From assembly GCF_029892445.1 (NCBI RefSeq), contig NZ_JARXVJ010000001.1, positions 558,001 through 622,000 of the forward strand: DNA of 64,000 nt, given 5' to 3'. The stretch is from Chryseobacterium sp. H1D6B (GTDB lineage Bacteria > Bacteroidota > Bacteroidia > Flavobacteriales > Weeksellaceae). The translations under genes and the position numbers were made by a program. This document shows positions 1-64,000 of the stretch, piece by piece (position 1 is the first letter of the stretch; each line of letters begins with the position of its first letter). Under the pieces are notes generated by a model that saw only the letters and a program-made list of their open reading frames with translations, was not told where the DNA came from and made no database searches.

Positions 1-231
1 GGAAGCAACAGAAGTTACTGTTTGGGAGTTCTACTGAACACCCAGACGATTAAAAAAATAAATTTCATCAAATCTTCCTCTTTAAAAACGATCAATGTAG
101 GAGTCACCTGCGAATCCTGCAGTATTGCCGACTGCGAAGTGAGACAGGCTCCGCCGGTACGACTGGAAAAAGAACATTTTAACCTTACCATGAAAAATTC
201 AATTGAAAAAATAAGAAAAGAAATTTTATGA
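1..231 (+). CDS. XRE-family / ScfR-like transcriptional regulator, C-terminal end (partial)
   Basis: The frame is open from base 1 to the stop at 229-231, so only the last 76 residues of a gene starting outside the window are seen. The segment TCESCSIADCEVRQAPP is a cysteine-containing tail like that at the end of DUF2083-type regulators (an XRE helix-turn-helix followed by an IrrE-like domain) of the short-chain fatty acyl regulator family, which in flavobacteria are about 480-500 residues long. The DNA-binding domain itself is not in view, so the assignment rests on this tail alone. It ends 26 bases before comF and may be co-transcribed with it. Confidence 0.6.
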   Translation, partial: GSNRSYCLGVLLNTQTIKKINFIKSSSLKTINVGVTCESCSIADCEVRQAPPVRLEKEHFNLTMKNSIEKIRKEIL

Positions 232-257
232 TCATCTAAACACAAATAAACACACAA

Positions 258-911
258 ATGATTTTAGACTTATTTTTCCCTAACCGCTGTCTCCACTGCA
301 GCACTATCATTGATGCAGATCTATTGGTCTGTAATCTGTGTTTTAATCAAATTCATTTCACCCACTACCATTATTTCACTGAAAACAGCACAAAGGAAAA
401 ATGCAGGCTTCTGTTTCCTGTAGAAAATACATATGCCTTAATGCAGTTCGGAGAAGAGAACCTGAGCAGAAAAATCATCCATGAACTCAAATACAGAGGA
501 AGAGAAACAACAGGAAAAATTCTTGCAGCATGGGTAACAGAAAGACTGGATTTTAAAAATGAAAAACCAGATCTGTTAGTCAGTGTTCCGCTTCATTATA
601 AGAAACAGAGAGAACGAGGATATAACCAGCTGCATGTATTTACAGAGGCCTTATCTGCATTTTATCATATTCCGTTCGATCATCATTTAATTAAAAGAAA
701 TCATTATTCTAAAGCGCAGGCTCTGAAAGATAAAAAACACCGTCTGGAAACTGAAAATATGTTTTCAGTCACCAAACCCGTTTCGGGAAAGCACATTTTA
801 TTGATCGATGATGTTTTTACAACAGGAAACACAGCCGCTACGATTGCCTGGGAAATTTTAAACGCAGGAGATAATAAAGTGAGCGTTTTGGTGATGGCAA
901 TGGATGAATAG
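258..911 (+). CDS. comF: ComF family phosphoribosyltransferase-like protein
   Basis: 217 residues. The N-terminus carries two CxxC pairs (residues about 11-29, CLHC and CNLC), the zinc-finger-like head of ComF/GntX proteins. The C-terminal half is a type I phosphoribosyltransferase fold with the PRPP loop LLIDDVFTTGNTAAT near residues 178-192. ComF proteins are linked to DNA uptake and to DNA processing in competent bacteria; the exact reaction is not established. It starts 26 bases after the regulator fragment and is convergent with upp. The ATG at 258 directly precedes the conserved LFFPNRC head, which supports this start. Confidence 0.88.
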   Translation: MILDLFFPNRCLHCSTIIDADLLVCNLCFNQIHFTHYHYFTENSTKEKCRLLFPVENTYALMQFGEENLSRKIIHELKYRGRETTGKILAAWVTERLDFKNEKPDLLVSVPLHYKKQRERGYNQLHVFTEALSAFYHIPFDHHLIKRNHYSKAQALKDKKHRLETENMFSVTKPVSGKHILLIDDVFTTGNTAATIAWEILNAGDNKVSVLVMAMDE

Positions 912-1021
912 AATGATGAGTTATAAGTAAATCACAGGACTTGCGACTATAGTAAATCTCCCAAACAAAATATGTCCAGAACCAGGCACGGCATGATAAA
1001 ATATTTTTAGTCTGGTGAAAA

Positions 1022-1672
1022 TTATCTCTGAAGCTTTTCTCCGTAACTTAAGTCTCCTGCATCTCCCAAACCAGGAGTGATATATCCTTTTGAAGTTAGT
1101 TGCTCATCGATAGCACCTACCCATATTTTTGCTTCCGGGTAAGCTTTTTCAATGGTTTCAACACCCTGTCTTGACGCAATTGCAGCGACAATATGAAGCT
1201 GGGAAGGTTTTCCGTTTGTCAATAGATCTTTGATTGCTTCAATTAAAGAAGCTCCAGTTGCTAACATCGGATCTGCAACGATCAGCGGTCTGCCTTCGAT
1301 ACTCGGACAGGTAAGATAATCCTGTTTTATAGAAAAATAATCATTGGCATCATGTTTTCTGTATGCGGCTACGAAACCGCAGTCTGCTCTGTCCAGATAA
1401 TTTAAAATCCCCTGGAACAAAGGAACTCCAGCTCTCAAAATAGTAGTTATGACAGGCTGAACAGCAATTTCTGTACTTTTTATCTTATCTAAAGGAGTCT
1501 GGATCTCAATTTCTCTATGCTCCAGTCCTTTGCTTATTTCAAAAGCGGCAATCTCTCCTATACGCTCCATATTTCTACGGAATCTCATCCGGTCATTCTG
1601 AACTTCAACGTTACGAAGTTCATTAATCCATTCATTTACAAGAGAAAAGTTTTCTGATAAAATACTGAGCAT
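1022..1672 (-). CDS. upp: Uracil phosphoribosyltransferase
   Basis: 216 residues, the usual length. It makes UMP from uracil and PRPP in pyrimidine salvage (cytosol). Key features are the PRPP-binding loop VADPMLATGASLIEAI (about residues 130-147), the upstream TTILRAGVPL motif and the C-terminal uracil-binding segment with GDAGD. It is a single gene on the minus strand, convergent with comF and divergent from the NRPS-like gene at 1818. An exact -7 element lies at 1716-1723 on the minus strand. Confidence 0.95.
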   Translation of the reverse strand: MLSILSENFSLVNEWINELRNVEVQNDRMRFRRNMERIGEIAAFEISKGLEHREIEIQTPLDKIKSTEIAVQPVITTILRAGVPLFQGILNYLDRADCGFVAAYRKHDANDYFSIKQDYLTCPSIEGRPLIVADPMLATGASLIEAIKDLLTNGKPSQLHIVAAIASRQGVETIEKAYPEAKIWVGAIDEQLTSKGYITPGLGDAGDLSYGEKLQR

Positions 1673-1715
1673 GAATATTTTAAATTTAAATTACTATTAA
1701 AAAGTTTATTTTTCG

Positions 1716-1723
1716 CAAAATTA
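1716..1723 (-). promoter_or_regulatory. Bacteroidota -7 promoter element of upp
   Basis: TAATTTTG on the minus strand, an exact TAnnTTTG match, 43 bases upstream of the upp ATG. No convincing -33 TTTG was found. Confidence 0.5.
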
Positions 1724-1817
1724 CAATTAAAAACGGATTTCAATCTTATAAATAAATGGAAAAAAAGTATATTTATAGAAGTTTCTAATCACCACAAAAA
1801 TACAAATATAAATTATA

Positions 1818-4800
1818 ATGATGAAAAGCGTCATTTTAGGAAAGGAGTCTCCTGAATTCATAAAAAACGAAACCCTTCCCGAATTATTAGTTCCTATTTT
1901 TAAACAATACAAAGATAAAACAGCCTTTACATTTAAAGACAAAACTCTCTCCTATGAAGAACTTGACAGCTGGAGCAATGCTGTTGCACTGCAGCTTCAA
2001 AAAGAAGGGGTAAAAGAAGGTGACAATGTAGGAGTCTGGTATCCAAGATCACTGGAGCTTCCCGTTGCGATATTGGGAATATTAAAAGCGGGTGCTGCTT
2101 ATATCCCTTTAGACAGGGAGATGCCTGAAGACAGAATAAAAAAAGTTTTCACTGACATTCATGTCAAAACCTATTTTTCAGATACCGATGCCGGGATCCA
2201 CTGTAAACCGATTTCTATTACTCCGCAGCCTGAAACCATACAGTCTCCTGTTTCTATAGAAAATGATCCGCACAGGTGGGCATATGTATTGTTTACTTCT
2301 GGAAGTACAGGAAACCCGAAAGGAATCCCGATTTCCCACCAAAACATCTGCCATCTGATACGGTCTGAAGAAGATTTCATAGGAATAAAAGATACTGATA
2401 TTGTGTATCAGGGATTTTCTGTTTCTTTTGATATGTGGTGCGAAGAAGTCTGGATCAGTCTCTTCGCAGGAGCTTCCATCTGGATCGCCGATGCCACTAC
2501 GGTAAAAGCAATCGATGAATTAAGTGAAATATTAATCCAGAATAAAATTACGGTTCTTCATGCTGTTCCCAGTATTCTGGCTATTATTGATGAAGTTCCT
2601 TCTATAAGGCTTATTAATACCGGCGGAGAAGCCTGTACTAAGCAGGTTCAGGAAAAATGGGCGAAACCTTACAGAATATTCATCAACAGCTACGGTCCTA
2701 CAGAAACTACTGTTTCTTCTAATATGGTTAAGCTTAATGCAAATGAAGATCTTACCATTGGAGGTCCTCTGCCCAATTATCATATTGCCGTCATTGATGA
2801 AAATATGAATATTGTTCCAAGAGGTGAACGCGGCGAAATGATCATTTCAGGACCCGGAGTGAGCAAGGGATATTTTAACCTTCCTGAGCTTACAGAACAA
2901 AAATTTCTTTCTAATCCTTTTTCTGAACTTCCAGGCGACACCATTTATAAAACGGGTGATGCTGTAGTCATCAGAGAAGACGGATTTATTGATTTTCAGG
3001 GAAGAATAGACGACCAGATCAAACTGCGCGGCTACAGGATCGAACTTGGAGAAATAGAAACGCGCCTGAATATGCTTCCCGGCGTTTCTTCTGCGGCAGT
3101 TGCCGTAAAAGAAGATGCTAATGAGCAGGGACAGCTTGTAGGATATGCAGTGATGAGCAATGATTCATCATTCAATGAAAGTGAAATGCGGAAAGAGCTT
3201 GCTGCTTTTCTTGCTCCTTACATGGTTCCTATTTCTATTGTCAAGATGAAGGAGATGCCCCGGATGCCGAGCGGAAAAATCGACAGAAAGAAATTACCCA
3301 TCCCTGAAAGTTTTGCAGGTCATGAGAATAAAGAAGAACTTAAAATTAATGCAGAAGCTTCTATAGAGGAAAAATTAATCGAAACCTTAAAATGGGTTTT
3401 CCCGGGAAAAGATATTCAGCTTACTGATGATTTTTTTACTGATCTGGGAGGCCATTCATTATTGGCAGCTACCCTAGTTTCTCATTTGAGACAAAAAGCA
3501 GGTATCCCTTATGCTTCTTTGAAAGATATTTATGAAAACCGACCGCTTTCTGCTTATGCCGACTGCCTTAAAAATAAAATAACAAAAGAAGATGTTCCTC
3601 ACGAGCCTTTTGCAAGGGTTTCGAGCCTGCAGTATTACGCCTGCAATGCCGCACAGACAGTAAGCTTACTGGTCATTTTTGCTTTATTAAGCATCCAGAT
3701 ATTTTTCCCTTACCTTAGTTATTATTATTTTCAATTAAATGGATACGGAACAATATTCGCCCTGGTAAGCGCTATTTTATTGTATACTTTGATTCCTCCC
3801 GTGTATTCAATCATTATCCTTTTAACCAAATGGCTTGTTATCGGAAAAATAAAAGAAGGCGACTATCCTCTCTGGGGCTGGTATTATTTCAGATGGTGGC
3901 TTTGGAAGACGACAAAGCGGCTTATGCCCTCTGAATTTATCGTAGAAACCCCTTTATATCCAAAATATTTGAGGTTATTAGGGGTAAAAGTACATCCAAG
4001 CGCACAGCTGAGTCTCCTTCCTATTGCCGCTGAAGATCTGGTAACTATTGGAGCGAACGTAACCTCAAGTTCAGGCTGCAGCATCGATAACGCTTCAGTA
4101 GAAAATGGAATTTTAAAAATAAGAAAAGTACATATTAAAGCGAATGCATATCTTGGATCATCCTCCATTGTCTGCGGCGGTACTGTGATTGAAGAATTTG
4201 GAGAACTTCACGATCTAAGCTGTCTAAATGAAGGTAAGAAGATTGGATATGGCGAAGTCTGGGATGGAAGTCCTGCTGAGAAGCTGAGATCAAAAAATGA
4301 TGATGAGCTTGTTCTTCCTCAATTGGCTTCTTCCAGAAAAAGAAATAAATATGCTTTGCTGTATCTATGCTCTTTATTTTTCTTTCCACTCGTTATTATT
4401 TTACCGTTAGCTCCGACACTTTATACGCTGTATTACTTAGATGACCGTTCATCTGATTATAGTTTCTATTATTTGTGGCAGGCACCAATCCTTTCCACTG
4501 TATATATTTTATTATTTATTGGAGTAGTAAGTCTTCTTACGAGAATGCTGCAGTATAAAATGAAACCCGGGATTTATTCTATCTACAGCGCTACTTATTA
4601 TAAAAAATGGATCAAAGACCAGATCTTTAACTTATCTCTTATTGTAGTCCATCCTCTATTTGCTTCTATTTATATCAGTAAATTTTATAGAATGATGGGA
4701 GCCAAAGTAGGAAAAAATTCTGAAATCTCTACAGCCAGCGATGTTTCACACAACCTGTTGGAAATTGGTGAAGGTTCTTTTATTGCAGATGCAGTGATTC

Positions 4801-5738
4801 TTGGTGAGCATGATGTAAGAAATGAAAAACTGATTCTGGCTAAAACAAAAATAGGAAACAACAGTTTTGTAGGAAACAGCGGACTTATCCCGCAAGGATA
4901 TAAACTAGGCGACAATATGCTGATCGGTGTTCTCAGCAAGGCTCCCACCGAGGAACAGCTGGCTAATTCTTCAGAAAAAGACTGGTTCGGGTCTCCTCCC
5001 ATCGGGCTTCCGTCCAGACAAAAATCTGAAAATTTCAAAGACAGCTTAACCTACAATCCTACTCCAGGTCTTAAACTAGCCAGAAGACTTGTAGAAGGAA
5101 TCAGAATTATTCTGCCGCAGACTGTTATTATTATCTGCAGTGTCCTATTTATAGCCTATACCAGCAATTATATGGAAGGAAGATTGTCACTTTTATTTCT
5201 TCTTTCTCCTTTTTATTATTTGGGAATTGTAGCCCTTCCCTCTTTCTTTCTCATGGTTATGCTAAAATGGATCTTAATCGGAAAATATAAAAAAACAGAG
5301 ATGCCGATGTACAGCCTGAGGGTCTGGCTCAGCGAAGGAATAACCACCATTTACGAAGCTCTTCCTGTACAGTTTTTCCTGGATTTTTTACGCGGAACCA
5401 TGTGGCTGCCGTTTTTCATGAGATTCCTCGGGGTAAAAATCGGTAAAAGAGTATGGCTAAATACGACAGACATCACAGAATTCGATATGGTATCAATAGG
5501 CGATGAAGCCATGCTGAATGAAGACTGCGGTCCTCAGACCCATCTTTTTGAAGACAGAATTATGAAAGTAGGAAGTGTAAAAATAGGCAGCCAGACCACA
5601 ATTAATTCTAGGACTATTATTTTATATGATACTGAAATTGGAAACAATGTAAATATTGACACGCTTTCATTAGTGATGAAAGGCGAGGTACTTTCCGACA
5701 ACACTTCATGGTACGGAAGCCCGCTGAGAGGAAAATAA
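1818..5738 (+). CDS. Pls-like single-module NRPS (A-T-three membrane/hexapeptide repeats)
   Basis: 1306 residues. The adenylation domain spans about residues 15-510, with LFTSGSTGNPKG (A3, about 158), SYGPTETT (A5, about 290), GRIDDQIKLRGYRIELGE (A8, about 394) and PSGKIDRKK (A10). A carrier domain follows with DLGGHSLLAA; Ser547 would take the phosphopantetheine arm. There is no condensation or thioesterase domain. Instead three repeats of paired membrane segments plus a left-handed beta-helix (hexapeptide) domain follow (helices at roughly 610-690, 850-935 and 1095-1165). This is the plan of epsilon-poly-L-lysine synthetase (Pls, about 1319 residues) and of the NRPS terminal-domain family, which build homopolymers of amino acids at the membrane. 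The product here is unknown. GNAT and Sfp-type genes lie directly downstream. Start at the first of two adjacent ATGs; 1821 is equally possible. Confidence 0.87.
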   Translation: MMKSVILGKESPEFIKNETLPELLVPIFKQYKDKTAFTFKDKTLSYEELDSWSNAVALQLQKEGVKEGDNVGVWYPRSLELPVAILGILKAGAAYIPLDREMPEDRIKKVFTDIHVKTYFSDTDAGIHCKPISITPQPETIQSPVSIENDPHRWAYVLFTSGSTGNPKGIPISHQNICHLIRSEEDFIGIKDTDIVYQGFSVSFDMWCEEVWISLFAGASIWIADATTVKAIDELSEILIQNKITVLHAVPSILAIIDEVPSIRLINTGGEACTKQVQEKWAKPYRIFINSYGPTETTVSSNMVKLNANEDLTIGGPLPNYHIAVIDENMNIVPRGERGEMIISGPGVSKGYFNLPELTEQKFLSNPFSELPGDTIYKTGDAVVIREDGFIDFQGRIDDQIKLRGYRIELGEIETRLNMLPGVSSAAVAVKEDANEQGQLVGYAVMSNDSSFNESEMRKELAAFLAPYMVPISIVKMKEMPRMPSGKIDRKKLPIPESFAGHENKEELKINAEASIEEKLIETLKWVFPGKDIQLTDDFFTDLGGHSLLAATLVSHLRQKAGIPYASLKDIYENRPLSAYADCLKNKITKEDVPHEPFARVSSLQYYACNAAQTVSLLVIFALLSIQIFFPYLSYYYFQLNGYGTIFALVSAILLYTLIPPVYSIIILLTKWLVIGKIKEGDYPLWGWYYFRWWLWKTTKRLMPSEFIVETPLYPKYLRLLGVKVHPSAQLSLLPIAAEDLVTIGANVTSSSGCSIDNASVENGILKIRKVHIKANAYLGSSSIVCGGTVIEEFGELHDLSCLNEGKKIGYGEVWDGSPAEKLRSKNDDELVLPQLASSRKRNKYALLYLCSLFFFPLVIILPLAPTLYTLYYLDDRSSDYSFYYLWQAPILSTVYILLFIGVVSLLTRMLQYKMKPGIYSIYSATYYKKWIKDQIFNLSLIVVHPLFASIYISKFYRMMGAKVGKNSEISTASDVSHNLLEIGEGSFIADAVILGEHDVRNEKLILAKTKIGNNSFVGNSGLIPQGYKLGDNMLIGVLSKAPTEEQLANSSEKDWFGSPPIGLPSRQKSENFKDSLTYNPTPGLKLARRLVEGIRIILPQTVIIICSVLFIAYTSNYMEGRLSLLFLLSPFYYLGIVALPSFFLMVMLKWILIGKYKKTEMPMYSLRVWLSEGITTIYEALPVQFFLDFLRGTMWLPFFMRFLGVKIGKRVWLNTTDITEFDMVSIGDEAMLNEDCGPQTHLFEDRIMKVGSVKIGSQTTINSRTIILYDTEIGNNVNIDTLSLVMKGEVLSDNTSWYGSPLRGK

Positions 5739-5752
5739 TCTAAAAAAAGACT

Positions 5753-6235
5753 ATGAATTACAACATACGAAAAATAAAAATTTCAGAAAATATCGCCATT
5801 GCAGATGAACTGGTGGGTGAGCTTCACGTTTCTGAAAAAGAAATGAATGATAAAACTGCTGACTGGAATCAAATCCGTGACCACTACCTGCGTTTCATGA
5901 AAGAATGCCAGGAAGAAAATGACGGAACTTTTTTGATTGCAGAAATTGACGGCAGAGCTATAGGTTTCCTATTTGGATATGTGGATGAAAAAGATGACAG
6001 CAATTTTGAACTCGGCGATGCAGATGATCTGTATGTTTCTGAAGGATATGTAAAAAAAGAATATCGAAAGCATGGTATTTATACTGCTCTTAATAAAGCT
6101 TTTGAAGAGAATTATAAAGATTATAACATCCGGAAAATCTACCGTTATACTTTATGTAATAATGACACGATGCAGAAATGGCTTTCCGGGCAGGGTTATC
6201 AGCCGGTAAGATTAGTCTATGAAAAATGGCTTTAA
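5753..6235 (+). CDS. GNAT family N-acetyltransferase
   Basis: 160 residues in a single GNAT fold. The acetyl-CoA region is the stretch DDLYVSEGYVKKEYRKHGIY (about residues 91-110), a variant of the usual V.p..RG.Gig motif, and IAEIDGRAIGFLFGY forms the preceding strand pair. It starts 14 bases after the Pls-like NRPS on the same strand, so the two are probably one transcript. That makes acetylation of a product or precursor of the NRPS, including self-resistance, a plausible but unproven role. The substrate cannot be read from the sequence. Confidence 0.82.
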   Translation: MNYNIRKIKISENIAIADELVGELHVSEKEMNDKTADWNQIRDHYLRFMKECQEENDGTFLIAEIDGRAIGFLFGYVDEKDDSNFELGDADDLYVSEGYVKKEYRKHGIYTALNKAFEENYKDYNIRKIYRYTLCNNDTMQKWLSGQGYQPVRLVYEKWL

Positions 6236-6239
6236 AAAA

Positions 6240-6881
6240 TTAGAAAATAACTTCTTTTAACTGCAGGTTTGTAATCCTGACATCAGAAGCGATATAACTT
6301 ATATACTCAGAAGACAATGCCAGGGGCTGTGTAAAATACTGCTGGTCATCAATGACAATAATTTCTTTATGAGCATCAATCCCTGCTAAATCTTTTGAGA
6401 TACCAAAACCTGAAGCCTTTAACGAGGCTTCTTTTTTTACCCAGATTTCATAAAAAGCAGTCTGCGGATTTTGATGAGATCCAATGTATTTTATTTCTTG
6501 GGGATGCAGAAAATCATTATAAATTTCAATATCCAAAGGTTTTATAAATTCGATATCAATACCGCATTTCCCATTTGCAGACAGGCAGGCTGTGATTAAG
6601 TTTTTACTGTGAGAGACGCTGAAATCAAATTCAGATCCTTCTACATAAGGTTTTGAAAAACTGTCTTTTTTATATAAATTCCAAAAAAAACTCTGATAAG
6701 GACTGCTTTTCCTTATCAGAGTTTCTAATAATAATTTTGAAATTTTTCTTGCAAGCCTGTCCTCCGGATCTTGATATCTTTCTACAGACTGCTTGACAGA
6801 ATCAGGAAGCTGATCAAATAATACTGCTATTTTATCAGAATCATTTTTATTCAGGAAACTGTACGCTGCCCAAACTTCCAT
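6240..6881 (-). CDS. 4'-phosphopantetheinyl transferase, Sfp type
   Basis: 213 residues. It transfers the 4'-phosphopantetheine arm of CoA to a serine of carrier proteins. The Mg2+-binding motif GIDIEFI (about residues 112-118) and the helix WVKKEASLKASGFGI (about 147-161) are the two Sfp-superfamily signatures, and SVSHSKN is the preceding CoA-pocket motif. It lies tail to tail with the GNAT gene (4-base gap) and 12 bases downstream of der, with which it is probably co-transcribed. The nearby carrier domain of the Pls-like protein is its obvious client. A terminator-like hairpin lies inside this gene (6681-6724). Confidence 0.9.
   Translation of the reverse strand: MEVWAAYSFLNKNDSDKIAVLFDQLPDSVKQSVERYQDPEDRLARKISKLLLETLIRKSSPYQSFFWNLYKKDSFSKPYVEGSEFDFSVSHSKNLITACLSANGKCGIDIEFIKPLDIEIYNDFLHPQEIKYIGSHQNPQTAFYEIWVKKEASLKASGFGISKDLAGIDAHKEIIVIDDQQYFTQPLALSSEYISYIASDVRITNLQLKEVIF
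6681..6724 (-). terminator. Intragenic terminator-like hairpin inside the PPTase gene
   Basis: Read on the minus strand (the gene's own sense) there is a perfect 15-bp stem with a 7-base loop (arms 6710-6724 and 6688-6702), and the T-tract following and overlapping the 3' arm runs on to 6683. This is the form of an intrinsic terminator, about 160-200 bases into a 642-base gene, with the reading frame kept open through it. Whether it terminates transcription is unknown. Confidence 0.6.
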
Positions 6882-6893
6882 CTTTTATTTCTT

Positions 6894-8204
6894 TTATTTT
6901 TGTCTGAAATACACTTCAATCGGAACTCCGGTAAATCCGAATTCTTTTCTCAATTGATTCTCTGTAAATCTTTTATACGCTTCTTTCACATACTGAGGCA
7001 GGTTACAGAAAAACACAAACTGCGGTGAAGGAGTAGGAAGCTGTACACAATATTTTATCTTGATATATTTCCCTTTGATTGCTGGCGGCGGCGTACGTTC
7101 AAAAATAGGAAGCATGATCTCATTTAATTTTGAAGTTTTGATCTTCTTCTTACGGGCTTCATATACTTCCATCGCCATTTCTACGGCTTTCAAGATTCTC
7201 TGCTTCGTTAAAGCCGAAACAAATAAAATTGGAATATCATTAAACTGACCGATCTTATCTCTTATAGATTTCTCGAAATCACGGATCGTATTAGTGTGCT
7301 TATCTTCTACTAAATCCCACTTGTTCACCAGGATTACAATTCCTTTTCTGTTTTTCTGGGCTAAACCAAAGATATTCATATCCTGAGATTCCCATCCTTG
7401 TGTAGCATCTACCATCAGGATTACAACATCAGAATATTCAATAGAACGGATTGATCTCATGACTGAGTAAAATTCCAGATCTTCAGAAACTTTAGATTTA
7501 CGTCTCATCCCTGCAGTATCTACCAATACAAACTCGTGCCCGAATTTATTGTAAAGTGTCTGAATACTGTCTCTTGTAGTTCCAGCGACATCTGTTACGA
7601 TATTTCTTTCAGCATCAAGCAAAGCATTCGTCATTGTAGATTTTCCTACATTCGGACGTCCAGCGATCGTAATTTTTGGTAAGCCTTCAAAAGGGTCTTT
7701 ATAATCTGTGGTCGGGAAATCCCTAACAACATCATCTAAGATTTCTCCGGTTCCAGAACCTGTTGCAGAAGAAATAGTATAATATTTATCAATTCCTAAT
7801 TGGTAGAATTCTGTTGCATCGATCTCTTCTTTTGAAGAATCCACTTTATTGATGACAATATAAACTTGTTTATTTGATCTTCTTAAAAGTTCATAGATTT
7901 CATAATCTGTATCTGTAAGCCCTTCTTCTACGTTCAGCATGAAAATGATAGAAGTAGCTTCATCTACTGCAAGCTGTACCTGCTTACGGATTTCTTCTTC
8001 GAAAACATCATCTGTTCCTACATCATACCCCCCTGTATCGATCACAGTGAAATCTACTCCATTCCAGTCGGATTTCCCGTAATGACGGTCTCTTGTAACA
8101 CCAGAAGTAGAATCTACAATAGCTTCTCTTCTTTCCAGTAAACGATTAAATAAGGTGGATTTTCCTACATTGGGACGACCAACGATAGCGACAATATTTG
8201 ACAT
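6894..8204 (-). CDS. der: Ribosome biogenesis GTPase Der (EngA)
   Basis: 436 residues from the ATG at 8204. It contains two tandem GTPase domains, with P-loops GRPNVGKST near residues 9-17 and again around 180, DTGG and DTAG switch motifs, NKVD and NKWD specificity motifs, and a C-terminal KH-like domain. It acts in 50S subunit assembly. The frame stays open 40 codons further upstream, but I prefer the internal ATG because it opens the conserved SNIVAIVGRPNVGKS head and because a clean TATCTTTG promoter lies inside the upstream extension (8265-8272). The Sfp-type gene follows 12 bases downstream. Confidence 0.95.
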   Translation of the reverse strand: MSNIVAIVGRPNVGKSTLFNRLLERREAIVDSTSGVTRDRHYGKSDWNGVDFTVIDTGGYDVGTDDVFEEEIRKQVQLAVDEATSIIFMLNVEEGLTDTDYEIYELLRRSNKQVYIVINKVDSSKEEIDATEFYQLGIDKYYTISSATGSGTGEILDDVVRDFPTTDYKDPFEGLPKITIAGRPNVGKSTMTNALLDAERNIVTDVAGTTRDSIQTLYNKFGHEFVLVDTAGMRRKSKVSEDLEFYSVMRSIRSIEYSDVVILMVDATQGWESQDMNIFGLAQKNRKGIVILVNKWDLVEDKHTNTIRDFEKSIRDKIGQFNDIPILFVSALTKQRILKAVEMAMEVYEARKKKIKTSKLNEIMLPIFERTPPPAIKGKYIKIKYCVQLPTPSPQFVFFCNLPQYVKEAYKRFTENQLRKEFGFTGVPIEVYFRQK

Positions 8205-8509
8205 AAAAATGTTTAATAAATAATTATTAATGAGTCTCTCCAACTTTTGGAGCTCAATTTTTTGCAAAGATAAGCCTTTATTATTTAGCAGTGGAAATTT
8301 GTTTTTCTCAACACGGATCTCCACTGAAAACCTTACCTTTAAGATGATATTTAATCCACAAAAACATGGTATTTTATTTAACGATATCTGATAAAACCTC
8401 TTTAGTAAACTTTAAATTCCTAATTTTTTCTTATATTTAGTTTGAACAAAAAAAATAATGTCGAAATAGTATTTTTTTTGAATTACACCCAATTAATTAT
8501 CAACAATTT
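8205..8509. promoter_or_regulatory. Intergenic region with der promoter and leader hairpin
   Basis: On the minus strand TATCTTTG (8265-8272) is an exact -7 element for der. Between it and the ATG lies an inverted repeat, CTCCAA/TTGGAG at 8237-8252, which would form a small hairpin in the der leader. The rest, up to the haem-binding protein at 8510, is AT-rich; no clear promoter for that gene and no reading frame were recognised. Confidence 0.5.
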
Positions 8510-8971
8510 ATGAAAAAAGTACTTATTGTAATTCTTGTAGCCTTTGTAATCATTCAATTCTTTCCGATTGATAAAACGAATCCGCCTGTAAACCCGGGAA
8601 TGGATTTTTTAAAAATAAAAAAAACACCGTCGGAAACAGCCCAGATCATTACTGCCTCCTGCTATGACTGCCACTCTAATGAAAGCAGATATCCTTGGTA
8701 TTCCAGCATTGCTCCGTCTTCATGGTTTCTAAAAAAACATATTGATGATGGCAGAAAGCATCTTAATTTCTCTACCTTTGCGATGTATGAACCTAAGAGG
8801 CAGGCTCATAAACTTGAAGAATGTATAGAAATGATAGAAAAAGACGAAATGCCTTTAGAATCTTACATTTTAGGACATTCAGAAGCTAAATTAACTCCTG
8901 AAAAAAAGCAGGAATTAATTAAATATTTCAAGAAAGTAAAAGAAGAGACTGAACGGGCAATGGTATTTTAA
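8510..8971 (+). CDS. Haem-binding domain protein (Haem_bd family), exported
   Basis: 153 residues. A short hydrophobic N-terminal segment (residues 4-18) serves as signal or anchor. A single c-type haem motif CYDCH occurs at about residues 52-56 within CYDCHSNESRYPWYSSIAP, the typical context of the PF14376 haem-binding domain of Bacteroidota. It is probably periplasmic; the partner and redox role are unknown. The DCC-family oxidoreductase starts 10 bases downstream, so both are probably co-transcribed. Confidence 0.85.
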   Translation: MKKVLIVILVAFVIIQFFPIDKTNPPVNPGMDFLKIKKTPSETAQIITASCYDCHSNESRYPWYSSIAPSSWFLKKHIDDGRKHLNFSTFAMYEPKRQAHKLEECIEMIEKDEMPLESYILGHSEAKLTPEKKQELIKYFKKVKEETERAMVF

Positions 8972-8981
8972 AGATAAAATC

Positions 8982-9395
8982 ATGCAGGAAGACTGGAAGA
9001 ATAAACATATTGTATTTTTTGACGGAGAATGCGGCGTCTGTAATTTCTGGGTACAGTGGATTTTGGAGAGAGATAAAAAAGACGCATTTTTATTCGCTTC
9101 CCTGCAGTCGGGCTTTGGCCAGAAATTCTTGTCCGAAAGAGGCTTAGAGACAAAGGTTTTTAACACTTTATATCTTTGGAAGCCTGATCAGTATTATCTT
9201 GTAAAATCCCGTGCCGTAATACAAATTGCTAATTTGTTAGGAGGAATTTACACCCTACTAAACATCGGAAAGATCTTACCCGCTTTTACAGGTGATGTAT
9301 TTTATGATATGGTTTCAAGGAACCGTATGAAATTATCTGCCCAGAAATGTTTTCTGCCGGACCAGCATCAGAAAAAGAAATTTATTGAAGTTTAA
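8982..9395 (+). CDS. Thiol-disulfide oxidoreductase, DCC family
   Basis: 137 residues. The family signature FFDGECGVCNFWVQWIL opens the protein (residues about 11-27); DGxCxxC is the defining motif of DCC proteins, which have a predicted thioredoxin-like fold. It also contains the later family motifs LYLW and RAVIQIANLLGG. The substrate is unknown. It is followed by a bidirectional terminator hairpin shared with the amylase gene. Confidence 0.88.
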   Translation: MQEDWKNKHIVFFDGECGVCNFWVQWILERDKKDAFLFASLQSGFGQKFLSERGLETKVFNTLYLWKPDQYYLVKSRAVIQIANLLGGIYTLLNIGKILPAFTGDVFYDMVSRNRMKLSAQKCFLPDQHQKKKFIEV

Positions 9396-9467
9396 TGAGG
9401 ATGTTTTTAAACTTAAGATCATCAATAATTTCATTAAAACTTTACATTAAAAGTCATAACATAAAAA

Positions 9468-9502
9468 CAAACGGCCGTCTTCAGTGTTGAGACGGCCGTT
9501 TT
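9468..9502. terminator. Bidirectional terminator between DCC gene and amylase gene
   Basis: A perfect 11-bp stem AACGGCCGTCT / AGACGGCCGTT (9470-9480 and 9490-9500) with A- and T-rich flanks, between convergent genes. Confidence 0.8.
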
Positions 9503-9504
9503 CA

Positions 9505-10944
9505 TTATTGATTTAATGACCAGACAGAATAGCTGTTCGGCGGACATTGAATTTTCACCCATTTATTTCCCTGCGTTGTTGGATACCATGTTGAATTCCC
9601 AGTAAAATCTTTAATCTGCTGGCTGGTCCAATTAGTTTCAATCCATCTCTCCTGCCAGCTTGAAGAAGTATTAATGTAGACCACCAATCCCGGATTTCCG
9701 TTGTATCCGTTACGTCTTGCAATATATTCATCATTATCAGTATAAAGAATAGAAGTTGTTCCTGTAGCTTTATTGTTGTGGATCCAGATAAGATTGTTTA
9801 ATCTTTCTTTATTTAGCCATTCTTCATAATCCCTGTAAAATATAGTTGGATATCCTTCATGAGTAAGAATGTAAGCGTAAGCAGGCATTTTGTTATAGAT
9901 GATGTCCGTGTCGTGATTCGCCACAAAGGTTACTGCTTTGTAAGGATTTCTTTTCCACATCATATCATCATTCAAAGCATTGAGATTATTATTGTCAAAC
10001 GCTTCATCCATCTTATAATACGCCGCAAAGTCGAATACAGAACTGTTTGCGTTATTGGCCCATGATTCCAGGGTATTGACATTTGAATCCCATAGTTCAC
10101 CTACAGAAAATCCGCCTACATTGGCGTTCCAGGAATTCACCACCCATGGGCCGAATCCTTTTACATAATCAAATCTCCAGCCGTCGAATTTCATTACATT
10201 CTTATAATATTTACCCACAGAATCATCTCTTCCCCAAAGCCAGTCCTGAACATGGGGATTGGCGTGGCATAGATCCGGGAAACCACCAAAAGCTCCTTCG
10301 TCATTATTTCCGTAAGAATTTTTATAAAAGTCATTATAGTTTCTTATGAACTTTCCTGAAGCTACTCCTGAGAAATCTGTCCATGTATTTGTTCCGGTAA
10401 AAGGATTAGTCTGAGACTGCCCGCCGCTGTTGTGGTTGATCACAATATCTGCAAACACCTGCATGTTTTCAGCGTGTGCTTTGGTAATCAAAGCTTCAAG
10501 TTCTGTTCTTGAACCAAACCTTGTTTCTACACTTCCGTTTTGATTATAATTTCCAAAATCATAGTAATCTGTAGGATCATATCCCATGGAATAAGCTCCG
10601 TTCTGCGCTTTTGAAGCCGGTGGCAGCCAGACTGCATTTATTCCTGCATCCGACCAGGATGTCACTTTATCTTTAACGGCATTCCACCAAGTTCCGCCCT
10701 CCGGAACATCCCAATAAAACCCCTGCATCAAAACGCCTCCTCCAGGTCCCGAAATAAATTTTCCATTGACAGATCCGCTTCCTGTGCTGAAAGGTTTTCC
10801 ATCATGATGGGTCACATTCACCGTCTTGCTGTGAACCTCCAGCTTTTCAGAAGTTTCATTCACTGCCGTATCATCTGCCTGACAAGAATTAATAAACAAT
10901 ACACTTAAAAAAGAAAGTAATACCAATGTGTTTTTCATATTCAA
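9505..10944 (-). CDS. Secreted alpha-amylase, GH13 (archaeal-type, GH13_7-like) lipoprotein
   Basis: 479 residues. A lipoprotein signal ends at Cys21 (LFINSC), so it is exported and lipid-anchored. The GH13 barrel shows region I ADIVINH (165-171), region II GWRFDYVKG with nucleophile Asp259, region III GELWD with acid/base Glu283, and region IV VANHDTD with Asp345. It hydrolyses internal alpha-1,4 bonds of starch or glycogen. Long stretches (MQGFYWDVP, SMGYDPTDYYD, TIFYRDYEEWLNKE) closely match what I remember of Pyrococcus/Thermococcus extracellular amylases. No SusCD pair is adjacent, so it is not in a classic starch-utilisation locus here. It ends at the bidirectional terminator at 9468-9502. 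Confidence 0.92.
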   Translation of the reverse strand: MNMKNTLVLLSFLSVLFINSCQADDTAVNETSEKLEVHSKTVNVTHHDGKPFSTGSGSVNGKFISGPGGGVLMQGFYWDVPEGGTWWNAVKDKVTSWSDAGINAVWLPPASKAQNGAYSMGYDPTDYYDFGNYNQNGSVETRFGSRTELEALITKAHAENMQVFADIVINHNSGGQSQTNPFTGTNTWTDFSGVASGKFIRNYNDFYKNSYGNNDEGAFGGFPDLCHANPHVQDWLWGRDDSVGKYYKNVMKFDGWRFDYVKGFGPWVVNSWNANVGGFSVGELWDSNVNTLESWANNANSSVFDFAAYYKMDEAFDNNNLNALNDDMMWKRNPYKAVTFVANHDTDIIYNKMPAYAYILTHEGYPTIFYRDYEEWLNKERLNNLIWIHNNKATGTTSILYTDNDEYIARRNGYNGNPGLVVYINTSSSWQERWIETNWTSQQIKDFTGNSTWYPTTQGNKWVKIQCPPNSYSVWSLNQ

Positions 10945-11113
10945 TGATCTAATTGTTAATCTATTAACTAAATTACAATTTTATTAAAATAAATTCTAAA
11001 CAGTGTGAAATATTTTTATTTTTAATCAAGAGATGAATAAAAACATTATTATTAATTTTCATTAAAAAATCATAAACTTATAAGATTTTCCAAACAATTT
11101 TTCTTTTAATCCA

Positions 11114-11121
11114 TATATTTG
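11114..11121 (+). promoter_or_regulatory. -7 promoter element just upstream of the DUF4290 gene
   Basis: TATATTTG, an exact TAnnTTTG match ending only six bases before the ATG at 11128. If used, transcription would begin at or next to the start codon (leaderless mRNA). Confidence 0.5.
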
Positions 11122-11127
11122 CATACT

Positions 11128-11790
11128 ATGGAATATAATACCCAAAAAACGCAGCTTCATATGCCGGAATACGGCAGAATTATACAACAGTTGGTTGAGC
11201 GCTGCAAAGAGGTTTCAGACAGAAATGAAAGAAGCGATATGGCATTGGCTATCATCGATTTTATGGGTCAAAGAAACCCCCAGCTTCGTGATGAAGAAAA
11301 TTATAAGCATAAACTTTGGGATCATCTATTTATTTTAGCAAGTTATGATTTGGACGTAGACTCTCCTTATCCCTTCCCTACCAGAGAACAGCTGGCAGAG
11401 AAACCTAAAACAATGGAATATCCTAAACTTCAAGGTGAATTTAAATTTTACGGAAAGAGTATTCTTCAATTAATAGATAATGCAATAAAGCTAGAACCAG
11501 GCGACGAAAAAGAAGCACTGATAGAAGTGATTGCAAACAATATGAAGAAATCTTATAATGTTTATAATAAAGAACATGTTACAGATGACGTTATCTTCCG
11601 TCATTTGAAAGAGTTATCGGAAAACAGACTGGATCTTACAGGAATAGAATCTTTGGAGAAAAGCAAGATCTATTACACGACCAACAACCGAAATAACAAT
11701 ATCAATAAGAATAATAACAACAATAATAAGAACCAACCTAATAAAAGAAGGCATAACAATAATAACAACAACCATAAAAACAGAAAGTAA
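11128..11790 (+). CDS. DUF4290 domain-containing protein
   Basis: 220 residues. The head MEYNTQKTQLHMPEYGR and the block DFMGQRNPQLRD are characteristic of the Bacteroidota-specific DUF4290 family, of unknown function. The last 35 or so residues are a low-complexity tail of Asn with Arg and Lys. A TTG nine bases earlier is in frame, but the ATG at 11128 matches the family start. Its stop is directly followed by the ATG of murA, so translational coupling is likely. Confidence 0.88.
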   Translation: MEYNTQKTQLHMPEYGRIIQQLVERCKEVSDRNERSDMALAIIDFMGQRNPQLRDEENYKHKLWDHLFILASYDLDVDSPYPFPTREQLAEKPKTMEYPKLQGEFKFYGKSILQLIDNAIKLEPGDEKEALIEVIANNMKKSYNVYNKEHVTDDVIFRHLKELSENRLDLTGIESLEKSKIYYTTNNRNNNINKNNNNNNKNQPNKRRHNNNNNNHKNRK

Positions 11791-13098
11791 ATGAGTGGAA
11801 CGTTTCAAATAAGAGGAGGAAAAAGACTGCAAGGTGAAATTACTCCACAGGGAGCAAAAAATGAAGCTTTACAAATTTTATGTGCAGTTCTATTAACTGA
11901 TGAAGAAGTTAGAATTAAAAATATCCCTGATATTCATGATGTAAACAGATTAATTGAGATTCTGGGAGACTTCGGAGTAAAAGTGACCAAAAATGGACAC
12001 GGGGATTATACTTTTAAGGCTGACAAGGTAAATTTTGATTACATAAAATCCAACGAGTTCAAAAAAGACGGTGCCAGATTACGCGGTTCCATCATGCTTA
12101 TGGGTCCGATGCTTGCAAGATATGGTGAAGCTTATATGCCGACACCGGGAGGTGATAAAATAGGAAGAAGAAGATTAGATACTCACTTTCAGGGTCTTGT
12201 AGAATTAGGCGCTGAATTTCATTATGATGAGGAAGAATATTTCTATTCATTAAAAGCTAAAGAACTTAACGGTAAATTCATCTTATTAGAAGAAGCTTCT
12301 GTAACGGGTACTGCTAATATTGTAATGGCCGCAGCCTTAGCAAAAGGCAAAACAAGAATTTACAACGCTGCCTGCGAACCTTATCTGCAGCAGCTATGTA
12401 AAATGCTGAACAGAATGGGGGCTAATATTTCAGGAATAGGTTCCAACCTAGTAACAATTGAAGGAGTAGCTCATTTACACGGAACAGAACATACAATGCT
12501 TCCAGATATGGTAGAAATCGGTTCTTGGATCGGTCTTGCTGCTATGACGAAGTCTGAACTTACTATAAAAAATGTAAACTGGAACCAATTAGGTGTTATT
12601 CCAAATACATTCAGAAAACTGGGAATCCAGCTTGAACAGAGCAATGATGATATTCACATTCCTGCTCAGGAACATTATAGAATCCAGAAATTTATTGACG
12701 GTTCAATTCTTACTATTTCTGATGCGCCGTGGCCGGGATTCACTCCGGATCTATTATCCATTATTTTAGTGGTGGCTACTCAGGCAAAAGGAAGTCTTTT
12801 GGTACACCAGAAAATGTTTGAATCAAGATTATTCTTCGTGGATAAATTAATTGATATGGGAGCACAGATCATTTTATGTGATCCGCACAGAGCAACAGTT
12901 ATCGGCCTCAACCAAGAAAATCCGCTTCGAGGAACCACAATGGTATCGCCTGATATCAGAGCCGGGAATGCCCTTCTTATCGCAGCACTTTCTGCTGAAG
13001 GGAAATCAATTATTCATAACATCGAGCAGATCGACAGAGGGTATGAAAATATCGACGGAAGACTGAAAGCAATCGGTGCCGATATTGAAAGAATTTAA
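11791..13098 (+). CDS. murA: UDP-N-acetylglucosamine 1-carboxyvinyltransferase
   Basis: 435 residues. It catalyses the first committed step of peptidoglycan synthesis: transfer of enolpyruvate from PEP to UDP-GlcNAc, in the cytosol. Recognisable are GGKRLQGEITPQGAKN at the N-terminus and the active-site loop TPGGDKIGRR (about 118-127). In that loop the position of the catalytic, fosfomycin-reactive Cys (Cys115 in E. coli) is Asp122. The C-terminus has SPDIRAGNALLIAAL and the closing RGYENIDGRLKAIGADIERI. It starts at the base after the DUF4290 stop and ends before a hairpin terminator. Confidence 0.96.
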   Translation: MSGTFQIRGGKRLQGEITPQGAKNEALQILCAVLLTDEEVRIKNIPDIHDVNRLIEILGDFGVKVTKNGHGDYTFKADKVNFDYIKSNEFKKDGARLRGSIMLMGPMLARYGEAYMPTPGGDKIGRRRLDTHFQGLVELGAEFHYDEEEYFYSLKAKELNGKFILLEEASVTGTANIVMAAALAKGKTRIYNAACEPYLQQLCKMLNRMGANISGIGSNLVTIEGVAHLHGTEHTMLPDMVEIGSWIGLAAMTKSELTIKNVNWNQLGVIPNTFRKLGIQLEQSNDDIHIPAQEHYRIQKFIDGSILTISDAPWPGFTPDLLSIILVVATQAKGSLLVHQKMFESRLFFVDKLIDMGAQIILCDPHRATVIGLNQENPLRGTTMVSPDIRAGNALLIAALSAEGKSIIHNIEQIDRGYENIDGRLKAIGADIERI

Positions 13099-13148
13099 AA
13101 ATAGTATAAATTACGGATTTAAGATCCAGATAATTTTTAAAACGATAA

Positions 13149-13187
13149 AAAAAAAATCCGGAAAAGTAAAACTCTTCCGGATTTTTT
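13149..13187 (+). terminator. Terminator downstream of murA
   Basis: AATCCGG / CCGGATT hairpin with a short loop followed by six T's. It lies 50 bases after the murA stop, between murA and the convergent gene at 13193. Confidence 0.75.
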
Positions 13188-13192
13188 ATGAT

Positions 13193-13981
13193 TTAATTAC
13201 TGAGACGTATTTCTATTCTATTTTCTCTTTCTCTCTTTTCCAGCATTCGTGCTTTAATCAAAACTCCGATCCGAAAAAAACAAAACTGGTAAAACAAGAT
13301 ATAATTTCTATTTTTCTTCGGTTTATAATAATCATCCAAAGTATCTGTAATCACCTTTATTATATTTTTCCACTCCATACTGCAGTTATTAAGAATAAGC
13401 TGGTCATAATGGTCAATCTTCAAAAACTGCATCTCTCCTTGGTCATTCAGTTCACGCAGCTGTCCGGGATTAGAAGCAATAGATAAAAATTCACCACCCA
13501 GGCGCGAATTCTCATCTGCTGGTATAACCACGGCCTCTTTTATCATGGGAGCCAATATTTCCGGAGGATAATATTCAACTGCAGCATGTTCCCATTCAAA
13601 AGGGATCTGCACAAAAGAAATATCTTTAGTATCATTTATATAATGACAGCACATTCTTAAAAAGACATAGTCGTTATTCGTATTTCCAATCCATAGTACA
13701 GCATAAAGATCTGGGTCTTTTAAGCGCTGGTTAAGCTCAATCCAATTGGCTTCTGCAGAAAAATAATTATGAGTTTCTTTACCGTCATGCTCCAGATCTG
13801 AAAAAAATTCTGATTCATTGATCTTTTTCCAAAATTCTGTACGTCCATTCATTTCCTGAAGAGGTCCTATTCCGGGTATTTCATTCATGCAGAAGGCCTC
13901 ACCTTCCAGAAGATTATTCTGTACGGCATTTCGCAGGCAGCCATATGTGGAAAAAGAAGCGGTAATGTGCAGATATTTCAT
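13193..13981 (-). CDS. DUF1835 (possibly with DUF3658) protein of unknown function
   Basis: 262 residues, no signal peptide. The N-terminal pattern LHITAS...LRNAVQNNLLEGEAFCMNE followed by GIGPL and a W-containing helix fits the DUF1835 family, which is usually followed by DUF3658; the match is by eye and moderate. YAVLWIGNTNNDYVFLRMCC resembles the core of this family (LWxGxxxxDxLxLR). The function is unknown. It lies on the minus strand downstream of the DUF2207 gene, 41 bases away, and may be the last gene of that transcript. Confidence 0.6.
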   Translation of the reverse strand: MKYLHITASFSTYGCLRNAVQNNLLEGEAFCMNEIPGIGPLQEMNGRTEFWKKINESEFFSDLEHDGKETHNYFSAEANWIELNQRLKDPDLYAVLWIGNTNNDYVFLRMCCHYINDTKDISFVQIPFEWEHAAVEYYPPEILAPMIKEAVVIPADENSRLGGEFLSIASNPGQLRELNDQGEMQFLKIDHYDQLILNNCSMEWKNIIKVITDTLDDYYKPKKNRNYILFYQFCFFRIGVLIKARMLEKRERENRIEIRLSN

Positions 13982-14022
13982 TTTAAATCAATCTCTATTA
14001 ATACTTATAATTTTGGGACAGC

Positions 14023-15942
14023 CTACCAGCCGCCTCCGCCTCCGCCTCCGCCGCCACCGCCGGAGAATCCACCGCCGCCAGAACCGCTTCCGGAACTGGA
14101 AGGCTGCGTAGATGCAGACTGTATAGAATGGGTAAGGCTTGAATTCAGTGTATTTCCGAAACTGTAATACCCTATCGCACTTCCGACATACCAATTGTTA
14201 TTGTACTCTACTGACATTTTTTTCAGCATTTCATCAAATTTCTTTCCCCAGATATCATCCACTCCCAGTACCATGGCAAAAGGAAGCAGTTTTTCAAAAA
14301 CCTGAGGGGTCATCTGCGGCGGATTATGAAATTTAAGCTGTTCATTTTCGGCAGCACCCATGTACATTTTAAAGCCGTCAATTAAAGACTGTTTTCTTAA
14401 CTTTTCTTCAGAAGGCCTCTTGATCAGGTATTGATAAATAATCAACGAAGTGAATCCTAAAACAATAAAAATATAGCAGATCGTAAAATTATTGTCAATC
14501 GTAAATTCGTGCTGCGTAAATATCAATTTTCCTAAAAAGATGAAAATCAGCACAGGAACAACTAAGAAAAATTTAAATAAGGCCGGAAAAGCTTTAAATA
14601 AAAATGCAGCAACAATGAAAATTACAAACAGAAATCCGTAGATAAATATTCCGATAATAATTTTTTCAGCTTCCGGAAACAGATTATAGCTGATGAATAA
14701 ACCAAGAGCATAGATTACTGTGATAAGTAAAGCCGGCAGTATAAGCTTGCTGGTATTATTTCCTTCTGTTAAGAGCTTATCATACTGAAATTTCAGAGTT
14801 TCTTTAAAATTAGTCACCACTCTTTCAATGCTGGGATCATATGTGCCGTCAAATTCCACAGTCTGCCTGCCCGCTATGAAGAGTGTATTCATCAGGTTTA
14901 TTTCTTCTTTTGGCAGCAGTTCATCCGCATCTTTCAGCTTTTCGATTGTAAATTTTTTACTGCTGAAAATTCCGAAAACACCGGAGTCTTTACTTTCAAT
15001 GATCTTTACATATCCTTTTACAGCAAGATTAACAATGGCTGCTGTTAAATATTTATTCTTAAAATTTTCGCTTTTGATATATCCTAAAGAAGCAGGTGAA
15101 AGATCTTCAGGAACATTGAACTGCGGATAAACAACCGGAGCCTCAGGATCAACACCGTATTTTTTCCAGGTGCTGTAATAATAAAATAACAGCCCGAGGA
15201 ATATTAAAAGCCCGGCTATTAAAATACCGTATTTTTCAATGAAAGTGGGCGGCGGCGGGGGAACCATAATTCCTTTTTTGAAGCCTACCGCTATGGTCAG
15301 CCCTTCATTGGCTTTAAGATGAGAGGCGCTCCATTTAATGGAATGATCAGACAAAACTGAAACACTACAGTTTTGAGAATTACTTCCGTATGCCCCCGTG
15401 TAACATGAATTCTGAATAATTCCGGCACCTTCAGGCAGATTAACTATTGCTGAAATAGAATCTACATCAAAATCCCAATATGTTCCGTTTACATTCCAGT
15501 ATAATTCATCATATTTATCAAAAAAGCCGATCTGGTTCTTTGTTGTATATTTTATTTCATAATCATAGTCTCCGGGCGTCAGTATAACATCTTTGTTTCC
15601 TACATAAATTTTCAGGAATCCGTCTTCTATTTCCTTGTGATAATCTTCTTCAACCCCATTTTTCTTAATGGAAATGATGTCGTAGTTTACTTTTTGAGTG
15701 GTCTTATTTAGGTTCCGTGATAAAGGCAGTGCCCTGTAAATCCCTCTTTTTATATTATTTCCTAAACTGTGGACTTTGATATCTTCAGTAATCGTAAGAC
15801 CTGAATTTTTATCAACATCAATATTGGAATGAAAAGAAAGAATTCTCTCTGAGCCATCCGCAATAGAAACCTGCTCTAGATCATCCTGAGCAAAACCCGC
15901 TGTAAAAAACAGAAGATAAAGAAGAAGCAAGAATTTTTTCAT
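14023..15942 (-). CDS. DUF2207 domain-containing membrane protein
   Basis: 639 residues. A signal peptide (residues 1-18) is followed by the extracytoplasmic DUF2207 domain (about 20-230), with the typical GIYRALPL, FDKYDELYWNVNGTYWDF and GLTIAVGFKKG blocks. One membrane segment lies near 240-260 and a further pair near 400-500. The protein ends in a long glycine run (GGGGFSGGGGGG). Such Gly-rich ends are normal for this family. The function is unknown. It is a close partner of LemA (3-base gap), a pairing common in bacteria. Confidence 0.88.
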   Translation of the reverse strand: MKKFLLLLYLLFFTAGFAQDDLEQVSIADGSERILSFHSNIDVDKNSGLTITEDIKVHSLGNNIKRGIYRALPLSRNLNKTTQKVNYDIISIKKNGVEEDYHKEIEDGFLKIYVGNKDVILTPGDYDYEIKYTTKNQIGFFDKYDELYWNVNGTYWDFDVDSISAIVNLPEGAGIIQNSCYTGAYGSNSQNCSVSVLSDHSIKWSASHLKANEGLTIAVGFKKGIMVPPPPPTFIEKYGILIAGLLIFLGLLFYYYSTWKKYGVDPEAPVVYPQFNVPEDLSPASLGYIKSENFKNKYLTAAIVNLAVKGYVKIIESKDSGVFGIFSSKKFTIEKLKDADELLPKEEINLMNTLFIAGRQTVEFDGTYDPSIERVVTNFKETLKFQYDKLLTEGNNTSKLILPALLITVIYALGLFISYNLFPEAEKIIIGIFIYGFLFVIFIVAAFLFKAFPALFKFFLVVPVLIFIFLGKLIFTQHEFTIDNNFTICYIFIVLGFTSLIIYQYLIKRPSEEKLRKQSLIDGFKMYMGAAENEQLKFHNPPQMTPQVFEKLLPFAMVLGVDDIWGKKFDEMLKKMSVEYNNNWYVGSAIGYYSFGNTLNSSLTHSIQSASTQPSSSGSGSGGGGFSGGGGGGGGGGGW

Positions 15943-15945
15943 AGC

Positions 15946-16503
15946 TTAAAATTTCACAGATGGAACTTCTCTTTCTGCAATATTGTCAAGCTCGAAGAAC
16001 GGCGATTTCTCAAATTTATACATGTTCGCAATGATATTGCTTGGAAAAGATTCTACCAATGTATTATTTTCTCTTACGGTTCCGTTGTAATATCTTCTTG
16101 ATTTTTCGATGTCATTTTCTATAGAGGTAAGCTCTGCCTGCAGCTGCTGGAAATTAGCATTGGCTTTCAGATCCGGATACTGTTCTGCAACAGCAAATAA
16201 GTTCATCATAGCCTGATTCAGGTTTTTCTCTGCAGCCTCTTTAGCCTCAACAGAATTGGCGCCTACTGCCTGTGTTCTTGCTCTGGTAACGCTTTCAAAG
16301 GTTTCGCGCTCATGAGATGCATATCCTTTTACCGTTTCTACAAGATTTGGAATCAGATCATGACGTTTTTTAAGCATCACATCAATACTGCTCCATGCTT
16401 CCTGCACCAGATTTCTCAGTTTTACCAGACGGTTATAAATAGATACTCCATAAAGAAGAAATATTATAACTAAAGCTAGGACAATAATAATAATCGCAAT
16501 CAT
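15946..16503 (-). CDS. lemA: LemA family protein
   Basis: 185 residues. An N-terminal transmembrane helix (about residues 2-22) is followed by the alpha-helical LemA domain with YNRLVKLRNLVQEAWSSID, KKRHDLIPNLVETVKGYASHE and RRYYNGTVRENN, all diagnostic. It is a membrane-anchored protein of unclear function. It is first in an operon with the DUF2207 protein on the minus strand. Confidence 0.92.
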   Translation of the reverse strand: MIAIIIIVLALVIIFLLYGVSIYNRLVKLRNLVQEAWSSIDVMLKKRHDLIPNLVETVKGYASHERETFESVTRARTQAVGANSVEAKEAAEKNLNQAMMNLFAVAEQYPDLKANANFQQLQAELTSIENDIEKSRRYYNGTVRENNTLVESFPSNIIANMYKFEKSPFFELDNIAEREVPSVKF

Positions 16504-16560
16504 AAGTATTTGTTTTAATTAGGTTAAAAATAGTATTTTTTTTCATTCTTCTGGAAAATA

Positions 16561-16588
16561 AAAAAAAGCGTTCAGTAAACTGAACACC
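16561..16588 (-). terminator. Terminator of the NIL-domain gene
   Basis: Perfect hairpin GTTCAGT-AA-ACTGAAC (16570-16585). On the minus strand it is followed by a run of seven T's, 30 bases after the stop of the gene at 16617. Confidence 0.75.
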
Positions 16589-16616
16589 TTTCGTAATTAA
16601 AACTATATGGAACTAC

Positions 16617-16928
16617 TTAAGAATACTTCCTGCAGATATACTCTACTGTTGTATTCAAAAGTTTATTTTGATTCAGAAACAGCTCAAGTTCACGGCTGTC
16701 TTCTGAATTAGCATTGATATATAATTGAACTGAACCAAAGCTGCGCCCTTCTACATACTCCACATTGGCAGACAGCACCCTGTGACAAATCCCAAATTGA
16801 GTATAAATAGTATTTAATAAATGTTCAAATTTCATTTTTCCATTTAATTCTATTTCCAGTATCAACTCTTTGGTTGGCAGGTTTAAATTTTTTTGTAATA
16901 CCTGCAGATTTGGATTAGGTGTAATCAT
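16617..16928 (-). CDS. Stand-alone NIL-domain protein
   Basis: 103 residues, a single ferredoxin-like NIL domain. Segments LILEIELNG, FGICHRVLSANVEYVEGRSFG, VQLYIN and NTTVEYI follow the NIL pattern found at the C-terminus of the methionine ABC-transporter ATPase MetN, where it binds methionine and inhibits transport. Here there is no ATPase, so it probably acts as a small sulfur-amino-acid sensor or carrier; that role is inferred. It stands alone with its own promoter and terminator and has a striking palindromic operator upstream. Confidence 0.78.
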   Translation of the reverse strand: MITPNPNLQVLQKNLNLPTKELILEIELNGKMKFEHLLNTIYTQFGICHRVLSANVEYVEGRSFGSVQLYINANSEDSRELELFLNQNKLLNTTVEYICRKYS

Positions 16929-16988
16929 AATTAATTTTTTTGGTTAAAAACTTTAGATCATTTGTTCATTCTTGTTTTAAATCTTTCA

Positions 16989-17019
16989 CAAAAATATAAA
17001 AAATTATTAGTCCACCAAA
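16989..17019 (-). promoter_or_regulatory. Promoter of the NIL-domain gene (TTTG-N19-TATTTTTG)
   Basis: On the minus strand a -33 TTTG (17016-17019) and an exact -7 TATTTTTG (16989-16996) are separated by 19 bases, the Bacteroidota consensus spacing. About 60 bases of leader follow before the ATG. Confidence 0.65.
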
Positions 17020-17038
17020 TTAGTAGACTAATAATTTT
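17000..17038. promoter_or_regulatory. 39-bp near-perfect palindrome (operator) over the NIL promoter
   Basis: Arms of 13 perfect base pairs (17000-17012 and 17026-17038), with further symmetry toward the centre at 17019; only two of the 19 pairs mismatch. The core reads TAGTCCACCAAATTAGTAGA. It covers the -33 box and spacer of the promoter, which suits a repressor. Length and form fit dimeric winged-helix regulators such as Rrf2-type sulfur regulators; the family is inferred. Confidence 0.7.
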
Positions 17039-17050
17039 AAAATTTAACAT

Positions 17051-17080
17051 AAAAAAAGAGAAGTTGTGATACTTCTCTTT
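17051..17080 (-). terminator. Terminator of the YiiX-like gene
   Basis: Hairpin AAAGAGAAGT / ACTTCTCTTT (17055-17064 and 17071-17080). On the minus strand it ends in a T run, and it begins 5 bases past the stop codon. Confidence 0.75.
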
Positions 17081-17084
17081 ACTT

Positions 17085-17756
17085 TTATAACTCTTTTATT
17101 CTTTCTAATTTATCTGAACCAGCCAGTCCATTGGGATTACATCCCGGCTCTCCTTCCGGAACTTTCAAGTTTTTCTTTTTATAGAATTCTGCCCAAAACT
17201 CGTTCGTCTTTCCTGTTTTAGGATCGATGAAGGTCATCGGCTCTAATTTAAAAATATGGTCTTTTCTAAAAGCCCTTTCTATAAAATCTGAACAGTAATA
17301 AGAGTTTTCATCCAGAATGTAGTTAAAATTATAAGGCTTCCCTACCATAGATTCAGCTTTTTCCAAAGCTTCAGGAACTGCATTTTGATATTGAGACTTT
17401 AAACGGTACACCACAACTTTCTGTCCTTCCTGCGCCTGTTCTTTGATAAAATCTTTCAAAGGCTGTTTTTGTGACCCGCCTTTTGGAGCCGCATGAAATA
17501 CATAAAAATTCTTATTTCCTTTTTCTAAAATTCCGATATGATCAAAAGAAGCATTTTTCTGTTTCTGGGTTACATTATTAATAGCACCAGAAAGTCCGGA
17601 TTCTTTGGCTGTAACAAAAAGCAGATCGCCATTTTTAAGCCCTTTAAACTCATGATTGGAAGTACAAAAATGCAGCAACAGCATTACAATTAATGAAACA
17701 GTTATGATTCCCGCTTTTTTTAGTTTTGGAAAAGAGAATATCTTAATTTTTACCAT
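17085..17756 (-). CDS. YiiX/YebB-like NlpC/P60-type cysteine hydrolase, lipoprotein
   Basis: 223 residues. The signal with LLLHFCTS suggests a lipoprotein (Cys about residue 31). NGDLLFV near the N-terminus, FDHIGIL carrying the presumed catalytic His, and YYCSDFIERAF carrying a Cys are the permuted NlpC/P60 motifs of the YiiX family. It is probably a periplasmic peptidase or amidase; the substrate is unknown. A TAAATTTG element at 17780-17787 (minus) lies 23 bases upstream of the start. It is divergent from the two-component system. Confidence 0.85.
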   Translation of the reverse strand: MVKIKIFSFPKLKKAGIITVSLIVMLLLHFCTSNHEFKGLKNGDLLFVTAKESGLSGAINNVTQKQKNASFDHIGILEKGNKNFYVFHAAPKGGSQKQPLKDFIKEQAQEGQKVVVYRLKSQYQNAVPEALEKAESMVGKPYNFNYILDENSYYCSDFIERAFRKDHIFKLEPMTFIDPKTGKTNEFWAEFYKKKNLKVPEGEPGCNPNGLAGSDKLERIKEL

Positions 17757-17779
17757 AGTAAATATACTTATTGAAGCGC

Positions 17780-17787
17780 CAAATTTA
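17780..17787 (-). promoter_or_regulatory. -7 promoter element of the YiiX-like gene
   Basis: TAAATTTG on the minus strand, an exact TAnnTTTG match 23 bases from the start codon at 17756. Confidence 0.5.
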
Positions 17788-17826
17788 CAAAATAGAATTC
17801 ATTACATGTATGTGAAAATACTTAGC

Positions 17827-17834
17827 TAACTTTG
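17827..17834 (+). promoter_or_regulatory. -7 promoter element of the response-regulator gene
   Basis: TAACTTTG, an exact TAnnTTTG match, 28 bases before the ATG at 17863. Confidence 0.5.
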
Positions 17835-17862
17835 CAAAACCAGCCCTATAATCCAATTTTCT

Positions 17863-18564
17863 ATGCCCCACATTCTATTAGTAGAAGACGACAAAAGACT
17901 TTCACAGCTTATTTCAAGAGGGCTGATGGAAAATGATATGGATGTAAATACAGCGTATGACGGTGAAAAAGCATTAAAACTGGCAGAACTGATGCACTTC
18001 GATCTTATCATCACAGACATTATTCTGCCTGTAAAAAACGGATTAGACTTCTGCAGGGAAATAAAAGTATTAAAACCTAATATTCCTGTGATCATGCTTA
18101 CCGCTTTAGGAACTACAGACCACAAACTTGAGGGTTTTGATTCCGGAGCTGATGATTATCTTACCAAACCTTTTGAAATGAGAGAGCTTACCGCTAGAAT
18201 TAAGGTTTTGTTAAAACGATTTTCCCAACAGCCACAAAATACCTCATCCATACTGCAGTATGAAGATATTGAAATGAATCTGAAATTAAAAACGGTCAAC
18301 CGGAGCGGAACCCATATCAAACTGACCCCAAAAGAATTTAATCTGATGAAATTCATGCTTGAAAACCCTGAAAGAGTACTTTCCCGGGTTGAAATTGCTG
18401 AAAATGTATGGGAAACTCATTTTGATACCGGCACCAATTTTATTGATGTCTACATTAATTACATCAGAAAAAAGATCGATAAAGATTTTGAAACTAAGCT
18501 CATCCATACAAAAGCCGGAATGGGCTTTATCTTAAAAAAGGGATACGAAGATCATCTTCAGTAA
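17863..18564 (+). CDS. OmpR/PhoB-family response regulator
   Basis: 233 residues. The receiver domain (1-120) has the acidic pair ED at 8-9, the phosphoacceptor Asp52 in ITDIILPVKNG and Lys in TKPFEMREL. The C-terminal winged-helix DNA-binding domain (about 135-230) has LTPKEFNLMKFMLENPERVLSR and YINYIRKKID. It starts a two-gene operon with the histidine kinase 14 bases downstream and lies directly upstream of the metal-transport operon. The four 11-bp-phased TTCTAA repeats at 20011-20050 are its most likely target. It most resembles CusR/QseB-type metal or envelope regulators; the signal is unproven. Confidence 0.92.
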   Translation: MPHILLVEDDKRLSQLISRGLMENDMDVNTAYDGEKALKLAELMHFDLIITDIILPVKNGLDFCREIKVLKPNIPVIMLTALGTTDHKLEGFDSGADDYLTKPFEMRELTARIKVLLKRFSQQPQNTSSILQYEDIEMNLKLKTVNRSGTHIKLTPKEFNLMKFMLENPERVLSRVEIAENVWETHFDTGTNFIDVYINYIRKKIDKDFETKLIHTKAGMGFILKKGYEDHLQ

Positions 18565-18578
18565 ATACATTATCCGGC

Positions 18579-19931
18579 ATGAAAGTCAGAACCCGTCTTA
18601 CCTTACTTTTTACTCTGGTCACAGCAATGCTGATGAGCTTTTATGGTATTACCGTGTATTTTTCATCGAAAGAAGCCCGGGAAAAATCGTTCTATGCCGA
18701 GCTGAATAATGAAGCAGAAGCTAAAGCCAATCTTTTTTTTCAGGGAGAATTGAATGCAAGGGAAATGCATGAGCTTTATAAAAATAATACCCAGACTTTA
18801 AACGAGGTTCAGGTGGCTATTTATGATCCGGAGTTTAATTTAATTTACCATGATGATGCTAAAGTAGATTTTGTAAAGGAGAACAGACAAATGCTTTCCA
18901 ACATCTTTAAAAACAAACAGATCTCTTTTTATCTTAACGATTTTCAGGTAATAGGGATGGTTTATCCTCATGACGGAAAACAGTATGCCGTTACCGCTGC
19001 TGCCTATGATCAATATGGATATAACTCTGTGAATCATTTATTGACCATCAGTATTATTTCATTCATTATCATCCTAGCACTAATTTATCTCGCTGGTCTT
19101 TTCCTTTCCAAAAAAGCACTGAACCCTGCCGTTGAAATGGTAGATCAGATCAAAAAAGTAACAGCTGGAAAACTGCAGCTCCGCCTTAATTATTCAGAAG
19201 AAAAAGGCGAGTTTTATGAGCTTGAAAAAAGTTTTAACCAAATGCTTGAAAGGCTTGACAACTCTTTTAACGCTCAAAAACATTTTGTTTCTAATATTTC
19301 TCATGAACTGAATACGCCTTTAGCTGCGATGACTGCCGAATTAGAACTGGCACTGCAGAAAGAATACCCATCAGAAGAGTATCAGAAAATTATACAAAAT
19401 ACCCTGGAAGATGTTCAAAATATGAGCAGGCTTTCCAGCAGTCTTATGAATTTAGCTAAAGCCAGCTACGATCCTGCCGAGATCAGTTTTTCTGAGATCC
19501 GGATCGATGAAATCCTGCTGGACTCTTACGCCAAGATCAGAAAAGAAAATCCGCGGTACAGCATACAGCTTAATCTAGATCCTTCTATCGAGGAACAGAA
19601 ACTCATTCATGAAGGAAATTCATACCTGCTGCTTGTTGCTTTTAATAATCTTATTGATAATGCATGCAAATATTCGCCTGATAATACCTGTATCATTAAT
19701 GTTACGTTAGTTTCTGATCATTTATCCATTGAGTTCATCAATAAAGGATCGTCTGTTTCAGCGAAGGAGTATCAAAATATTTTTAAGCCTTTCTACAGAT
19801 CTGAAAATTCCCTTCATGAAAAAGGATACGGTATAGGCTTATACCTTACTGAAAAGATCATCAGTCTCCATCATGCTCAAATTGCGGTATCATCTCAGGA
19901 AAACACTACAACTTTTCAGATAATCTGGTAA
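18579..19931 (+). CDS. Sensor histidine kinase
   Basis: 450 residues. Two transmembrane helices (about 7-29 and 152-172) flank a periplasmic sensor of about 120 residues. A HAMP linker follows, then the HisKA domain with SHELNTPLAAM (phospho-His242) and the HATPase domain with NNLIDNACKYSPDN (N box) and GYGIGLYL (G box). It is the partner of the OmpR-type regulator encoded just upstream. The periplasmic domain matches nothing I recognise. Position next to mgtC, the Mg2+ ATPase and RND efflux genes suggests that it senses divalent metals or envelope state (inference). Confidence 0.92.
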   Translation: MKVRTRLTLLFTLVTAMLMSFYGITVYFSSKEAREKSFYAELNNEAEAKANLFFQGELNAREMHELYKNNTQTLNEVQVAIYDPEFNLIYHDDAKVDFVKENRQMLSNIFKNKQISFYLNDFQVIGMVYPHDGKQYAVTAAAYDQYGYNSVNHLLTISIISFIIILALIYLAGLFLSKKALNPAVEMVDQIKKVTAGKLQLRLNYSEEKGEFYELEKSFNQMLERLDNSFNAQKHFVSNISHELNTPLAAMTAELELALQKEYPSEEYQKIIQNTLEDVQNMSRLSSSLMNLAKASYDPAEISFSEIRIDEILLDSYAKIRKENPRYSIQLNLDPSIEEQKLIHEGNSYLLLVAFNNLIDNACKYSPDNTCIINVTLVSDHLSIEFINKGSSVSAKEYQNIFKPFYRSENSLHEKGYGIGLYLTEKIISLHHAQIAVSSQENTTTFQIIW

Positions 19932-20010
19932 CTGCTTTCCAATACCTCTTTTCCATTCCTCTTTTCCAATCGGTCTCTTCAATCATCGATTTATATTGCT
20001 TTTTTCTAAA

Positions 20011-20050
20011 TTCTAATGGAATTCTAATAGGATTCTAAAAGGTCTCTAAC
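20011..20050 (+). promoter_or_regulatory. Four 11-bp-phased direct repeats (candidate OmpR-type operator)
   Basis: TTCTAAT at 20011, TTCTAAT at 20022, TTCTAAA at 20033 and CTCTAAC at 20044 have an exact 11-base period; a further TTCTAAA sits at 20004. Heptamers with four-base spacers are the classic PhoB/OmpR arrangement. They end 22 bases before the -7 element at 20073, where an activator of a promoter with no -33 box would sit. Confidence 0.7.
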
Positions 20051-20072
20051 AGCTTCCCAGAAGCATTCTTTC

Positions 20073-20080
20073 TAATTTTG
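20073..20080 (+). promoter_or_regulatory. -7 promoter element of the mgtC operon
   Basis: TAATTTTG, an exact TAnnTTTG match. No TTTG is found at the -33 spacing, which fits a promoter that needs an activator bound at the repeats just upstream. The predicted start site is near 20085-20087, about 13 bases before the leader peptide. Confidence 0.6.
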
Positions 20081-20098
20081 CAGCAAATAATAAGACCT

Positions 20099-20134
20099 AT
20101 GGACTCCGATCCTTATAGTTACTACAAACCTTAA
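20099..20134 (+). CDS. Candidate leader peptide upstream of mgtC (11 residues)
   Basis: ATG at 20099 through TAA at 20132 encodes MDSDPYSYYKP. It is the first reading frame in the predicted transcript of the mgtC operon. Its acidic-proline start (DSDP) and C-terminal proline recall the E. coli/Salmonella MgtL leader peptide, whose EPDP-containing start destabilises ribosomes when Mg2+ is low. It is followed by alternative hairpins (20145-20191), one of which blocks the mgtC start. Translation has not been shown; the call rests on position, composition and the RNA structures. Confidence 0.5.
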   Translation: MDSDPYSYYKP

Positions 20135-20144
20135 GCTTTTCTAA

Positions 20145-20195
20145 GCATACTTTTTCTGTGTGCCTACAAAGGCCTGCAAAAAAGAAAAAGTTATG
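20145..20195 (+). promoter_or_regulatory. Alternative RNA hairpins controlling the mgtC start
   Basis: Stem 1 pairs GCATAC (20145-20150) with GTGTGC (20158-20163; one G-U pair). Stem 2 pairs ACTTTTTCT (20149-20157) with AGAAAAAGT (20183-20191) in nine perfect pairs ending one base before the mgtC ATG, so it hides the A-rich ribosome-loading region. The two share bases 20149-20163 and cannot coexist. Stem 1 starts 11 bases after the leader-peptide stop codon, within reach of a terminating or stalled ribosome. Confidence 0.55.
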
Positions 20196-20888
20196 AATAC
20201 ATTAGAATTTGCTCTCCGCTTATTTACAGCATTGGTTTTGGGAGCAGGCATCGGCCTTGAAAGACAATGGCATCAAAAAAGTGCCGGTCTTCGGACAAAT
20301 ACATTAGTTTGTTTAGGCTCTGCTGCGTTTGTCTTGCTTTCCATTAGAATCGGCGGCGATGCTACGGGAAGAATCTGTTCTTATATCGTAAGCGGAATTG
20401 GCTTTCTTGGCGGCGGCGTCATTATGAAAGACGGTCTTACCGTCCGGGGTATCAATACAGCGGCCACAATCTGGTGTTCTGCATCTGTAGGTTCATTAGC
20501 TGCTTTAGGCTTTTTCCCGGAAGCTGCAATCACAAGCGGATTTATCATCTTAACCCACACTTTATTACGTCCTCTCGGATCTAAATTAGGTTCCAAAACA
20601 CTGCGCATCAACACCTCCGAATATCTTATCACTGTAAAATGCAGAACTGAAATCGAAAATCATACGAGGGTTCTGCTGATGCAGTCCTTTAATTCAAATG
20701 ATAAAGTATTACTAAAGTCGCTGACCAGCGACGATACCGAAAACCCCGAAAATATAATTATTTCAGCTGAAGTTTATTCTTCATCTCCTCAAGACAGTTT
20801 CATCGAAAAAGCAGTAAGCAGACTGACTCTTGAAGATAAAGTAATAAAAGTCAGCTGGGAAATCATAGGAACTGAAAACGATCTATAA
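20193..20888 (+). CDS. mgtC: MgtC/SapB family membrane protein
   Basis: 231 residues from the ATG at 20193; the frame also extends to a GTG at 20160, but that would run through the leader hairpins. GAGIGLERQWHQKSAGLRTN, GIGFLGGGVIMK and RGINTAATIW are the conserved MgtC core, with four or five membrane helices in the first 140 residues, and a C-terminal ACT-like cytoplasmic domain. In pathogens MgtC helps survival in low Mg2+ and inside macrophages and affects F-ATPase activity. It heads a five-gene operon; the Mg2+ P-type ATPase follows 18 bases later, as in the Salmonella mgtCB operon. Confidence 0.93.
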   Translation: MNTLEFALRLFTALVLGAGIGLERQWHQKSAGLRTNTLVCLGSAAFVLLSIRIGGDATGRICSYIVSGIGFLGGGVIMKDGLTVRGINTAATIWCSASVGSLAALGFFPEAAITSGFIILTHTLLRPLGSKLGSKTLRINTSEYLITVKCRTEIENHTRVLLMQSFNSNDKVLLKSLTSDDTENPENIIISAEVYSSSPQDSFIEKAVSRLTLEDKVIKVSWEIIGTENDL

Positions 20889-20906
20889 CCCTTAAAACTA
20901 AAAAAA

Positions 20907-23579
20907 ATGCTAAAAAAACATACCAACAAGGTTTTGAATGCATCCTCATTTTCTAAAATCAGAGAAGCTGCCGCTGCGGATGAAAAAATAGTATTTGCTG
21001 TACTGGAAACCTCAGCAGAAGGAATCAGTGAAAACACAGTAAAAGACCGCATTAAAATCTACGGCAGAAATGAAATTGCTATTCAGAAAGCTCCTTCATG
21101 GATCAAGCAGCTTGTCCATTCTTTTTTTAATCCCTTTAATTACATTTTAGCATGTATTGTTGTGATTTCAATTTTCCTTGATGTAGTCCTTGCTCCTGCT
21201 GATGAAAAAGATTTCAGCACCAGCATTATCATCAGCATCATGCTCCTATTCAGTACAGGTTTAAGGTTTATTCAGGAGTTTAGAAGCAGTAAAGCCGCTG
21301 AAGCTTTAAAGAAAATGGTAAAAACCAGCTGTCTTACCAAAAGAAAATTCAAGGAAAGTGAAGAAATTGACATTACGGAAATTGTTCCCGGAGACATCAT
21401 TCTGCTTTCTGCAGGAGATATGGTTCCCGCCGACTGCAGAATTTTAAAAAGCAAGGATCTTTTCATCAGCGAGTCTATTTTAACCGGTGAAGCGCTGCCT
21501 GTTGAAAAAAACAGCCTTCCAGCGCCTAATGCTCAAAAGATAAGTCCGCTGGCACTGCAGAATGTATGTTTCATGGGAACTAATGTAGTGAGTGGTTCAG
21601 CAACTGTGGCTGTAATAAGCACCGGAACTTTCACTTATTTCGGAAGCATCAGCCGAAGTTTAAATTCTAAAAGACCTGAAACCTCTTTTGATATCGGCAT
21701 CAATAAAGTGAGCTTTCTGCTCATCCGTTTTATGCTGGTGATGACGCCTGTTATTTTTCTCATTAATGGCCTGGCAAAAGGAGACTGGACACAGGCTCTT
21801 TTATTTTCAATCGCAATCGCAGTGGGTCTTACCCCTGAAATGCTTCCAATGATCGTTACGGCCAATCTAGCCAAAGGAGCTATGAACATGAGCAAGAAAA
21901 AAGTGATCGTTAAAAGATTGAATGCCATCCAGAACATTGGAGCCATGGATGTTTTATGTACGGATAAAACAGGAACGCTTACTTTAGATAAAATCGTGTT
22001 AGAGACCCACAGAAATGTCCAGGGAATAGAAGATGATGAAGTATTGAAATGGGCTTACCTCAACAGTTTTCACCAGACCGGACTGAAAAACCTTTTGGAC
22101 AAAGCCGTTCTGGAACATGCAGAGGTTCACAACTTAATGAAAGCGGATGAATCTTATCTAAAAATTGATGAAATCCCATTTGATTTTGAAAGACGAAGAA
22201 TGTCTGTTATCCTCAGTACCGCCAATGGAAGACATTTAATGATCACTAAAGGTGCAGTAGAAGAAACACTTTCGCTTTGTAAATATGCCTTAGATCCAGG
22301 AGAAGACCACAGTTTACATATTGAGAATGACAATATAGTTCCGCTTGATGATGCGATGAAGCAGAAAATCCTCGAAATGTCTGAAAAGCTTAACGCTGAA
22401 GGTTTGAGAGTATTGTTAATCGCCATCCGTGAGTTTGACGGAAGCCATCCTTTGAATTATTCAGTATCACATGAAAATAATTTGATTTTAACAGGTTGTA
22501 TAGGCTTCCTAGATCCAGCAAAACCTTCTGCCGGGCCGAGTATTAAAGCCTTACAGAAATTAGGGGTTGAAGTAAAAGTAGTCACCGGAGATAATGAAAT
22601 TGTAGCTAAAAAAATATGCCGTGATGTTGACATACCCGTTAACCACATTATGCTGGGAGACGAACTGGAAAATATCTCTGATGAAGAACTCAGCAGAGAC
22701 ATGGAACACTATTCCATTTTCGCAAAAGTAAGCCCGCTTCAAAAACAGCGTATTGTAAAGGTATTAAAATCCAAAGGCCACACTGTTGGGTTTATGGGCG
22801 ATGGGATCAATGATGCTGCAGCGATCAAAGAGGCCGATGTAGGAATTTCAGTGGATACAGGAGCGGATATTGCTAAAGAAAGCGCTGATATTATTCTTTT
22901 GGAAAAAGATTTAATGGTTCTAAGAAGCGGAGTAATCTATGGAAGAAGAACGTTTGGAAACATCATTAAGTATATCAAAATGACCTCCAGCAGCAATTTT
23001 GGAAATATGTTCAGTATGATAGGAGCCAGCATCTTTCTGCCTTTTCTTCCCATGCTGCCATTACAGATCTTGATTCAGAATCTGTTGTATGATATCTCCC
23101 AGTCGTCCATTCCGTGGGATACAATGGATAAAGATTTCCTTGAAAAACCTAAAAAATGGGAAGCACAGAGTATTCAGAAATTCATGCTTTTTATCGGCCC
23201 TATAAGTTCAATTTTTGATTATGCCACTTTCGCGGTGATGTTCTTTATTTTCAAGGCCAACAGTCCGGAACATCAGACTCTCTTTCAGACCGGATGGTTT
23301 GTGGAAGGCCTTCTTTCACAGACATTGATTGTGCATATCATCAGAACAAAAAAGATCCCGTTCATCCAAAGCTGGAGTGCAGCTCCTGTTGCTGCTCTAA
23401 CGAGTCTGATTATGGCAATAGGTATTGTCATTCCGTTTACTCCGATAGCCGGATATTTAAAAATGCAGCCGCTGCCTTTAAGTTATTTCCCTTATTTAAT
23501 TATCATCCTGTTAAGCTACTGCACGCTTACTCAAATCATTAAAACATGGTACATCAAAAAATTCAACCAATGGTTATAA
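20907..23579 (+). CDS. mgtA: Magnesium-translocating P-type ATPase (MgtA/MgtB type)
   Basis: 890 residues. It carries an N-terminal cation-ATPase domain, an actuator domain with LTGEALPVEK, the phosphorylation motif CTDKTGTLT with Asp353, VTGDNEIVAKKICRDV in the P domain and the hinge GDGINDAAAIKEADVGIS. The segment SIAIAVGLTPEMLPMIVTA is the family's typical M4 region. P3-type ATPases of this class import Mg2+ into the cytosol. It lies between mgtC and the RND adaptor, whose start overlaps its last codons, so expression is presumably coupled. Confidence 0.94.
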   Translation: MLKKHTNKVLNASSFSKIREAAAADEKIVFAVLETSAEGISENTVKDRIKIYGRNEIAIQKAPSWIKQLVHSFFNPFNYILACIVVISIFLDVVLAPADEKDFSTSIIISIMLLFSTGLRFIQEFRSSKAAEALKKMVKTSCLTKRKFKESEEIDITEIVPGDIILLSAGDMVPADCRILKSKDLFISESILTGEALPVEKNSLPAPNAQKISPLALQNVCFMGTNVVSGSATVAVISTGTFTYFGSISRSLNSKRPETSFDIGINKVSFLLIRFMLVMTPVIFLINGLAKGDWTQALLFSIAIAVGLTPEMLPMIVTANLAKGAMNMSKKKVIVKRLNAIQNIGAMDVLCTDKTGTLTLDKIVLETHRNVQGIEDDEVLKWAYLNSFHQTGLKNLLDKAVLEHAEVHNLMKADESYLKIDEIPFDFERRRMSVILSTANGRHLMITKGAVEETLSLCKYALDPGEDHSLHIENDNIVPLDDAMKQKILEMSEKLNAEGLRVLLIAIREFDGSHPLNYSVSHENNLILTGCIGFLDPAKPSAGPSIKALQKLGVEVKVVTGDNEIVAKKICRDVDIPVNHIMLGDELENISDEELSRDMEHYSIFAKVSPLQKQRIVKVLKSKGHTVGFMGDGINDAAAIKEADVGISVDTGADIAKESADIILLEKDLMVLRSGVIYGRRTFGNIIKYIKMTSSSNFGNMFSMIGASIFLPFLPMLPLQILIQNLLYDISQSSIPWDTMDKDFLEKPKKWEAQSIQKFMLFIGPISSIFDYATFAVMFFIFKANSPEHQTLFQTGWFVEGLLSQTLIVHIIRTKKIPFIQSWSAAPVAALTSLIMAIGIVIPFTPIAGYLKMQPLPLSYFPYLIIILLSYCTLTQIIKTWYIKKFNQWL

Positions 23580-24685
23580 ACAAGTTCTATATAAAAACAA
23601 TACTGCCTGCCGTACTTCTAGTTTTCATTGTTTCGTGCAATGACAGCAAGACACCCATTTCTCAAAAGAACACAGTAACAGCACAAGGAAACCGTATTAC
23701 TATTTCAGAAAACAATCCTGTATTAAAAAAAATTCTGACTGAAACTGTAACAGAAAAAGAATACAGCAGCAGTATCACTTCTGTAGGCACTATAGAAACC
23801 ATTCCTACTAATTATGCAGAGATTGCAAGTCCGTTTTCCGGAAGGGTTATTAAATCCTTCGTGAATATCGGCCAGAGAGTGAGCGCCGGAAGTCCTGTGT
23901 TTGAGATTATTTCTCCAGATTATTTTTCGATACAAAAAGAATATTCTGATGCATTGAATGATTCAAAGCTCGCAGAAAAAAATTACAGACGCCAGCAGGA
24001 TCTTGTAAGACACGGCGTAGGAATTCAAAGAGAATTAGAAGAAGCCGAAACAGAATATAAAAATAAAAAAACCTCTTTATCCAATACCTCTTCAGCATTA
24101 CAAGTATACAACAGCAAAGGTTCCGGAGGCTCTCTCATTGTAAGAGCTCCTATCAGCGGGGAAGTCATTTCCAATAAATTGGTAACCGGCCAGTATCTAA
24201 AAGAAGATGCGGAACCTGTCATGATCATTGCTGCACTTTCCAAAGTATGGATCTCGGGAGACGTGAAGGAAAAAGACATCCGTTTCATCAAAAATGGAGA
24301 TCCTGTTTCAGTAAATGTAAGCACCTATCCAGATTTAGAAATTACAGGAAAAGTTTATCATATCAACGAAATACTGAATGAAGACACACGGAGTATTAAA
24401 GTGATCATACAATGTGACAATCCTGAAAAAAAACTAAAACCCGGGATGTTTGCAACAATCAGCTATTCTACAAACTCGGAGAAAGCTATTCTAATTCCTG
24501 ACAGTGCCCTGCTGCAGAAAGGAGGCAGCCAGTATGTCTGGATAAAAACAGGAAAAAATCAATTTACAAAACGTATTGTAACTCCCGGAGAATCTATCGA
24601 AAAGAGGGTTAAAATCATTTCAGGCCTTCAAGCAGGAGATATTCTTATGAGCCAGGGTGGAATTTATATGCCGGATACCAGATAA
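23570..24685 (+). CDS. RND efflux periplasmic adaptor (CusB/CzcB-like), lipoprotein
   Basis: 371 residues from the ATG at 23570, which overlaps the end of the ATPase gene by 10 bases; an ATG 24 bases earlier is in frame but would precede the signal. The lipoprotein signal ends LVFIVSCNDS. The barrel-sandwich (lipoyl-like) halves are ASPFSGRVIKSFVNIGQRVS and VRAPISGEVISNKLVTGQYL, with an alpha-hairpin between them (about 125-175) and the membrane-proximal beta-barrel after. It belongs to the heavy-metal efflux adaptor family and bridges inner-membrane permease and outer-membrane channel. Confidence 0.9.
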   Translation: MVINKFYIKTILPAVLLVFIVSCNDSKTPISQKNTVTAQGNRITISENNPVLKKILTETVTEKEYSSSITSVGTIETIPTNYAEIASPFSGRVIKSFVNIGQRVSAGSPVFEIISPDYFSIQKEYSDALNDSKLAEKNYRRQQDLVRHGVGIQRELEEAETEYKNKKTSLSNTSSALQVYNSKGSGGSLIVRAPISGEVISNKLVTGQYLKEDAEPVMIIAALSKVWISGDVKEKDIRFIKNGDPVSVNVSTYPDLEITGKVYHINEILNEDTRSIKVIIQCDNPEKKLKPGMFATISYSTNSEKAILIPDSALLQKGGSQYVWIKTGKNQFTKRIVTPGESIEKRVKIISGLQAGDILMSQGGIYMPDTR

Positions 24686-24688
24686 AAT

Positions 24689-27600
24689 ATGATTATGAAA
24701 AAATTATTAACACTCTCCATACAGAAGAAATGGCTTATACCGGCTCTTTTCTTGTTATTAGGTTTTTTTGGATATTATTCATGGACGAAACTTTCTGTAG
24801 AGGCTTATCCGGATATTGCGGATGTTACTTCACAGGTAGTGACCCAGGTTCCCGGACTGGCCGCTGAAGAAATTGAACAGCAGATCACCATTCCTCTGGA
24901 AAGATCTCTTAACGGGCTGCCGGGAATGCACGTGATGCGGAGTAAAAGTACTTTCGGACTTTCTATTATTACCATAGTTTTCGATGACGGAATTGATGAT
25001 TACTGGGCCAGGCAGAGAATTCAGGAAAGACTTTCGGAAGTCAGTCTTCCTTATGATGCACAGCCGGGACTGGATCCTTTAACCTCTCCTGTGGGAGAAA
25101 TTTACCGCTACATTATTGAAGGGAAAAATCACAGTCTGAGAGAACTTACCGATCTGCAGAATTTCGTGATTATTCCAAGGATTAAACAGGTTTCAGGTAT
25201 TGCGGATGTAACTAACTTCGGCGGAATAACGACTCAGTTTCAGATTGAGCTCGATCCTCATAAGCTTGAACAATTCGGGATTTCTTTATCAGATGTTACA
25301 GAAACCATTACTAAAAACAACAGCAATGCGGGCGGCAGCATGCTCTCCCGAGGAGATCTTTCTTATGTGATCCGCGGCATCGGGCTTATCAAAGGACCTT
25401 AATGATCTGGGAAAGATCGTTATTAAAACAGAAAAAGGCGTTCCCGTTTTCCTGAATGACGCAGGAACCCTGAAATACGGAAACCTTGAAAGAAAAGGAA
25501 TATTAGGCTATACGGACAGAAACAGAAATTACAACGAAAGTGCCGGAGGAATCGTGCTTTTATTAAAAGGACAAAATCCTTCAAAAGTTTTGAAAGAACT
25601 GCATACCGCTGTTGATGAGCTCAATACTGCAGCTCTTCCCGAAGGAGTCAAAATTCACGCTTACCTGGATAGAACCGATCTGGTGAACACAACACTTACT
25701 ACAGTATCCCATACTTTAACGGAAGGTATTGTTTTAGTGATCATTATTTTAATTGTATTTCTCGGAAGCTGGAGAGGAGCGCTGCTTGTGGCAGTTACTA
25801 TTCCGCTGTCTCTTCTCATTGCATTTATCCTGATGTATTTTACGGATATTCCTGCCAATTTACTGTCTTTAGGAGCGATAGATTTTGGAATTATTGTAGA
25901 CGGCTCCATCGTCATGCTGGAAGTGATCTTAAGGAAAAGAGAGGACGCCCCTGAAAAAGAGTTAGAAGAAAAAAACACTATTCAAAGAGCCACCGAGATC
26001 GCAAAACCGATCTTCTTTTCAACAGTGATCATTATTACGGCTTATCTCCCGCTGTTTGCTTTTGAAAGAGTAGAAAAGAAGCTTTTCACTCCGATGGCAT
26101 TCACGATTGGATATGCACTGCTCGGCGCCCTGGCTGTTGCTTTGGTGTTAATTCCAGGTTTAGCCTACCTGATTTATAAAAAGCCCCGAAAAATTTATCA
26201 TAATAAATGGCTCGAAAAAATAAGCGGCAGGTACGGGAAGAGAATTGAAAAAATAATGTCGGCACCGAAAAAAATACTGCTTCCCGCAGGTATCATCTTA
26301 TTGTCTGCCGGATTTCTCTCCTACAGTATCGGAAAAGATTTTCTTCCGGAACTGGATGAAGGTTCTATATGGCTGCAGGTACAGCTTCCGCCTGGGATTT
26401 CATTAGATAAAGCTAAAGAAATGAGTGATTCATTACGTTCTCAGACAATGAAACACAATGAGGTTACTTACGTCATGGTTCAGGCCGGGCGGAACGATGA
26501 CGGTACTGATCCTTGGACGGCCTCTCATTTTGAAGTTTCAGTAGGAATAAAACCTTATAAAGAATGGCCGTCTGGAAAAACCAAAGCCGATCTGATCCAC
26601 GAATTGTCTGCCGACTATAAAAAGATGCCGGGATTCTCCGTAGGATTTTCACAGCCCATGATTGACGGGGTGATGGATAAGATCTCCGGAGCCCACAGCG
26701 AGCTGGTTGTAAAAGTATATGGAGATGATTTCAGCGGAACAAGAAAAATTGCAGACCAGATCCTTTCCACACTACAGAAAATTCCAGGATCTGCAGACCT
26801 TGCTATCGATCAGGAACCTCCGCTTCCTCAGTTACAGATCATAGCAGACCGGGATAAAACAGCCCAATACGGCCTGAATGTTTCCGATGTGGCAGACCTT
26901 ATAGAAACCGCACTGGGAGGAAAGGCTGTTTCACAAATCTTTATCGGCAATAAAGTGTATGATATTTCATGCCGCTACATCGAGGACAGCCGTAATACAC
27001 CGGATAAAATAGGGAATCTTATGCTGACCTCAGCTTCAGGAGCGAAAATTCCGCTTTCACAAGTGGCAGCAATAAAATTAAGTACGGGAGAAAGTACGAT
27101 CACCCGGGAAATGAATAAAAGACATCTTACTGTAAAATTAAATGTAAGAGACCGGGATCTTTCCTCATTTCTTAAAGAAGCTCAAGACAATATTGAAAAG
27201 AATATCAAATACGACCATGAAAAATACCAGATTAAATGGGGCGGCCAGTTTGAAAACAAGAATAGAGCGTATTCCAGACTGGCATTTATTGTTCCGCTTG
27301 CACTGGCGATGATGTTCATTCTGCTTTACAGCGCCTTTGGAAGTTTCAGACAGGCTTTAGTCCTGATGAGTATTATTCCGCTGGCTTTATTTGGAGGAAT
27401 GCTTGCTTTGAACATACGAGGAATGACTTTAAATGTTTCTTCGGCTGTAGGATTTATTGCTTTATTCGGAGTAGCTGTTCAAAACGGTGTGATCATGGTT
27501 TCTCACATCAATACGCTCAGAAAACAGGGCTTTGATCTTAAAACATCAGTAGTAAAAGGAGCTCAAGACCGTTTCAGACCGGTATTAATGACAGCTTCTG

Positions 27601-27791
27601 TAGCAGTGATCGGACTTTTTCCGGCTTCATTAGCAACAGGAATAGGTTCTGATGTTCAAAGACCTTTGGCTACGGTAATTGTTTACGGACTGATGTTTTC
27701 AACCGTTCTCACTTTATTCATTTTACCAGCCGTCTATTATTTAGCGGAGTATCATTTTGAAAAACAAAATTTAAAATCAGATGAAATCTAA
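24689..27791 (+). pseudogene. Heavy-metal RND efflux permease (CusA/CzcA family), interrupted by a frameshift
   Basis: Two frames together give about 1034 residues, the normal length. Frame one (24689-25402) ends with YVIRGIGLIKGP and a TAA. From 25395 the other forward frame continues without a gap (DLNDLGKIVIKTEKG onward) to 27791. Removing one G of the GG at 25394-25395 restores a family-like IKDLNDLG. The intact remainder has the metal-efflux TM4 motif DFGIIVDGSIVMLE and the second-half membrane bundle. Causes could be real inactivation, a sequencing error or, less likely, +1 recoding at CCT-TAA. Downstream TolC overlaps its end by 11 bases. If functional it would export divalent or monovalent metal ions by proton antiport. 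Confidence 0.85.
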
Positions 27792-29040
27792 TATCATTTT
27801 TATCATAGTAGGCTGCGTACTTCTTAATTCTTCTGTTTATGCACAGGAAAAAGAAGTTTTCAGTTTTGCATCCTTCCTCAATGAGGTTAAAGAAAAAAAC
27901 CTAAGCTACGCCGCCCAGAAATACAATATCAGTATGGCTGAGGCTTCTATTTTGTCGGCAGGTATTTTTCCAGATCCGCAGCTTGAGATGGAAACTTCCA
28001 ACAACGGGGTTTCCAGAAATATGGGCTATACGATGGGAACTTCCCTGAGCTGGACTTTAGAACTAGGACAAAAAAGAAAGACCAGAATAGAAACAGCTAA
28101 AAATCAAGCTGAATATACAAAACTTCAGCTTCAGGACTTCCTGAGAAACCTTCTTGCAGATGCTGCTCTAGGCTATATTGAAGCTTTAAAATCAAAATCC
28201 CTCCTGGAAGTTCAGAAAGACTCTTATCAAAGTATGCTACAGCTGGCAAAATCCGACAGTATCAGATACCTCTTGGGAGATATTTCTTTAGTAGCTTCCA
28301 AACAAAGTAAATTAGAAGCATCTTCTTTATTGAACGACATTTATGCTGCCGAAAGCGCCCAGCAGCAGAGCCTTTCCGCTCTTTCTATTTTTCTCGGCGG
28401 TGATGCAGCAGAAAAAAATATCAAAGGAGATTTCAATTCTTTCAACCGGGATTTTAATTCTGAAGATCTTATTTCACAGGCTGTAAACAGCAGGACAGAT
28501 CTTTTAGCTTCGCGCCAGAATATCAATACTGCTGTCAGCCGTATTAATCTTGAAAAAGCCAACCGCAAAATAGATCTTGGAATAAGCTTAGGAATAGAAC
28601 ACAACACCACAGCTACGAATGAAACTGCCCCCTCTCCCGCCGTTAATGCAGTAAAATTGGGAGCAAGTATTCCTTTAAAATTTTCCAACCGTAGAAATGC
28701 TGATTTAAAAATAGCCGAGATGAGCCGTTCCCAAGCAGAAATTGAATATAAGGAAATTGAAAACAGCATCCATACGGAAGTGATACAGGCGTTTCAGCAG
28801 TATCAGGCAACGCAGAAGCAGCTGAAACAATTTAATAACGGAATGCTGGCTGAAGCCCAAAGTATTTTGAAAGGCATTATTTACAGCTATAAAAGAGGAG
28901 AAAGTTCCATATTAGAAGTTCTTAATGCTCAAAGAACTTATAACGAAATGAAACAAAATTATTTCCAGATTCTTGCGGATAATGCGGCTGCCCTTGTTGA
29001 ACTTGAACGCAAGACCGGTATCTGGGATATTGATTTTTAA
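27781..29040 (+). CDS. TolC-family outer-membrane efflux channel (CusC/CzcC-like)
   Basis: 419 residues. A signal peptide (residues 1-21, ending in SVYAQE) is followed by two outer-membrane efflux repeats with long coiled-coil helices, for example AKSDSIRYLLGDISL and the second-repeat end SYKRGESSILEVLNAQRTYNE. It is the outer-membrane component of the tripartite system with the adaptor and permease encoded upstream. It overlaps the permease gene by 11 bases and is followed by a strong terminator, so it closes the mgtC-mgtA-RND operon. Confidence 0.9.
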   Translation: MKSNIIFIIVGCVLLNSSVYAQEKEVFSFASFLNEVKEKNLSYAAQKYNISMAEASILSAGIFPDPQLEMETSNNGVSRNMGYTMGTSLSWTLELGQKRKTRIETAKNQAEYTKLQLQDFLRNLLADAALGYIEALKSKSLLEVQKDSYQSMLQLAKSDSIRYLLGDISLVASKQSKLEASSLLNDIYAAESAQQQSLSALSIFLGGDAAEKNIKGDFNSFNRDFNSEDLISQAVNSRTDLLASRQNINTAVSRINLEKANRKIDLGISLGIEHNTTATNETAPSPAVNAVKLGASIPLKFSNRRNADLKIAEMSRSQAEIEYKEIENSIHTEVIQAFQQYQATQKQLKQFNNGMLAEAQSILKGIIYSYKRGESSILEVLNAQRTYNEMKQNYFQILADNAAALVELERKTGIWDIDF

Positions 29041-29053
29041 TAATGATTCTATT

Positions 29054-29093
29054 AAAAAAGTTCTGAAACCACTATCCGTTTCAGAACTTTTTT
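29054..29093 (+). terminator. Terminator of the mgtC-RND operon
   Basis: A perfect 16-bp inverted repeat (29054-29069 and 29078-29093) with an 8-base loop. The 3' arm ends in six T's. It lies 14 bases after the TolC-like stop and also faces the convergent gene at 29102. Confidence 0.88.
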
Positions 29094-29101
29094 GAACAGC
29101 T

Positions 29102-29557
29102 TTATCTTTTATACTTTGATTCATACATATTGATCCAGTCTTCAGGAATCATTTTTCTGCTCAGCTCAGCAATTAATTGAAAAGGGATATCATCCATTTT
29201 TTTGAACCTTATGCAGGATTTTCCCATATCTAATTTTTTGTTAGAGTACTTCGGAAATTCAGAGATAAACCAATCCAGCAGTTCAGGTCTGGAATAAATC
29301 CCCATGTGATAGAGGGCAATAAAATTTTTCTGGGAAGCCAGATTGATAAAGGGCAAAGGAGTACCCGGTGCACAATGATAACCGTCAGGATAAGTTTCCA
29401 AAGGAACTGCCCATCCGATCATTCCATAGCTCATTACTTGTTCAAAGCCGGCTGGTAAATTATCATTCACGGCACTAAAGAGTTTTTTAAAGGCTTCCTG
29501 TCTGTCCTCAGGAATTTTTGAGATATACTCTTCTACAGAATCAGCGGGAATTTGCAT
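29102..29557 (-). CDS. DUF1801 (YdhG-like) domain protein
   Basis: 151 residues, no signal. The sequence VEEYISKIPEDRQEAFKKL, followed by MSYGMIGW and PFINLASQKNFIALYHMG, is the DUF1801 pattern (YdhG/iron-chaperone-like fold related to frataxin); the short tail SCIRFKKMDDIP is also typical. The biochemical role is not established. It is a single gene on the minus strand, convergent with the efflux operon. Confidence 0.85.
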   Translation of the reverse strand: MQIPADSVEEYISKIPEDRQEAFKKLFSAVNDNLPAGFEQVMSYGMIGWAVPLETYPDGYHCAPGTPLPFINLASQKNFIALYHMGIYSRPELLDWFISEFPKYSNKKLDMGKSCIRFKKMDDIPFQLIAELSRKMIPEDWINMYESKYKR

Positions 29558-29624
29558 TTCAGTTTTGTTTTTATAGTTTCCAAAATAACAAAATTTATGA
29601 ATATCTACATCTAAAATTATTTAA

Positions 29625-29668
29625 AATAAAAAAACGGCTGTATTCATCATAGTACAGCCGTTTTTTAT
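29625..29668 (-). terminator. Terminator of the T9SS cargo gene at 29681
   Basis: Inverted repeat AACGGCTGTA / TACAGCCGTT (arms near 29633-29642 and 29653-29662), flanked by A's and T's, just past the stop of the minus-strand gene. Confidence 0.75.
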
Positions 29669-29680
29669 GTTTAAGTTAAA

Positions 29681-31468
29681 TTACTGTTTAATGGCTTTCA
29701 CCGCAGAGCTAGAGCCGTCTTTAAATTGGATCGTCAGTAAATACAATCCTGAATTCAGCATACTCAAATTAATTTCTTTAGCAGGGTTTTCAATGGTTTT
29801 CAAGACTCTTCCTGAAACATCAGTAACGACTACAGATTTCATTTCTCTAGTGTCCGAAATAGATAAAACATCTTTGAAAGGGTTAGGGTGAATACTCACT
29901 GTTTTCTTACTGCCGTTGATCTCAGAAGTACCTAATTGTATAGATTCCACGGTAAAATTATCGATATAAAAATTATAATCGGGAGCATCATCTACTGTTC
30001 CGTCACTTCCATACAATGCAAAAACGGTGTTGGCACTTGTATTACCTGTTAAGTTATATACGTAGCCCGCCGATACGTTGGACGGAGTCTCATTAACATC
30101 CCACGTCTTCAATATGTTCCATGTAGTTCCGCCGTCATTAGAAACTAAAAACTGTACAATATCATCGGAACCCATTGGAGAAGCTGCTGTCCCAGAATAA
30201 GTAGTGATCCCATAATCAAATTTCACTCTATACCCCCCTGCAGAAAGATCAAATGGAATTGTTTTAAGCCATCCTGCTCTTCCCGTAGTATAAAGATTAA
30301 TTCTTACTGCACCAGTTGTTCCCACATTTAAAAATCCATCCTGTGCCCAATATGCGTTAGTCCCATTTGGTCCCGATGCCGGAGTTCCTCCTGACAAACC
30401 GGCATTCCAGCAGCCTCCCGGAAAAGAACTGAAAGTATTGGTATAAGACGGTACTACTGCACCGCATAAAGTAGTAAAAGAACCGGAGAAAGACCAGGCG
30501 CTCTGGCTGGTTGCAGTATTACATTTAGTTCTTACCCAATAATAATAGGTTGTAGCGGGTGATAAGCTGCCGATTGCAGCAGAAGTTCCGGTAATCCCGG
30601 TAATATTGGGAGTAGTGGTACTCGTAGGTGCAGTATTAGCGGTACTGTAATAAATATCATAACTTGCTGCCTGTGTCGTCGCAGGAACCGTCCAGGAAAC
30701 CTGAGCGGTGTTTGAAGAGAGTGTACCTACCGGCTGTAAAGCAGGAGCAGAGCAGTCTGTAAATGCATCCGCAGAAAAAGCAAAAACATTTGAAATTCCG
30801 CTTCCTGCACTTTTGGACACCGTAACACTCTGTATAAGTTTTGTCTGATTTGCGGCATCAATATTTAATACTGATTGATAAAGTCTTGGATTAGTTGTAT
30901 TGGATTCTAATACATCATTGGTTCTGTTAATTCTTCCAATTCCCTGAATGGCATAATTAGCTCCATTATACCAGTCTAAAAGGCTGAGCCCTGTAAATAC
31001 CTGGGTAGTATTATCTGAGAAATTCACCGTCACATTTACAGTAGAAGTTCCGCTGCCGCTGGTAGACAGCATATACAACTTAAAGGCTGCTTTTGGCGCA
31101 GCAAAAATAAGGGTTCCTGTCTCTCCGGTACTGGCAAGTCTTAAAGAATTGTTTGCGCTTAAGCTGCCTAGCTGATAACTAAGCCCCGGCGTACCCGATA
31201 CCACAGAATTAATAATCCCATTGGCCGGAATCCCATAACTAAGAACAGCACTTGAGGATGTAAGCTGAAAATCTCTTGCCACGAAAGCAAAAGAAACTCC
31301 ATCTACATCCATCGTTGTAGAGGTCATAGATGATCCGATTCCGTTCGCAATGACATCGGCATTGTATCCAGACTGTACAGGCATTGTTTGGAAATTCTGC
31401 GCCATTATATCAGACGCTGAAAATAGAGCACAAAGACTTAAAGCTCCAAAAAATCGATTTACTTTCAT
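29681..31468 (-). CDS. T9SS-secreted protein with fibronectin type III domain
   Basis: 595 residues. A signal peptide (1-23) is followed by a beta-rich N-terminal region (about 25-235, unrecognised), a fibronectin type III domain (about 240-330, TAQVSWTVPATTQAASYDIYY and the YYYWVRTKC block), and a jelly-roll-like region (340-510, NDGGTTWNIL). The C-terminal type A sorting domain has SIHPNPFKDVLSI, VVVTDVSGRVLKT and NLSMLNSGLYLL. It is exported by the type IX system and probably anchored at the surface. No enzymatic motif is visible. It is a single gene with its own terminator. Confidence 0.85.
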   Translation of the reverse strand: MKVNRFFGALSLCALFSASDIMAQNFQTMPVQSGYNADVIANGIGSSMTSTTMDVDGVSFAFVARDFQLTSSSAVLSYGIPANGIINSVVSGTPGLSYQLGSLSANNSLRLASTGETGTLIFAAPKAAFKLYMLSTSGSGTSTVNVTVNFSDNTTQVFTGLSLLDWYNGANYAIQGIGRINRTNDVLESNTTNPRLYQSVLNIDAANQTKLIQSVTVSKSAGSGISNVFAFSADAFTDCSAPALQPVGTLSSNTAQVSWTVPATTQAASYDIYYSTANTAPTSTTTPNITGITGTSAAIGSLSPATTYYYWVRTKCNTATSQSAWSFSGSFTTLCGAVVPSYTNTFSSFPGGCWNAGLSGGTPASGPNGTNAYWAQDGFLNVGTTGAVRINLYTTGRAGWLKTIPFDLSAGGYRVKFDYGITTYSGTAASPMGSDDIVQFLVSNDGGTTWNILKTWDVNETPSNVSAGYVYNLTGNTSANTVFALYGSDGTVDDAPDYNFYIDNFTVESIQLGTSEINGSKKTVSIHPNPFKDVLSISDTREMKSVVVTDVSGRVLKTIENPAKEINLSMLNSGLYLLTIQFKDGSSSAVKAIKQ

Positions 31469-31707
31469 GGTTATTGAATATTAGTTTTCGTAAATTTATA
31501 AAAAAATCAACAAAAACTAACTTTATTAAATAATTTATTAAATTTAAAACAATAAAAATAAATATTTAACAATAAAATTCAATAAAACAAAAATTATGGT
31601 CATTAGAAAAACAGTTAAAAAGACTTAAAATTAAATCCAGAAATAATAAATAGATACTCCATTCATATTGTATTCTCTATATATTTTAATATTGGAAAAT
31701 TAAATCT

Positions 31708-31715
31708 TATTTTTG
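31708..31715 (+). promoter_or_regulatory. -7 promoter element of the aminotransferase gene
   Basis: TATTTTTG, an exact TAnnTTTG match, 20 bases before the ATG at 31736. The stretch from 31469 to here is very AT-rich and shows nothing else. Confidence 0.5.
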
Positions 31716-31735
31716 CCATACAAATTTTTTGAACA

Positions 31736-32941
31736 ATGCCGAATATTTCAAACAGAGCACAACACATGCCGCCGTCGCCGGTAAGAAAACTAGTTCCTTT
31801 CGCTTTAAAAGCAAAACAAAAAGGAATAAAAGTATACCACCTTAATATCGGACAGCCGGATATTGAAACTCCGGAAACGGCTTTAAATGCTTTAAAAAAT
31901 ATTGATTTAAAAGTATTGGAATATGCACTGTCTGAGGGAAATATAGAATACAGACAAGCACTTACAGACTATTATCATTCTTTAGATTTTACAGATCTGA
32001 CGCCTGATAATTTCATTGTAACCAATGGAGGTTCTGAAGCATTAAATTTTGCGATCTCTACTTTATGTGATGATGGTGATGAGGTGATCATTCCAGAACC
32101 TTATTATGCGAACTATAATGGTTTCACAAGTACATTCAATGTAAATGTTGTAGCTGTACCGTCAACTATTGATACTGGTTTTGCCCTTCCTCCCATTGAA
32201 GAATTTGAGAAAAAAATCACTGAAAAGACCAGAGCAATTGTTATCTGCAACCCTGGAAATCCTACGGGATATCTTTACACCCGTGAAGAACTGCAGCAGT
32301 TAGCCGAGATTGCTTTAAAATATGATATCGTTATTATATCTGATGAGGTGTACAGAGAATATGTATATGACGGAAAACAGCAGATCTCTATGCTTGCATT
32401 TCCTGAACTAAGCGAAAACTGTATTATCATCGATTCTGAATCTAAGCGTTATTCTATGTGCGGCGTAAGAATCGGATGTATGATCACCCGTTCCAAAAAA
32501 ATCCATGATGCAGCAATGCTTTTTGCACAGGCAAGACTGAGCCCGGTACTTCTGGGACAGATCGCAGCCACTGCGGCACACCAAAATGACGGAGCTTACA
32601 TCCGTGCAGTAAGAGAAGAATATACCCATAGAAGAAATATCCTCGTAGATCTGTTAAATGCTATTCCAGGAGTTATCTGCCCAAAACCTAGAGGTGCATT
32701 CTATTGTGTAGCTGAACTTCCGGTAGATGATACTGAAAAATTCGCACAATGGCTGTTAGAAAAATTCTCTGATAGAAATGAAACCATCATGGTCGCTCCT
32801 GCAGGCGGATTCTACAGCAATCCTGAGCTTGGGAAGAAGCAGGTAAGAATCGCTTATGTTTTGAAAGAACAAGATCTGAGAAGAAGCGCTGAGATTCTTA
32901 AAAATGCACTACAGCAGTACAAACTAGAGTTTCACCTTTAA
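31736..32941 (+). CDS. PLP-dependent aminotransferase, class I/II (aspartate aminotransferase-like)
   Basis: 401 residues. Fold type I aminotransferase with LNIGQPDIETP near the N-terminus, TNGGSEALNFA (phosphate cup), CNPGNPTGYLYTREEL, SDEVYREYVYDGK and DSESKRYSMCGVRIGCMI. In the last segment the Lys should form the Schiff base with PLP and the Arg binds phosphate. C-terminal VRIAYVLKEQDLRRSAEIL is also typical. It probably transfers amino groups between aspartate or another amino acid and 2-oxoglutarate; specificity cannot be read by eye. The lipoprotein gene at 32954 and murB follow closely on the same strand. Confidence 0.9.
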   Translation: MPNISNRAQHMPPSPVRKLVPFALKAKQKGIKVYHLNIGQPDIETPETALNALKNIDLKVLEYALSEGNIEYRQALTDYYHSLDFTDLTPDNFIVTNGGSEALNFAISTLCDDGDEVIIPEPYYANYNGFTSTFNVNVVAVPSTIDTGFALPPIEEFEKKITEKTRAIVICNPGNPTGYLYTREELQQLAEIALKYDIVIISDEVYREYVYDGKQQISMLAFPELSENCIIIDSESKRYSMCGVRIGCMITRSKKIHDAAMLFAQARLSPVLLGQIAATAAHQNDGAYIRAVREEYTHRRNILVDLLNAIPGVICPKPRGAFYCVAELPVDDTEKFAQWLLEKFSDRNETIMVAPAGGFYSNPELGKKQVRIAYVLKEQDLRRSAEILKNALQQYKLEFHL

Positions 32942-32953
32942 TATAATATAGAA

Positions 32954-33433
32954 ATGCCGGCAGTAAAAAATAAGAGTTTGAAAATAATCCTTTCGACGCT
33001 TTTACTGCTGGCATTTTTTTCCTGTGAGAAGAAACCTGAAAAAGCTCCGGTAAAAAAATCAGACGAAATCACATTTATCGGCTTGTCTAATGTAGGCGGC
33101 GATATGGGAAACTACAGAGTTATAAAGATCTCTAAAGATTCCATTCATGCAGAACAAAAAACTGCAGCAAGCAAGATACACCAGGAATGGAATTCTTCCA
33201 TCCCTCCTGAAATTTGGAAACAGCTCATTTCATCTATCGATCTAAAGACTTTAGATAAAATTAACAGTTCTCCAAGCGTTCAGCCTGTAGATGGAACAGA
33301 TGAGACTTTCCAGATCAAAACTCTTAAAAAATCTCATGTATATGTCAATTCTTATGTTGACACAATTCATTACAAGCAGTTTGAACAATTTAAAATTCAA
33401 TTAGAAAAAATTCTCCCAAAAGAATATAAATAA
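32954..33433 (+). CDS. Hypothetical lipoprotein
   Basis: 159 residues. Lipoprotein signal with LLLLAFFSCEKK (lipobox Cys about residue 24). The mature part has a compact alpha/beta pattern (EITFIGLSNVGGDMGNYRVIKI, IPPEIWKQLISSIDL, DGTDETFQIKTL) found in flavobacterial conserved lipoproteins of unknown role; I do not recognise a named domain. It sits 12 bases after the aminotransferase and 5 bases before murB, so the three are probably one transcript. Confidence 0.75.
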   Translation: MPAVKNKSLKIILSTLLLLAFFSCEKKPEKAPVKKSDEITFIGLSNVGGDMGNYRVIKISKDSIHAEQKTAASKIHQEWNSSIPPEIWKQLISSIDLKTLDKINSSPSVQPVDGTDETFQIKTLKKSHVYVNSYVDTIHYKQFEQFKIQLEKILPKEYK

Positions 33434-33438
33434 ATCCG

Positions 33439-34452
33439 ATGCACGAAAATTTTTCTTTAAAACCTTACAATACCTTTGGCGTAGACGCTGAAGCCAGATA
33501 TTTCACTGAAGCTAATGATGTTGAACAGTTAAAATCGGCTGTTAATTTCGCTAAATCAGAATCTTTGAATCTTCTGTTCTTAGGAGGGGGAAGCAACCTG
33601 CTTTTTACGCAGCACTTTGACGGATTAGCAGTTAAAATTAATTTTAAGGGAATTTCAGAAGAAGTTTTAAATGAAAACTCAGTTTTGGTTACCGCAAAAG
33701 CAGGAGAAAACTGGCATGAATTTGTGATGTACTGCCTGGAAAAAAATTATGGCGGACTAGAAAATCTTTCATTAATTCCCGGCAATGTAGGAACTTCACC
33801 GATGCAGAATATCGGCGCTTACGGAACTGAAATAAAGGATGTTTTTGCAAGCTGTACAGTTTTAAATTTAGAAACACTGGAAGTTGAAACCTTCAACTTA
33901 GAAAAATGCCGGTTTGGGTATCGGGATTCTATTTTCAAGCAGGAAGGAAAAGGAAAATATGTGATTCTGGAGGTGAAATTCAAGTTAACTAGAAAAGATC
34001 ATAGTATTAAAACTGAATATGGTGCAATTCAGGCTGAACTGGATAAATCAGGCATCCAAAATCCTACGATACAGGATGTTTCTAAAGCAGTCATTAACAT
34101 CAGACAAAGTAAGCTTCCAGATCCAAAAATTACTGGAAATGCAGGAAGTTTTTTCAAAAACCCTACGATTCCTCTGGCTCAGTTTGAGGATTTAAAATTA
34201 AAGTTCGAAAATATCCAGGGCTACCCCAATGGAAATCAGGTAAAAGTTCCTGCCGGATGGCTTATCGAGCAGTGCGGATGGAAAGGAAAACGGATTGGAA
34301 ACGCAGCCTCCCACCAGCTTCAGTCTCTGGTGATCATCAATGCAACAGGAAAAGCAACGGGAAAAGAAATTTTTGACTTTTCAGCTGAAATCATCAATTC
34401 AGTGAAGGAAAAGTTTGGAATTGAACTGGAAAGAGAAGTGAATATTATATAA
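33439..34452 (+). CDS. murB: UDP-N-acetylenolpyruvoylglucosamine reductase
   Basis: 337 residues. It reduces the product of MurA to UDP-N-acetylmuramate with NADPH and FAD. The start LKPYNTFGVDAEA, the FAD loop LFLGGGSNLLF, LSLIPGNVGTSPMQNIGAYG, FGYRDSIFK and GNAGSFFKNP (with the catalytic Ser of the second half-reaction) are the diagnostic series. Length and the Tyr-containing FGYRDS loop put it with the type I enzymes. It closes the group begun by the aminotransferase. Confidence 0.95.
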   Translation: MHENFSLKPYNTFGVDAEARYFTEANDVEQLKSAVNFAKSESLNLLFLGGGSNLLFTQHFDGLAVKINFKGISEEVLNENSVLVTAKAGENWHEFVMYCLEKNYGGLENLSLIPGNVGTSPMQNIGAYGTEIKDVFASCTVLNLETLEVETFNLEKCRFGYRDSIFKQEGKGKYVILEVKFKLTRKDHSIKTEYGAIQAELDKSGIQNPTIQDVSKAVINIRQSKLPDPKITGNAGSFFKNPTIPLAQFEDLKLKFENIQGYPNGNQVKVPAGWLIEQCGWKGKRIGNAASHQLQSLVIINATGKATGKEIFDFSAEIINSVKEKFGIELEREVNII

Positions 34453-34516
34453 GTTTATCTCATTATTATATAAATATTTCCCAAATTAATTTTCTGACAT
34501 TTATCAATTATTTTAA

Positions 34517-34531
34517 TTTATTCTAAATAAA
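34517..34531. promoter_or_regulatory. Fur-like box 1 upstream of the TonB receptor promoter
   Basis: TTTATTCTAAATAAA, a 15-bp near-palindrome containing the TTCTAAATAA half-site expected for flavobacterial Fur-type operators. It lies upstream of the -7 element at 34557. Confidence 0.5.
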
Positions 34532-34556
34532 GTTTTACTAGTGTGATTATATTAAA

Positions 34557-34564
34557 TATATTTG
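34557..34564 (+). promoter_or_regulatory. -7 promoter element of the TonB-receptor operon
   Basis: TATATTTG, an exact TAnnTTTG match, 33 bases before the ATG at 34598. It is flanked on both sides by Fur-like palindromes. Confidence 0.6.
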
Positions 34565-34573
34565 CGCTCGCTT

Positions 34574-34590
34574 TTATTTAGACTAAATAA
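34574..34590. promoter_or_regulatory. Fur-like box 2 in the TonB-receptor leader
   Basis: TTATTTAGACTAAATAA, a perfect 17-bp palindrome (8-bp arms) between the predicted transcription start and the ATG. A repressor bound here together with box 1 would bracket the promoter. Confidence 0.6.
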
Positions 34591-34597
34591 GATAATA

Positions 34598-37339
34598 ATG
34601 ATTAGATTTTTATCTCTTGTAATTTTTTCCATTTTCAGTATGCAGCTTATCGAGGCTCAGGAAAAATCACAATTGAACATTAGTGTTTACAACGAAAACA
34701 ACACCGGATTAGAGGGAGCTTCTATCAGCATAGACCAAGCATCTTCAATTATAACAAATAGTGACGGAAAAGTAATCATTTCATTATTACAGGGAAAGCA
34801 TCATCTTAAAATTACCCATCCCAATTATCAGGAAAAGGAAATTAATCTGCATCTTTCTACTGATAAAGATCTATCATTTCAACTTCAGCCAGTAGATAAA
34901 TTAGAAGAGATCGTTATTTTCTCTAAGGAAGGGAAAGGCCTGACTACAAAATCTATTATCAACAGGCAGGCAATGGAACATTTGCAGCCTTCAAGTTTTT
35001 CCGATCTAATGGAACTGCTTCCCGGAGGGCTGGCAAAAACTCCTTCTTTGACTTCAACCAACAGAGCACTGCTTCGGGAGAACTCAGGAGGACCAAGCGG
35101 CTATACTACCTCATCACTGGGGATTCAGTTTATGGTTGATGATAATATTTTGAATTCAAATGCAGATATGCAGAATGCAGTAGATACTAATCAATTCTTA
35201 GGAGCAAGCGAAAACAGAAAAACTTCAGACATAGGAATCGATATGAGGACTATTTCTACCAATGATATCAAAAAAGTGGAAATTATCCGTGGTATTCCTT
35301 CTGCATCATACGGGGATCTTACTTCGGGACTGATCAAAATTGAGCGTAAAGTAGGGCAGTCTCCTCTGCAGGCAAGATTTAAAGCAGACGGCTTCAGTAA
35401 ACAATATTATTTAAGCAAAGGTTTTAAAATTAATGATAAATGGCAGCTCAGCGCCAGTGCAGACTACCTTGATTCAAAAGCAGATCCCAGAGATGATTTT
35501 GAAAACTACCGCCGTATCACTGCATCGATCCGTTCAAAAAAATTATCAACTCTTTGGTCAAGACCTCTGGAATGGAGATCTAATATTGATTTTTCTACGA
35601 ATGTTGACAACAAAAAATATGATCCGGACAACGGATATCCGTCTACCGACAAATATGAATCTACTAAGACAAGAATAAGCTTAACTAATAATTTCATTTA
35701 TCAGCTAGACAAAAATGCATTTTTCAATAAACTTACTTTAAATACAGCGCTCAGACAGGGATTTGAAAAAATTGACCAGGTAAAACTTGTACAGCTTTCG
35801 GGTCCCCGCTCTCTTTCATTAGCTACAGAACAGGGCGAGAATGTAGGAGTTTTTCCTACGCTCCGTTATGTTTCAGAGTCGTCTACTGACGGAAAACCGC
35901 TGGATATCACTGCCCTTTTTCAAGCAAACGGTATCAGAAAAACAGCAGGAATTATACACAGCTATGAAACCGGCCTTGACTGGAGATATTCTAAAAACAA
36001 CGGCAAGGGCCAGCAGTACGATCTGCTAACACCGCCTTCTGCTGTTATGGGGGTAAGGCCTAGGGCTTTTAACGATATTCCAGCCTCACAGATACTTGCA
36101 GCTTTTATGGGAGACCAAATGAGCTATGCCGTCAACCAGCATAAATTTACTTTATATGCAGGTTTAAGGTTTTCAAAATTATTAGGAGTTGATGATTCTT
36201 ATGCTATCAGCAAAAAGGTTTTCACTGAACCCAGGTTGAATTTCCAGTACAGCCTTCCGCATTTAAAGATCAATAATTATCCGTTAAAAACAGACGTTAC
36301 CTTAGGTTACGGTATATTTTATAAACAGCCGACTCTGCAGATGATGTATCCTAATAAAAGATATTGGGATTACACTCAGTTAAGCTACTATAATAATGAT
36401 GCACAATACCGTTATGCCAACTTCATGACATATGTACAGTCATTGGAAAATAAAAATATTGAAGCCGCCAAAAGTGTAAAAAAAGAAATCCGTTTAGACC
36501 TGAGCTATAGAAATAATGATTTCTTTATCTCTTATTTTAATGAAGATATGTCTAACGGCTTTCGAAATATGTATTATACGGCAATTCATACTTACAAACA
36601 ATATGACGCATCACAGATTGACCTTTCACAATGGAATAACGGCCCGGATCTCACCAATGTATCTTATACTGTAAAAAGTGCTTTCGGAAGTTATTATCTA
36701 ACTGAAAACGGAAGTGCAACGCTGAAAAAAGGAATCGAGTTTGGATATACTTCTCCAAGAATTAAGGCGATCAATACAAGATTTACATTAACAGGAGCAT
36801 GGTTTAAAACCCAGTACAGAAATACTATCCCCGTCATTGAAAGCCCTCAAAAATCTATCGGCCCGGATGGATTTCCTTATTACGGAATTTATCAAAATGA
36901 CGCGGGTTACGTGAATTCAAATATGAATTACAATCTTTTCATTGATACTTACTTACCAAGTTTAGATCTTACGGTTTCAGCTTCTCTTCAAGGAAGTTTA
37001 TATGACCACCGAAGAAAAGACCAAAGAACTTCGGAACCGATATCTTATTATGGTATTGACGGAGTGATCCATCCATTCACAGATGCAGACAGAACAGACC
37101 TTTATAAACAATGGCTGGTAAGAGATGTTTCTCTTACAGATAATATGGCCACTTTATACACATTTACGATCACCGGAAATCTGAAAATAACAAAGAGTAT
37201 CTATAAATCATTAAGAACCTCAATGTTTGTAAACAGGCTTTTCAACTACAGCCAGCCTTATACTTTCAACAACGTAACGGTTTATAGAAGAGGAACCAAC
37301 ACTCCTTATTTCGGAATGGAGTTAAATTATAACTTTTAA
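34598..37339 (+). CDS. TonB-dependent outer-membrane receptor
   Basis: 913 residues from the ATG at 34598; a TTG 36 bases earlier is in frame but lies inside the promoter. A signal peptide (1-20, ending in IEAQ) is followed by a carboxypeptidase-like regulatory domain (about 25-100), a plug domain (EIVIFSKEGKGL to SYGDLTSGLIKIE, about 105-250) and a large beta-barrel ending in FGMELNYNF. It imports a scarce ligand using TonB energy. The Fur-like boxes at its promoter and the downstream peroxidase suggest an iron- or haem-related substrate. It is the first gene of a four-gene operon. Confidence 0.92.
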   Translation: MIRFLSLVIFSIFSMQLIEAQEKSQLNISVYNENNTGLEGASISIDQASSIITNSDGKVIISLLQGKHHLKITHPNYQEKEINLHLSTDKDLSFQLQPVDKLEEIVIFSKEGKGLTTKSIINRQAMEHLQPSSFSDLMELLPGGLAKTPSLTSTNRALLRENSGGPSGYTTSSLGIQFMVDDNILNSNADMQNAVDTNQFLGASENRKTSDIGIDMRTISTNDIKKVEIIRGIPSASYGDLTSGLIKIERKVGQSPLQARFKADGFSKQYYLSKGFKINDKWQLSASADYLDSKADPRDDFENYRRITASIRSKKLSTLWSRPLEWRSNIDFSTNVDNKKYDPDNGYPSTDKYESTKTRISLTNNFIYQLDKNAFFNKLTLNTALRQGFEKIDQVKLVQLSGPRSLSLATEQGENVGVFPTLRYVSESSTDGKPLDITALFQANGIRKTAGIIHSYETGLDWRYSKNNGKGQQYDLLTPPSAVMGVRPRAFNDIPASQILAAFMGDQMSYAVNQHKFTLYAGLRFSKLLGVDDSYAISKKVFTEPRLNFQYSLPHLKINNYPLKTDVTLGYGIFYKQPTLQMMYPNKRYWDYTQLSYYNNDAQYRYANFMTYVQSLENKNIEAAKSVKKEIRLDLSYRNNDFFISYFNEDMSNGFRNMYYTAIHTYKQYDASQIDLSQWNNGPDLTNVSYTVKSAFGSYYLTENGSATLKKGIEFGYTSPRIKAINTRFTLTGAWFKTQYRNTIPVIESPQKSIGPDGFPYYGIYQNDAGYVNSNMNYNLFIDTYLPSLDLTVSASLQGSLYDHRRKDQRTSEPISYYGIDGVIHPFTDADRTDLYKQWLVRDVSLTDNMATLYTFTITGNLKITKSIYKSLRTSMFVNRLFNYSQPYTFNNVTVYRRGTNTPYFGMELNYNF

Positions 37340-37360
37340 ATATATATTAAAGAAAATAAC

Positions 37361-38584
37361 ATGAAGAAAAGAGTTTTACTATTAAGTTTAGCAGCAATGA
37401 TGGCTTCTTTCAGTATTACATCATGCTCCAGTGATGATGATTTTGGAGTAACGAATTCTCAGAAAGGGGTTCTTACGGTAGCATTTACAGGAGAAAATAT
37501 TACAAATTATAAATCTATAGAAATAGAAATTAAGGAAGTAAATACCGGAATTATCATTAAGAAAACTATTTCAGGAACTAATGCCTATTCATTTGAGCTT
37601 GCGTATGGTTCTTATAAAATCACTGTAAATGGTACTGTAGTAGCCGACAACCAAGAAGTAGGAGTAGGCGCAGCTGCACAGACAGACATCAATACTGCTG
37701 CTACCAATATTATTATTCCTTTATTCATTAAGAAATTCTACAGTGACTTTATTATTGAAGAAGTATTTTTTACAGGAATTAAAACTGAAGACGGTAAAAA
37801 CTATAACTCAGGACGTTATTTTAAGCTTACAAATAATACCAACAAAGTATTATATGCTGATCAATTGATTCTTGCCCAGTCAGAGTTCCTTACTACAGAT
37901 GATAAAAACCCTACTCCAAATATCGTCAATCAGTCTTTTGCCGTAAAAGGAGTAATCGTACTCCCAGGTAACGGGACGCAGTATCCTGTACAGCCTGGTG
38001 ACTTTATTGTCATTGCTGACAACGCGATCAACCACAAACAAAATACGAATAATGCTTATGACCTTCATAATGCAGATTTCGAATTCCCGTCTACAAACCC
38101 TACTTTAGGACAAGTAGACAACCCATCTGTTCCTAACGTAACTGTTATTTACAGCCAGATGACTTATAACATGTTCTTCTTACACAACAGAGGGTTTGAA
38201 AGTTATGTAATCGCCCGTTTCCCTGCAGGAGAAAATACAACCACCTTCCTTCAAAACCATAAATACAGCTATCAATATCAAAACAGTGCTGGAGGAGTAA
38301 CTTCAAAAAGCACCTATGAAATCCCAAACAGCTGGATCATTGACGGAGAAAACAACAGTATCTCAACAAAATTCATCCATACGTTAACTTCTGCTGGTAT
38401 TGATGCAGGATGGACTTCTGTAGGAACCACTGACAACGATGCTACCCGTTACGGAAAATCTGTAAGACGTAAAACTTTAGGGGTAATGGAAAACGGCAAA
38501 AACATTTACATAGACACCAATAATTCGTCCAATGATTTTATTAAAGACGCTCAGCCAAGCTTAGTAAATGGTATTGTACATTAA
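37361..38584 (+). CDS. DUF4876 domain lipoprotein, probably surface-exposed
   Basis: 407 residues. A lipoprotein signal ends at ITSCSSDDD; the acidic run right after the Cys matches the lipoprotein export signal known to place flavobacterial lipoproteins on the cell surface. A beta-sandwich-like first domain (about 35-125, LTVAFTGENITNYKSIEIEI) precedes DUF4876, with FIIEEVFFTGIKTEDGKNYNSGRYFKLTNNT, in a lamin-tail-like fold. The function is unknown. It lies 21 bases after the TonB receptor, as in related Bacteroidota loci, and may capture the ligand for it. Confidence 0.85.
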   Translation: MKKRVLLLSLAAMMASFSITSCSSDDDFGVTNSQKGVLTVAFTGENITNYKSIEIEIKEVNTGIIIKKTISGTNAYSFELAYGSYKITVNGTVVADNQEVGVGAAAQTDINTAATNIIIPLFIKKFYSDFIIEEVFFTGIKTEDGKNYNSGRYFKLTNNTNKVLYADQLILAQSEFLTTDDKNPTPNIVNQSFAVKGVIVLPGNGTQYPVQPGDFIVIADNAINHKQNTNNAYDLHNADFEFPSTNPTLGQVDNPSVPNVTVIYSQMTYNMFFLHNRGFESYVIARFPAGENTTTFLQNHKYSYQYQNSAGGVTSKSTYEIPNSWIIDGENNSISTKFIHTLTSAGIDAGWTSVGTTDNDATRYGKSVRRKTLGVMENGKNIYIDTNNSSNDFIKDAQPSLVNGIVH

Positions 38585-38614
38585 AATACTGTTGGTTTAA
38601 CATTAAAACAGAAC

Positions 38615-40147
38615 ATGCTAAATACAAAACATTCTTTCTATCTTCTATTGATAGCATTCCTTGGTTCTTTCTCTATAAAAGCACAGGATAGTATCAGTCT
38701 TTTTAAAAAGATCAATAATCAGTACAGTGCAGAAAGAAATTTTAAAAATAACTTTTACTATAATCCGGCATCTATGTCGGATTATAGTTCTTCTTCGTTT
38801 TCAGAATTCAATATCGGATATCATGATGACAATCAGAAAATCTATAGAGAACAGCTGGGAGCAGGCAGCAAAGGGCTGTCCATTGAAGCTAAATCATTTC
38901 AGAAGCTGAAACCTAATCAATTTATATGGGGAAGTGCAAGCTATCAGAATTTTAAAAACAGAGCCAGTAAATGGAATGAAAATCTCGATTTTGACCGTGT
39001 TGCCCCCTATGCAGCAGCAGATTCAGTAGGTGGAGAATTGAAATTAGAACGCTATCAATTTGCCGGAGGTTATTTACAAAAAATCAACCGCTGGACTCTG
39101 GCAGGCGAAGTAAGCTATCTAGCGCAGCTGGGATACCGCTCCCGTGACCCAAGACTTAAAAGTACCACTTCAGATCTGTATGTAAATGCAGGGGTTAATT
39201 ACAGAGTGTATAGACAATATGAAATAGGAATATTCGGAGAATTCAATAAATATACCCAGAACAGCTCTTTAGCCTTTGCAAACTTATTAGGCAGACCGTA
39301 TGTTTATCAAATGGTTGGATTTGGATATTCTAATTATTTCTTCAACGGAGGTACAGATCCAAGCGAAACTTTTGAAGAGTTTGGATACAGGGGAGGTTTG
39401 CAGATCACCAATAAACAAGGGAAAGATTTTTATCTTCGCGCGACAGCAGGAAGGTCCAATAATATCAAGAGCCACAGCGATGCAGGCACTTCAACCCCTT
39501 TCGATATTTCTGATCTGGAAAACAAAAATTTTGAATTTGAAGGTGCCAAATTTTTCACCATTCATGAAAACCACCGCATTGGTATTTTAGCTAATTATTC
39601 TGCTTCCATAAAAACAGGTTCTGAATACGCCTATTCTGTGAACACCCAATTTACGGAAATGCTATTTAAAAGAAAAGCTTACCGCAAGGAAGATTACAAT
39701 ACTAGTATAAAAGGATTTTATCAGTACAGTCAAGATCACTTTACAATCAGTGTCTCTCCATTTTTCGGCTATCAGGAAATCAAAGAAAGAAGACTTTATC
39801 CGGTTACAGGACAGAAGTTTAAATATTCTTATTTTGGAATGAATGCCGATTACAAACAGCAGATCAAAGAAAATCAAATCCTTACCTTTCAGCCTTACTT
39901 CTCAAAAAGAGCAGTTAATAAGTCAATTAATGCATTAGACATTAACGGTACCCCAGGGATTGCTGAATGGATCATGCAGGATTATCTTTTCCAATCCAGT
40001 GACATTACCACTTTCGGAGTTTCTCTCCGTTATAACATCAAATTGGAAAAATTACCTGCTTTCTTTATAAGCGGACAGTATCAGTCACAGAAAATTCAAG
40101 AAAAAAATAATAATTTTACGGGTGTAAGTTTAGGAATAACATTTTAA
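38615..40147 (+). CDS. DUF6850-type outer-membrane beta-barrel protein
   Basis: 510 residues. A signal peptide (1-23, ending in SIKAQ) is followed by an alternating aromatic and polar strand pattern throughout (for example YQFAGGYLQKINRWTLAGEVSYLAQLG), ending in GVSLGITF, the terminal Phe typical of outer-membrane barrels. I assign it to the family seen between DUF4876 lipoproteins and cytochrome c peroxidases in Bacteroidota (DUF6850); that family name is from memory. The role is unknown. It starts 30 bases after the lipoprotein gene and ends 4 bases before the peroxidase. Confidence 0.78.
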   Translation: MLNTKHSFYLLLIAFLGSFSIKAQDSISLFKKINNQYSAERNFKNNFYYNPASMSDYSSSSFSEFNIGYHDDNQKIYREQLGAGSKGLSIEAKSFQKLKPNQFIWGSASYQNFKNRASKWNENLDFDRVAPYAAADSVGGELKLERYQFAGGYLQKINRWTLAGEVSYLAQLGYRSRDPRLKSTTSDLYVNAGVNYRVYRQYEIGIFGEFNKYTQNSSLAFANLLGRPYVYQMVGFGYSNYFFNGGTDPSETFEEFGYRGGLQITNKQGKDFYLRATAGRSNNIKSHSDAGTSTPFDISDLENKNFEFEGAKFFTIHENHRIGILANYSASIKTGSEYAYSVNTQFTEMLFKRKAYRKEDYNTSIKGFYQYSQDHFTISVSPFFGYQEIKERRLYPVTGQKFKYSYFGMNADYKQQIKENQILTFQPYFSKRAVNKSINALDINGTPGIAEWIMQDYLFQSSDITTFGVSLRYNIKLEKLPAFFISGQYQSQKIQEKNNNFTGVSLGITF

Positions 40148-40151
40148 GAGA

Positions 40152-41300
40152 ATGAAAAGAGGAATATATTGGGGGATCGGAGCCGTTTTATTTGTATTAT
40201 GGAGCTTTACACCAAAAGTCAGCCAGAACCTTTCAGACATTCAGGATCCGACTTTTGAAGACATTGTAAAAAGCTATAAAAAAGCGATTTCCGAATGGCC
40301 GAAACCCGATATTGACTATGGTGTACAATGGAAAGAATTTGCACCTATTAAAAATGACACTGCATTTTTCACAGAACAGGACCGTCCGTCTGTAATTCTG
40401 GGTAAAATGTTATTTTTTGATCCTAAATTATCAAAATCCAGCCAGGTCTCATGCAGTTCATGCCATGATCCAGAAATGGGATGGTCAGACCGCAGGCGTG
40501 TTGCTTTAGGAAGCGACCATCTACTTGGAAGCAGAAACAGTATTTCTTTATATAATATCGCAGAACGCCAGTCATTTTTCTGGGACGGAAGAGCAAAAAC
40601 ACTGGAAGAACAGGCAGCCGGACCTTTAGGAGCCCATCATGAAATGGCAATGGATGTAAAAAACTTGCCAGCAAAAATACAGGCCGTAAAAGGATACAAA
40701 AACCTTTTCAAAAATGCTTACGGGGATGATAAAGTAACCTATGACAGAATCGTAAAGGCCATCGCCGATTTCCAAAAAACAATCAAAAGCCAGCCAAGCC
40801 GTTTTGATAAATTTCTGGAAGGAAAATACAGCGCCCTATCTGATCAGGAAATCTACGGAATGCATATTTTCAGAACAAAAGCACGCTGCATGAACTGTCA
40901 CAACGGGCAGTATCTAACGGATGAATCATTCCATAATATCGGACTTGCTTACTACAAAAAGAAATATCAAGATCTGGGATTGTATGAGATCACTAAAAAT
41001 CCTGAAGATGCAGGTAAATTCAGGACTCCACAATTGAGAGATCTTATGCTTACCCAGCCTTGGATGCACAACGGATTATTTAATGAGCTGGAAGGTGTAG
41101 TAAATATCTACAACAGCGGTATGCACCAGCTGGATCCAAGCCTTGAGAAAAAACAAATGGATCCATTACACCCGACAACCGATCCTCTATTAAAACCTTT
41201 AAACTTAACAAAAGAAGAGACCAAAGCACTGATCTCTTTCTTAGAATCCCTTTCTGCAACTAGATATAAAATGAGAAGACCTGAGTTTCCTGTAGAATAA
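40152..41300 (+). CDS. Di-haem cytochrome c peroxidase (CCP/MauG family)
   Basis: 382 residues. An N-terminal hydrophobic anchor or signal (about 5-20) exports it. Two c-type haem motifs are present, CSSCH near residue 99 in VSCSSCHDPEMGWSD and CMNCH near 254 in ARCMNCHNGQYL. RNSISLYNIAERQSFFWDGRAKTLEEQA, TPQLRDL and PWMHNG are family landmarks. Such enzymes reduce H2O2 or carry out MauG-type oxidations in the periplasm. It is last in the operon with the TonB receptor; a redox step in releasing iron from the imported ligand is conceivable but unproven. Confidence 0.93.
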   Translation: MKRGIYWGIGAVLFVLWSFTPKVSQNLSDIQDPTFEDIVKSYKKAISEWPKPDIDYGVQWKEFAPIKNDTAFFTEQDRPSVILGKMLFFDPKLSKSSQVSCSSCHDPEMGWSDRRRVALGSDHLLGSRNSISLYNIAERQSFFWDGRAKTLEEQAAGPLGAHHEMAMDVKNLPAKIQAVKGYKNLFKNAYGDDKVTYDRIVKAIADFQKTIKSQPSRFDKFLEGKYSALSDQEIYGMHIFRTKARCMNCHNGQYLTDESFHNIGLAYYKKKYQDLGLYEITKNPEDAGKFRTPQLRDLMLTQPWMHNGLFNELEGVVNIYNSGMHQLDPSLEKKQMDPLHPTTDPLLKPLNLTKEETKALISFLESLSATRYKMRRPEFPVE

Positions 41301-41306
41301 GAATAT

Positions 41307-41774
41307 TTAGAAATCTTCTTTTATCACCCGCTTATCAAAGACAATTGTCATTGGAGTTTTATAATCCGAAATCTCTATAAATCCAGTAGAAAAGCGCCAA
41401 TTATAATATACTTTTTTTAAAATTTCTTTACGGTAATTGTAATTCTCAAGAGTAACATCATTTTTTAATCCAAATTTATCAATGTCTTTTTTTATTGCTG
41501 CAGAATCTTCATCCAGCGAAAGGTTATATATTATTTTAGTACTGTCTTTTATAAGTTCCTCATATCTCTCAATAGAGTATGGGCTAGAAGATGTCCAAAT
41601 ATTAAGATATACATTATTTTTACTGGTAAGGATTTTCTTATAAAAAGGTGAATCTTCATAAGCATACACTTTCATTGAGGCATTCTTTTTAATTGTAGTC
41701 TTACCAAAGAATACCACCAATACAATACCCGCTAAAAAAAATACTGAAAAACAGATGATAACAGCTTTTTTCAT
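41307..41774 (-). CDS. Membrane-anchored thioredoxin-like protein without active-site cysteines
   Basis: 155 residues. One N-terminal transmembrane segment (about 3-23). The remainder reads like a thioredoxin fold: VYLNIWTSSSPYSIERYEEL where a TlpA-type protein would have W..WC..C, IIYNLSLDEDSAAIKKDIDKFGL, then TPMTIVFDKR with the cis-Pro position. Both cysteines of the CxxC motif are replaced by Ser, so redox activity is unlikely; a binding or chaperone role, or decay, may explain this. The assignment is by pattern only. It is convergent with the peroxidase gene (6-base gap). Confidence 0.5.
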   Translation of the reverse strand: MKKAVIICFSVFFLAGIVLVVFFGKTTIKKNASMKVYAYEDSPFYKKILTSKNNVYLNIWTSSSPYSIERYEELIKDSTKIIYNLSLDEDSAAIKKDIDKFGLKNDVTLENYNYRKEILKKVYYNWRFSTGFIEISDYKTPMTIVFDKRVIKEDF

Positions 41775-41886
41775 CTACCATCTATTTTAAAAAGACATAC
41801 AGGATTTAAAATTTTCTTTTTCATTGGGTTTTATTTTAAAAATTAATAAATATTTAATACTTTGCTAAAATAAACATAAATAATAA

Positions 41887-42690
41887 ATGAAAATAGCAGT
41901 CTTAGGTGCCGGAAATATGGGATTATCATTTTCAAAATCTTTTTTGAAATATGAATTGATCAAACCTGAAAACCTGCATCTTATCACAAGAAGCCAGTCA
42001 AGAATCTCTTCCATATCAGAAGAATTCCCTACATCTAAAGTTTCAGCTTTTGAAAACATTACAGAATTAGAAGCCGATTTAATTATCATTGCTGTAAAAC
42101 CGCAGGACTTTCAATTCGTTGCCGAAAATATTCATTTCAAACTGAAAGAAAACCAGATGGTCTTATCCATCATGGCCGGAATTAAGATCGGAAAAATTCA
42201 AAAATTATTAAATCATGCGCTTGTCGTAAGAGCAATGCCGAACTCTCCTACTCTTTTAGGAATGGGAATTACCGGTTACACTGCTGCAGAAGGAATTTCG
42301 TTCAGCCAGCTTATCAATATTGAAAGATTATTAAACAGCGCCGGAAGATCGGTTTATCTGGAAAATGAAGAATTATTAGACGGCGTTACGGCCCTTTCCG
42401 GAAGCGGCCCCGCTTATTTTTATTATATCGTAGACGCCATGATCAAAGCCGGAATCGAAATGGGAATTGAAGAAAACCTCTCTAAACTTTTTGTAAACCA
42501 GACCATGCTTGGTGCTTATCACCTTATTAATAATTCTGAAAAAAACCTTGAAGAACTGATACAGGATGTCGCTTCAAAAGGCGGAACAACAGAAGCCGCC
42601 TTAAAAACTTTTGAAGAAAACAATTTTAAAGAAATCCTGAAAAATGGAATTTTAAATGCTGAAAAACGCGCTAAAGAACTTAATGGATAA
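41887..42690 (+). CDS. proC: Pyrroline-5-carboxylate reductase
   Basis: 267 residues. It reduces pyrroline-5-carboxylate to L-proline with NAD(P)H. A Rossmann start VLGAGNMGLSFSKSF, VRAMPNSPTLLGMGITGY and the substrate-site signature ALSGSGPAYFYYIVDAMIKAG followed by SKGGTTEAAL define the family. It is a single gene; upstream there is an AT-rich stretch without a clear promoter. Confidence 0.95.
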   Translation: MKIAVLGAGNMGLSFSKSFLKYELIKPENLHLITRSQSRISSISEEFPTSKVSAFENITELEADLIIIAVKPQDFQFVAENIHFKLKENQMVLSIMAGIKIGKIQKLLNHALVVRAMPNSPTLLGMGITGYTAAEGISFSQLINIERLLNSAGRSVYLENEELLDGVTALSGSGPAYFYYIVDAMIKAGIEMGIEENLSKLFVNQTMLGAYHLINNSEKNLEELIQDVASKGGTTEAALKTFEENNFKEILKNGILNAEKRAKELNG

Positions 42691-42948
42691 TTTCAAATAT
42701 CAATTTTAAACCATTAAATATTAATTAAGCAGTTAAGAATATAAGTACCGACAGAACGGCTTAAAAATATCTATTGACATTCCTTTAAAAAGACCTTACC
42801 ATCTTAAATTTCTTAATGGTGAGAAATGCTGACTAAAAAATTAAATTTTCTTTCAATAAGCCCGCTGATAGATTTGTAAAATTTCTTTAACATCATTTGC
42901 AGATTTATTCAATCCAAAAACATTAAATTTGTGTGTTAATCTAATTTA
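42691..42948. promoter_or_regulatory. Intergenic region with inverted repeat and lnt promoter
   Basis: An inverted repeat CTTACCAT / ATGGTGAG (42795-42802 and 42816-42823, one G-U pair) of unknown role lies mid-region. TAAATTTG at 42924-42931 is an exact -7 element 17 bases before the lnt start. No reading frame was recognised. Confidence 0.45.
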
Positions 42949-44589
42949 ATGAAATACGTTTTACTTGCGCTCATTTCAGCGATGCTCCTGTCTGTCTCAT
43001 GGCCGACATATGGTGTTCCATTCTTTATATTTTTCGCTCTTGTTCCGCTCTTGATGATGGAACACGGCGTTTCTAAATTTTCTAATTTCAAAAGAAAAAG
43101 CTGGGTAGTTTTCGGACTTTCCTATGCCTGTTTTGTGATTTGGAATATCGTAACCACGGGGTGGCTGTACGGGTCAAGAAATCCTGACGGGAGCCATTCT
43201 TTAATGGCAGTTGTCTTTCCTGTTTTAGTCAATTCCTTTTTGTATTCTTTGGTATTTCAATGCTACCACTGGTATAAAAATGCACAGGGTACCTATTGGG
43301 GACTTGCTTTTTTTATTGCAATCTGGATGAGTTTTGAAAAATTCCATTTGAACTGGGAACTTACCTGGCCTTGGCTTAATCTTGGAAATGCATTTGCAGA
43401 TTACCCTAAATTAGTCCAATGGTATGATACCCTGGGAGCAACAGGCGGAAGCTTTTGGATCCTGCTGATTAATATTTTTATTTTCTACACTGTAAGAACC
43501 TGGGAAGCCGGCAGAAAAAGGAAAGATCTGATTAGAAATATCTCGATCACAGCTCTTCTGATCATTCTCCCAATGCTTATTTCAGTCATTAAATATAAGA
43601 CTTTTGATGAAAAACCTATCGGACAGGTCAATGTTTTGATGCTACAGCCGGATCTGGATCCTTATGCAGAAAAATATTCTAAAGACAGCTTAACTATCGT
43701 CAGCGACTTATTAAAACTTGCAGAACAAAATTCAAAAGGAAAAATAGATTATTATATTGCTCCGGAAACAGCACTTCCGGGGAGAGGATCTATTTCAGAA
43801 ACAGGTTTTGAAAAAAGTGTTCTTTTAAATGATATTAAAGGATTCCTTTCCAAACATCAAGGTTCTGTATTTTCTACAGGAATTTCTTCCCACCGTTTTT
43901 ATTTAAATAATACCAATCTGCCCGTAGAAGCCTATCAGATCAGCCCAAAAATGTGGGTTGAAAGCTATAATTCTGCAGTACAAATCGTTCCTAACCAAAA
44001 GGTGGAAATTTATCATAAAGGAAAATTAGTTCCGGGCGTTGAGATATTCCCTTATATGAGTGTTTTAAAACCTCTTTTAGGCGATGCAATGCTTAATTTA
44101 GGCGGTACTGTAGCTTCATTAGGAACCGATAAAGAAAGAAAAGCATTCAGCAATCCTTATAACAAAGGTAAAATTGCTCCAATTATCTGCTATGAAAGTA
44201 TTTATGGAGAATTCGTAACTGATTATGTAAAAAAAGGAGCTAATTTCTTAGCCATTATGACCAATGATTCATGGTGGGGCGTTACGGAAGGTCATAAACA
44301 GCTTCTTTCTTATGCTAAATTAAGAGCTATTGAAACGAGAAGAGAAATTGCCCGTGCAGCCAACAGCGGTATTTCTGCTCATATTGATGCAAAAGGCGAG
44401 GTTCTGGAAGATACTTTTTACGGCGACCAGACCACTCTGTTTGCAAAAATAAATCTTTACGACCAGCAGACTTTTTATGTCAGATCAGGAGATTTCCTTT
44501 CAAGGCTTTCCATTTTTGCTTTAGGATTCTTACTATTCTATTTTCTTATTAAAAGATTTCAGAATAAAATACAGAAAAAGAAAGCATAA
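42949..44589 (+). CDS. lnt: Apolipoprotein N-acyltransferase
   Basis: 546 residues. The N-terminal half carries about six transmembrane helices, then a periplasmic nitrilase-like domain (about 225-510), then a last helix near 520-535. The catalytic triad is visible as Glu in APETALPGRG, Lys in YHKGKLVPGVE and Cys in PIICYESIYGEF. It adds the third acyl chain to the N-terminal Cys of lipoproteins in the inner membrane. It is a single gene; no terminator hairpin was identified directly after it. Confidence 0.94.
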   Translation: MKYVLLALISAMLLSVSWPTYGVPFFIFFALVPLLMMEHGVSKFSNFKRKSWVVFGLSYACFVIWNIVTTGWLYGSRNPDGSHSLMAVVFPVLVNSFLYSLVFQCYHWYKNAQGTYWGLAFFIAIWMSFEKFHLNWELTWPWLNLGNAFADYPKLVQWYDTLGATGGSFWILLINIFIFYTVRTWEAGRKRKDLIRNISITALLIILPMLISVIKYKTFDEKPIGQVNVLMLQPDLDPYAEKYSKDSLTIVSDLLKLAEQNSKGKIDYYIAPETALPGRGSISETGFEKSVLLNDIKGFLSKHQGSVFSTGISSHRFYLNNTNLPVEAYQISPKMWVESYNSAVQIVPNQKVEIYHKGKLVPGVEIFPYMSVLKPLLGDAMLNLGGTVASLGTDKERKAFSNPYNKGKIAPIICYESIYGEFVTDYVKKGANFLAIMTNDSWWGVTEGHKQLLSYAKLRAIETRREIARAANSGISAHIDAKGEVLEDTFYGDQTTLFAKINLYDQQTFYVRSGDFLSRLSIFALGFLLFYFLIKRFQNKIQKKKA

Positions 44590-44719
44590 CAACAATTGAC
44601 ATTACCGTCAGTTCTAGTGTTTTTTGGAATGTAATGAAGAAAAATGTATTGAGAACTTGTTGAAAAATGAACCATTAAGATTCGATTAATTTATTAAGAA
44701 TAGTAAAGTGAAAAAGATA

Positions 44720-44760
44720 ACTTCTCGATACGATTTTGTTCAAAATCTACTCGAAGTGAG
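44720..44760. repeat. REP-like imperfect hairpin repeat
   Basis: CTCGATACGATTTTG and its imperfect complement CAAAATCTACTCGA (44724-44754) form a hairpin with a very short loop. From memory, elements reading TCGA-TAC...TACTCGA are scattered between genes in Chryseobacterium genomes. It lies between lnt and the convergent FG-GAP gene in an otherwise empty 259-base gap. Confidence 0.5.
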
Positions 44761-44802
44761 GAGACGAATTTCTAAGCTTATTATCAACTAAAAATATAAA
44801 AG

Positions 44803-44830
44803 AAAAACCAGCCGTACAGCTGGTTTTTCT
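44803..44830 (-). terminator. Terminator of the FG-GAP protein gene
   Basis: Stem AAAAACCAGC / GCTGGTTTTT with a short CGTACA loop, shortly past the stop at 44849. The minus-strand side ends in T's. Confidence 0.75.
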
Positions 44831-44848
44831 CATTAATAAAATATTCAA

Positions 44849-46561
44849 TTATTTAATGATGAGCTTTTTCGTAATCCACTGGCCTTTTACTTTTAATTGC
44901 AGCATATAAACCCCTTTCGTCAGGTGAGAAACTGTGACAGACTGATCGCTGTTCAGAACGGCATTTAACTTTTTACCTTCCATTGAATATATTTCAACAT
45001 CTGAGACTTTTTCTCCTTTAATAAATACTTTTTCCGCAGCAGGGTTTGGATATAAAGAGAATTGTTTTTCCAGCTTAATATCTTGTACAGCTAACGTATT
45101 TTCTGTAGAAACATCAGAATAGACTTTAGAGGCATCAATTGATCTTACACTCCAATATACATTTTGGATGGAAGGATCAAGATCTAGAAACCATGAAGGC
45201 GTGGTTAACACATATTTTGCGACATCTTGACCTCCAGAAGCTGTTCCTACTTTGATTTCATACTGTAATACATTCACAGGAGTTTTATCATCAGAGGCAC
45301 CGCTCCATGAAAAATTAAATCTGTTTCCGTTTTTTGTAAGACTTAGGTTTGAAGGAGGCACTGGCTTTAAATTTGTTTCAGTAGAAACGTTCTTAAATAA
45401 TTTAGTTAATGAGGGCATTTCCGGATCTGCCCAATCAAATCCGGACAATAAAACATCAAGATGATGATCATTGTTATAGTCAAGTAAATGCACAAAACCA
45501 GGGCCTCCTAGTTTGGTCAAACCTGTATCATTATTTTCAATAAATGTCTGATTATTTGAGTCATAAAGAAAAGCTTTAACAACAGCATCATTATTTTCAT
45601 CATTTCCGGAAACAATAAAATCATAATATCCGTCATTATTTAAATCTCCCGTACTTACAGAGGCATCTGATATTTCCTCGGAGTTGATCTTCTGAAGGTT
45701 CAGATGCCCTGTTCCGTCATTCATCAATACACCGATATACCCCGCATAATTTTCATCTTGTCCGGTAACTACGAAATCCTGATAACCATCTGCATTAAAA
45801 TCTGCAAAATCAAGTTTCCCGTTTGCTGTGGGAGGAAGTGTCTGAGAAAGTGTTAGAGATCCTGCAATATTTAAATAAACCATAAACTGGGGATCTGTAT
45901 TAGCATCATACCCTAAGATCACAAGATCCAGCAGCTTATCATTATTAAGATCGACCACTTTAAAGCTTCCGTTCTGGGTTCCAGCCAGCCAGCCTGGAAA
46001 TACCTGAAAGCCGGTTTTAGAATTCTGATAATAATCTAATTTATTAACAAAGCCGGTTCCCGCGATATACTGCGTCCCATTAAGAGCATAATCCTTTAAA
46101 CCATCATGATTAAAATCAAAAACTTCCATAGAACCATAGATTTTCCCGGGCATATCTCCGTCTTTCACAAAACCTGAACCAGTGTTTTTGAATCTGTAAT
46201 GTTTATAGTTTACAATATCCATATAACTTAATCCGGCAGAAATAATATCTGCAAGCCCGTCATTGTTATAATCAACAAATCTGATATCTCCTAAATGAGT
46301 AGCATCCGCTCCTAAATCAGCATAAGGAGCAAATGTTGTCCCGTTATTTTTATACACTTCGTTAAAAGTAGTATCTACACTGCCGTCTCCATCTGAATCT
46401 ACTGCTCCGTTCACCACAATATCAGGAAACCCGTCATTATCGATATCACTGACATCGCCTGCTGCATAGTAAAAGCTATTTAAACCTGTCTGCACTTCAG
46501 TAAATGTTTGTGCCATAAAGCCTGCGGGAATCAAAGAAAGCAAAAAGTAAATCCTCTTCAT
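44849..46561 (-). CDS. T9SS-secreted FG-GAP/VCBS-repeat protein
   Basis: 570 residues. A signal peptide (1-17, AGFMAQ) precedes at least seven FG-GAP/VCBS-type repeats (about 30-390) of the form DxNxDGxxD, for example VFDFNHDGLKDYAL, VDLNNDKLLDLVIL and GDLNNDGYYDFIVSG, which fold as a Ca2+-binding beta-propeller. A fibronectin-like domain follows (about 400-490), then a type A sorting domain (FSLYPNPAAEKVFIKG, VEIYSMEGKKLNA, TKGVYMLQLKV). It is secreted by T9SS and probably binds or adheres to something at the surface. Its promoter is at 46594-46601 (minus). Confidence 0.88.
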   Translation of the reverse strand: MKRIYFLLSLIPAGFMAQTFTEVQTGLNSFYYAAGDVSDIDNDGFPDIVVNGAVDSDGDGSVDTTFNEVYKNNGTTFAPYADLGADATHLGDIRFVDYNNDGLADIISAGLSYMDIVNYKHYRFKNTGSGFVKDGDMPGKIYGSMEVFDFNHDGLKDYALNGTQYIAGTGFVNKLDYYQNSKTGFQVFPGWLAGTQNGSFKVVDLNNDKLLDLVILGYDANTDPQFMVYLNIAGSLTLSQTLPPTANGKLDFADFNADGYQDFVVTGQDENYAGYIGVLMNDGTGHLNLQKINSEEISDASVSTGDLNNDGYYDFIVSGNDENNDAVVKAFLYDSNNQTFIENNDTGLTKLGGPGFVHLLDYNNDHHLDVLLSGFDWADPEMPSLTKLFKNVSTETNLKPVPPSNLSLTKNGNRFNFSWSGASDDKTPVNVLQYEIKVGTASGGQDVAKYVLTTPSWFLDLDPSIQNVYWSVRSIDASKVYSDVSTENTLAVQDIKLEKQFSLYPNPAAEKVFIKGEKVSDVEIYSMEGKKLNAVLNSDQSVTVSHLTKGVYMLQLKVKGQWITKKLIIK

Positions 46562-46593
46562 ATTTTATTATTTTTATTTAGATTAATTAAAAA

Positions 46594-46601
46594 CAAAGAT
46601 A
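46594..46601 (-). promoter_or_regulatory. -7 promoter element of the FG-GAP protein gene
   Basis: TATCTTTG on the minus strand, an exact TAnnTTTG match, 32 bases from the start codon at 46561. Confidence 0.5.
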
Positions 46602-46806
46602 TAAGATTACTATTCCTTCCTATGATAAAGTTTATATGAATTTTATCAGTCGCATCCTCCATCATTACTTTGTTCCTTATTTTTCTAAAAAATCAATCGT
46701 TTTAATCAGTAAGTTATTTGGAAATATTTTCTAAAACATTTGCCTATCTAAAAAATTCTTCGTTATTTTGCACTCTCAAATATTATACAAATAAGAACAT
46801 CGAGAT

Positions 46807-47049
46807 ATGTCAAGAATTTGCCAAATAACAGGAAAGCGTGCAATGGTTGGTAACAACGTTTCTCACGCTAATAACAAAACGAAGCGTCGTTTTGAAATTA
46901 ACTTATTGGAGAAGAAGTTTTACCTTCCGGAGCAAGATAAGCACGTAAAACTGAAAGTATCAGCTCATGGATTGAGAGTGATTAACAAGATTGGAATCGA
47001 AGAGGCTATCGAAAGAGGCATTAGAAACGGATTGATTAAAAAGAATTAA
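46807..47049 (+). CDS. rpmB: 50S ribosomal protein L28 (bL28)
   Basis: 80 residues, the usual Bacteroidota length. [21 protein letters not shown] and [11 protein letters not shown] are the conserved opening. It starts the ribosomal-protein group rpmB-rpmG-DUF4295 (gaps of 3 and 20 bases). A TATTTTG-like -7 element lies around 46765-46771. Confidence 0.97.
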
Positions 47050-47052
47050 ATC

Positions 47053-47235
47053 ATGGCAAAAAAAGGAAACAGAGTTCAAGTAATCCTTGAATGCACAGAG
47101 CACAAAGAAAGTGGTATGCCGGGAATGTCTAGATACATTTCTACAAAAAATAAAAAGAACACTACAGAGAGATTGGAATTGAAAAAATACAATCCTGTTC
47201 TTAAAAGATCTACCCTTCATAAAGAAATCAAGTAA
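47053..47235 (+). CDS. rpmG: 50S ribosomal protein L33 (bL33)
   Basis: 60 residues. [18 protein letters not shown], then [20 protein letters not shown] and [14 protein letters not shown] are the L33 pattern. Only one Cys is present, so it is the zinc-free (C-minus) form. It is co-transcribed with rpmB, 3 bases after its stop. Confidence 0.97.
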
Positions 47236-47255
47236 TTTATAAAATATAATTTACC

Positions 47256-47408
47256 ATGGCAAAGAAAGTAGTAGCAACCCTACAAAGCGGACAGTCAAAA
47301 AAAATGACTAAAGTTGTGAAAATGGTGAAGTCTTCTAAATCAGGAGCTTACGTTTTCGAAGAAAAAGTAATGAATGCAGACGAAGTGGATGGTTATTTGA
47401 AAAAATAA
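47256..47408 (+). CDS. DUF4295 protein (likely Bacteroidota ribosomal protein bL38)
   Basis: 50 residues, starting MAKKVVATLQSGQSKKMTKV and ending DEVDGYLKK; very basic. A 50-residue DUF4295 protein in this place after rpmG is a hallmark of Bacteroidota. From memory, the Flavobacterium johnsoniae ribosome structure revealed an extra large-subunit protein named bL38, which I believe is this family; I could not verify that. It ends the ribosomal group, before a terminator. Confidence 0.88.
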   Translation: MAKKVVATLQSGQSKKMTKVVKMVKSSKSGAYVFEEKVMNADEVDGYLKK

Positions 47409-47430
47409 TCTGTACTTTATTTACAATATA

Positions 47431-47462
47431 AAAACTACTCATATTTTTGGGTAGTTTTTTTT
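47431..47462 (+). terminator. Terminator after rpmB-rpmG-DUF4295
   Basis: Stem AAAACTAC / GTAGTTTT with a 12-base loop and a T run, beginning 22 bases after the DUF4295 stop. Confidence 0.7.
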
Positions 47463-47464
47463 GT

Positions 47465-47472
47465 TATCTTTG
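47465..47472 (+). promoter_or_regulatory. -7 promoter element of the RidA-like/ftsY unit
   Basis: TATCTTTG, an exact TAnnTTTG match directly after the terminator and 27 bases before the ATG at 47500. Confidence 0.5.
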
Positions 47473-47499
47473 TTCACCTGATTATTAGCTATATAAAAT

Positions 47500-47973
47500 A
47501 TGAAAAAGATTCTCATTTTGTTTTTCACAACAATGTTTCTATTTTCATTCAGTCAAAATACGATGAGCAGTATAGAATACAAAAACTCACAAGAAGTTTT
47601 CACCATTAAAGGTCTTTCTCAATCTGTAAGTATAGATTGCGGAGATTCTAAAATGATCATTTTATCAGGTCAGGTTCCGCTGGATAAAAATGGCAGTCTA
47701 GCAGGAGGACAGAGTGTTGAAAAACAGACACAGCAGATTTTTAAAAATATCGAACATATTTTAAAAGAATATGGAGGTACAGGAAAAGACATTATAAAAT
47801 TAGGAATTTTCATTACAGATATTTCTAAAACGCAAGATTTCAGAAAAGTCAGAGACCAATATATTAATCTTCAAAATCCTCCCGTAAGTACTCTTGTAGA
47901 AGTAAGTAAACTTTTCAGAGACGATGTACTTATTGAAGTAGAGGCAACCGCAGTTATTAAAAAAAACAAATAA
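47500..47973 (+). CDS. Exported RidA/YjgF-family protein
   Basis: 157 residues. A signal peptide (about 1-19, LFSFSQN) precedes a YjgF/RidA domain: MIILSGQVPLDKNGSLAGG, TQQIFKNIEHILKEYGGTGKDIIK and VLIEVEATAVIKK. Cytosolic RidA hydrolyses reactive enamines and imines using an Arg in the motif PARS..EV. Here the equivalent reads PPVSTLVEV, with Val129 at the Arg position, so that activity is not expected. With the signal peptide, this points to a different periplasmic role. It lies 11 bases before ftsY. Confidence 0.85.
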   Translation: MKKILILFFTTMFLFSFSQNTMSSIEYKNSQEVFTIKGLSQSVSIDCGDSKMIILSGQVPLDKNGSLAGGQSVEKQTQQIFKNIEHILKEYGGTGKDIIKLGIFITDISKTQDFRKVRDQYINLQNPPVSTLVEVSKLFRDDVLIEVEATAVIKKNK

Positions 47974-47984
47974 GAAATGGAACT

Positions 47985-48938
47985 ATGAGCTGGTTTAAAA
48001 ATATTTTCAAGAAAGAAGAAAAAGAAACTTTAGATAAAGGATTGGAAAAGTCCAGTCAGGGATTTTTCGAAAAAATGACAAAGGCCGTAGTCGGCAAAAG
48101 CAAAGTAGATGATGAAGTACTGGATGATTTAGAAGAAATACTTATCGCATCTGATGTAGGTGCATCTACCACCATAAAAATCATAGAAAGAATTGAAGAG
48201 CGTATTGCCAGAGATAAATATGTAAGCACTAATGAACTGGATTCTATCCTGCGTGAAGAAATCTCCGGTTTACTGCTGGAAAACCCGCATGCCGGAACCG
48301 GAAATATTGACTCTTCCAAAAAACCATACGTAATAATGGTAGTAGGGGTAAACGGCGTTGGAAAAACCACAACAATCGGAAAACTTGCCCACCAATTCAA
48401 AGCAGAAGGAAAAAAGGTTATTTTAGGTGCTGCAGATACATTCAGAGCAGCCGCAGTGGATCAATTAACGATCTGGAGCGAAAGAGCAGGTGTTCCGATC
48501 GTAAAGCAGGATATGGGATCAGATCCAGCTTCGGTAGCTTTTGACACAGTACAAAGTGCAGTAGCTCAAGATGCCGATGTCGTTATTATTGATACAGCAG
48601 GAAGACTCCACAATAAAATTAATTTAATGAATGAACTTTCAAAAATTAAAAGAGTGATGCAGAAAGTAATTCCTGATGCCCCTCATGAGATTTTATTAGT
48701 TCTTGACGGCTCTACCGGACAAAATGCTTTTGAACAGGCGAAACAGTTTACAGCAGCTACTGAAGTAAATGCATTAGCAGTCACAAAACTAGATGGTACA
48801 GCAAAAGGAGGTGTAGTAATTGGTATCTCTGATCAATTTCAGATTCCGGTAAAATATATAGGTGTTGGAGAGAAGATGCAGGATCTTCAATTGTTTAATG
48901 GTACAGAATTTGTAGATTCCTTTTTCAAGAAAAGATGA
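47985..48938 (+). CDS. ftsY: Signal recognition particle receptor FtsY
   Basis: 317 residues. A helical N domain (about 20-105) precedes the SRP-type GTPase G domain: VVGVNGVGKTTTIGKLA (P-loop), DTFRAAAVDQL, DTAGRLHNK, TKLDGTAKGG and GVGEKMQDLQLF. It docks SRP-ribosome complexes at the inner membrane for co-translational insertion. The acidic A domain of E. coli FtsY is absent, normal for this phylum. Confidence 0.97.
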   Translation: MSWFKNIFKKEEKETLDKGLEKSSQGFFEKMTKAVVGKSKVDDEVLDDLEEILIASDVGASTTIKIIERIEERIARDKYVSTNELDSILREEISGLLLENPHAGTGNIDSSKKPYVIMVVGVNGVGKTTTIGKLAHQFKAEGKKVILGAADTFRAAAVDQLTIWSERAGVPIVKQDMGSDPASVAFDTVQSAVAQDADVVIIDTAGRLHNKINLMNELSKIKRVMQKVIPDAPHEILLVLDGSTGQNAFEQAKQFTAATEVNALAVTKLDGTAKGGVVIGISDQFQIPVKYIGVGEKMQDLQLFNGTEFVDSFFKKR

Positions 48939-49008
48939 TTTTTATCATCCCTATCTTTAAATGAGTAAAACAACATTCATAAATTATTAACAATAAAAAT
49001 TTAAGACT

Positions 49009-49263
49009 ATGGGAATTTTAACTTGGATCATATTTGGTCTTATCGCAGGTGCAATTGCAAAACTTATCATGCCTGGAACTCAAGGAGGCGGATGGCTGAT
49101 GACGATTATCTTAGGTATTGTTGGAGCTTTCGTAGGGGGATTCGTAGGAAGCCTTCTTGGCTGGGGAACCGTTCAGAGTTTCGATTTTAGAAGCATGCTT
49201 TTAGCAGTAGGAGGAGCACTTATTGTACTCTGGATATTTGGGATGGCAACTAGGAAAAGCTAA
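49009..49263 (+). CDS. GlsB/YeaQ/YmgE family membrane protein
   Basis: 84 residues, nearly all membrane: three helices with glycine-rich turns, starting GILTWIIFGLIAGAIAKLIMPG and continuing ILGIVGAFVGGFVGSLLG. This is the transglycosylase-associated (YeaQ) family, often induced by stress; its molecular role is unknown. It is followed by a bidirectional hairpin shared with sppA. Confidence 0.9.
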   Translation: MGILTWIIFGLIAGAIAKLIMPGTQGGGWLMTIILGIVGAFVGGFVGSLLGWGTVQSFDFRSMLLAVGGALIVLWIFGMATRKS

Positions 49264-49287
49264 CTAAAAATAATAGTAAAAAAACAA

Positions 49288-49321
49288 ACAAGCCGGATTT
49301 GAAATTCAAATCCGGCTTATT
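49288..49321. terminator. Bidirectional terminator between the YeaQ-like gene and sppA
   Basis: Perfect 13-bp stem (49290-49302 and 49306-49318; AAGCCGGATT and complement) with a 3-base loop, A-rich on one side and T-rich on the other, between convergent genes. Confidence 0.85.
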
Positions 49322-49338
49322 TTATAAAACAATATAAC

Positions 49339-51105
49339 TTAGTTAATCTTAATCTGGTAAGGCATTTCCATTTTCACTTCAGACTGAAGTTTTTGGTCTG
49401 TAATCTGCTGTAAGATTTCATAATTAGCCTTTCCTATTTTACTTTTAATAACTCTTGCGGAGATATCATCTTCATTTAAATCTTTAAAAATCTGCTCAAA
49501 TGTAGACATCTTTTTAGGATAAGAATCAACACTGTAAGATTTCAATCCTGCTTTTTGTGCAGCAAATTTAACAGCGTCATTTAATGTTCCTAATTCATCT
49601 ACCAATCCTATTTGTTTAGCGCGGGTACCGCTCCACACTCTTCCTCCTCCTACATTGTCAACCTGCTCAAATGTCTGCTTTCTATTCTGCGTAACAAAAT
49701 GTACGAATCTTTTATAAGTTCCCTCAACACTTCTCGTAATCATACTCACTCCGTAAGGCGTAACCCCGTTTAATGCTGAATAATATTGTGAATTTGCATT
49801 CGTTGAAACAATATCTGAGCGTATTCCGTTTTTATTAGCAAGATCTTTGTAATAAGGAATCACTCCAAAAACCCCAATAGATCCAGTAAGAGTATTCGGT
49901 TCAGAATAGATCTTATCTGCGGCCATTGCAATATAATATCCACCAGAAGCTGCATAATCACCAAATGAAACGATAATCGGTTTTTTCTTTTTCAACTGCT
50001 GCAGTTCAAATAAAATTTCATCAGATGCATTAGCACTTCCCCCCGGAGAGTTAATTCTAAATACAACAGCTTTCACTTTATCATCTTCCTGCAGATCTTT
50101 TATATATTTAATGTATCTCTCAGAACAGATCTCATTGTAGCCGTCTCCATTATTAATTGAACCTGAAGCATATAACACAGCTACTCTATCTCCAGATATA
50201 TTATCCTCAGAATAAGAATTAATATATTTCCCTAAAGAAATCTTATTCAATTTATCTTTTTCATTTAGATTTAATTTAGACTTGATGATTTCATCATATT
50301 CTGTTTTCTGGATTAATTTATCCGCTAATCTGTATTTCAAACTTAATTCTGGAATCATCCCGTATAAACTATCAACAACAGTTCTAAACTGAGCTGTATC
50401 AATTTTTCTTGATACCGCAATTCTTGAAGAAGTATTTTTCCAAATATCATTTAAAAGTGTACCCAGCTGTTCCTTATTTTCCGGAGAAATATCATTTCTT
50501 AAGAAAGGTTCAACCGCAGATTTAAATTTACCATGGCGGATTACTTCTATTCCTATCCCATATTTATCTGCAAAATCTTTAAAGAAGGTAACTTCAGTAG
50601 CCAGTCCTTTCAATTCTATCATCCCAGATGGATTTAGGTAATATTTATCGGCAACAGATCCTAAATAATAAGATGCCTGCGAAACTGCATTACCATAAGC
50701 ATATACAAATTTTCCGCTTTTTTTGAAGTCCTCAAGCGCATTTCTTAAATCATCTATTTGTGTAACACCTGCACTCAAATCATCAGCTTCAATACTTATT
50801 CCTTTGATATTATCATCGGTTTTTGCTTTATTAATTGCTTCAAGCGCTTCATAGATCAAAATACTTTTATTCTGTTTATTGATATTAAACAGTCCTGCCT
50901 GTTCTTCCGTAGGGCTGTCTATTATATATGTCTTTAAGTTAATTGTTAATACAGAATTCTTTTTCACTGCTACAGATTTTTCACTACCCATAGAACTAAA
51001 TACAAGCATCATAATGAAAAAGACGAAAAATACAGCACATAGTATAACAATAGCTATTATATTTGCTAAGACGTTTTTAAAAAAACTTTTCATAAATTCA
51101 ATCAA
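49339..51105 (-). CDS. sppA: Signal peptide peptidase SppA, 67K type
   Basis: 588 residues. One N-terminal transmembrane helix (about 12-35) is followed by two tandem S49 peptidase domains. The first supplies the catalytic Lys (RHGKFKSAVEPF), the second the Ser (GDYAASGGYYIAMAADKI). INSPGGSANASDEI is the conserved strand-turn. It degrades cleaved signal peptides in the membrane. The start at 51105 or the ATG at 51093 are both possible. It is divergent from folK with only 9 bases between the two start codons. Confidence 0.93.
   Translation of the reverse strand: MIEFMKSFFKNVLANIIAIVILCAVFFVFFIMMLVFSSMGSEKSVAVKKNSVLTINLKTYIIDSPTEEQAGLFNINKQNKSILIYEALEAINKAKTDDNIKGISIEADDLSAGVTQIDDLRNALEDFKKSGKFVYAYGNAVSQASYYLGSVADKYYLNPSGMIELKGLATEVTFFKDFADKYGIGIEVIRHGKFKSAVEPFLRNDISPENKEQLGTLLNDIWKNTSSRIAVSRKIDTAQFRTVVDSLYGMIPELSLKYRLADKLIQKTEYDEIIKSKLNLNEKDKLNKISLGKYINSYSEDNISGDRVAVLYASGSINNGDGYNEICSERYIKYIKDLQEDDKVKAVVFRINSPGGSANASDEILFELQQLKKKKPIIVSFGDYAASGGYYIAMAADKIYSEPNTLTGSIGVFGVIPYYKDLANKNGIRSDIVSTNANSQYYSALNGVTPYGVSMITRSVEGTYKRFVHFVTQNRKQTFEQVDNVGGGRVWSGTRAKQIGLVDELGTLNDAVKFAAQKAGLKSYSVDSYPKKMSTFEQIFKDLNEDDISARVIKSKIGKANYEILQQITDQKLQSEVKMEMPYQIKIN
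51058..51065 (+). promoter_or_regulatory. -7 promoter element of folK, inside sppA
   Basis: TATATTTG, an exact TAnnTTTG match, 49 bases before the folK ATG and within the first codons of the divergent sppA gene. Confidence 0.5.
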
Positions 51106-51114
51106 TTTCTAGAT

Positions 51115-51531
51115 ATGTCGCAGCATACAGTCATTTTGTTACTCGGAAGTAACCTTGGAGACCAAAAAAAAAATATAGAGACCGCACTCGAAAAGATTAA
51201 AGCAGGTAATATAGAGGTATTAAGAAACAGTGAATTTTTGACATCAGAACCCGTAGAATTTGTTAGTTCCAATATTTTTTGTAATATTGCATCAATAATA
51301 TTTACTAGTCTTTCACCAATTCAACTGCTTGATTTTGTTAAAGGTATTGAAATTGAGATGGGAAGAATTAATGATTCAAAATCAACTGGAGGTTATCATG
51401 ACAGGATAATAGATATTGATATCATTAAATATAATGAATTAAATTTCATCTCAGAAAGGTTAGAAATCCCTCATAAAAAACACCTTTTTGAAAGGGAATT
51501 TTCCAAAATATTATTAAAAGATTTTATTTAA
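51115..51531 (+). CDS. folK: 2-amino-4-hydroxy-6-hydroxymethyldihydropteridine diphosphokinase
   Basis: 138 residues. It transfers pyrophosphate from ATP to 6-hydroxymethyl-dihydropterin in folate synthesis. LLLGSNLGDQKKNIE at the N-terminus and GGYHDRIIDIDIIKYNE with the Mg2+-binding DxD pair are diagnostic, as is IPHKKHLFEREF. It is somewhat short, but complete. The barrel gene at 51553 starts 21 bases downstream. Confidence 0.93.
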   Translation: MSQHTVILLLGSNLGDQKKNIETALEKIKAGNIEVLRNSEFLTSEPVEFVSSNIFCNIASIIFTSLSPIQLLDFVKGIEIEMGRINDSKSTGGYHDRIIDIDIIKYNELNFISERLEIPHKKHLFEREFSKILLKDFI

Positions 51532-51552
51532 ATAAAACATAAAACATATTGT

Positions 51553-52665
51553 ATGAAATTAGGTTTATTATTATTGGCCACGCTGCCCATTGCAACGTAT
51601 GCGCAGGATAGTATAAAGGTAAACTCATCTAATGAGTACCCAAATACTTTTTCCTCAGGTTCTGCCAATGTTCAACCTTTTGACAACAAATCTAGAAGAT
51701 TCAACGACTGGTCTATATCAGTTGGGGGCGGTTCAGCTATGATGGCTCACTCCGACCTTAAATCTATCTATGATAAAAAAATCAATTGGGGATACAATGC
51801 GTACGTTAGTATAGACAAACAAATCTCTCACACATTCGGCATAAGCCTTATTTATCAGAGAGGAGAAACAAAACAAAAAGGTCAGCTGGACGGTGTAGAA
51901 GGCCAGCTAGCAGGTGTTGCTACAGCTACTACTAAGTACGACCAGCTTGCTTTAATGGGAGACATCAACTTTTCTAATTTATTAAGAAGAGTAGATAATC
52001 ATTCTCCTTACAGATGGGCATTCCATGGATATGGAGGTATTGGAGTTATGGGATACAACACATCTTTACATGACAACAATGAATTCAGATGGAGCGACAA
52101 TCCTAAAAGAGTTCCTCTATTCATCAAACAAAAGATTGACTTCAATTCCATTTTTTATCAAGTGGGAATCGGATTGAAATACAATGTTTCTAAACTTATC
52201 GACATCGAAGCTAGAACAATGTATATCATAAGTGGAGATGATGAATTTGATGGCGGAGGAAATGCTGGACCTGCAGATTATGATCCTGCATCAAAAGTAT
52301 CAAAATATAACATGCTTGAAAGCTCTAGGTCTGATAATATGTGGACCGTAAATCTAGGAGTATCCTTTAAATTAGGAAAACACCTGTCTTCTCTGGCATG
52401 GCATGATCCTTTACAAGAAGCATATTATAGAACAAGTGTCTTAGAAAATGCTACAACGGATTTTGTTGTCTGTGAAAAAGGAGACAATGATAACGACGGC
52501 GTTTGTGATGACTGGGATAGAGAGCTTAATACTCCTGCTGGTGCAAGAGTTGATGGTGCCGGTGTTGCTTTAGACATGGATCTTGACGGTGTGATTGACT
52601 TATATGACAAATGTGTTACAGTTCCTGGACCTCCAGAAAATAACGGCTGTCCTGTCGGAAAATAA
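51553..52665 (+). CDS. Outer-membrane barrel with thrombospondin type 3 repeat, no OmpA domain
   Basis: 370 residues. A signal peptide (1-17, IATYAQ) precedes an eight-strand-type barrel (about 40-285, with FSNLLRRVDNHSPYRWAFHGYGG) and a calcium-binding thrombospondin type 3 segment (DNDGVCDDWDRE, DLDGVIDLYDK, about 310-360). It ends at ENNGCPVGK, exactly where its neighbour (52734) goes on into a peptidoglycan-binding OmpA domain. The two are tandem paralogues; this copy has no anchor to the cell wall. No remnant of the missing domain is seen after the stop. Confidence 0.85.
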   Translation: MKLGLLLLATLPIATYAQDSIKVNSSNEYPNTFSSGSANVQPFDNKSRRFNDWSISVGGGSAMMAHSDLKSIYDKKINWGYNAYVSIDKQISHTFGISLIYQRGETKQKGQLDGVEGQLAGVATATTKYDQLALMGDINFSNLLRRVDNHSPYRWAFHGYGGIGVMGYNTSLHDNNEFRWSDNPKRVPLFIKQKIDFNSIFYQVGIGLKYNVSKLIDIEARTMYIISGDDEFDGGGNAGPADYDPASKVSKYNMLESSRSDNMWTVNLGVSFKLGKHLSSLAWHDPLQEAYYRTSVLENATTDFVVCEKGDNDNDGVCDDWDRELNTPAGARVDGAGVALDMDLDGVIDLYDKCVTVPGPPENNGCPVGK

Positions 52666-52733
52666 TATTGTTATCGAAAACACACTGAAAGTAAAAAATA
52701 AAATCATTTAATTAACTAAATAAAAAATACACT

Positions 52734-54182
52734 ATGAAATTAAGTTTAGCAATTGTTGCATTAGCACTAGCTGTACCTACAGCAAGTTATGCGCAAGACT
52801 CAACAGCAGTTTCAAATGGAGAATATCCAAATACATTTTCTTCTGGTTCTGCTAATATTTCCCCTTTTACAAATCAATCTAAAAGGTTTAATGACTGGTC
52901 AATCTCAGCTGGTGCGGGTGTTCCCCTAATCCAATCTGCAGATTTAACATCAATAAAAAATGGGAATGGTAAAAACCTTTTTGGTTACTCCGCTTATATA
53001 AGTATTGATAAAGCCATTACTCATGCTTTTGGTCTTAAAATTCAATATGACAGAGGGGAAACAAGACAAGGTTGGTTCAATACCAAAGATGCAGCACCGG
53101 CTAATGCATCAGCTTACCAACAGGTAGGAGCAAGAACTCAATATGATGCGATCTCAATTTTAGGAGATATTAACTTCTCTAACTTACTAAGAAGAGTTGA
53201 TAATCATTCTCCTTACAGATGGGCGCTACACGGATATGCAGGTGTTGGAACAATAGCATACAGAGCTTATCAAAAAGATGAAACAGGACAAAGATTAGCA
53301 ACTGAAATTAAACCTTTCCAATTAGGTTCAATGTTCGCTCAATTCGGAACTGGTTTGAAATTTAAAGTAAACAGAAGAATAGATATCGAAGGTAGATTAA
53401 TGTATGTTGTAACTGGTGATGATGAATTCGATGGTGGAGGTTACAAATACAGTGCTATCAACAAACGTGAAGAGCAGGTATCTGATAATTTCTTCAATGC
53501 AACTTTAGGGGTTTCTCTAAAATTAGGAAAACACGAATCTCACTTAATGTGGCATGATCCATTGCAGGAAATTTATTACAAACTTGATGTTTTAGCTAAT
53601 AAAAACCAAGATATCGAAGTTTGTAAAAAAGGTGATGCAGATAATGACGGAGTTTGTGATGATTGGGACAGACAGTTAGATACTCCTGCTGGTGCAAGAG
53701 TAGATGGTGCTGGTGTTGCTCTTGATACAGATTTAGATGGTGTAATCGACCTTTACGACAAATGTGTTACTGTACCTGGACCTGTTGAAAACAACGGATG
53801 CCCTACTGCAGTGGTAGGACCTGTAAAAGAAGAAGAAAGAACATTAGAAGGAATTGAGTTTGATTTAAATTCAGACAGAATCTTACCTTCAAATACTCCA
53901 ATTCTAAACAATGCAGTTGGTTACATTAATTCATCTAATGGTGCTTACAATGTAATCGGTGCTACTGATACAAGAGCTTCTGAAGCTTATAACCAAAAAT
54001 TATCAGAAAGAAGAGCTAACAGCGTTAAAAACTATCTGATCAAAAATGGTGTTCAGTCTGATAAACTTAATGCAATTGGTAGAGGTAAAAAAGATCTTAA
54101 GTATCCTGAATGTAACCCAGCGACTAAATGTCCTGAATGGAAAAACAGAGCAAACAGAAGAGTTTACTTTGAAGCTAAATAA
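52734..54182 (+). CDS. OmpA family outer-membrane protein
   Basis: 482 residues. A signal peptide (1-20, ASYAQ) precedes a beta-barrel (about 40-290), a thrombospondin type 3 segment (DNDGVCDDWDRQ, about 300-355) and a complete C-terminal OmpA domain (about 370-482) with FDLNSDRILPSN, VIGATDTRASEAYNQKLSERRA and NRANRRVYFEAK, which binds peptidoglycan. It is the likely major porin-like or structural OmpA. Tandem paralogue of the gene just upstream (68-base gap). It is followed by a strong terminator. Confidence 0.93.
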   Translation: MKLSLAIVALALAVPTASYAQDSTAVSNGEYPNTFSSGSANISPFTNQSKRFNDWSISAGAGVPLIQSADLTSIKNGNGKNLFGYSAYISIDKAITHAFGLKIQYDRGETRQGWFNTKDAAPANASAYQQVGARTQYDAISILGDINFSNLLRRVDNHSPYRWALHGYAGVGTIAYRAYQKDETGQRLATEIKPFQLGSMFAQFGTGLKFKVNRRIDIEGRLMYVVTGDDEFDGGGYKYSAINKREEQVSDNFFNATLGVSLKLGKHESHLMWHDPLQEIYYKLDVLANKNQDIEVCKKGDADNDGVCDDWDRQLDTPAGARVDGAGVALDTDLDGVIDLYDKCVTVPGPVENNGCPTAVVGPVKEEERTLEGIEFDLNSDRILPSNTPILNNAVGYINSSNGAYNVIGATDTRASEAYNQKLSERRANSVKNYLIKNGVQSDKLNAIGRGKKDLKYPECNPATKCPEWKNRANRRVYFEAK

Positions 54183-54205
54183 TAGTATTTATTATTAAAT
54201 TATAT

Positions 54206-54235
54206 AAAAGTCATGCATTGCATGACTTTTTTTGT
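54206..54235 (+). terminator. Terminator after the OmpA gene
   Basis: Perfect stem AAAAGTCATGC / GCATGACTTTT (54207-54217 and 54220-54230) with a minimal loop and a T run. Confidence 0.85.
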
Positions 54236-54261
54236 TATAATACTTTCCTTATTTTTACCCA

Positions 54262-56163
54262 ATGATTTCCGCACAAGATTTTCTACAGCTAAAATATGAC
54301 ACCCTCAAACATTTTTGGGGATATAACGCTTTCAGAGATTCTCAAGAAGAAATTATCAATTCTATACTCAACGAAAAAGATACTCTCGTTTTATTACCTA
54401 CAGGAGCTGGAAAATCTTTATGCTATCAGCTTCCTGCATTGCTGAAGGAAGGAACATGTCTTGTCATTTCTCCTTTGCTGGCTTTAATGAAGGATCAAGT
54501 AAATCAACTAAAGTCTAGAGGTATTGAAGCAGAATATTTATCTTCAGAATTAGATGAATTTGACGCCGAAGTGATTTATAACCGTTGTAAAGATGGTTTA
54601 ACAAAGCTTCTTTACGTATCACCGGAAAGATTGACGAATACACAGTTTCTACAAAATATTGAAGAAATTCAATTGTCCTTTATTGCAGTAGATGAAGCGC
54701 ACTGTATTTCAGAATGGGGACAGGATTTTAGGCCAAGCTATCAAAATATTAAGGAGTTTAGAAAAAATGCACTGGATATTCCATGTCTGGCTTTAACGGC
54801 AACAGCGACTCCTAAAGTTTTAGAAGAAATTAAAACCAAACTGGAACTTAAAAATCCTAAGATTGTTCAGAGAAGTTTCAAAAGAGAAAATATTAAAATC
54901 TTCACAGAAGAAGTTTCTGATAAATTTCAAAGAGTATTCGATATCCTCAAATACACCACAAAATCCGGAATTATTTATGTACGGACAAGAAAAGAAGCCG
55001 AACTGCTCGCAGAATATCTTCATAGAAATCAATTAAAGAATGTAGACTTTTTTCATGCCGGATTAACAACAAAAGAAAAGAATGCAAAACAAAATCACTG
55101 GAATAACAGTAATCATAATGTTCTGATTTCAACCAATGCTTTTGGAATGGGAATCGATAAAGACAACGTCCGTTTTGTGATCCACTTTTCCCCTTCTCCT
55201 TCCTTAGAAAATTACTATCAGGAAATTGGAAGATCAGGAAGAGACGGAAAAAAAAGTTTCGCCTTTATGCTCTGGAATAAACAGGAGATTCTAAATTTTG
55301 ACCAAATCTTAAAAAATCAAATTCCAAATAAAGCCGAATTTCAAAAGATAATCAGCTATCTCTACTCTATTTTTCAAATTGCTGAATATGAACTTCCTGA
55401 AAAAGTATTTCAATTAAATACTGCAGGAATTCAAAATTTCACAAAATTATCGACTGCGAAAATTAATAATGTACTGAATTTCCTTCATAATCAGGAGATC
55501 ATTTATTACAATAACAATAAGAGCCTTTCTTCCATAGAACTTCTGATAAAAGCCGATGAAATAGACCAGCTTCCTCAAAAAGATGCTTATTTTATCGAAC
55601 TGCTGCTCCGCGCTGTTTCTGGAATTACTACTCACAAAGTACTGCTCAGCGAACAGCAGGTAAGCAATAAAATAGGAGCCGCTATTCCTTTGATAAAAGA
55701 ACGTCTTAAAGAATTACAGCAGAAAAAATACCTTGAATATATTGATGGTGCTTTGACCAGTGTAAAGTTTTTAAAACCCCGAAATGAAAGAGATGTCAAT
55801 GGAGCTTATTGGAAGCTTTTTGAACACATTCAAAGGAATAAGATCCAGAAATGGGAAGAAATGAAGTTTTTTGTGGAGAATAATGAATACTGTAAGATGA
55901 AACTTATACTCGCCTACTTTGGAGAAAAGGATTCAAAGAACTGCGGGCAGTGTACAGTATGCGAAAAAAACAAACAGTCTATGTTTGGAAAAAATGTCTC
56001 TTTAGAAATCATTAACCTGCTGGCTCAAAAGCCTTCAACCATAGAAGAACTTTCTATACAGCTTAATTTTCACAGGAAAGAAAATATTCTGGAGAATCTC
56101 ATCTATCTTTTAGATGCTGGAAAAGTAAAAATGCTGAATTTCAGAACCTATACTTTAGCTTAA
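54262..56163 (+). CDS. recQ: ATP-dependent DNA helicase RecQ
   Basis: 633 residues. Superfamily 2 helicase core: LPTGAGKSLCYQLPAL (motif I), VDEAHCISEWGQDFRPSY (II), ALTATATP (III), then STNAFGMGIDKDNVRFVIHF and YYQEIGRSGRDGK (V, VI). A zinc cluster follows near residue 550 (a Cys, then CGQCTVC) with a shortened RQC part. There is no recognisable HRDC domain; the C-terminus is a helix-turn-helix-like segment. It unwinds DNA 3' to 5' in recombination and repair. Stop is followed by the repeat array. Confidence 0.94.
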   Translation: MISAQDFLQLKYDTLKHFWGYNAFRDSQEEIINSILNEKDTLVLLPTGAGKSLCYQLPALLKEGTCLVISPLLALMKDQVNQLKSRGIEAEYLSSELDEFDAEVIYNRCKDGLTKLLYVSPERLTNTQFLQNIEEIQLSFIAVDEAHCISEWGQDFRPSYQNIKEFRKNALDIPCLALTATATPKVLEEIKTKLELKNPKIVQRSFKRENIKIFTEEVSDKFQRVFDILKYTTKSGIIYVRTRKEAELLAEYLHRNQLKNVDFFHAGLTTKEKNAKQNHWNNSNHNVLISTNAFGMGIDKDNVRFVIHFSPSPSLENYYQEIGRSGRDGKKSFAFMLWNKQEILNFDQILKNQIPNKAEFQKIISYLYSIFQIAEYELPEKVFQLNTAGIQNFTKLSTAKINNVLNFLHNQEIIYYNNNKSLSSIELLIKADEIDQLPQKDAYFIELLLRAVSGITTHKVLLSEQQVSNKIGAAIPLIKERLKELQQKKYLEYIDGALTSVKFLKPRNERDVNGAYWKLFEHIQRNKIQKWEEMKFFVENNEYCKMKLILAYFGEKDSKNCGQCTVCEKNKQSMFGKNVSLEIINLLAQKPSTIEELSIQLNFHRKENILENLIYLLDAGKVKMLNFRTYTLA

Positions 56164-57040
56164 ATTGATTTTTGCTCAGACTTGTCATTTTGACAAAGGA
56201 GAAATCTATCTCTTTACAATTCATATTTTAATTAATGAGATTCTTCACTGCGTTTTGAATGACAAAATTAAGAAGTTTGTAAAGCCTATCAGTCTGTCAT
56301 TTCGACGAAGGAGAAACCTCATTCAAATACAGTATTACATTTTAATTGATGAGATTCTTCTCTGCGTTCTGAATGATAAAATTAAGAAGTTTGTAAAGCC
56401 TCCAATAAATCTATCAGTCTGTCATTTCGACGAAGGAGAAACCTCATTCAAATACAGTATTACATTTTAATTGATGAGATTCTTCTCTGCGTTCTGAATG
56501 ATAAAATTAAGAAGTTTGTAAAGCCTCCAATAAATTTATCAGTCTGTCATTTCGACGAAGGAGAAATCTCATTCAAACACAGTATTACATTTTAATTGAT
56601 GAAATTCTTCACTACGTTCTGAATGACAAAATTAAGAAGTTTGTAAAGCCTCCAATAAATCTATCAGTCTGCCATTTCGACGAAGGAGAAATCTCATTCA
56701 AACACAGTATTACATTTTAATTGATGAGATTCTTCTCTGCGTTCTGAATGACAAAATTAAGAAGTTGGTAAAGCCTCCAATAAATCTATCAGTCTGTCAT
56801 TTCGACGAAGGAGAAATCTCATTCAAACACAGTATTACATTTTAATTAATGAGATTCTTCACTGCGTTCTGAATGACAAAATTAAGAAGTTTGTAAAGCC
56901 TCCAATAAATCTATCAGTCTGTCATTTCGACGAAGGAGAAATCTTATTCAAAAACAATATCTTAATCTATTTAATAAGATTCTTCATTACACTGCGCTCC
57001 ATCCTGAATAACAAAACGAAATATTAATTCAATTGATTTA
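56164..57040. repeat. Array of seven ~125-bp tandem repeats, each with internal dyad
   Basis: Units begin with (T)GTCATTTCGACGAAGGAGAA at 56184, 56295, 56421, 56546, 56671, 56796 and 56921. Spacing is 111, 126, 125, 125, 125 and 125 bases. Each unit ends in a near-complementary arm (GAGATTCTTC...TGAATGACA), so each can form a long imperfect stem-loop of about 85 bases, followed by a linker AAAATTAAGAAGTTTGTAAA. Outer copies (first and last) are the most diverged. It fills the gap between recQ and fmt; reading frames seen in it are repeats, not genes. Confidence 0.9.
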
Positions 57041-57064
57041 CTTTTAAAATTCTCATAATAAGAA

Positions 57065-57072
57065 TATCTTTG
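57065..57072 (+). promoter_or_regulatory. -7 promoter element directly before fmt
   Basis: TATCTTTG, an exact TAnnTTTG match ending four bases before the fmt ATG at 57077, so the transcript would begin at or within the start codon (leaderless). Confidence 0.5.
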
Positions 57073-57076
57073 CAGT

Positions 57077-58024
57077 ATGAAATCATTAAAAGTAGTATTT
57101 TTAGGTACTCCTGAGTTTGCAAAAACTTCATTGGAAGCTATCCATCAATCTCATCACGAAGTGGCAGGTGTAGTTACTGTTGCTGATAAAGCAAGCGGAC
57201 GCGGCCAAAAGATCAACCAGTCTCCAGTAAAAATATACGCTGTAGAAAACCAGATTCCCGTTTTTCAGCCTGAAAAATTAAGAAATCCCGAGTTTTTAGA
57301 AGAGCTTAAAAAATTAGATGCTGATGTTTTCGTAGTCGTAGCTTTCAGAATGATGCCTAAAATCCTTTTTGAAATGCCTAAACTTGGAACTTTTAATCTC
57401 CATGCTTCACTCCTTCCTGATTACAGAGGAGCTGCTCCTATTAACTATGCTGTTATCAATGGAGAAGAAAAAACAGGTGCTACTACATTTTTTATCAATG
57501 AAAAAATAGACGAAGGAAATATTCTGCTGCAGGAAGAATTAAAGATACTGCCAGATGAAAATGCAGGAAGCCTTCATGACAGATTAATGGAAATGGGTTC
57601 AAAACTGGTGGTAAAAACCCTTGATGGATTAGCCGAAAATACAATTCAGGAAAAACCTCAGCCACATGTTGAACATCCAAAAAATGCTTATAAAATTTTC
57701 AAAGAAGATACAAGAATAGACTGGACTAAAAATTCAAAAGAAGTCCACCAGTTTATTTTAGGTATGTCTCCTTATCCTGCTGCTTTCACTACATTGAAAA
57801 TTGGAGAAGAAGAAAAAGGATTGAAAATATTCAATGGAAAATATGAAATTTTAAATCACAGTAAAACCCCTGGAACATTAGAAATCTCTAAAAATGATTT
57901 TAAAATTTACACACCAGACGGATTTTACGAGCCTTCAGAACTGCAGCTGGAAGGAAAAAAAAGAATGACTATTAAAGATTTACTGAACGGATTCAGAAAT
58001 TTTGACGAAATAAAAATGGCTTGA
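57077..58024 (+). CDS. fmt: Methionyl-tRNA formyltransferase
   Basis: 315 residues. It formylates initiator Met-tRNA with 10-formyl-THF. VFLGTPEFAKTSLEAI, FNLHASLLPDYRGAAPINYAVI with catalytic Asn and His, and FFINEKIDEGNILLQE are the family motifs; the C-terminal OB-like domain follows from about 205. It lies just after the repeat array and is convergent with ribB. The terminator stem begins within its last codons. Confidence 0.96.
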   Translation: MKSLKVVFLGTPEFAKTSLEAIHQSHHEVAGVVTVADKASGRGQKINQSPVKIYAVENQIPVFQPEKLRNPEFLEELKKLDADVFVVVAFRMMPKILFEMPKLGTFNLHASLLPDYRGAAPINYAVINGEEKTGATTFFINEKIDEGNILLQEELKILPDENAGSLHDRLMEMGSKLVVKTLDGLAENTIQEKPQPHVEHPKNAYKIFKEDTRIDWTKNSKEVHQFILGMSPYPAAFTTLKIGEEEKGLKIFNGKYEILNHSKTPGTLEISKNDFKIYTPDGFYEPSELQLEGKKRMTIKDLLNGFRNFDEIKMA

Positions 58025-58046
58025 TTAAATCAAGCCATTTTTTTAT
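58013..58046. terminator. Bidirectional terminator between fmt and ribB
   Basis: AAATGGCTTGA / TCAAGCCATTT (58014-58024 and 58030-58040) with a 5-base loop. The fmt stop codon lies in the 5' arm. Confidence 0.8.
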
Positions 58047-59168
58047 TTATAATTGAACCAATTCGGTTACTTCTACATCATATCCTCCAACTTGAGGTCT
58101 TACATCAGGATTCTGAGTAATTACTTTGAATTTATTAATTCCTAAGTTTTTTAAAATCTGAGTTCCAATCCCATAATCTCTATAATTATAAGCTAAAGTA
58201 GGACGCTGCTCCTGACCGTCTTGATAGTCTAAAAACTGCTGCAATTTTTTCAATGTATTCTCAGAATTAGAAACGTTATTAATGAAAATAACTACTCCTT
58301 TTCCTGCTTCATTGATCATACTCGTTACTTTCTCCAATAAAGGTTTTTCACCATTGTTTAATCTGGTCAAAACATCAAAATAAGAATCAGAAGACTGAAC
58401 TCTTACTAAAACAGGTTCATCAACAGTCCAGGTTCCTTTTGTTAAAGCAAAATGAATCTGTTCATTCGAAGTTTCTCTGAAAGCATAGAAGTCAAATTCT
58501 CCATAATAGGTTTTCACTTTTCTTTCTTCGATTCTATCGATAAGATTTCCTTTTTTAAGCTGATAATGAATTAAGTCTTCAATAGAAACAATTTTCATAT
58601 CATGTTTCTGAGCGAAAGCATACAAATCCGGTAAACGGGACATGGTTCCGTCTTCATTCATGATCTCACAGATAACACCGCCTTCTTTCAATCCTGATAA
58701 CTGAGTAAGATCGATCGCCGCCTCAGTATGACCTGCTCTTTTCAATACACCTCCTTTTTTTGCACGAAGCGGGAAAATGTGGCCGGGTCTCATGAAATCT
58801 GTAGGTTTTGATTTTTCATCCATCAAAGCTAAGATCGTCTTTGCTCTGTCTCCTGCAGAAATACCTGTAGAGGTACCATTTCCTAAAAGGTCAACAGATA
58901 CTGTGAAAGCAGTTTCTTTAGGATCGCTGCTTCGGCTCACCATAATATCTAAGCCTAATTCATCACATCTTTTTTCAGGAAGCGGCATACAGATAAGCCC
59001 TCTTCCGTGAACGGCCATAAAGTTTATGATTTCTGGAGTCGTAAGTTCAGCAGCGCAAAGAAAATCACCTTCGTTTTCTCTGTTTTCATCATCTACTACT
59101 ATGATTATTTTACCATTTTTAAGGTCTTCAATAGCCTCTGGAATAGTATTTAATTTAATATCAGACAT
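58047..59168 (-). CDS. ribB: 3,4-dihydroxy-2-butanone 4-phosphate synthase with degenerate GTP cyclohydrolase II domain
   Basis: 373 residues. The N-terminal DHBP synthase domain (about 1-205) has VVDDENRENEGDF, RPGHIFPLRAKKGGVLKRAGHTEAA and GGVICEIMNEDG, complete for making the four-carbon riboflavin precursor from ribulose 5-phosphate. The C-terminal half keeps the GTP cyclohydrolase II fold (EPVLVRVQSSDSYFDVL, YRDYGIGTQILKNLG) but lacks the zinc-binding cysteines (CLTGDVFGS.RCDCG in active enzymes), so a working RibA activity is unlikely here. A TATCTTTG promoter lies at 59187-59194 (minus). Confidence 0.92.
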   Translation of the reverse strand: MSDIKLNTIPEAIEDLKNGKIIIVVDDENRENEGDFLCAAELTTPEIINFMAVHGRGLICMPLPEKRCDELGLDIMVSRSSDPKETAFTVSVDLLGNGTSTGISAGDRAKTILALMDEKSKPTDFMRPGHIFPLRAKKGGVLKRAGHTEAAIDLTQLSGLKEGGVICEIMNEDGTMSRLPDLYAFAQKHDMKIVSIEDLIHYQLKKGNLIDRIEERKVKTYYGEFDFYAFRETSNEQIHFALTKGTWTVDEPVLVRVQSSDSYFDVLTRLNNGEKPLLEKVTSMINEAGKGVVIFINNVSNSENTLKKLQQFLDYQDGQEQRPTLAYNYRDYGIGTQILKNLGINKFKVITQNPDVRPQVGGYDVEVTELVQL

Positions 59169-59186
59169 TTTTACTTAAAATTTAGG

Positions 59187-59194
59187 CAAAGATA
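59187..59194 (-). promoter_or_regulatory. -7 promoter element of ribB
   Basis: TATCTTTG on the minus strand, an exact TAnnTTTG match, 18 bases before the start codon. No FMN-riboswitch-like leader fits in this short space. Confidence 0.5.
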
Positions 59195-59231
59195 CTCACA
59201 AAATAAGCATCTGCCAATTAATATAAAAGGT

Positions 59232-60239
59232 TTATTGAGCAGTAGATAAAGAGTCAGTTGCTTTTCTGAAAATGTCGTAAGATTCAAGTCTTTTATGATG
59301 ATCATAAATGTGAGAATTAATAATTAATTCATCAACATTGAATTTATCCTGAAAACTTTTAAGCTTCTCTTGAATTTCATTCTGATCACCGATAAAGCTG
59401 TATCTCAATTTCTGCAGTACAGCCCCTTTCTCCATTGGAGACCAGATATCATCCATATCATCTACCGGCGGTGAAAATGGTTTTCTGTCATTTCTCACAA
59501 TATTGATGAAAGCCTGAAACAAAGTAGTAGAAAGTTTATGGGCTTCCTGTGAAGTTGTGGCTGCAATTCCATTTACACACGCAAGAATATAGGGTTGAGC
59601 TAATTGTTTTGAGGGCTCAAAATGCTCTCTATAAATATTGAAGGCCATTTCCATCTGTTCAGGGGCAAAATGTCCCGCAAAAGCATATGGAAGACCTAGC
59701 TCCGCCGCCAGCCATGCGCTGTCTGTACTGGAACCCAGCATATAAAGAGGAATATCTAATCCTTCACCGGGAATAGCGCGGACTAAAGCATTTGAATTCT
59801 CTTTAGAAAAATATTTCTGCAGTTCTAAAATTTGTCTCGGAAACTGTTCGTTGATAATGGCAGGATTTCTTCCTAAGGCCTGCGCCGTTAAGCCGTCTGT
59901 TCCGGGAGCTCTGCCCAGCCCCAGATCAATTCTTCCCGGAAAAAGAGATTCCAATGTTCCGAATTGTTCAGCGATCACTAAAGAACTGTGGTTAGGAAGC
60001 ATAATTCCTCCCGACCCTACTCTTATTTTTTTTGTACCATTGGCGATAAAACCGATTAGAACAGAAGTTGCAGAACTGGCAATACTTTCCATATTGTGGT
60101 GTTCAGCAAGCCAAAATCTTTTATAGTTTAAATTCTCAGTATGGTTTGCTAAAGACAAACTGTCCTGAAAACTGTCGTGGATAATTTTACCCTGTTTTAC
60201 AGGAGCAAGGTCTAAAACAGATATTTCAAAATTTTTCAT
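59232..60239 (-). CDS. LLM-class flavin-dependent oxidoreductase
   Basis: 335 residues in a single luciferase-like (alpha/beta barrel) domain. The N-terminal EISVLDLAPV, the RFWLAEHHN motif, VGSGGIMLPNHS and RIDLGLGRAPGTDGL are typical of the MsnO8-type LLM family of flavin-dependent monooxygenases or oxidoreductases. The substrate is unknown. It is a single gene with a TAAATTTG element at 60275-60282 (minus). Confidence 0.9.
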   Translation of the reverse strand: MKNFEISVLDLAPVKQGKIIHDSFQDSLSLANHTENLNYKRFWLAEHHNMESIASSATSVLIGFIANGTKKIRVGSGGIMLPNHSSLVIAEQFGTLESLFPGRIDLGLGRAPGTDGLTAQALGRNPAIINEQFPRQILELQKYFSKENSNALVRAIPGEGLDIPLYMLGSSTDSAWLAAELGLPYAFAGHFAPEQMEMAFNIYREHFEPSKQLAQPYILACVNGIAATTSQEAHKLSTTLFQAFINIVRNDRKPFSPPVDDMDDIWSPMEKGAVLQKLRYSFIGDQNEIQEKLKSFQDKFNVDELIINSHIYDHHKRLESYDIFRKATDSLSTAQ

Positions 60240-60274
60240 TCTTTTTTAAATTTTTCATTTGAAAAAATTCTAAA

Positions 60275-60282
60275 CAAATTTA
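60275..60282 (-). promoter_or_regulatory. -7 promoter element of the LLM oxidoreductase gene
   Basis: TAAATTTG on the minus strand, an exact TAnnTTTG match, 35 bases from the start codon. Confidence 0.45.
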
Positions 60283-60439
60283 AGACATCTAAACTGCATT
60301 AGTTACTTTTTGTAATTGATAGGATGGATTAGGCAGTTCAGGAAAAAACTATTACAAAATTTATATAGTTGTTTATTTTTTGTGTAATTGAAAATTAAAT
60401 ATTTTATTTGTAAATTAATAATCTTAGTTAGAAACTAAC

Positions 60440-60877
60440 ATGAAAAACTTTTACATGCTTATTATTTCTTTTCTCTTAATAAGTTGTTCCTTTAACCAGA
60501 CTTTTTCAAATAGAGAATCTGATAAAAAAGATGCAGAAGAAATCTCAAAAAAATTTTACTGGGAATTAAAATACGGCAGTAATCAGGATAAGATTTATGA
60601 ATTATTTAGTAATAAGTTTTTTGAGGTAACAAGTAAAGAAAAACTGGATCAGATGAATACGGTCTCTCAGAACGAAATTGGACCCATCCAAGAATATAAT
60701 CTTATAAAATGGGAAACCCTCGTTGTAAAAGGCAGTAATGCCCGAAGTCAATATCTCCTAATATACGATGTTAAAAGAACAAATGGCAAAACCGAAGAAA
60801 CATTCTCAATGAATAAAGAGAATGGCGAAATTAAAATTATAGGATATAGAATCAACCAGAATTTATTAGATAAATAA
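60440..60877 (+). CDS. Hypothetical lipoprotein (possibly DUF4019-like)
   Basis: 145 residues. A lipoprotein signal (ISFLLISCSFNQ, Cys about residue 16) precedes a small alpha+beta domain with DAEEISKKFYWELKYGSNQDKIYELFSNKFFE, reminiscent of the NTF2-like or DUF4019 families. That match is weak. The function is unknown. It lies alone, convergent with the Pif1-like helicase gene (21-base gap). Confidence 0.7.
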   Translation: MKNFYMLIISFLLISCSFNQTFSNRESDKKDAEEISKKFYWELKYGSNQDKIYELFSNKFFEVTSKEKLDQMNTVSQNEIGPIQEYNLIKWETLVVKGSNARSQYLLIYDVKRTNGKTEETFSMNKENGEIKIIGYRINQNLLDK

Positions 60878-60898
60878 ATGCATGATTGAAAATCTATA

Positions 60899-63025
60899 TT
60901 ACTTTCCTTTCTCCTTCTTATAATTAAAGTGATTAATTAAAATCCTGATCTCATTAAATTCAAAATCATTCGGTAAAGCAGTTTTCCATTCATTCAGGGT
61001 TTCGCGAGCATTTTTATTGAATTCTGCTTCAAAAGCTTTGATCTTATCAGAAGTGATTACTCTCGAAATATCCAGAAGACCCTGTTCAGCAAATTTTGCT
61101 AAGTGGCCGATTACTGTTTCTTTCACCAATCCTCTTTCCAAAGCAATTTCAGAAATCGTTTTTCCCTGTTCAAACAATTGAAAAGTAAGGACCTGCGACG
61201 GAACTTTGGCTATTTTAAGACTGATCTCTTTATTGTTTTTTTCATCTAAAAGCTTCGTTTCCAGAAGATGAATTTCTTTTAAACTGTTCAGATATTCTTC
61301 AATATCTTCAAGCCAGCTCTTGAAATCTTCATTATACTGCTTTAAACCTTTTACTCCTTTTATTTCAGCATAAAAATCTTTGAGAGGATCAAAAATTTTG
61401 TTTCTTACTTCGGTGAAGAAGAAATTAACGGCACCTTTAGTTTTACTTTCAATCTCGGTCCATTCTTCTTTTTTATTGATAAAACTTTCTACTTTCTGGA
61501 ACAAGATCTTTTCAAGCTTTTCTGATACTTTTCCAAGCTGAACGATCTCATGTTTAAGCTGCATATACAGCTGATTTGTTTTTACCCTGTCAATATTTTT
61601 TGACGCAGCAGATAATCTGTTCCATTCTTCGATCTCCTGTAAAAACCATCGGGAATCTATGGTTCTAAGGACTTTTTTTATACTGTAATCATATTTTTCT
61701 TTGTTTAAAATATTCTCGACATTATCATTGGCAAAAGTATCTCCCTGAAACTGCAATACCCTGTTATCTTTAAAAATAACTTCTGGAGTAATTTTAGATT
61801 TTAAAACAATTCCTTCTAGAGTACGGCATCTGGAAAGGGCTACATATACCTGTCCTGCTGTAAAACTTTTCCCGGCATCAATAATAACATTATCAAAAGT
61901 CAGACCCTGGCTTTTATGGATCGTAACTGCCCATGCTAATTTTATCGGAAACTGTTCAAAGCTTCCCAGCACCTCTTCTTTAATATTTTTTTCTGTATCC
62001 AGAGAATATTTTTTCTGCTCCCAGGTTTCTCTTTTTACAGTAATTTCCCTTTCGCTTCCATCTAAAACAACCTTGATCTCATTTTCATCTAAATAAGAAA
62101 TTTCTCCTAATTTACCGTTAAAATATTTTTTCTCCGGCGAAATATCATTTCGGATAAACATGACCTGTGCTCCCATTTTCAGTTCTAAAAACTGTTCATT
62201 AGGAAACTGGTTTTCTTTAAATTCTCCAAAAAGCTTAGCTTCGTAAACGGAAGGATCTACTTTTATTTCTTTTAGTTTTTCCTGATTGATCTCATCAGCC
62301 ATTTTATTATGAGAGCAGAGATAAACATAAGATTCGTGTCCCACCTCAAAATTAGGATCGTATCTTTCGTTAAGATGCTCAAAATCAATATTCGCAACAT
62401 CTCCATCACGGATTGCATTTAAAATTTCTAAAAACTCCTGATCGGTCTGTCTGTATACCTTGGTGAGCTCAATTGTGATCAAAGGAATTTCTTTTAAAGC
62501 AAGACTTTCAAAAAAGAATGGCGACTGATAGAACTTTTTTAAAACATTTTCGTCCCGTACCACCGGAGGAAGCTGATACAGATCTCCAATAAAAAGCATC
62601 TGGATACCCCCAAATTTCTGAGTATTTCTTCGGATAAACCTCAAAGAGAAATCCATCATATCCAAAACATCTGCCCTCAGCATAGAAACCTCATCAATAA
62701 TAATGATCTCTACTTCACGCAGTAGCTTCAGTTTATCTTTTCTGTATTTAAAGTGGGGCATCAGATCAGCAATATTCATTGCCATGCTGCTGTCAATACG
62801 GTCTGTAGTCGGCAAAAACGTCCTTAATGGCAGTCCAAACATGGAGTGTATAGTTACTCCGCCGGCATTAATGGCAGCAATCCCTGTAGGGGCAACTACA
62901 ATATGTTTTTTTCTGGTTCTTTTCACAAAATCATTAAGAAAGGTAGTTTTACCCGTCCCAGCCTTTCCTGTAAGAAAAACACTTCTGTTCGTATGCTCTA
63001 TTAAGTCAAAAAAATGCTCGTTCAT
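60899..63025 (-). CDS. Pif1/RecD-like DNA helicase with C-terminal helix-turn-helix domain
   Basis: 708 residues. The N-terminal superfamily 1B helicase (about 1-420) has FLTGKAGTGKTTFLNDF (Walker A), VVAPTGIAAINAGGVTIHSMF (Ia), IIIDEVSMLRADVLDM (Walker B), GDLYQLPPV (III) and AWAVTIHKSQGLTFDNVIID with YVALSRCR (V, VI). A helical region follows (about 440-620), then a RecQ-C-terminus-like HTH (FEQGKTISEIALERGLVKETV, about 635-690). Pif1 helicases move 5' to 3' and resolve G-quadruplexes and replication blocks. It is a single gene on the minus strand. Confidence 0.9.
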   Translation of the reverse strand: MNEHFFDLIEHTNRSVFLTGKAGTGKTTFLNDFVKRTRKKHIVVAPTGIAAINAGGVTIHSMFGLPLRTFLPTTDRIDSSMAMNIADLMPHFKYRKDKLKLLREVEIIIIDEVSMLRADVLDMMDFSLRFIRRNTQKFGGIQMLFIGDLYQLPPVVRDENVLKKFYQSPFFFESLALKEIPLITIELTKVYRQTDQEFLEILNAIRDGDVANIDFEHLNERYDPNFEVGHESYVYLCSHNKMADEINQEKLKEIKVDPSVYEAKLFGEFKENQFPNEQFLELKMGAQVMFIRNDISPEKKYFNGKLGEISYLDENEIKVVLDGSEREITVKRETWEQKKYSLDTEKNIKEEVLGSFEQFPIKLAWAVTIHKSQGLTFDNVIIDAGKSFTAGQVYVALSRCRTLEGIVLKSKITPEVIFKDNRVLQFQGDTFANDNVENILNKEKYDYSIKKVLRTIDSRWFLQEIEEWNRLSAASKNIDRVKTNQLYMQLKHEIVQLGKVSEKLEKILFQKVESFINKKEEWTEIESKTKGAVNFFFTEVRNKIFDPLKDFYAEIKGVKGLKQYNEDFKSWLEDIEEYLNSLKEIHLLETKLLDEKNNKEISLKIAKVPSQVLTFQLFEQGKTISEIALERGLVKETVIGHLAKFAEQGLLDISRVITSDKIKAFEAEFNKNARETLNEWKTALPNDFEFNEIRILINHFNYKKEKGK

Positions 63026-63108
63026 TGCGTCAAAATTACGGAAAATGATTTTGAAATTCCTGCTGTGGCATAAATTTTGAGCGCAGATGATAGAAAAAAA
63101 ATAATTCT

Positions 63109-63558
63109 ATGAAAAAAATATTCATGCTGATTCCTACTCTGGTATTATTTTCGTCATTTGCATTAATTTCTTGTAAAGCGGCAAGCGATGTCAACACTAA
63201 TTTACCAAAAGATATTTCTGAAAGGCCTGCTGATGAAGGCAGCCAGAAATATGAAGCTGCAGCATTGGATAAACTAAAACTGGTGATTGAAGAAGAAATT
63301 GGAAAGGAAAAATGTACAGATCCCGCTGAGTGGACATATGCACCAATGGGTTCTAAATCTTGCGGCGGACCGCAGTTCTATATTGCCTATCCTAAAAAAT
63401 TAGAAGCCAAGATTCTGCCACAGATTAAGGAATACACCAGCAAAGAAGAAATATTCAATAAAAAATATAATATTCAGTCTAACTGCACAGTTATGGGACA
63501 ACCTGCAGGAATCAGATGCAACGGAGACAAAGCTGAATTAGCTGTTCCCGTAGAATAA
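63109..63558 (+). CDS. Hypothetical lipoprotein with conserved cysteines
   Basis: 149 residues. A lipoprotein signal (LFSSFALISCKAA) is followed by a mature part with four Cys (EKCTDPAEWTYAPMGSKSCGG, SNCTVMGQPAGIRCNG), probably forming two disulfides in the periplasm. WTYAPMGSKSCGGPQ resembles small flavobacterial lipoproteins of unknown role. It is divergent from the helicase gene and convergent with the gamma-carbonic anhydrase gene. Confidence 0.75.
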   Translation: MKKIFMLIPTLVLFSSFALISCKAASDVNTNLPKDISERPADEGSQKYEAAALDKLKLVIEEEIGKEKCTDPAEWTYAPMGSKSCGGPQFYIAYPKKLEAKILPQIKEYTSKEEIFNKKYNIQSNCTVMGQPAGIRCNGDKAELAVPVE

Positions 63559-63600
63559 AATAATATAATCCGCACACAGGAATTTATCACTAAGGATTAA

Positions 63601-63636
63601 AAAAATCTCCATCTTATTTGAGACGGAGATTTTTTT
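63601..63636. terminator. Terminator between the lipoprotein and gamma-carbonic anhydrase genes
   Basis: Hairpin AATCTCC(A)TCT / AGA(C)GGAGATT with one mismatch. T run on the plus-strand side and A run on the other, between convergent genes. Confidence 0.75.
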
Positions 63637-64000
63637 TTATTTTTCTTTTACTTCAAAAGGCAGCTGCAATTTATACCAAGAAGAATATTTCACATAATTA
63701 TCAGCAATCCTGTTGACTTCTCCTTCCAACAGCTGTGCAGAAATATCTTTTATCTTTCTTGCAGGAACACCGCCCCAAACTTCTCCAGATTTAATATGAG
63801 TTCCCTGTGTCACCACAGATCCTGCTCCTACAATAGAATTTTCTTCCACCAGGCAGTCATCCATCACAATCGCACCCATTCCGATAAGAACATTATCCTG
63901 AATAGTACATCCATGAACAATCGCATTATGCCCGATAGAAACATTATTCCCAATAATCAGCGGATATTTTTCATAGGTACAATGTAGCATTACATTATCC
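63637..64000 (-). CDS. Gamma-carbonic anhydrase family protein (partial, 5' end outside window)
   Basis: The frame is open to the window edge, giving 121 residues of the C-terminal part. Left-handed beta-helix repeats are clear (IGNNVSIGHNAIVHGC, VLIGMGAIVMDDC, SIVGAGSVV), with His residues (GHNAIVHG) at zinc-ligand positions and the family end WGGVPARKIKDI. The rest, with the first zinc-ligand His and the N-terminus, lies beyond base 64000. Most members (YrdA/PaaY-like) have unproven anhydrase activity. Confidence 0.9.
   Translation of the reverse strand, partial: DNVMLHCTYEKYPLIIGNNVSIGHNAIVHGCTIQDNVLIGMGAIVMDDCLVEENSIVGAGSVVTQGTHIKSGEVWGGVPARKIKDISAQLLEGEVNRIADNYVKYSSWYKLQLPFEVKEK

Follow-up and report, generated by a model that had tools for sequence, protein, structure and literature searches.

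The locus examined here raises the question of how a bacterium of the phylum Bacteroidota controls mgtC, and whether a very short reading frame in front of this gene takes part in that control. The genome of Chryseobacterium sp. H1D6B consists of one 4.56-Mb contig, of which bases 558001-622000, a stretch of 64,000 nucleotides hereafter called the window, were analyzed; all features described below lie on the plus strand and are numbered from the first base of the window. An earlier note on this DNA had placed a promoter box, an 11-codon frame and two competing stems upstream of mgtC and mgtA, and all of these elements were found at the positions it gave. The mgtC gene (20193-20888) matches PF02308 (5e-36) and PF21770, and is followed, after a gap of 18 nt, by a gene for an mgtA/mgtB-type Mg2+ P-type ATPase (20907-23579; TIGR01524, 1224 bits, above the cut-off), so that the profile matches bear out the claimed gene assignments. 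The same gene run continues with a CzcB/CusB-like RND efflux adaptor gene (23546-24685; TIGR01730, PF16576) and a CzcA/CusA-like pump gene. The latter (24689-27791) is split near 25390 into two frames covering residues 1-233 and then 230-1031, which marks either a pseudogene or a sequencing indel.

On the other side of the leader lie a gene for an OmpR-family response regulator (17863-18564; PF00072 and PF00486), which adjoins mgtC in most relatives, and a gene for a sensor histidine kinase (18579-19931; HAMP, HisKA and HATPase_c domains), whose best NCBIfam match is the heavy-metal sensor kinase family, with a score under that family's cut-off. In one relative (locus L040, 2600-4000), an antisense 283-aa transporter-like gene is located between the kinase gene and mgtC. 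The sequence TAATTTTG (20073-20080) has the form of a Bacteroidota-type -7 promoter box, and TA-NN-TTTG occurs at the matching place 5' of mgtC in the relatives. Just upstream of this box, and absent from the earlier note, are four direct repeats with 11-bp spacing (20011-20049), with CTAA at 20013, 20024, 20035 and 20046, the first three reading TTCTAA and the last CTCTAA. This is the sole such array in the window, where 0.00 would be expected, and it recurs at a similar distance from the TA-NN-TTTG box before mgtC at most loci across Bacteroidota, including those that possess no leader frame. Operators of the OmpR/PhoB type are typically direct repeats one helical turn apart beside an OmpR-family gene. 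Since the CTAA repeats show this spacing and this neighborhood, the adjacent two-component system can be proposed as the switch of the operon: the response regulator is a probable activator of the mgtC operon and the CTAA boxes are candidate operator sites to which, by analogy, it probably binds. A probable regulator and its operator are thereby now proposed for a Bacteroidota mgtC operon.

The frame itself, MDSDPYSYYKP (20099-20134), consists of the codons ATG GAC TCC GAT CCT TAT AGT TAC TAC AAA CCT TAA. A single match to the pattern TTTG-N11-26-ATGGAYNCNGAYYC is present in the window, where 0.01 would be expected, and the entire genome contains no other. When genomes of the same genus were searched for MgtC and the 5' regions were then read, a leader frame was present at the matching place in 60/60 distinct mgtC 5' leaders of the main Chryseobacterium/Elizabethkingia lineage, the variants including, besides the window peptide, MDADPSSYYQP, MDTDSSHYYNN and MDPDPYSNYQS. 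A genus search with the TTTGC...ATGGAY form of the leader gave, among the matches that could be placed, hits at mgtC and once at an mgtC remnant. The phylum-wide sample contained just 7 genomes with mgtC, and other families were gathered by further searches. Relatives of the leader were found before mgtC also in Empedobacter (METDSQFVKQ), Weeksella (MEPDSAKSHLAH), the genus of genome G523 (METESTLVKREC), Flavobacterium (MEADPNRTKFN), Mucilaginibacter (MDTGPSINYQDSKTSR), the Chitinophagaceae (Chitinophaga, MDTGPARITRYPI) and Pseudarcicella (MDAGPLCNIRKFLH). Across the family, the leader is 9-14 codons long and starts with M-[D/E]-x-[D/E/G]-[P/S]. The cross-species alignment that had been suggested at the outset is thus favorable to the frame and, judged from sequence, the device spans several Bacteroidota families, more widely than first thought, yet is not universal there.

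Within the genus, a second mgtC lineage (L044-L054, 60% identity) retains the CTAA boxes while the leader ORF is missing; its 5' leader measures just 24-40 nt and its mgtC-mgtA gap is longer, and no consistent mgtQ-like acidic ORF was found in that gap. Sphingobacterium and others likewise have a short mgtC 5' leader devoid of an ORF. The existence of leaderless mgtC lineages implies that the leader device is dispensable or lineage-specific. Two further arrangements were observed. At locus L214 (2000-2700), mgtC is no more than a remnant after about 20 codons, while the CTAA boxes, the leader (MDPDPYSYKKP) and the stems persist before czcB/czcA; this suggests that the switch is of importance to the genes that follow, or else that mgtC was lost only recently. 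In L055-L071, which come from many species, the leader is kept in front of a shortened MgtC-like ORF (matching about the first 130 residues), directly followed by an efflux adaptor gene, with no mgtA.

Whether the peptide itself is under selection was assessed on 95 loci placed on an MgtC tree, by counting parsimony changes per codon position with 12 untranslated upstream columns as baseline. The leader was taken, blind to the motif, as the first ATG ORF of at least 6 codons after the promoter box; its start was set manually in four loci (L108, L147, L186 and L187). Codon 2 shows 3/2/19 changes at positions 1/2/3, codon 4 shows 9/9/12 and codon 5 shows 12/4/23, so that third positions account for 54 of the 93 changes in these three codons (binomial p ~9e-7). 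Untranslated columns underwent a mean of about 17 changes each; the third positions of the leader evolve equally fast, and the first and second positions of codons 2, 4 and 5 much more slowly. At the residue level, D or E occupies codon 2 in 90/95 loci and codon 4 in 76/95, and codon 5 encodes Pro in 66/95 and Ser in 26/95. When loci were grouped at 80% MgtC identity, 18 of the 20 groups had D/E at residue 2, against a background of 6.7%, GA following 56 of the 835 ATGs elsewhere upstream. That D and E replace one another at codons 2 and 4 suggests that selection at these positions acts on charge. Codons 6 onward are free of constraint and vary in sequence and length. Consequently, the expected synonymous bias holds for codons 2, 4 and 5, but the protein-level constraint does not extend beyond codons 1-5 of the 11.

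Downstream of the frame, the RNA can adopt two structures. Hairpin A (20135-20173; -13.3 kcal/mol), the proposed ON state, starts at the first base 3' of the leader stop codon and pairs 20135-20140 with 20168-20173, 20142-20143 with 20165-20166 and 20145-20150 with 20158-20163; the last of these helices is the GCATAC/GTGTGC stem described earlier, whose extent had been underestimated. Stem B (20149-20191), the proposed OFF state, lies over the start tract of mgtC and is formed by nine pairs between ACTTTTTCT (20149-20157) and AGAAAAAGT (20183-20191), enclosing a small hairpin C (20162-20173) derived from the 3' arm of A. The apical loop of hairpin A belongs to strand ACTTTTTCT, the 5' side of stem B, and the computed folds are therefore mutually exclusive, as had been claimed. 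The 3' end of B lies one base before the mgtC ATG (20193), so that the start region is hidden in one of the two folds. Bacteroidetes mRNAs lack Shine-Dalgarno sequences and their initiation is tuned by local structure (PMC6847099), which makes a hairpin that stops one base short of the ATG a plausible block.

The two states are close in energy. In the window, A amounts to -13.3 and B+C to -14.6 kcal/mol, a difference of about 1.3, whereas among the 60 leaders A is favored by a median of 2.7 and is the lower of the two in 43/60. A nine-pair stem is infrequent in dinucleotide shuffles (p ~0.007), and the stretch 3' of the leader folds with unusual energy (z -2.8), in contrast to the whole 136-nt region, which is ordinary (z -0.9). 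The stem sequences differ by clade (GCATAC/GTGTGC, GTAC/GTAC, TATAC/GTATA) while the architecture, including that of A, is shared. No consensus fold of all 60 leaders was obtained from a single MAFFT alignment, because neither the sequence nor the register of the stems is constant between clades, and the folds were compared inside one clade. In this 20-sequence clade, RNAalifold recovers B+C unprompted, with C-G, U-A and U-G types at two pairs. By pair counts, B+C is satisfied in 94.7% versus at most 56.9% for slid controls, and A in 88.7% versus at most 51.4%. Of the compensatory changes anticipated in the earlier note, the preservation of the folds through sequence change was thus observed, but just two pairs covary in the clade tested; stem B is mainly a U-run opposite an A-run, and covarying pairs are few. 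A clear stem B was not found in Empedobacter and several Flavobacterium. Neither an intrinsic terminator 3' of the promoter box in the leader nor a relevant Rfam match, at gathering or permissive thresholds, was detected, the best weak hit being an unrelated sRNA (E 0.13). As far as alignments can tell, the structural evidence for A and B is good, not overwhelming.

The consequence of leader translation was modeled by computing the openness of the mgtC start with the RNA blocked by a ribosome positioned either on the leader stop or at codon 4. With the ribosome on the stop, openness falls by more than 0.1 in 18/60 leaders and rises by as much in 0/60. For the window leader the calculation gives no change, because B is already slightly favored there, and the model therefore needs co-transcriptional trapping of A. 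Such trapping is conceivable since transcription completes A ahead of the mgtC start tract, so that A can form first. In other families the effect is mixed, with L109, L120 and L178 pointing the opposite way. The calculation supports, without proving, a scheme in which full translation of the leader shuts mgtC and early drop-off opens it.

Collectively, the conserved leader and both of its folds, which exclude each other, were recovered by computation, and the core idea of a short acidic leader peptide with exclusive folds before mgtC is strongly supported by the sequence comparisons. We consider it probable, with due reserve, that these elements constitute a leader-peptide switch that acts in cis on mgtC, the first gene of an Mg2+-stress operon. 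In this switch, the adjacent two-component system would probably start transcription at the CTAA boxes, and the leader would be translated first, as its protein-level conservation suggests. With ample Mg2+, ribosomes would reach the leader stop, where they would mask the 5' arm of hairpin A; with A blocked, the freed U-rich loop strand would pair with the A-rich tract before the ATG as stem B, leaving mgtC untranslated. At low cytosolic Mg2+, the acidic codons 2-5 would destabilize the ribosomes and cause early drop-off, whereupon A, transcribed first, would remain folded, B would be blocked and mgtC would be translated. The gene content and the motif suggest Mg2+ as the signal; we further infer the drop-off, the direction of switching, and control at translation rather than at transcription.

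The same frame may nevertheless be a regulatory ORF that acts through ribosome pausing or coupling in another manner. The signal could differ from Mg2+, with elongation stress, the status of EF-P or EttA, or another metal as candidates, given that the motif could slow ribosomes otherwise; the resemblance of the kinase to heavy-metal sensors and the metal-efflux genes downstream would suit such a signal, whereas the Mg2+ genes present and the agreement with MgtL at positions 2 and 4 speak against it. Alternatively, translation of the leader could open mgtC by reinitiation, a reading in keeping with the mixed direction of switching in other families, although the 58 nt between the leader stop and the mgtC ATG are long for simple reinitiation. 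Taken together, these variants are unlikely, but they form a serious alternative.

It is improbable that A and B act by themselves as a pseudoknot or riboswitch-like sensor of a ligand or metal, with the ORF secondary: the folds are conserved and the loop and stem lengths of one clade, judged by eye, suit an H-type pseudoknot, but the first peptide codons are kept across families with unrelated RNA sequences, and Rfam offers no match. The frequent Pro5 (66/95) could indicate a small peptide functioning in trans, or an MgtP-like attenuator responding to proline supply. We regard both as very improbable, since the part after codon 5 is variable in both sequence and length and the peptide has no hydrophobic segment, and since Pro5 is often replaced by Ser (26/95) and the main lineage has no proline run. 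Lastly, a chance ORF beside chance hairpins in an A+T-rich leader would agree with the ordinary folding energy of the whole region, and is contradicted by the conservation, the codon-position bias and the uniqueness of the pattern in the genome; it deserves hardly any credence.

If the leader-peptide switch is correct, two distant phyla may share a way of gauging magnesium through the ribosome. Published demonstrations of Mg2+ sensing by ribosome stability were found for enterobacterial leaders only, and no description of such a leader at a Bacteroidota mgtC was found in an incomplete literature search, in agreement with the earlier note. The wider proposition is that M-[D/E]-x-[D/E]-P acidic leaders form a cross-phylum, ribosome-destabilizing Mg2+ sensor, that the widespread Bacteroidota family, controlled by a two-component system of its own, uses a hairpin at the start codon to gate mgtC translation, and that this reflects convergence or ancient kinship with the MgtL/mgtQ logic; for this proposition the case appears evenly balanced. 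Because acidic residues recur at the same codons, in front of a gene of the same family, in a phylum that initiates without Shine-Dalgarno sequences, it can now be tested whether acidic nascent chains are general destabilizers of bacterial ribosomes and a repeatedly used Mg2+ gauge, and the loci with leader, without leader and with decayed mgtC provide a natural series for this purpose.

Among the known systems, the parallel to MgtL and MgtP drawn in the earlier note is upheld for the EPDP start of MgtL, with Salmonella mgtQ as the closest case, but fails for the proline-run MgtP. In E. coli MgtL, ribosomes drop off at EPDP in low Mg2+, altering Glu2 and Asp4 abolishes expression of an mgtA fusion, and destabilization is attributed to acidic residues that lie close to the N-terminus, next to each other or one position apart (PMC11282234). 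The spacing E2-P3-D4-P5 resembles that of the present family, acidic at 2 and 4 with P/S at 5, and the window leader MDSDP carries acidic codons 2 and 4 and Pro5 as MgtL-type leaders do; both are short leader ORFs on an Mg2+ transport transcript tied to alternative RNA folds. In contrast, MgtL governs Rho-dependent transcription termination, whereas here the fold shuts on the next gene's start codon; moreover, codon 3 is usually not Pro and the gene is mgtC. No homology to MgtL is claimed past the motif. MgtP of Salmonella mgtCBR has three consecutive Pro codons and acts by transcription attenuation (PMC3641672), neither of which is seen here, no three-Pro run being present in the window leader or the main-lineage leaders. 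The M-box and other Mg2+ riboswitches are likewise 5' leader RNAs governing Mg2+ genes, but here Rfam gives no match and the RNA sequence varies by clade while the peptide motif is kept. By analogy, the closest mechanism is that of Salmonella mgtQ, in which the start of mgtB is released by means of acidic codons and mutually exclusive stem-loops, translation being the step controlled (PMC8092293). The likeness comprises a very short ORF, two acidic codons, exclusive stem-loops, a hidden start of the next gene and, as proposed here, translational control. However, mgtQ lies between mgtC and mgtB and its acidic codons are 2 and 5, whereas the Bacteroidota ORF precedes mgtC; and mgtB stays off when mgtQ is untranslated, while the prediction for the present leader is that lack of translation favors or allows the ON state.
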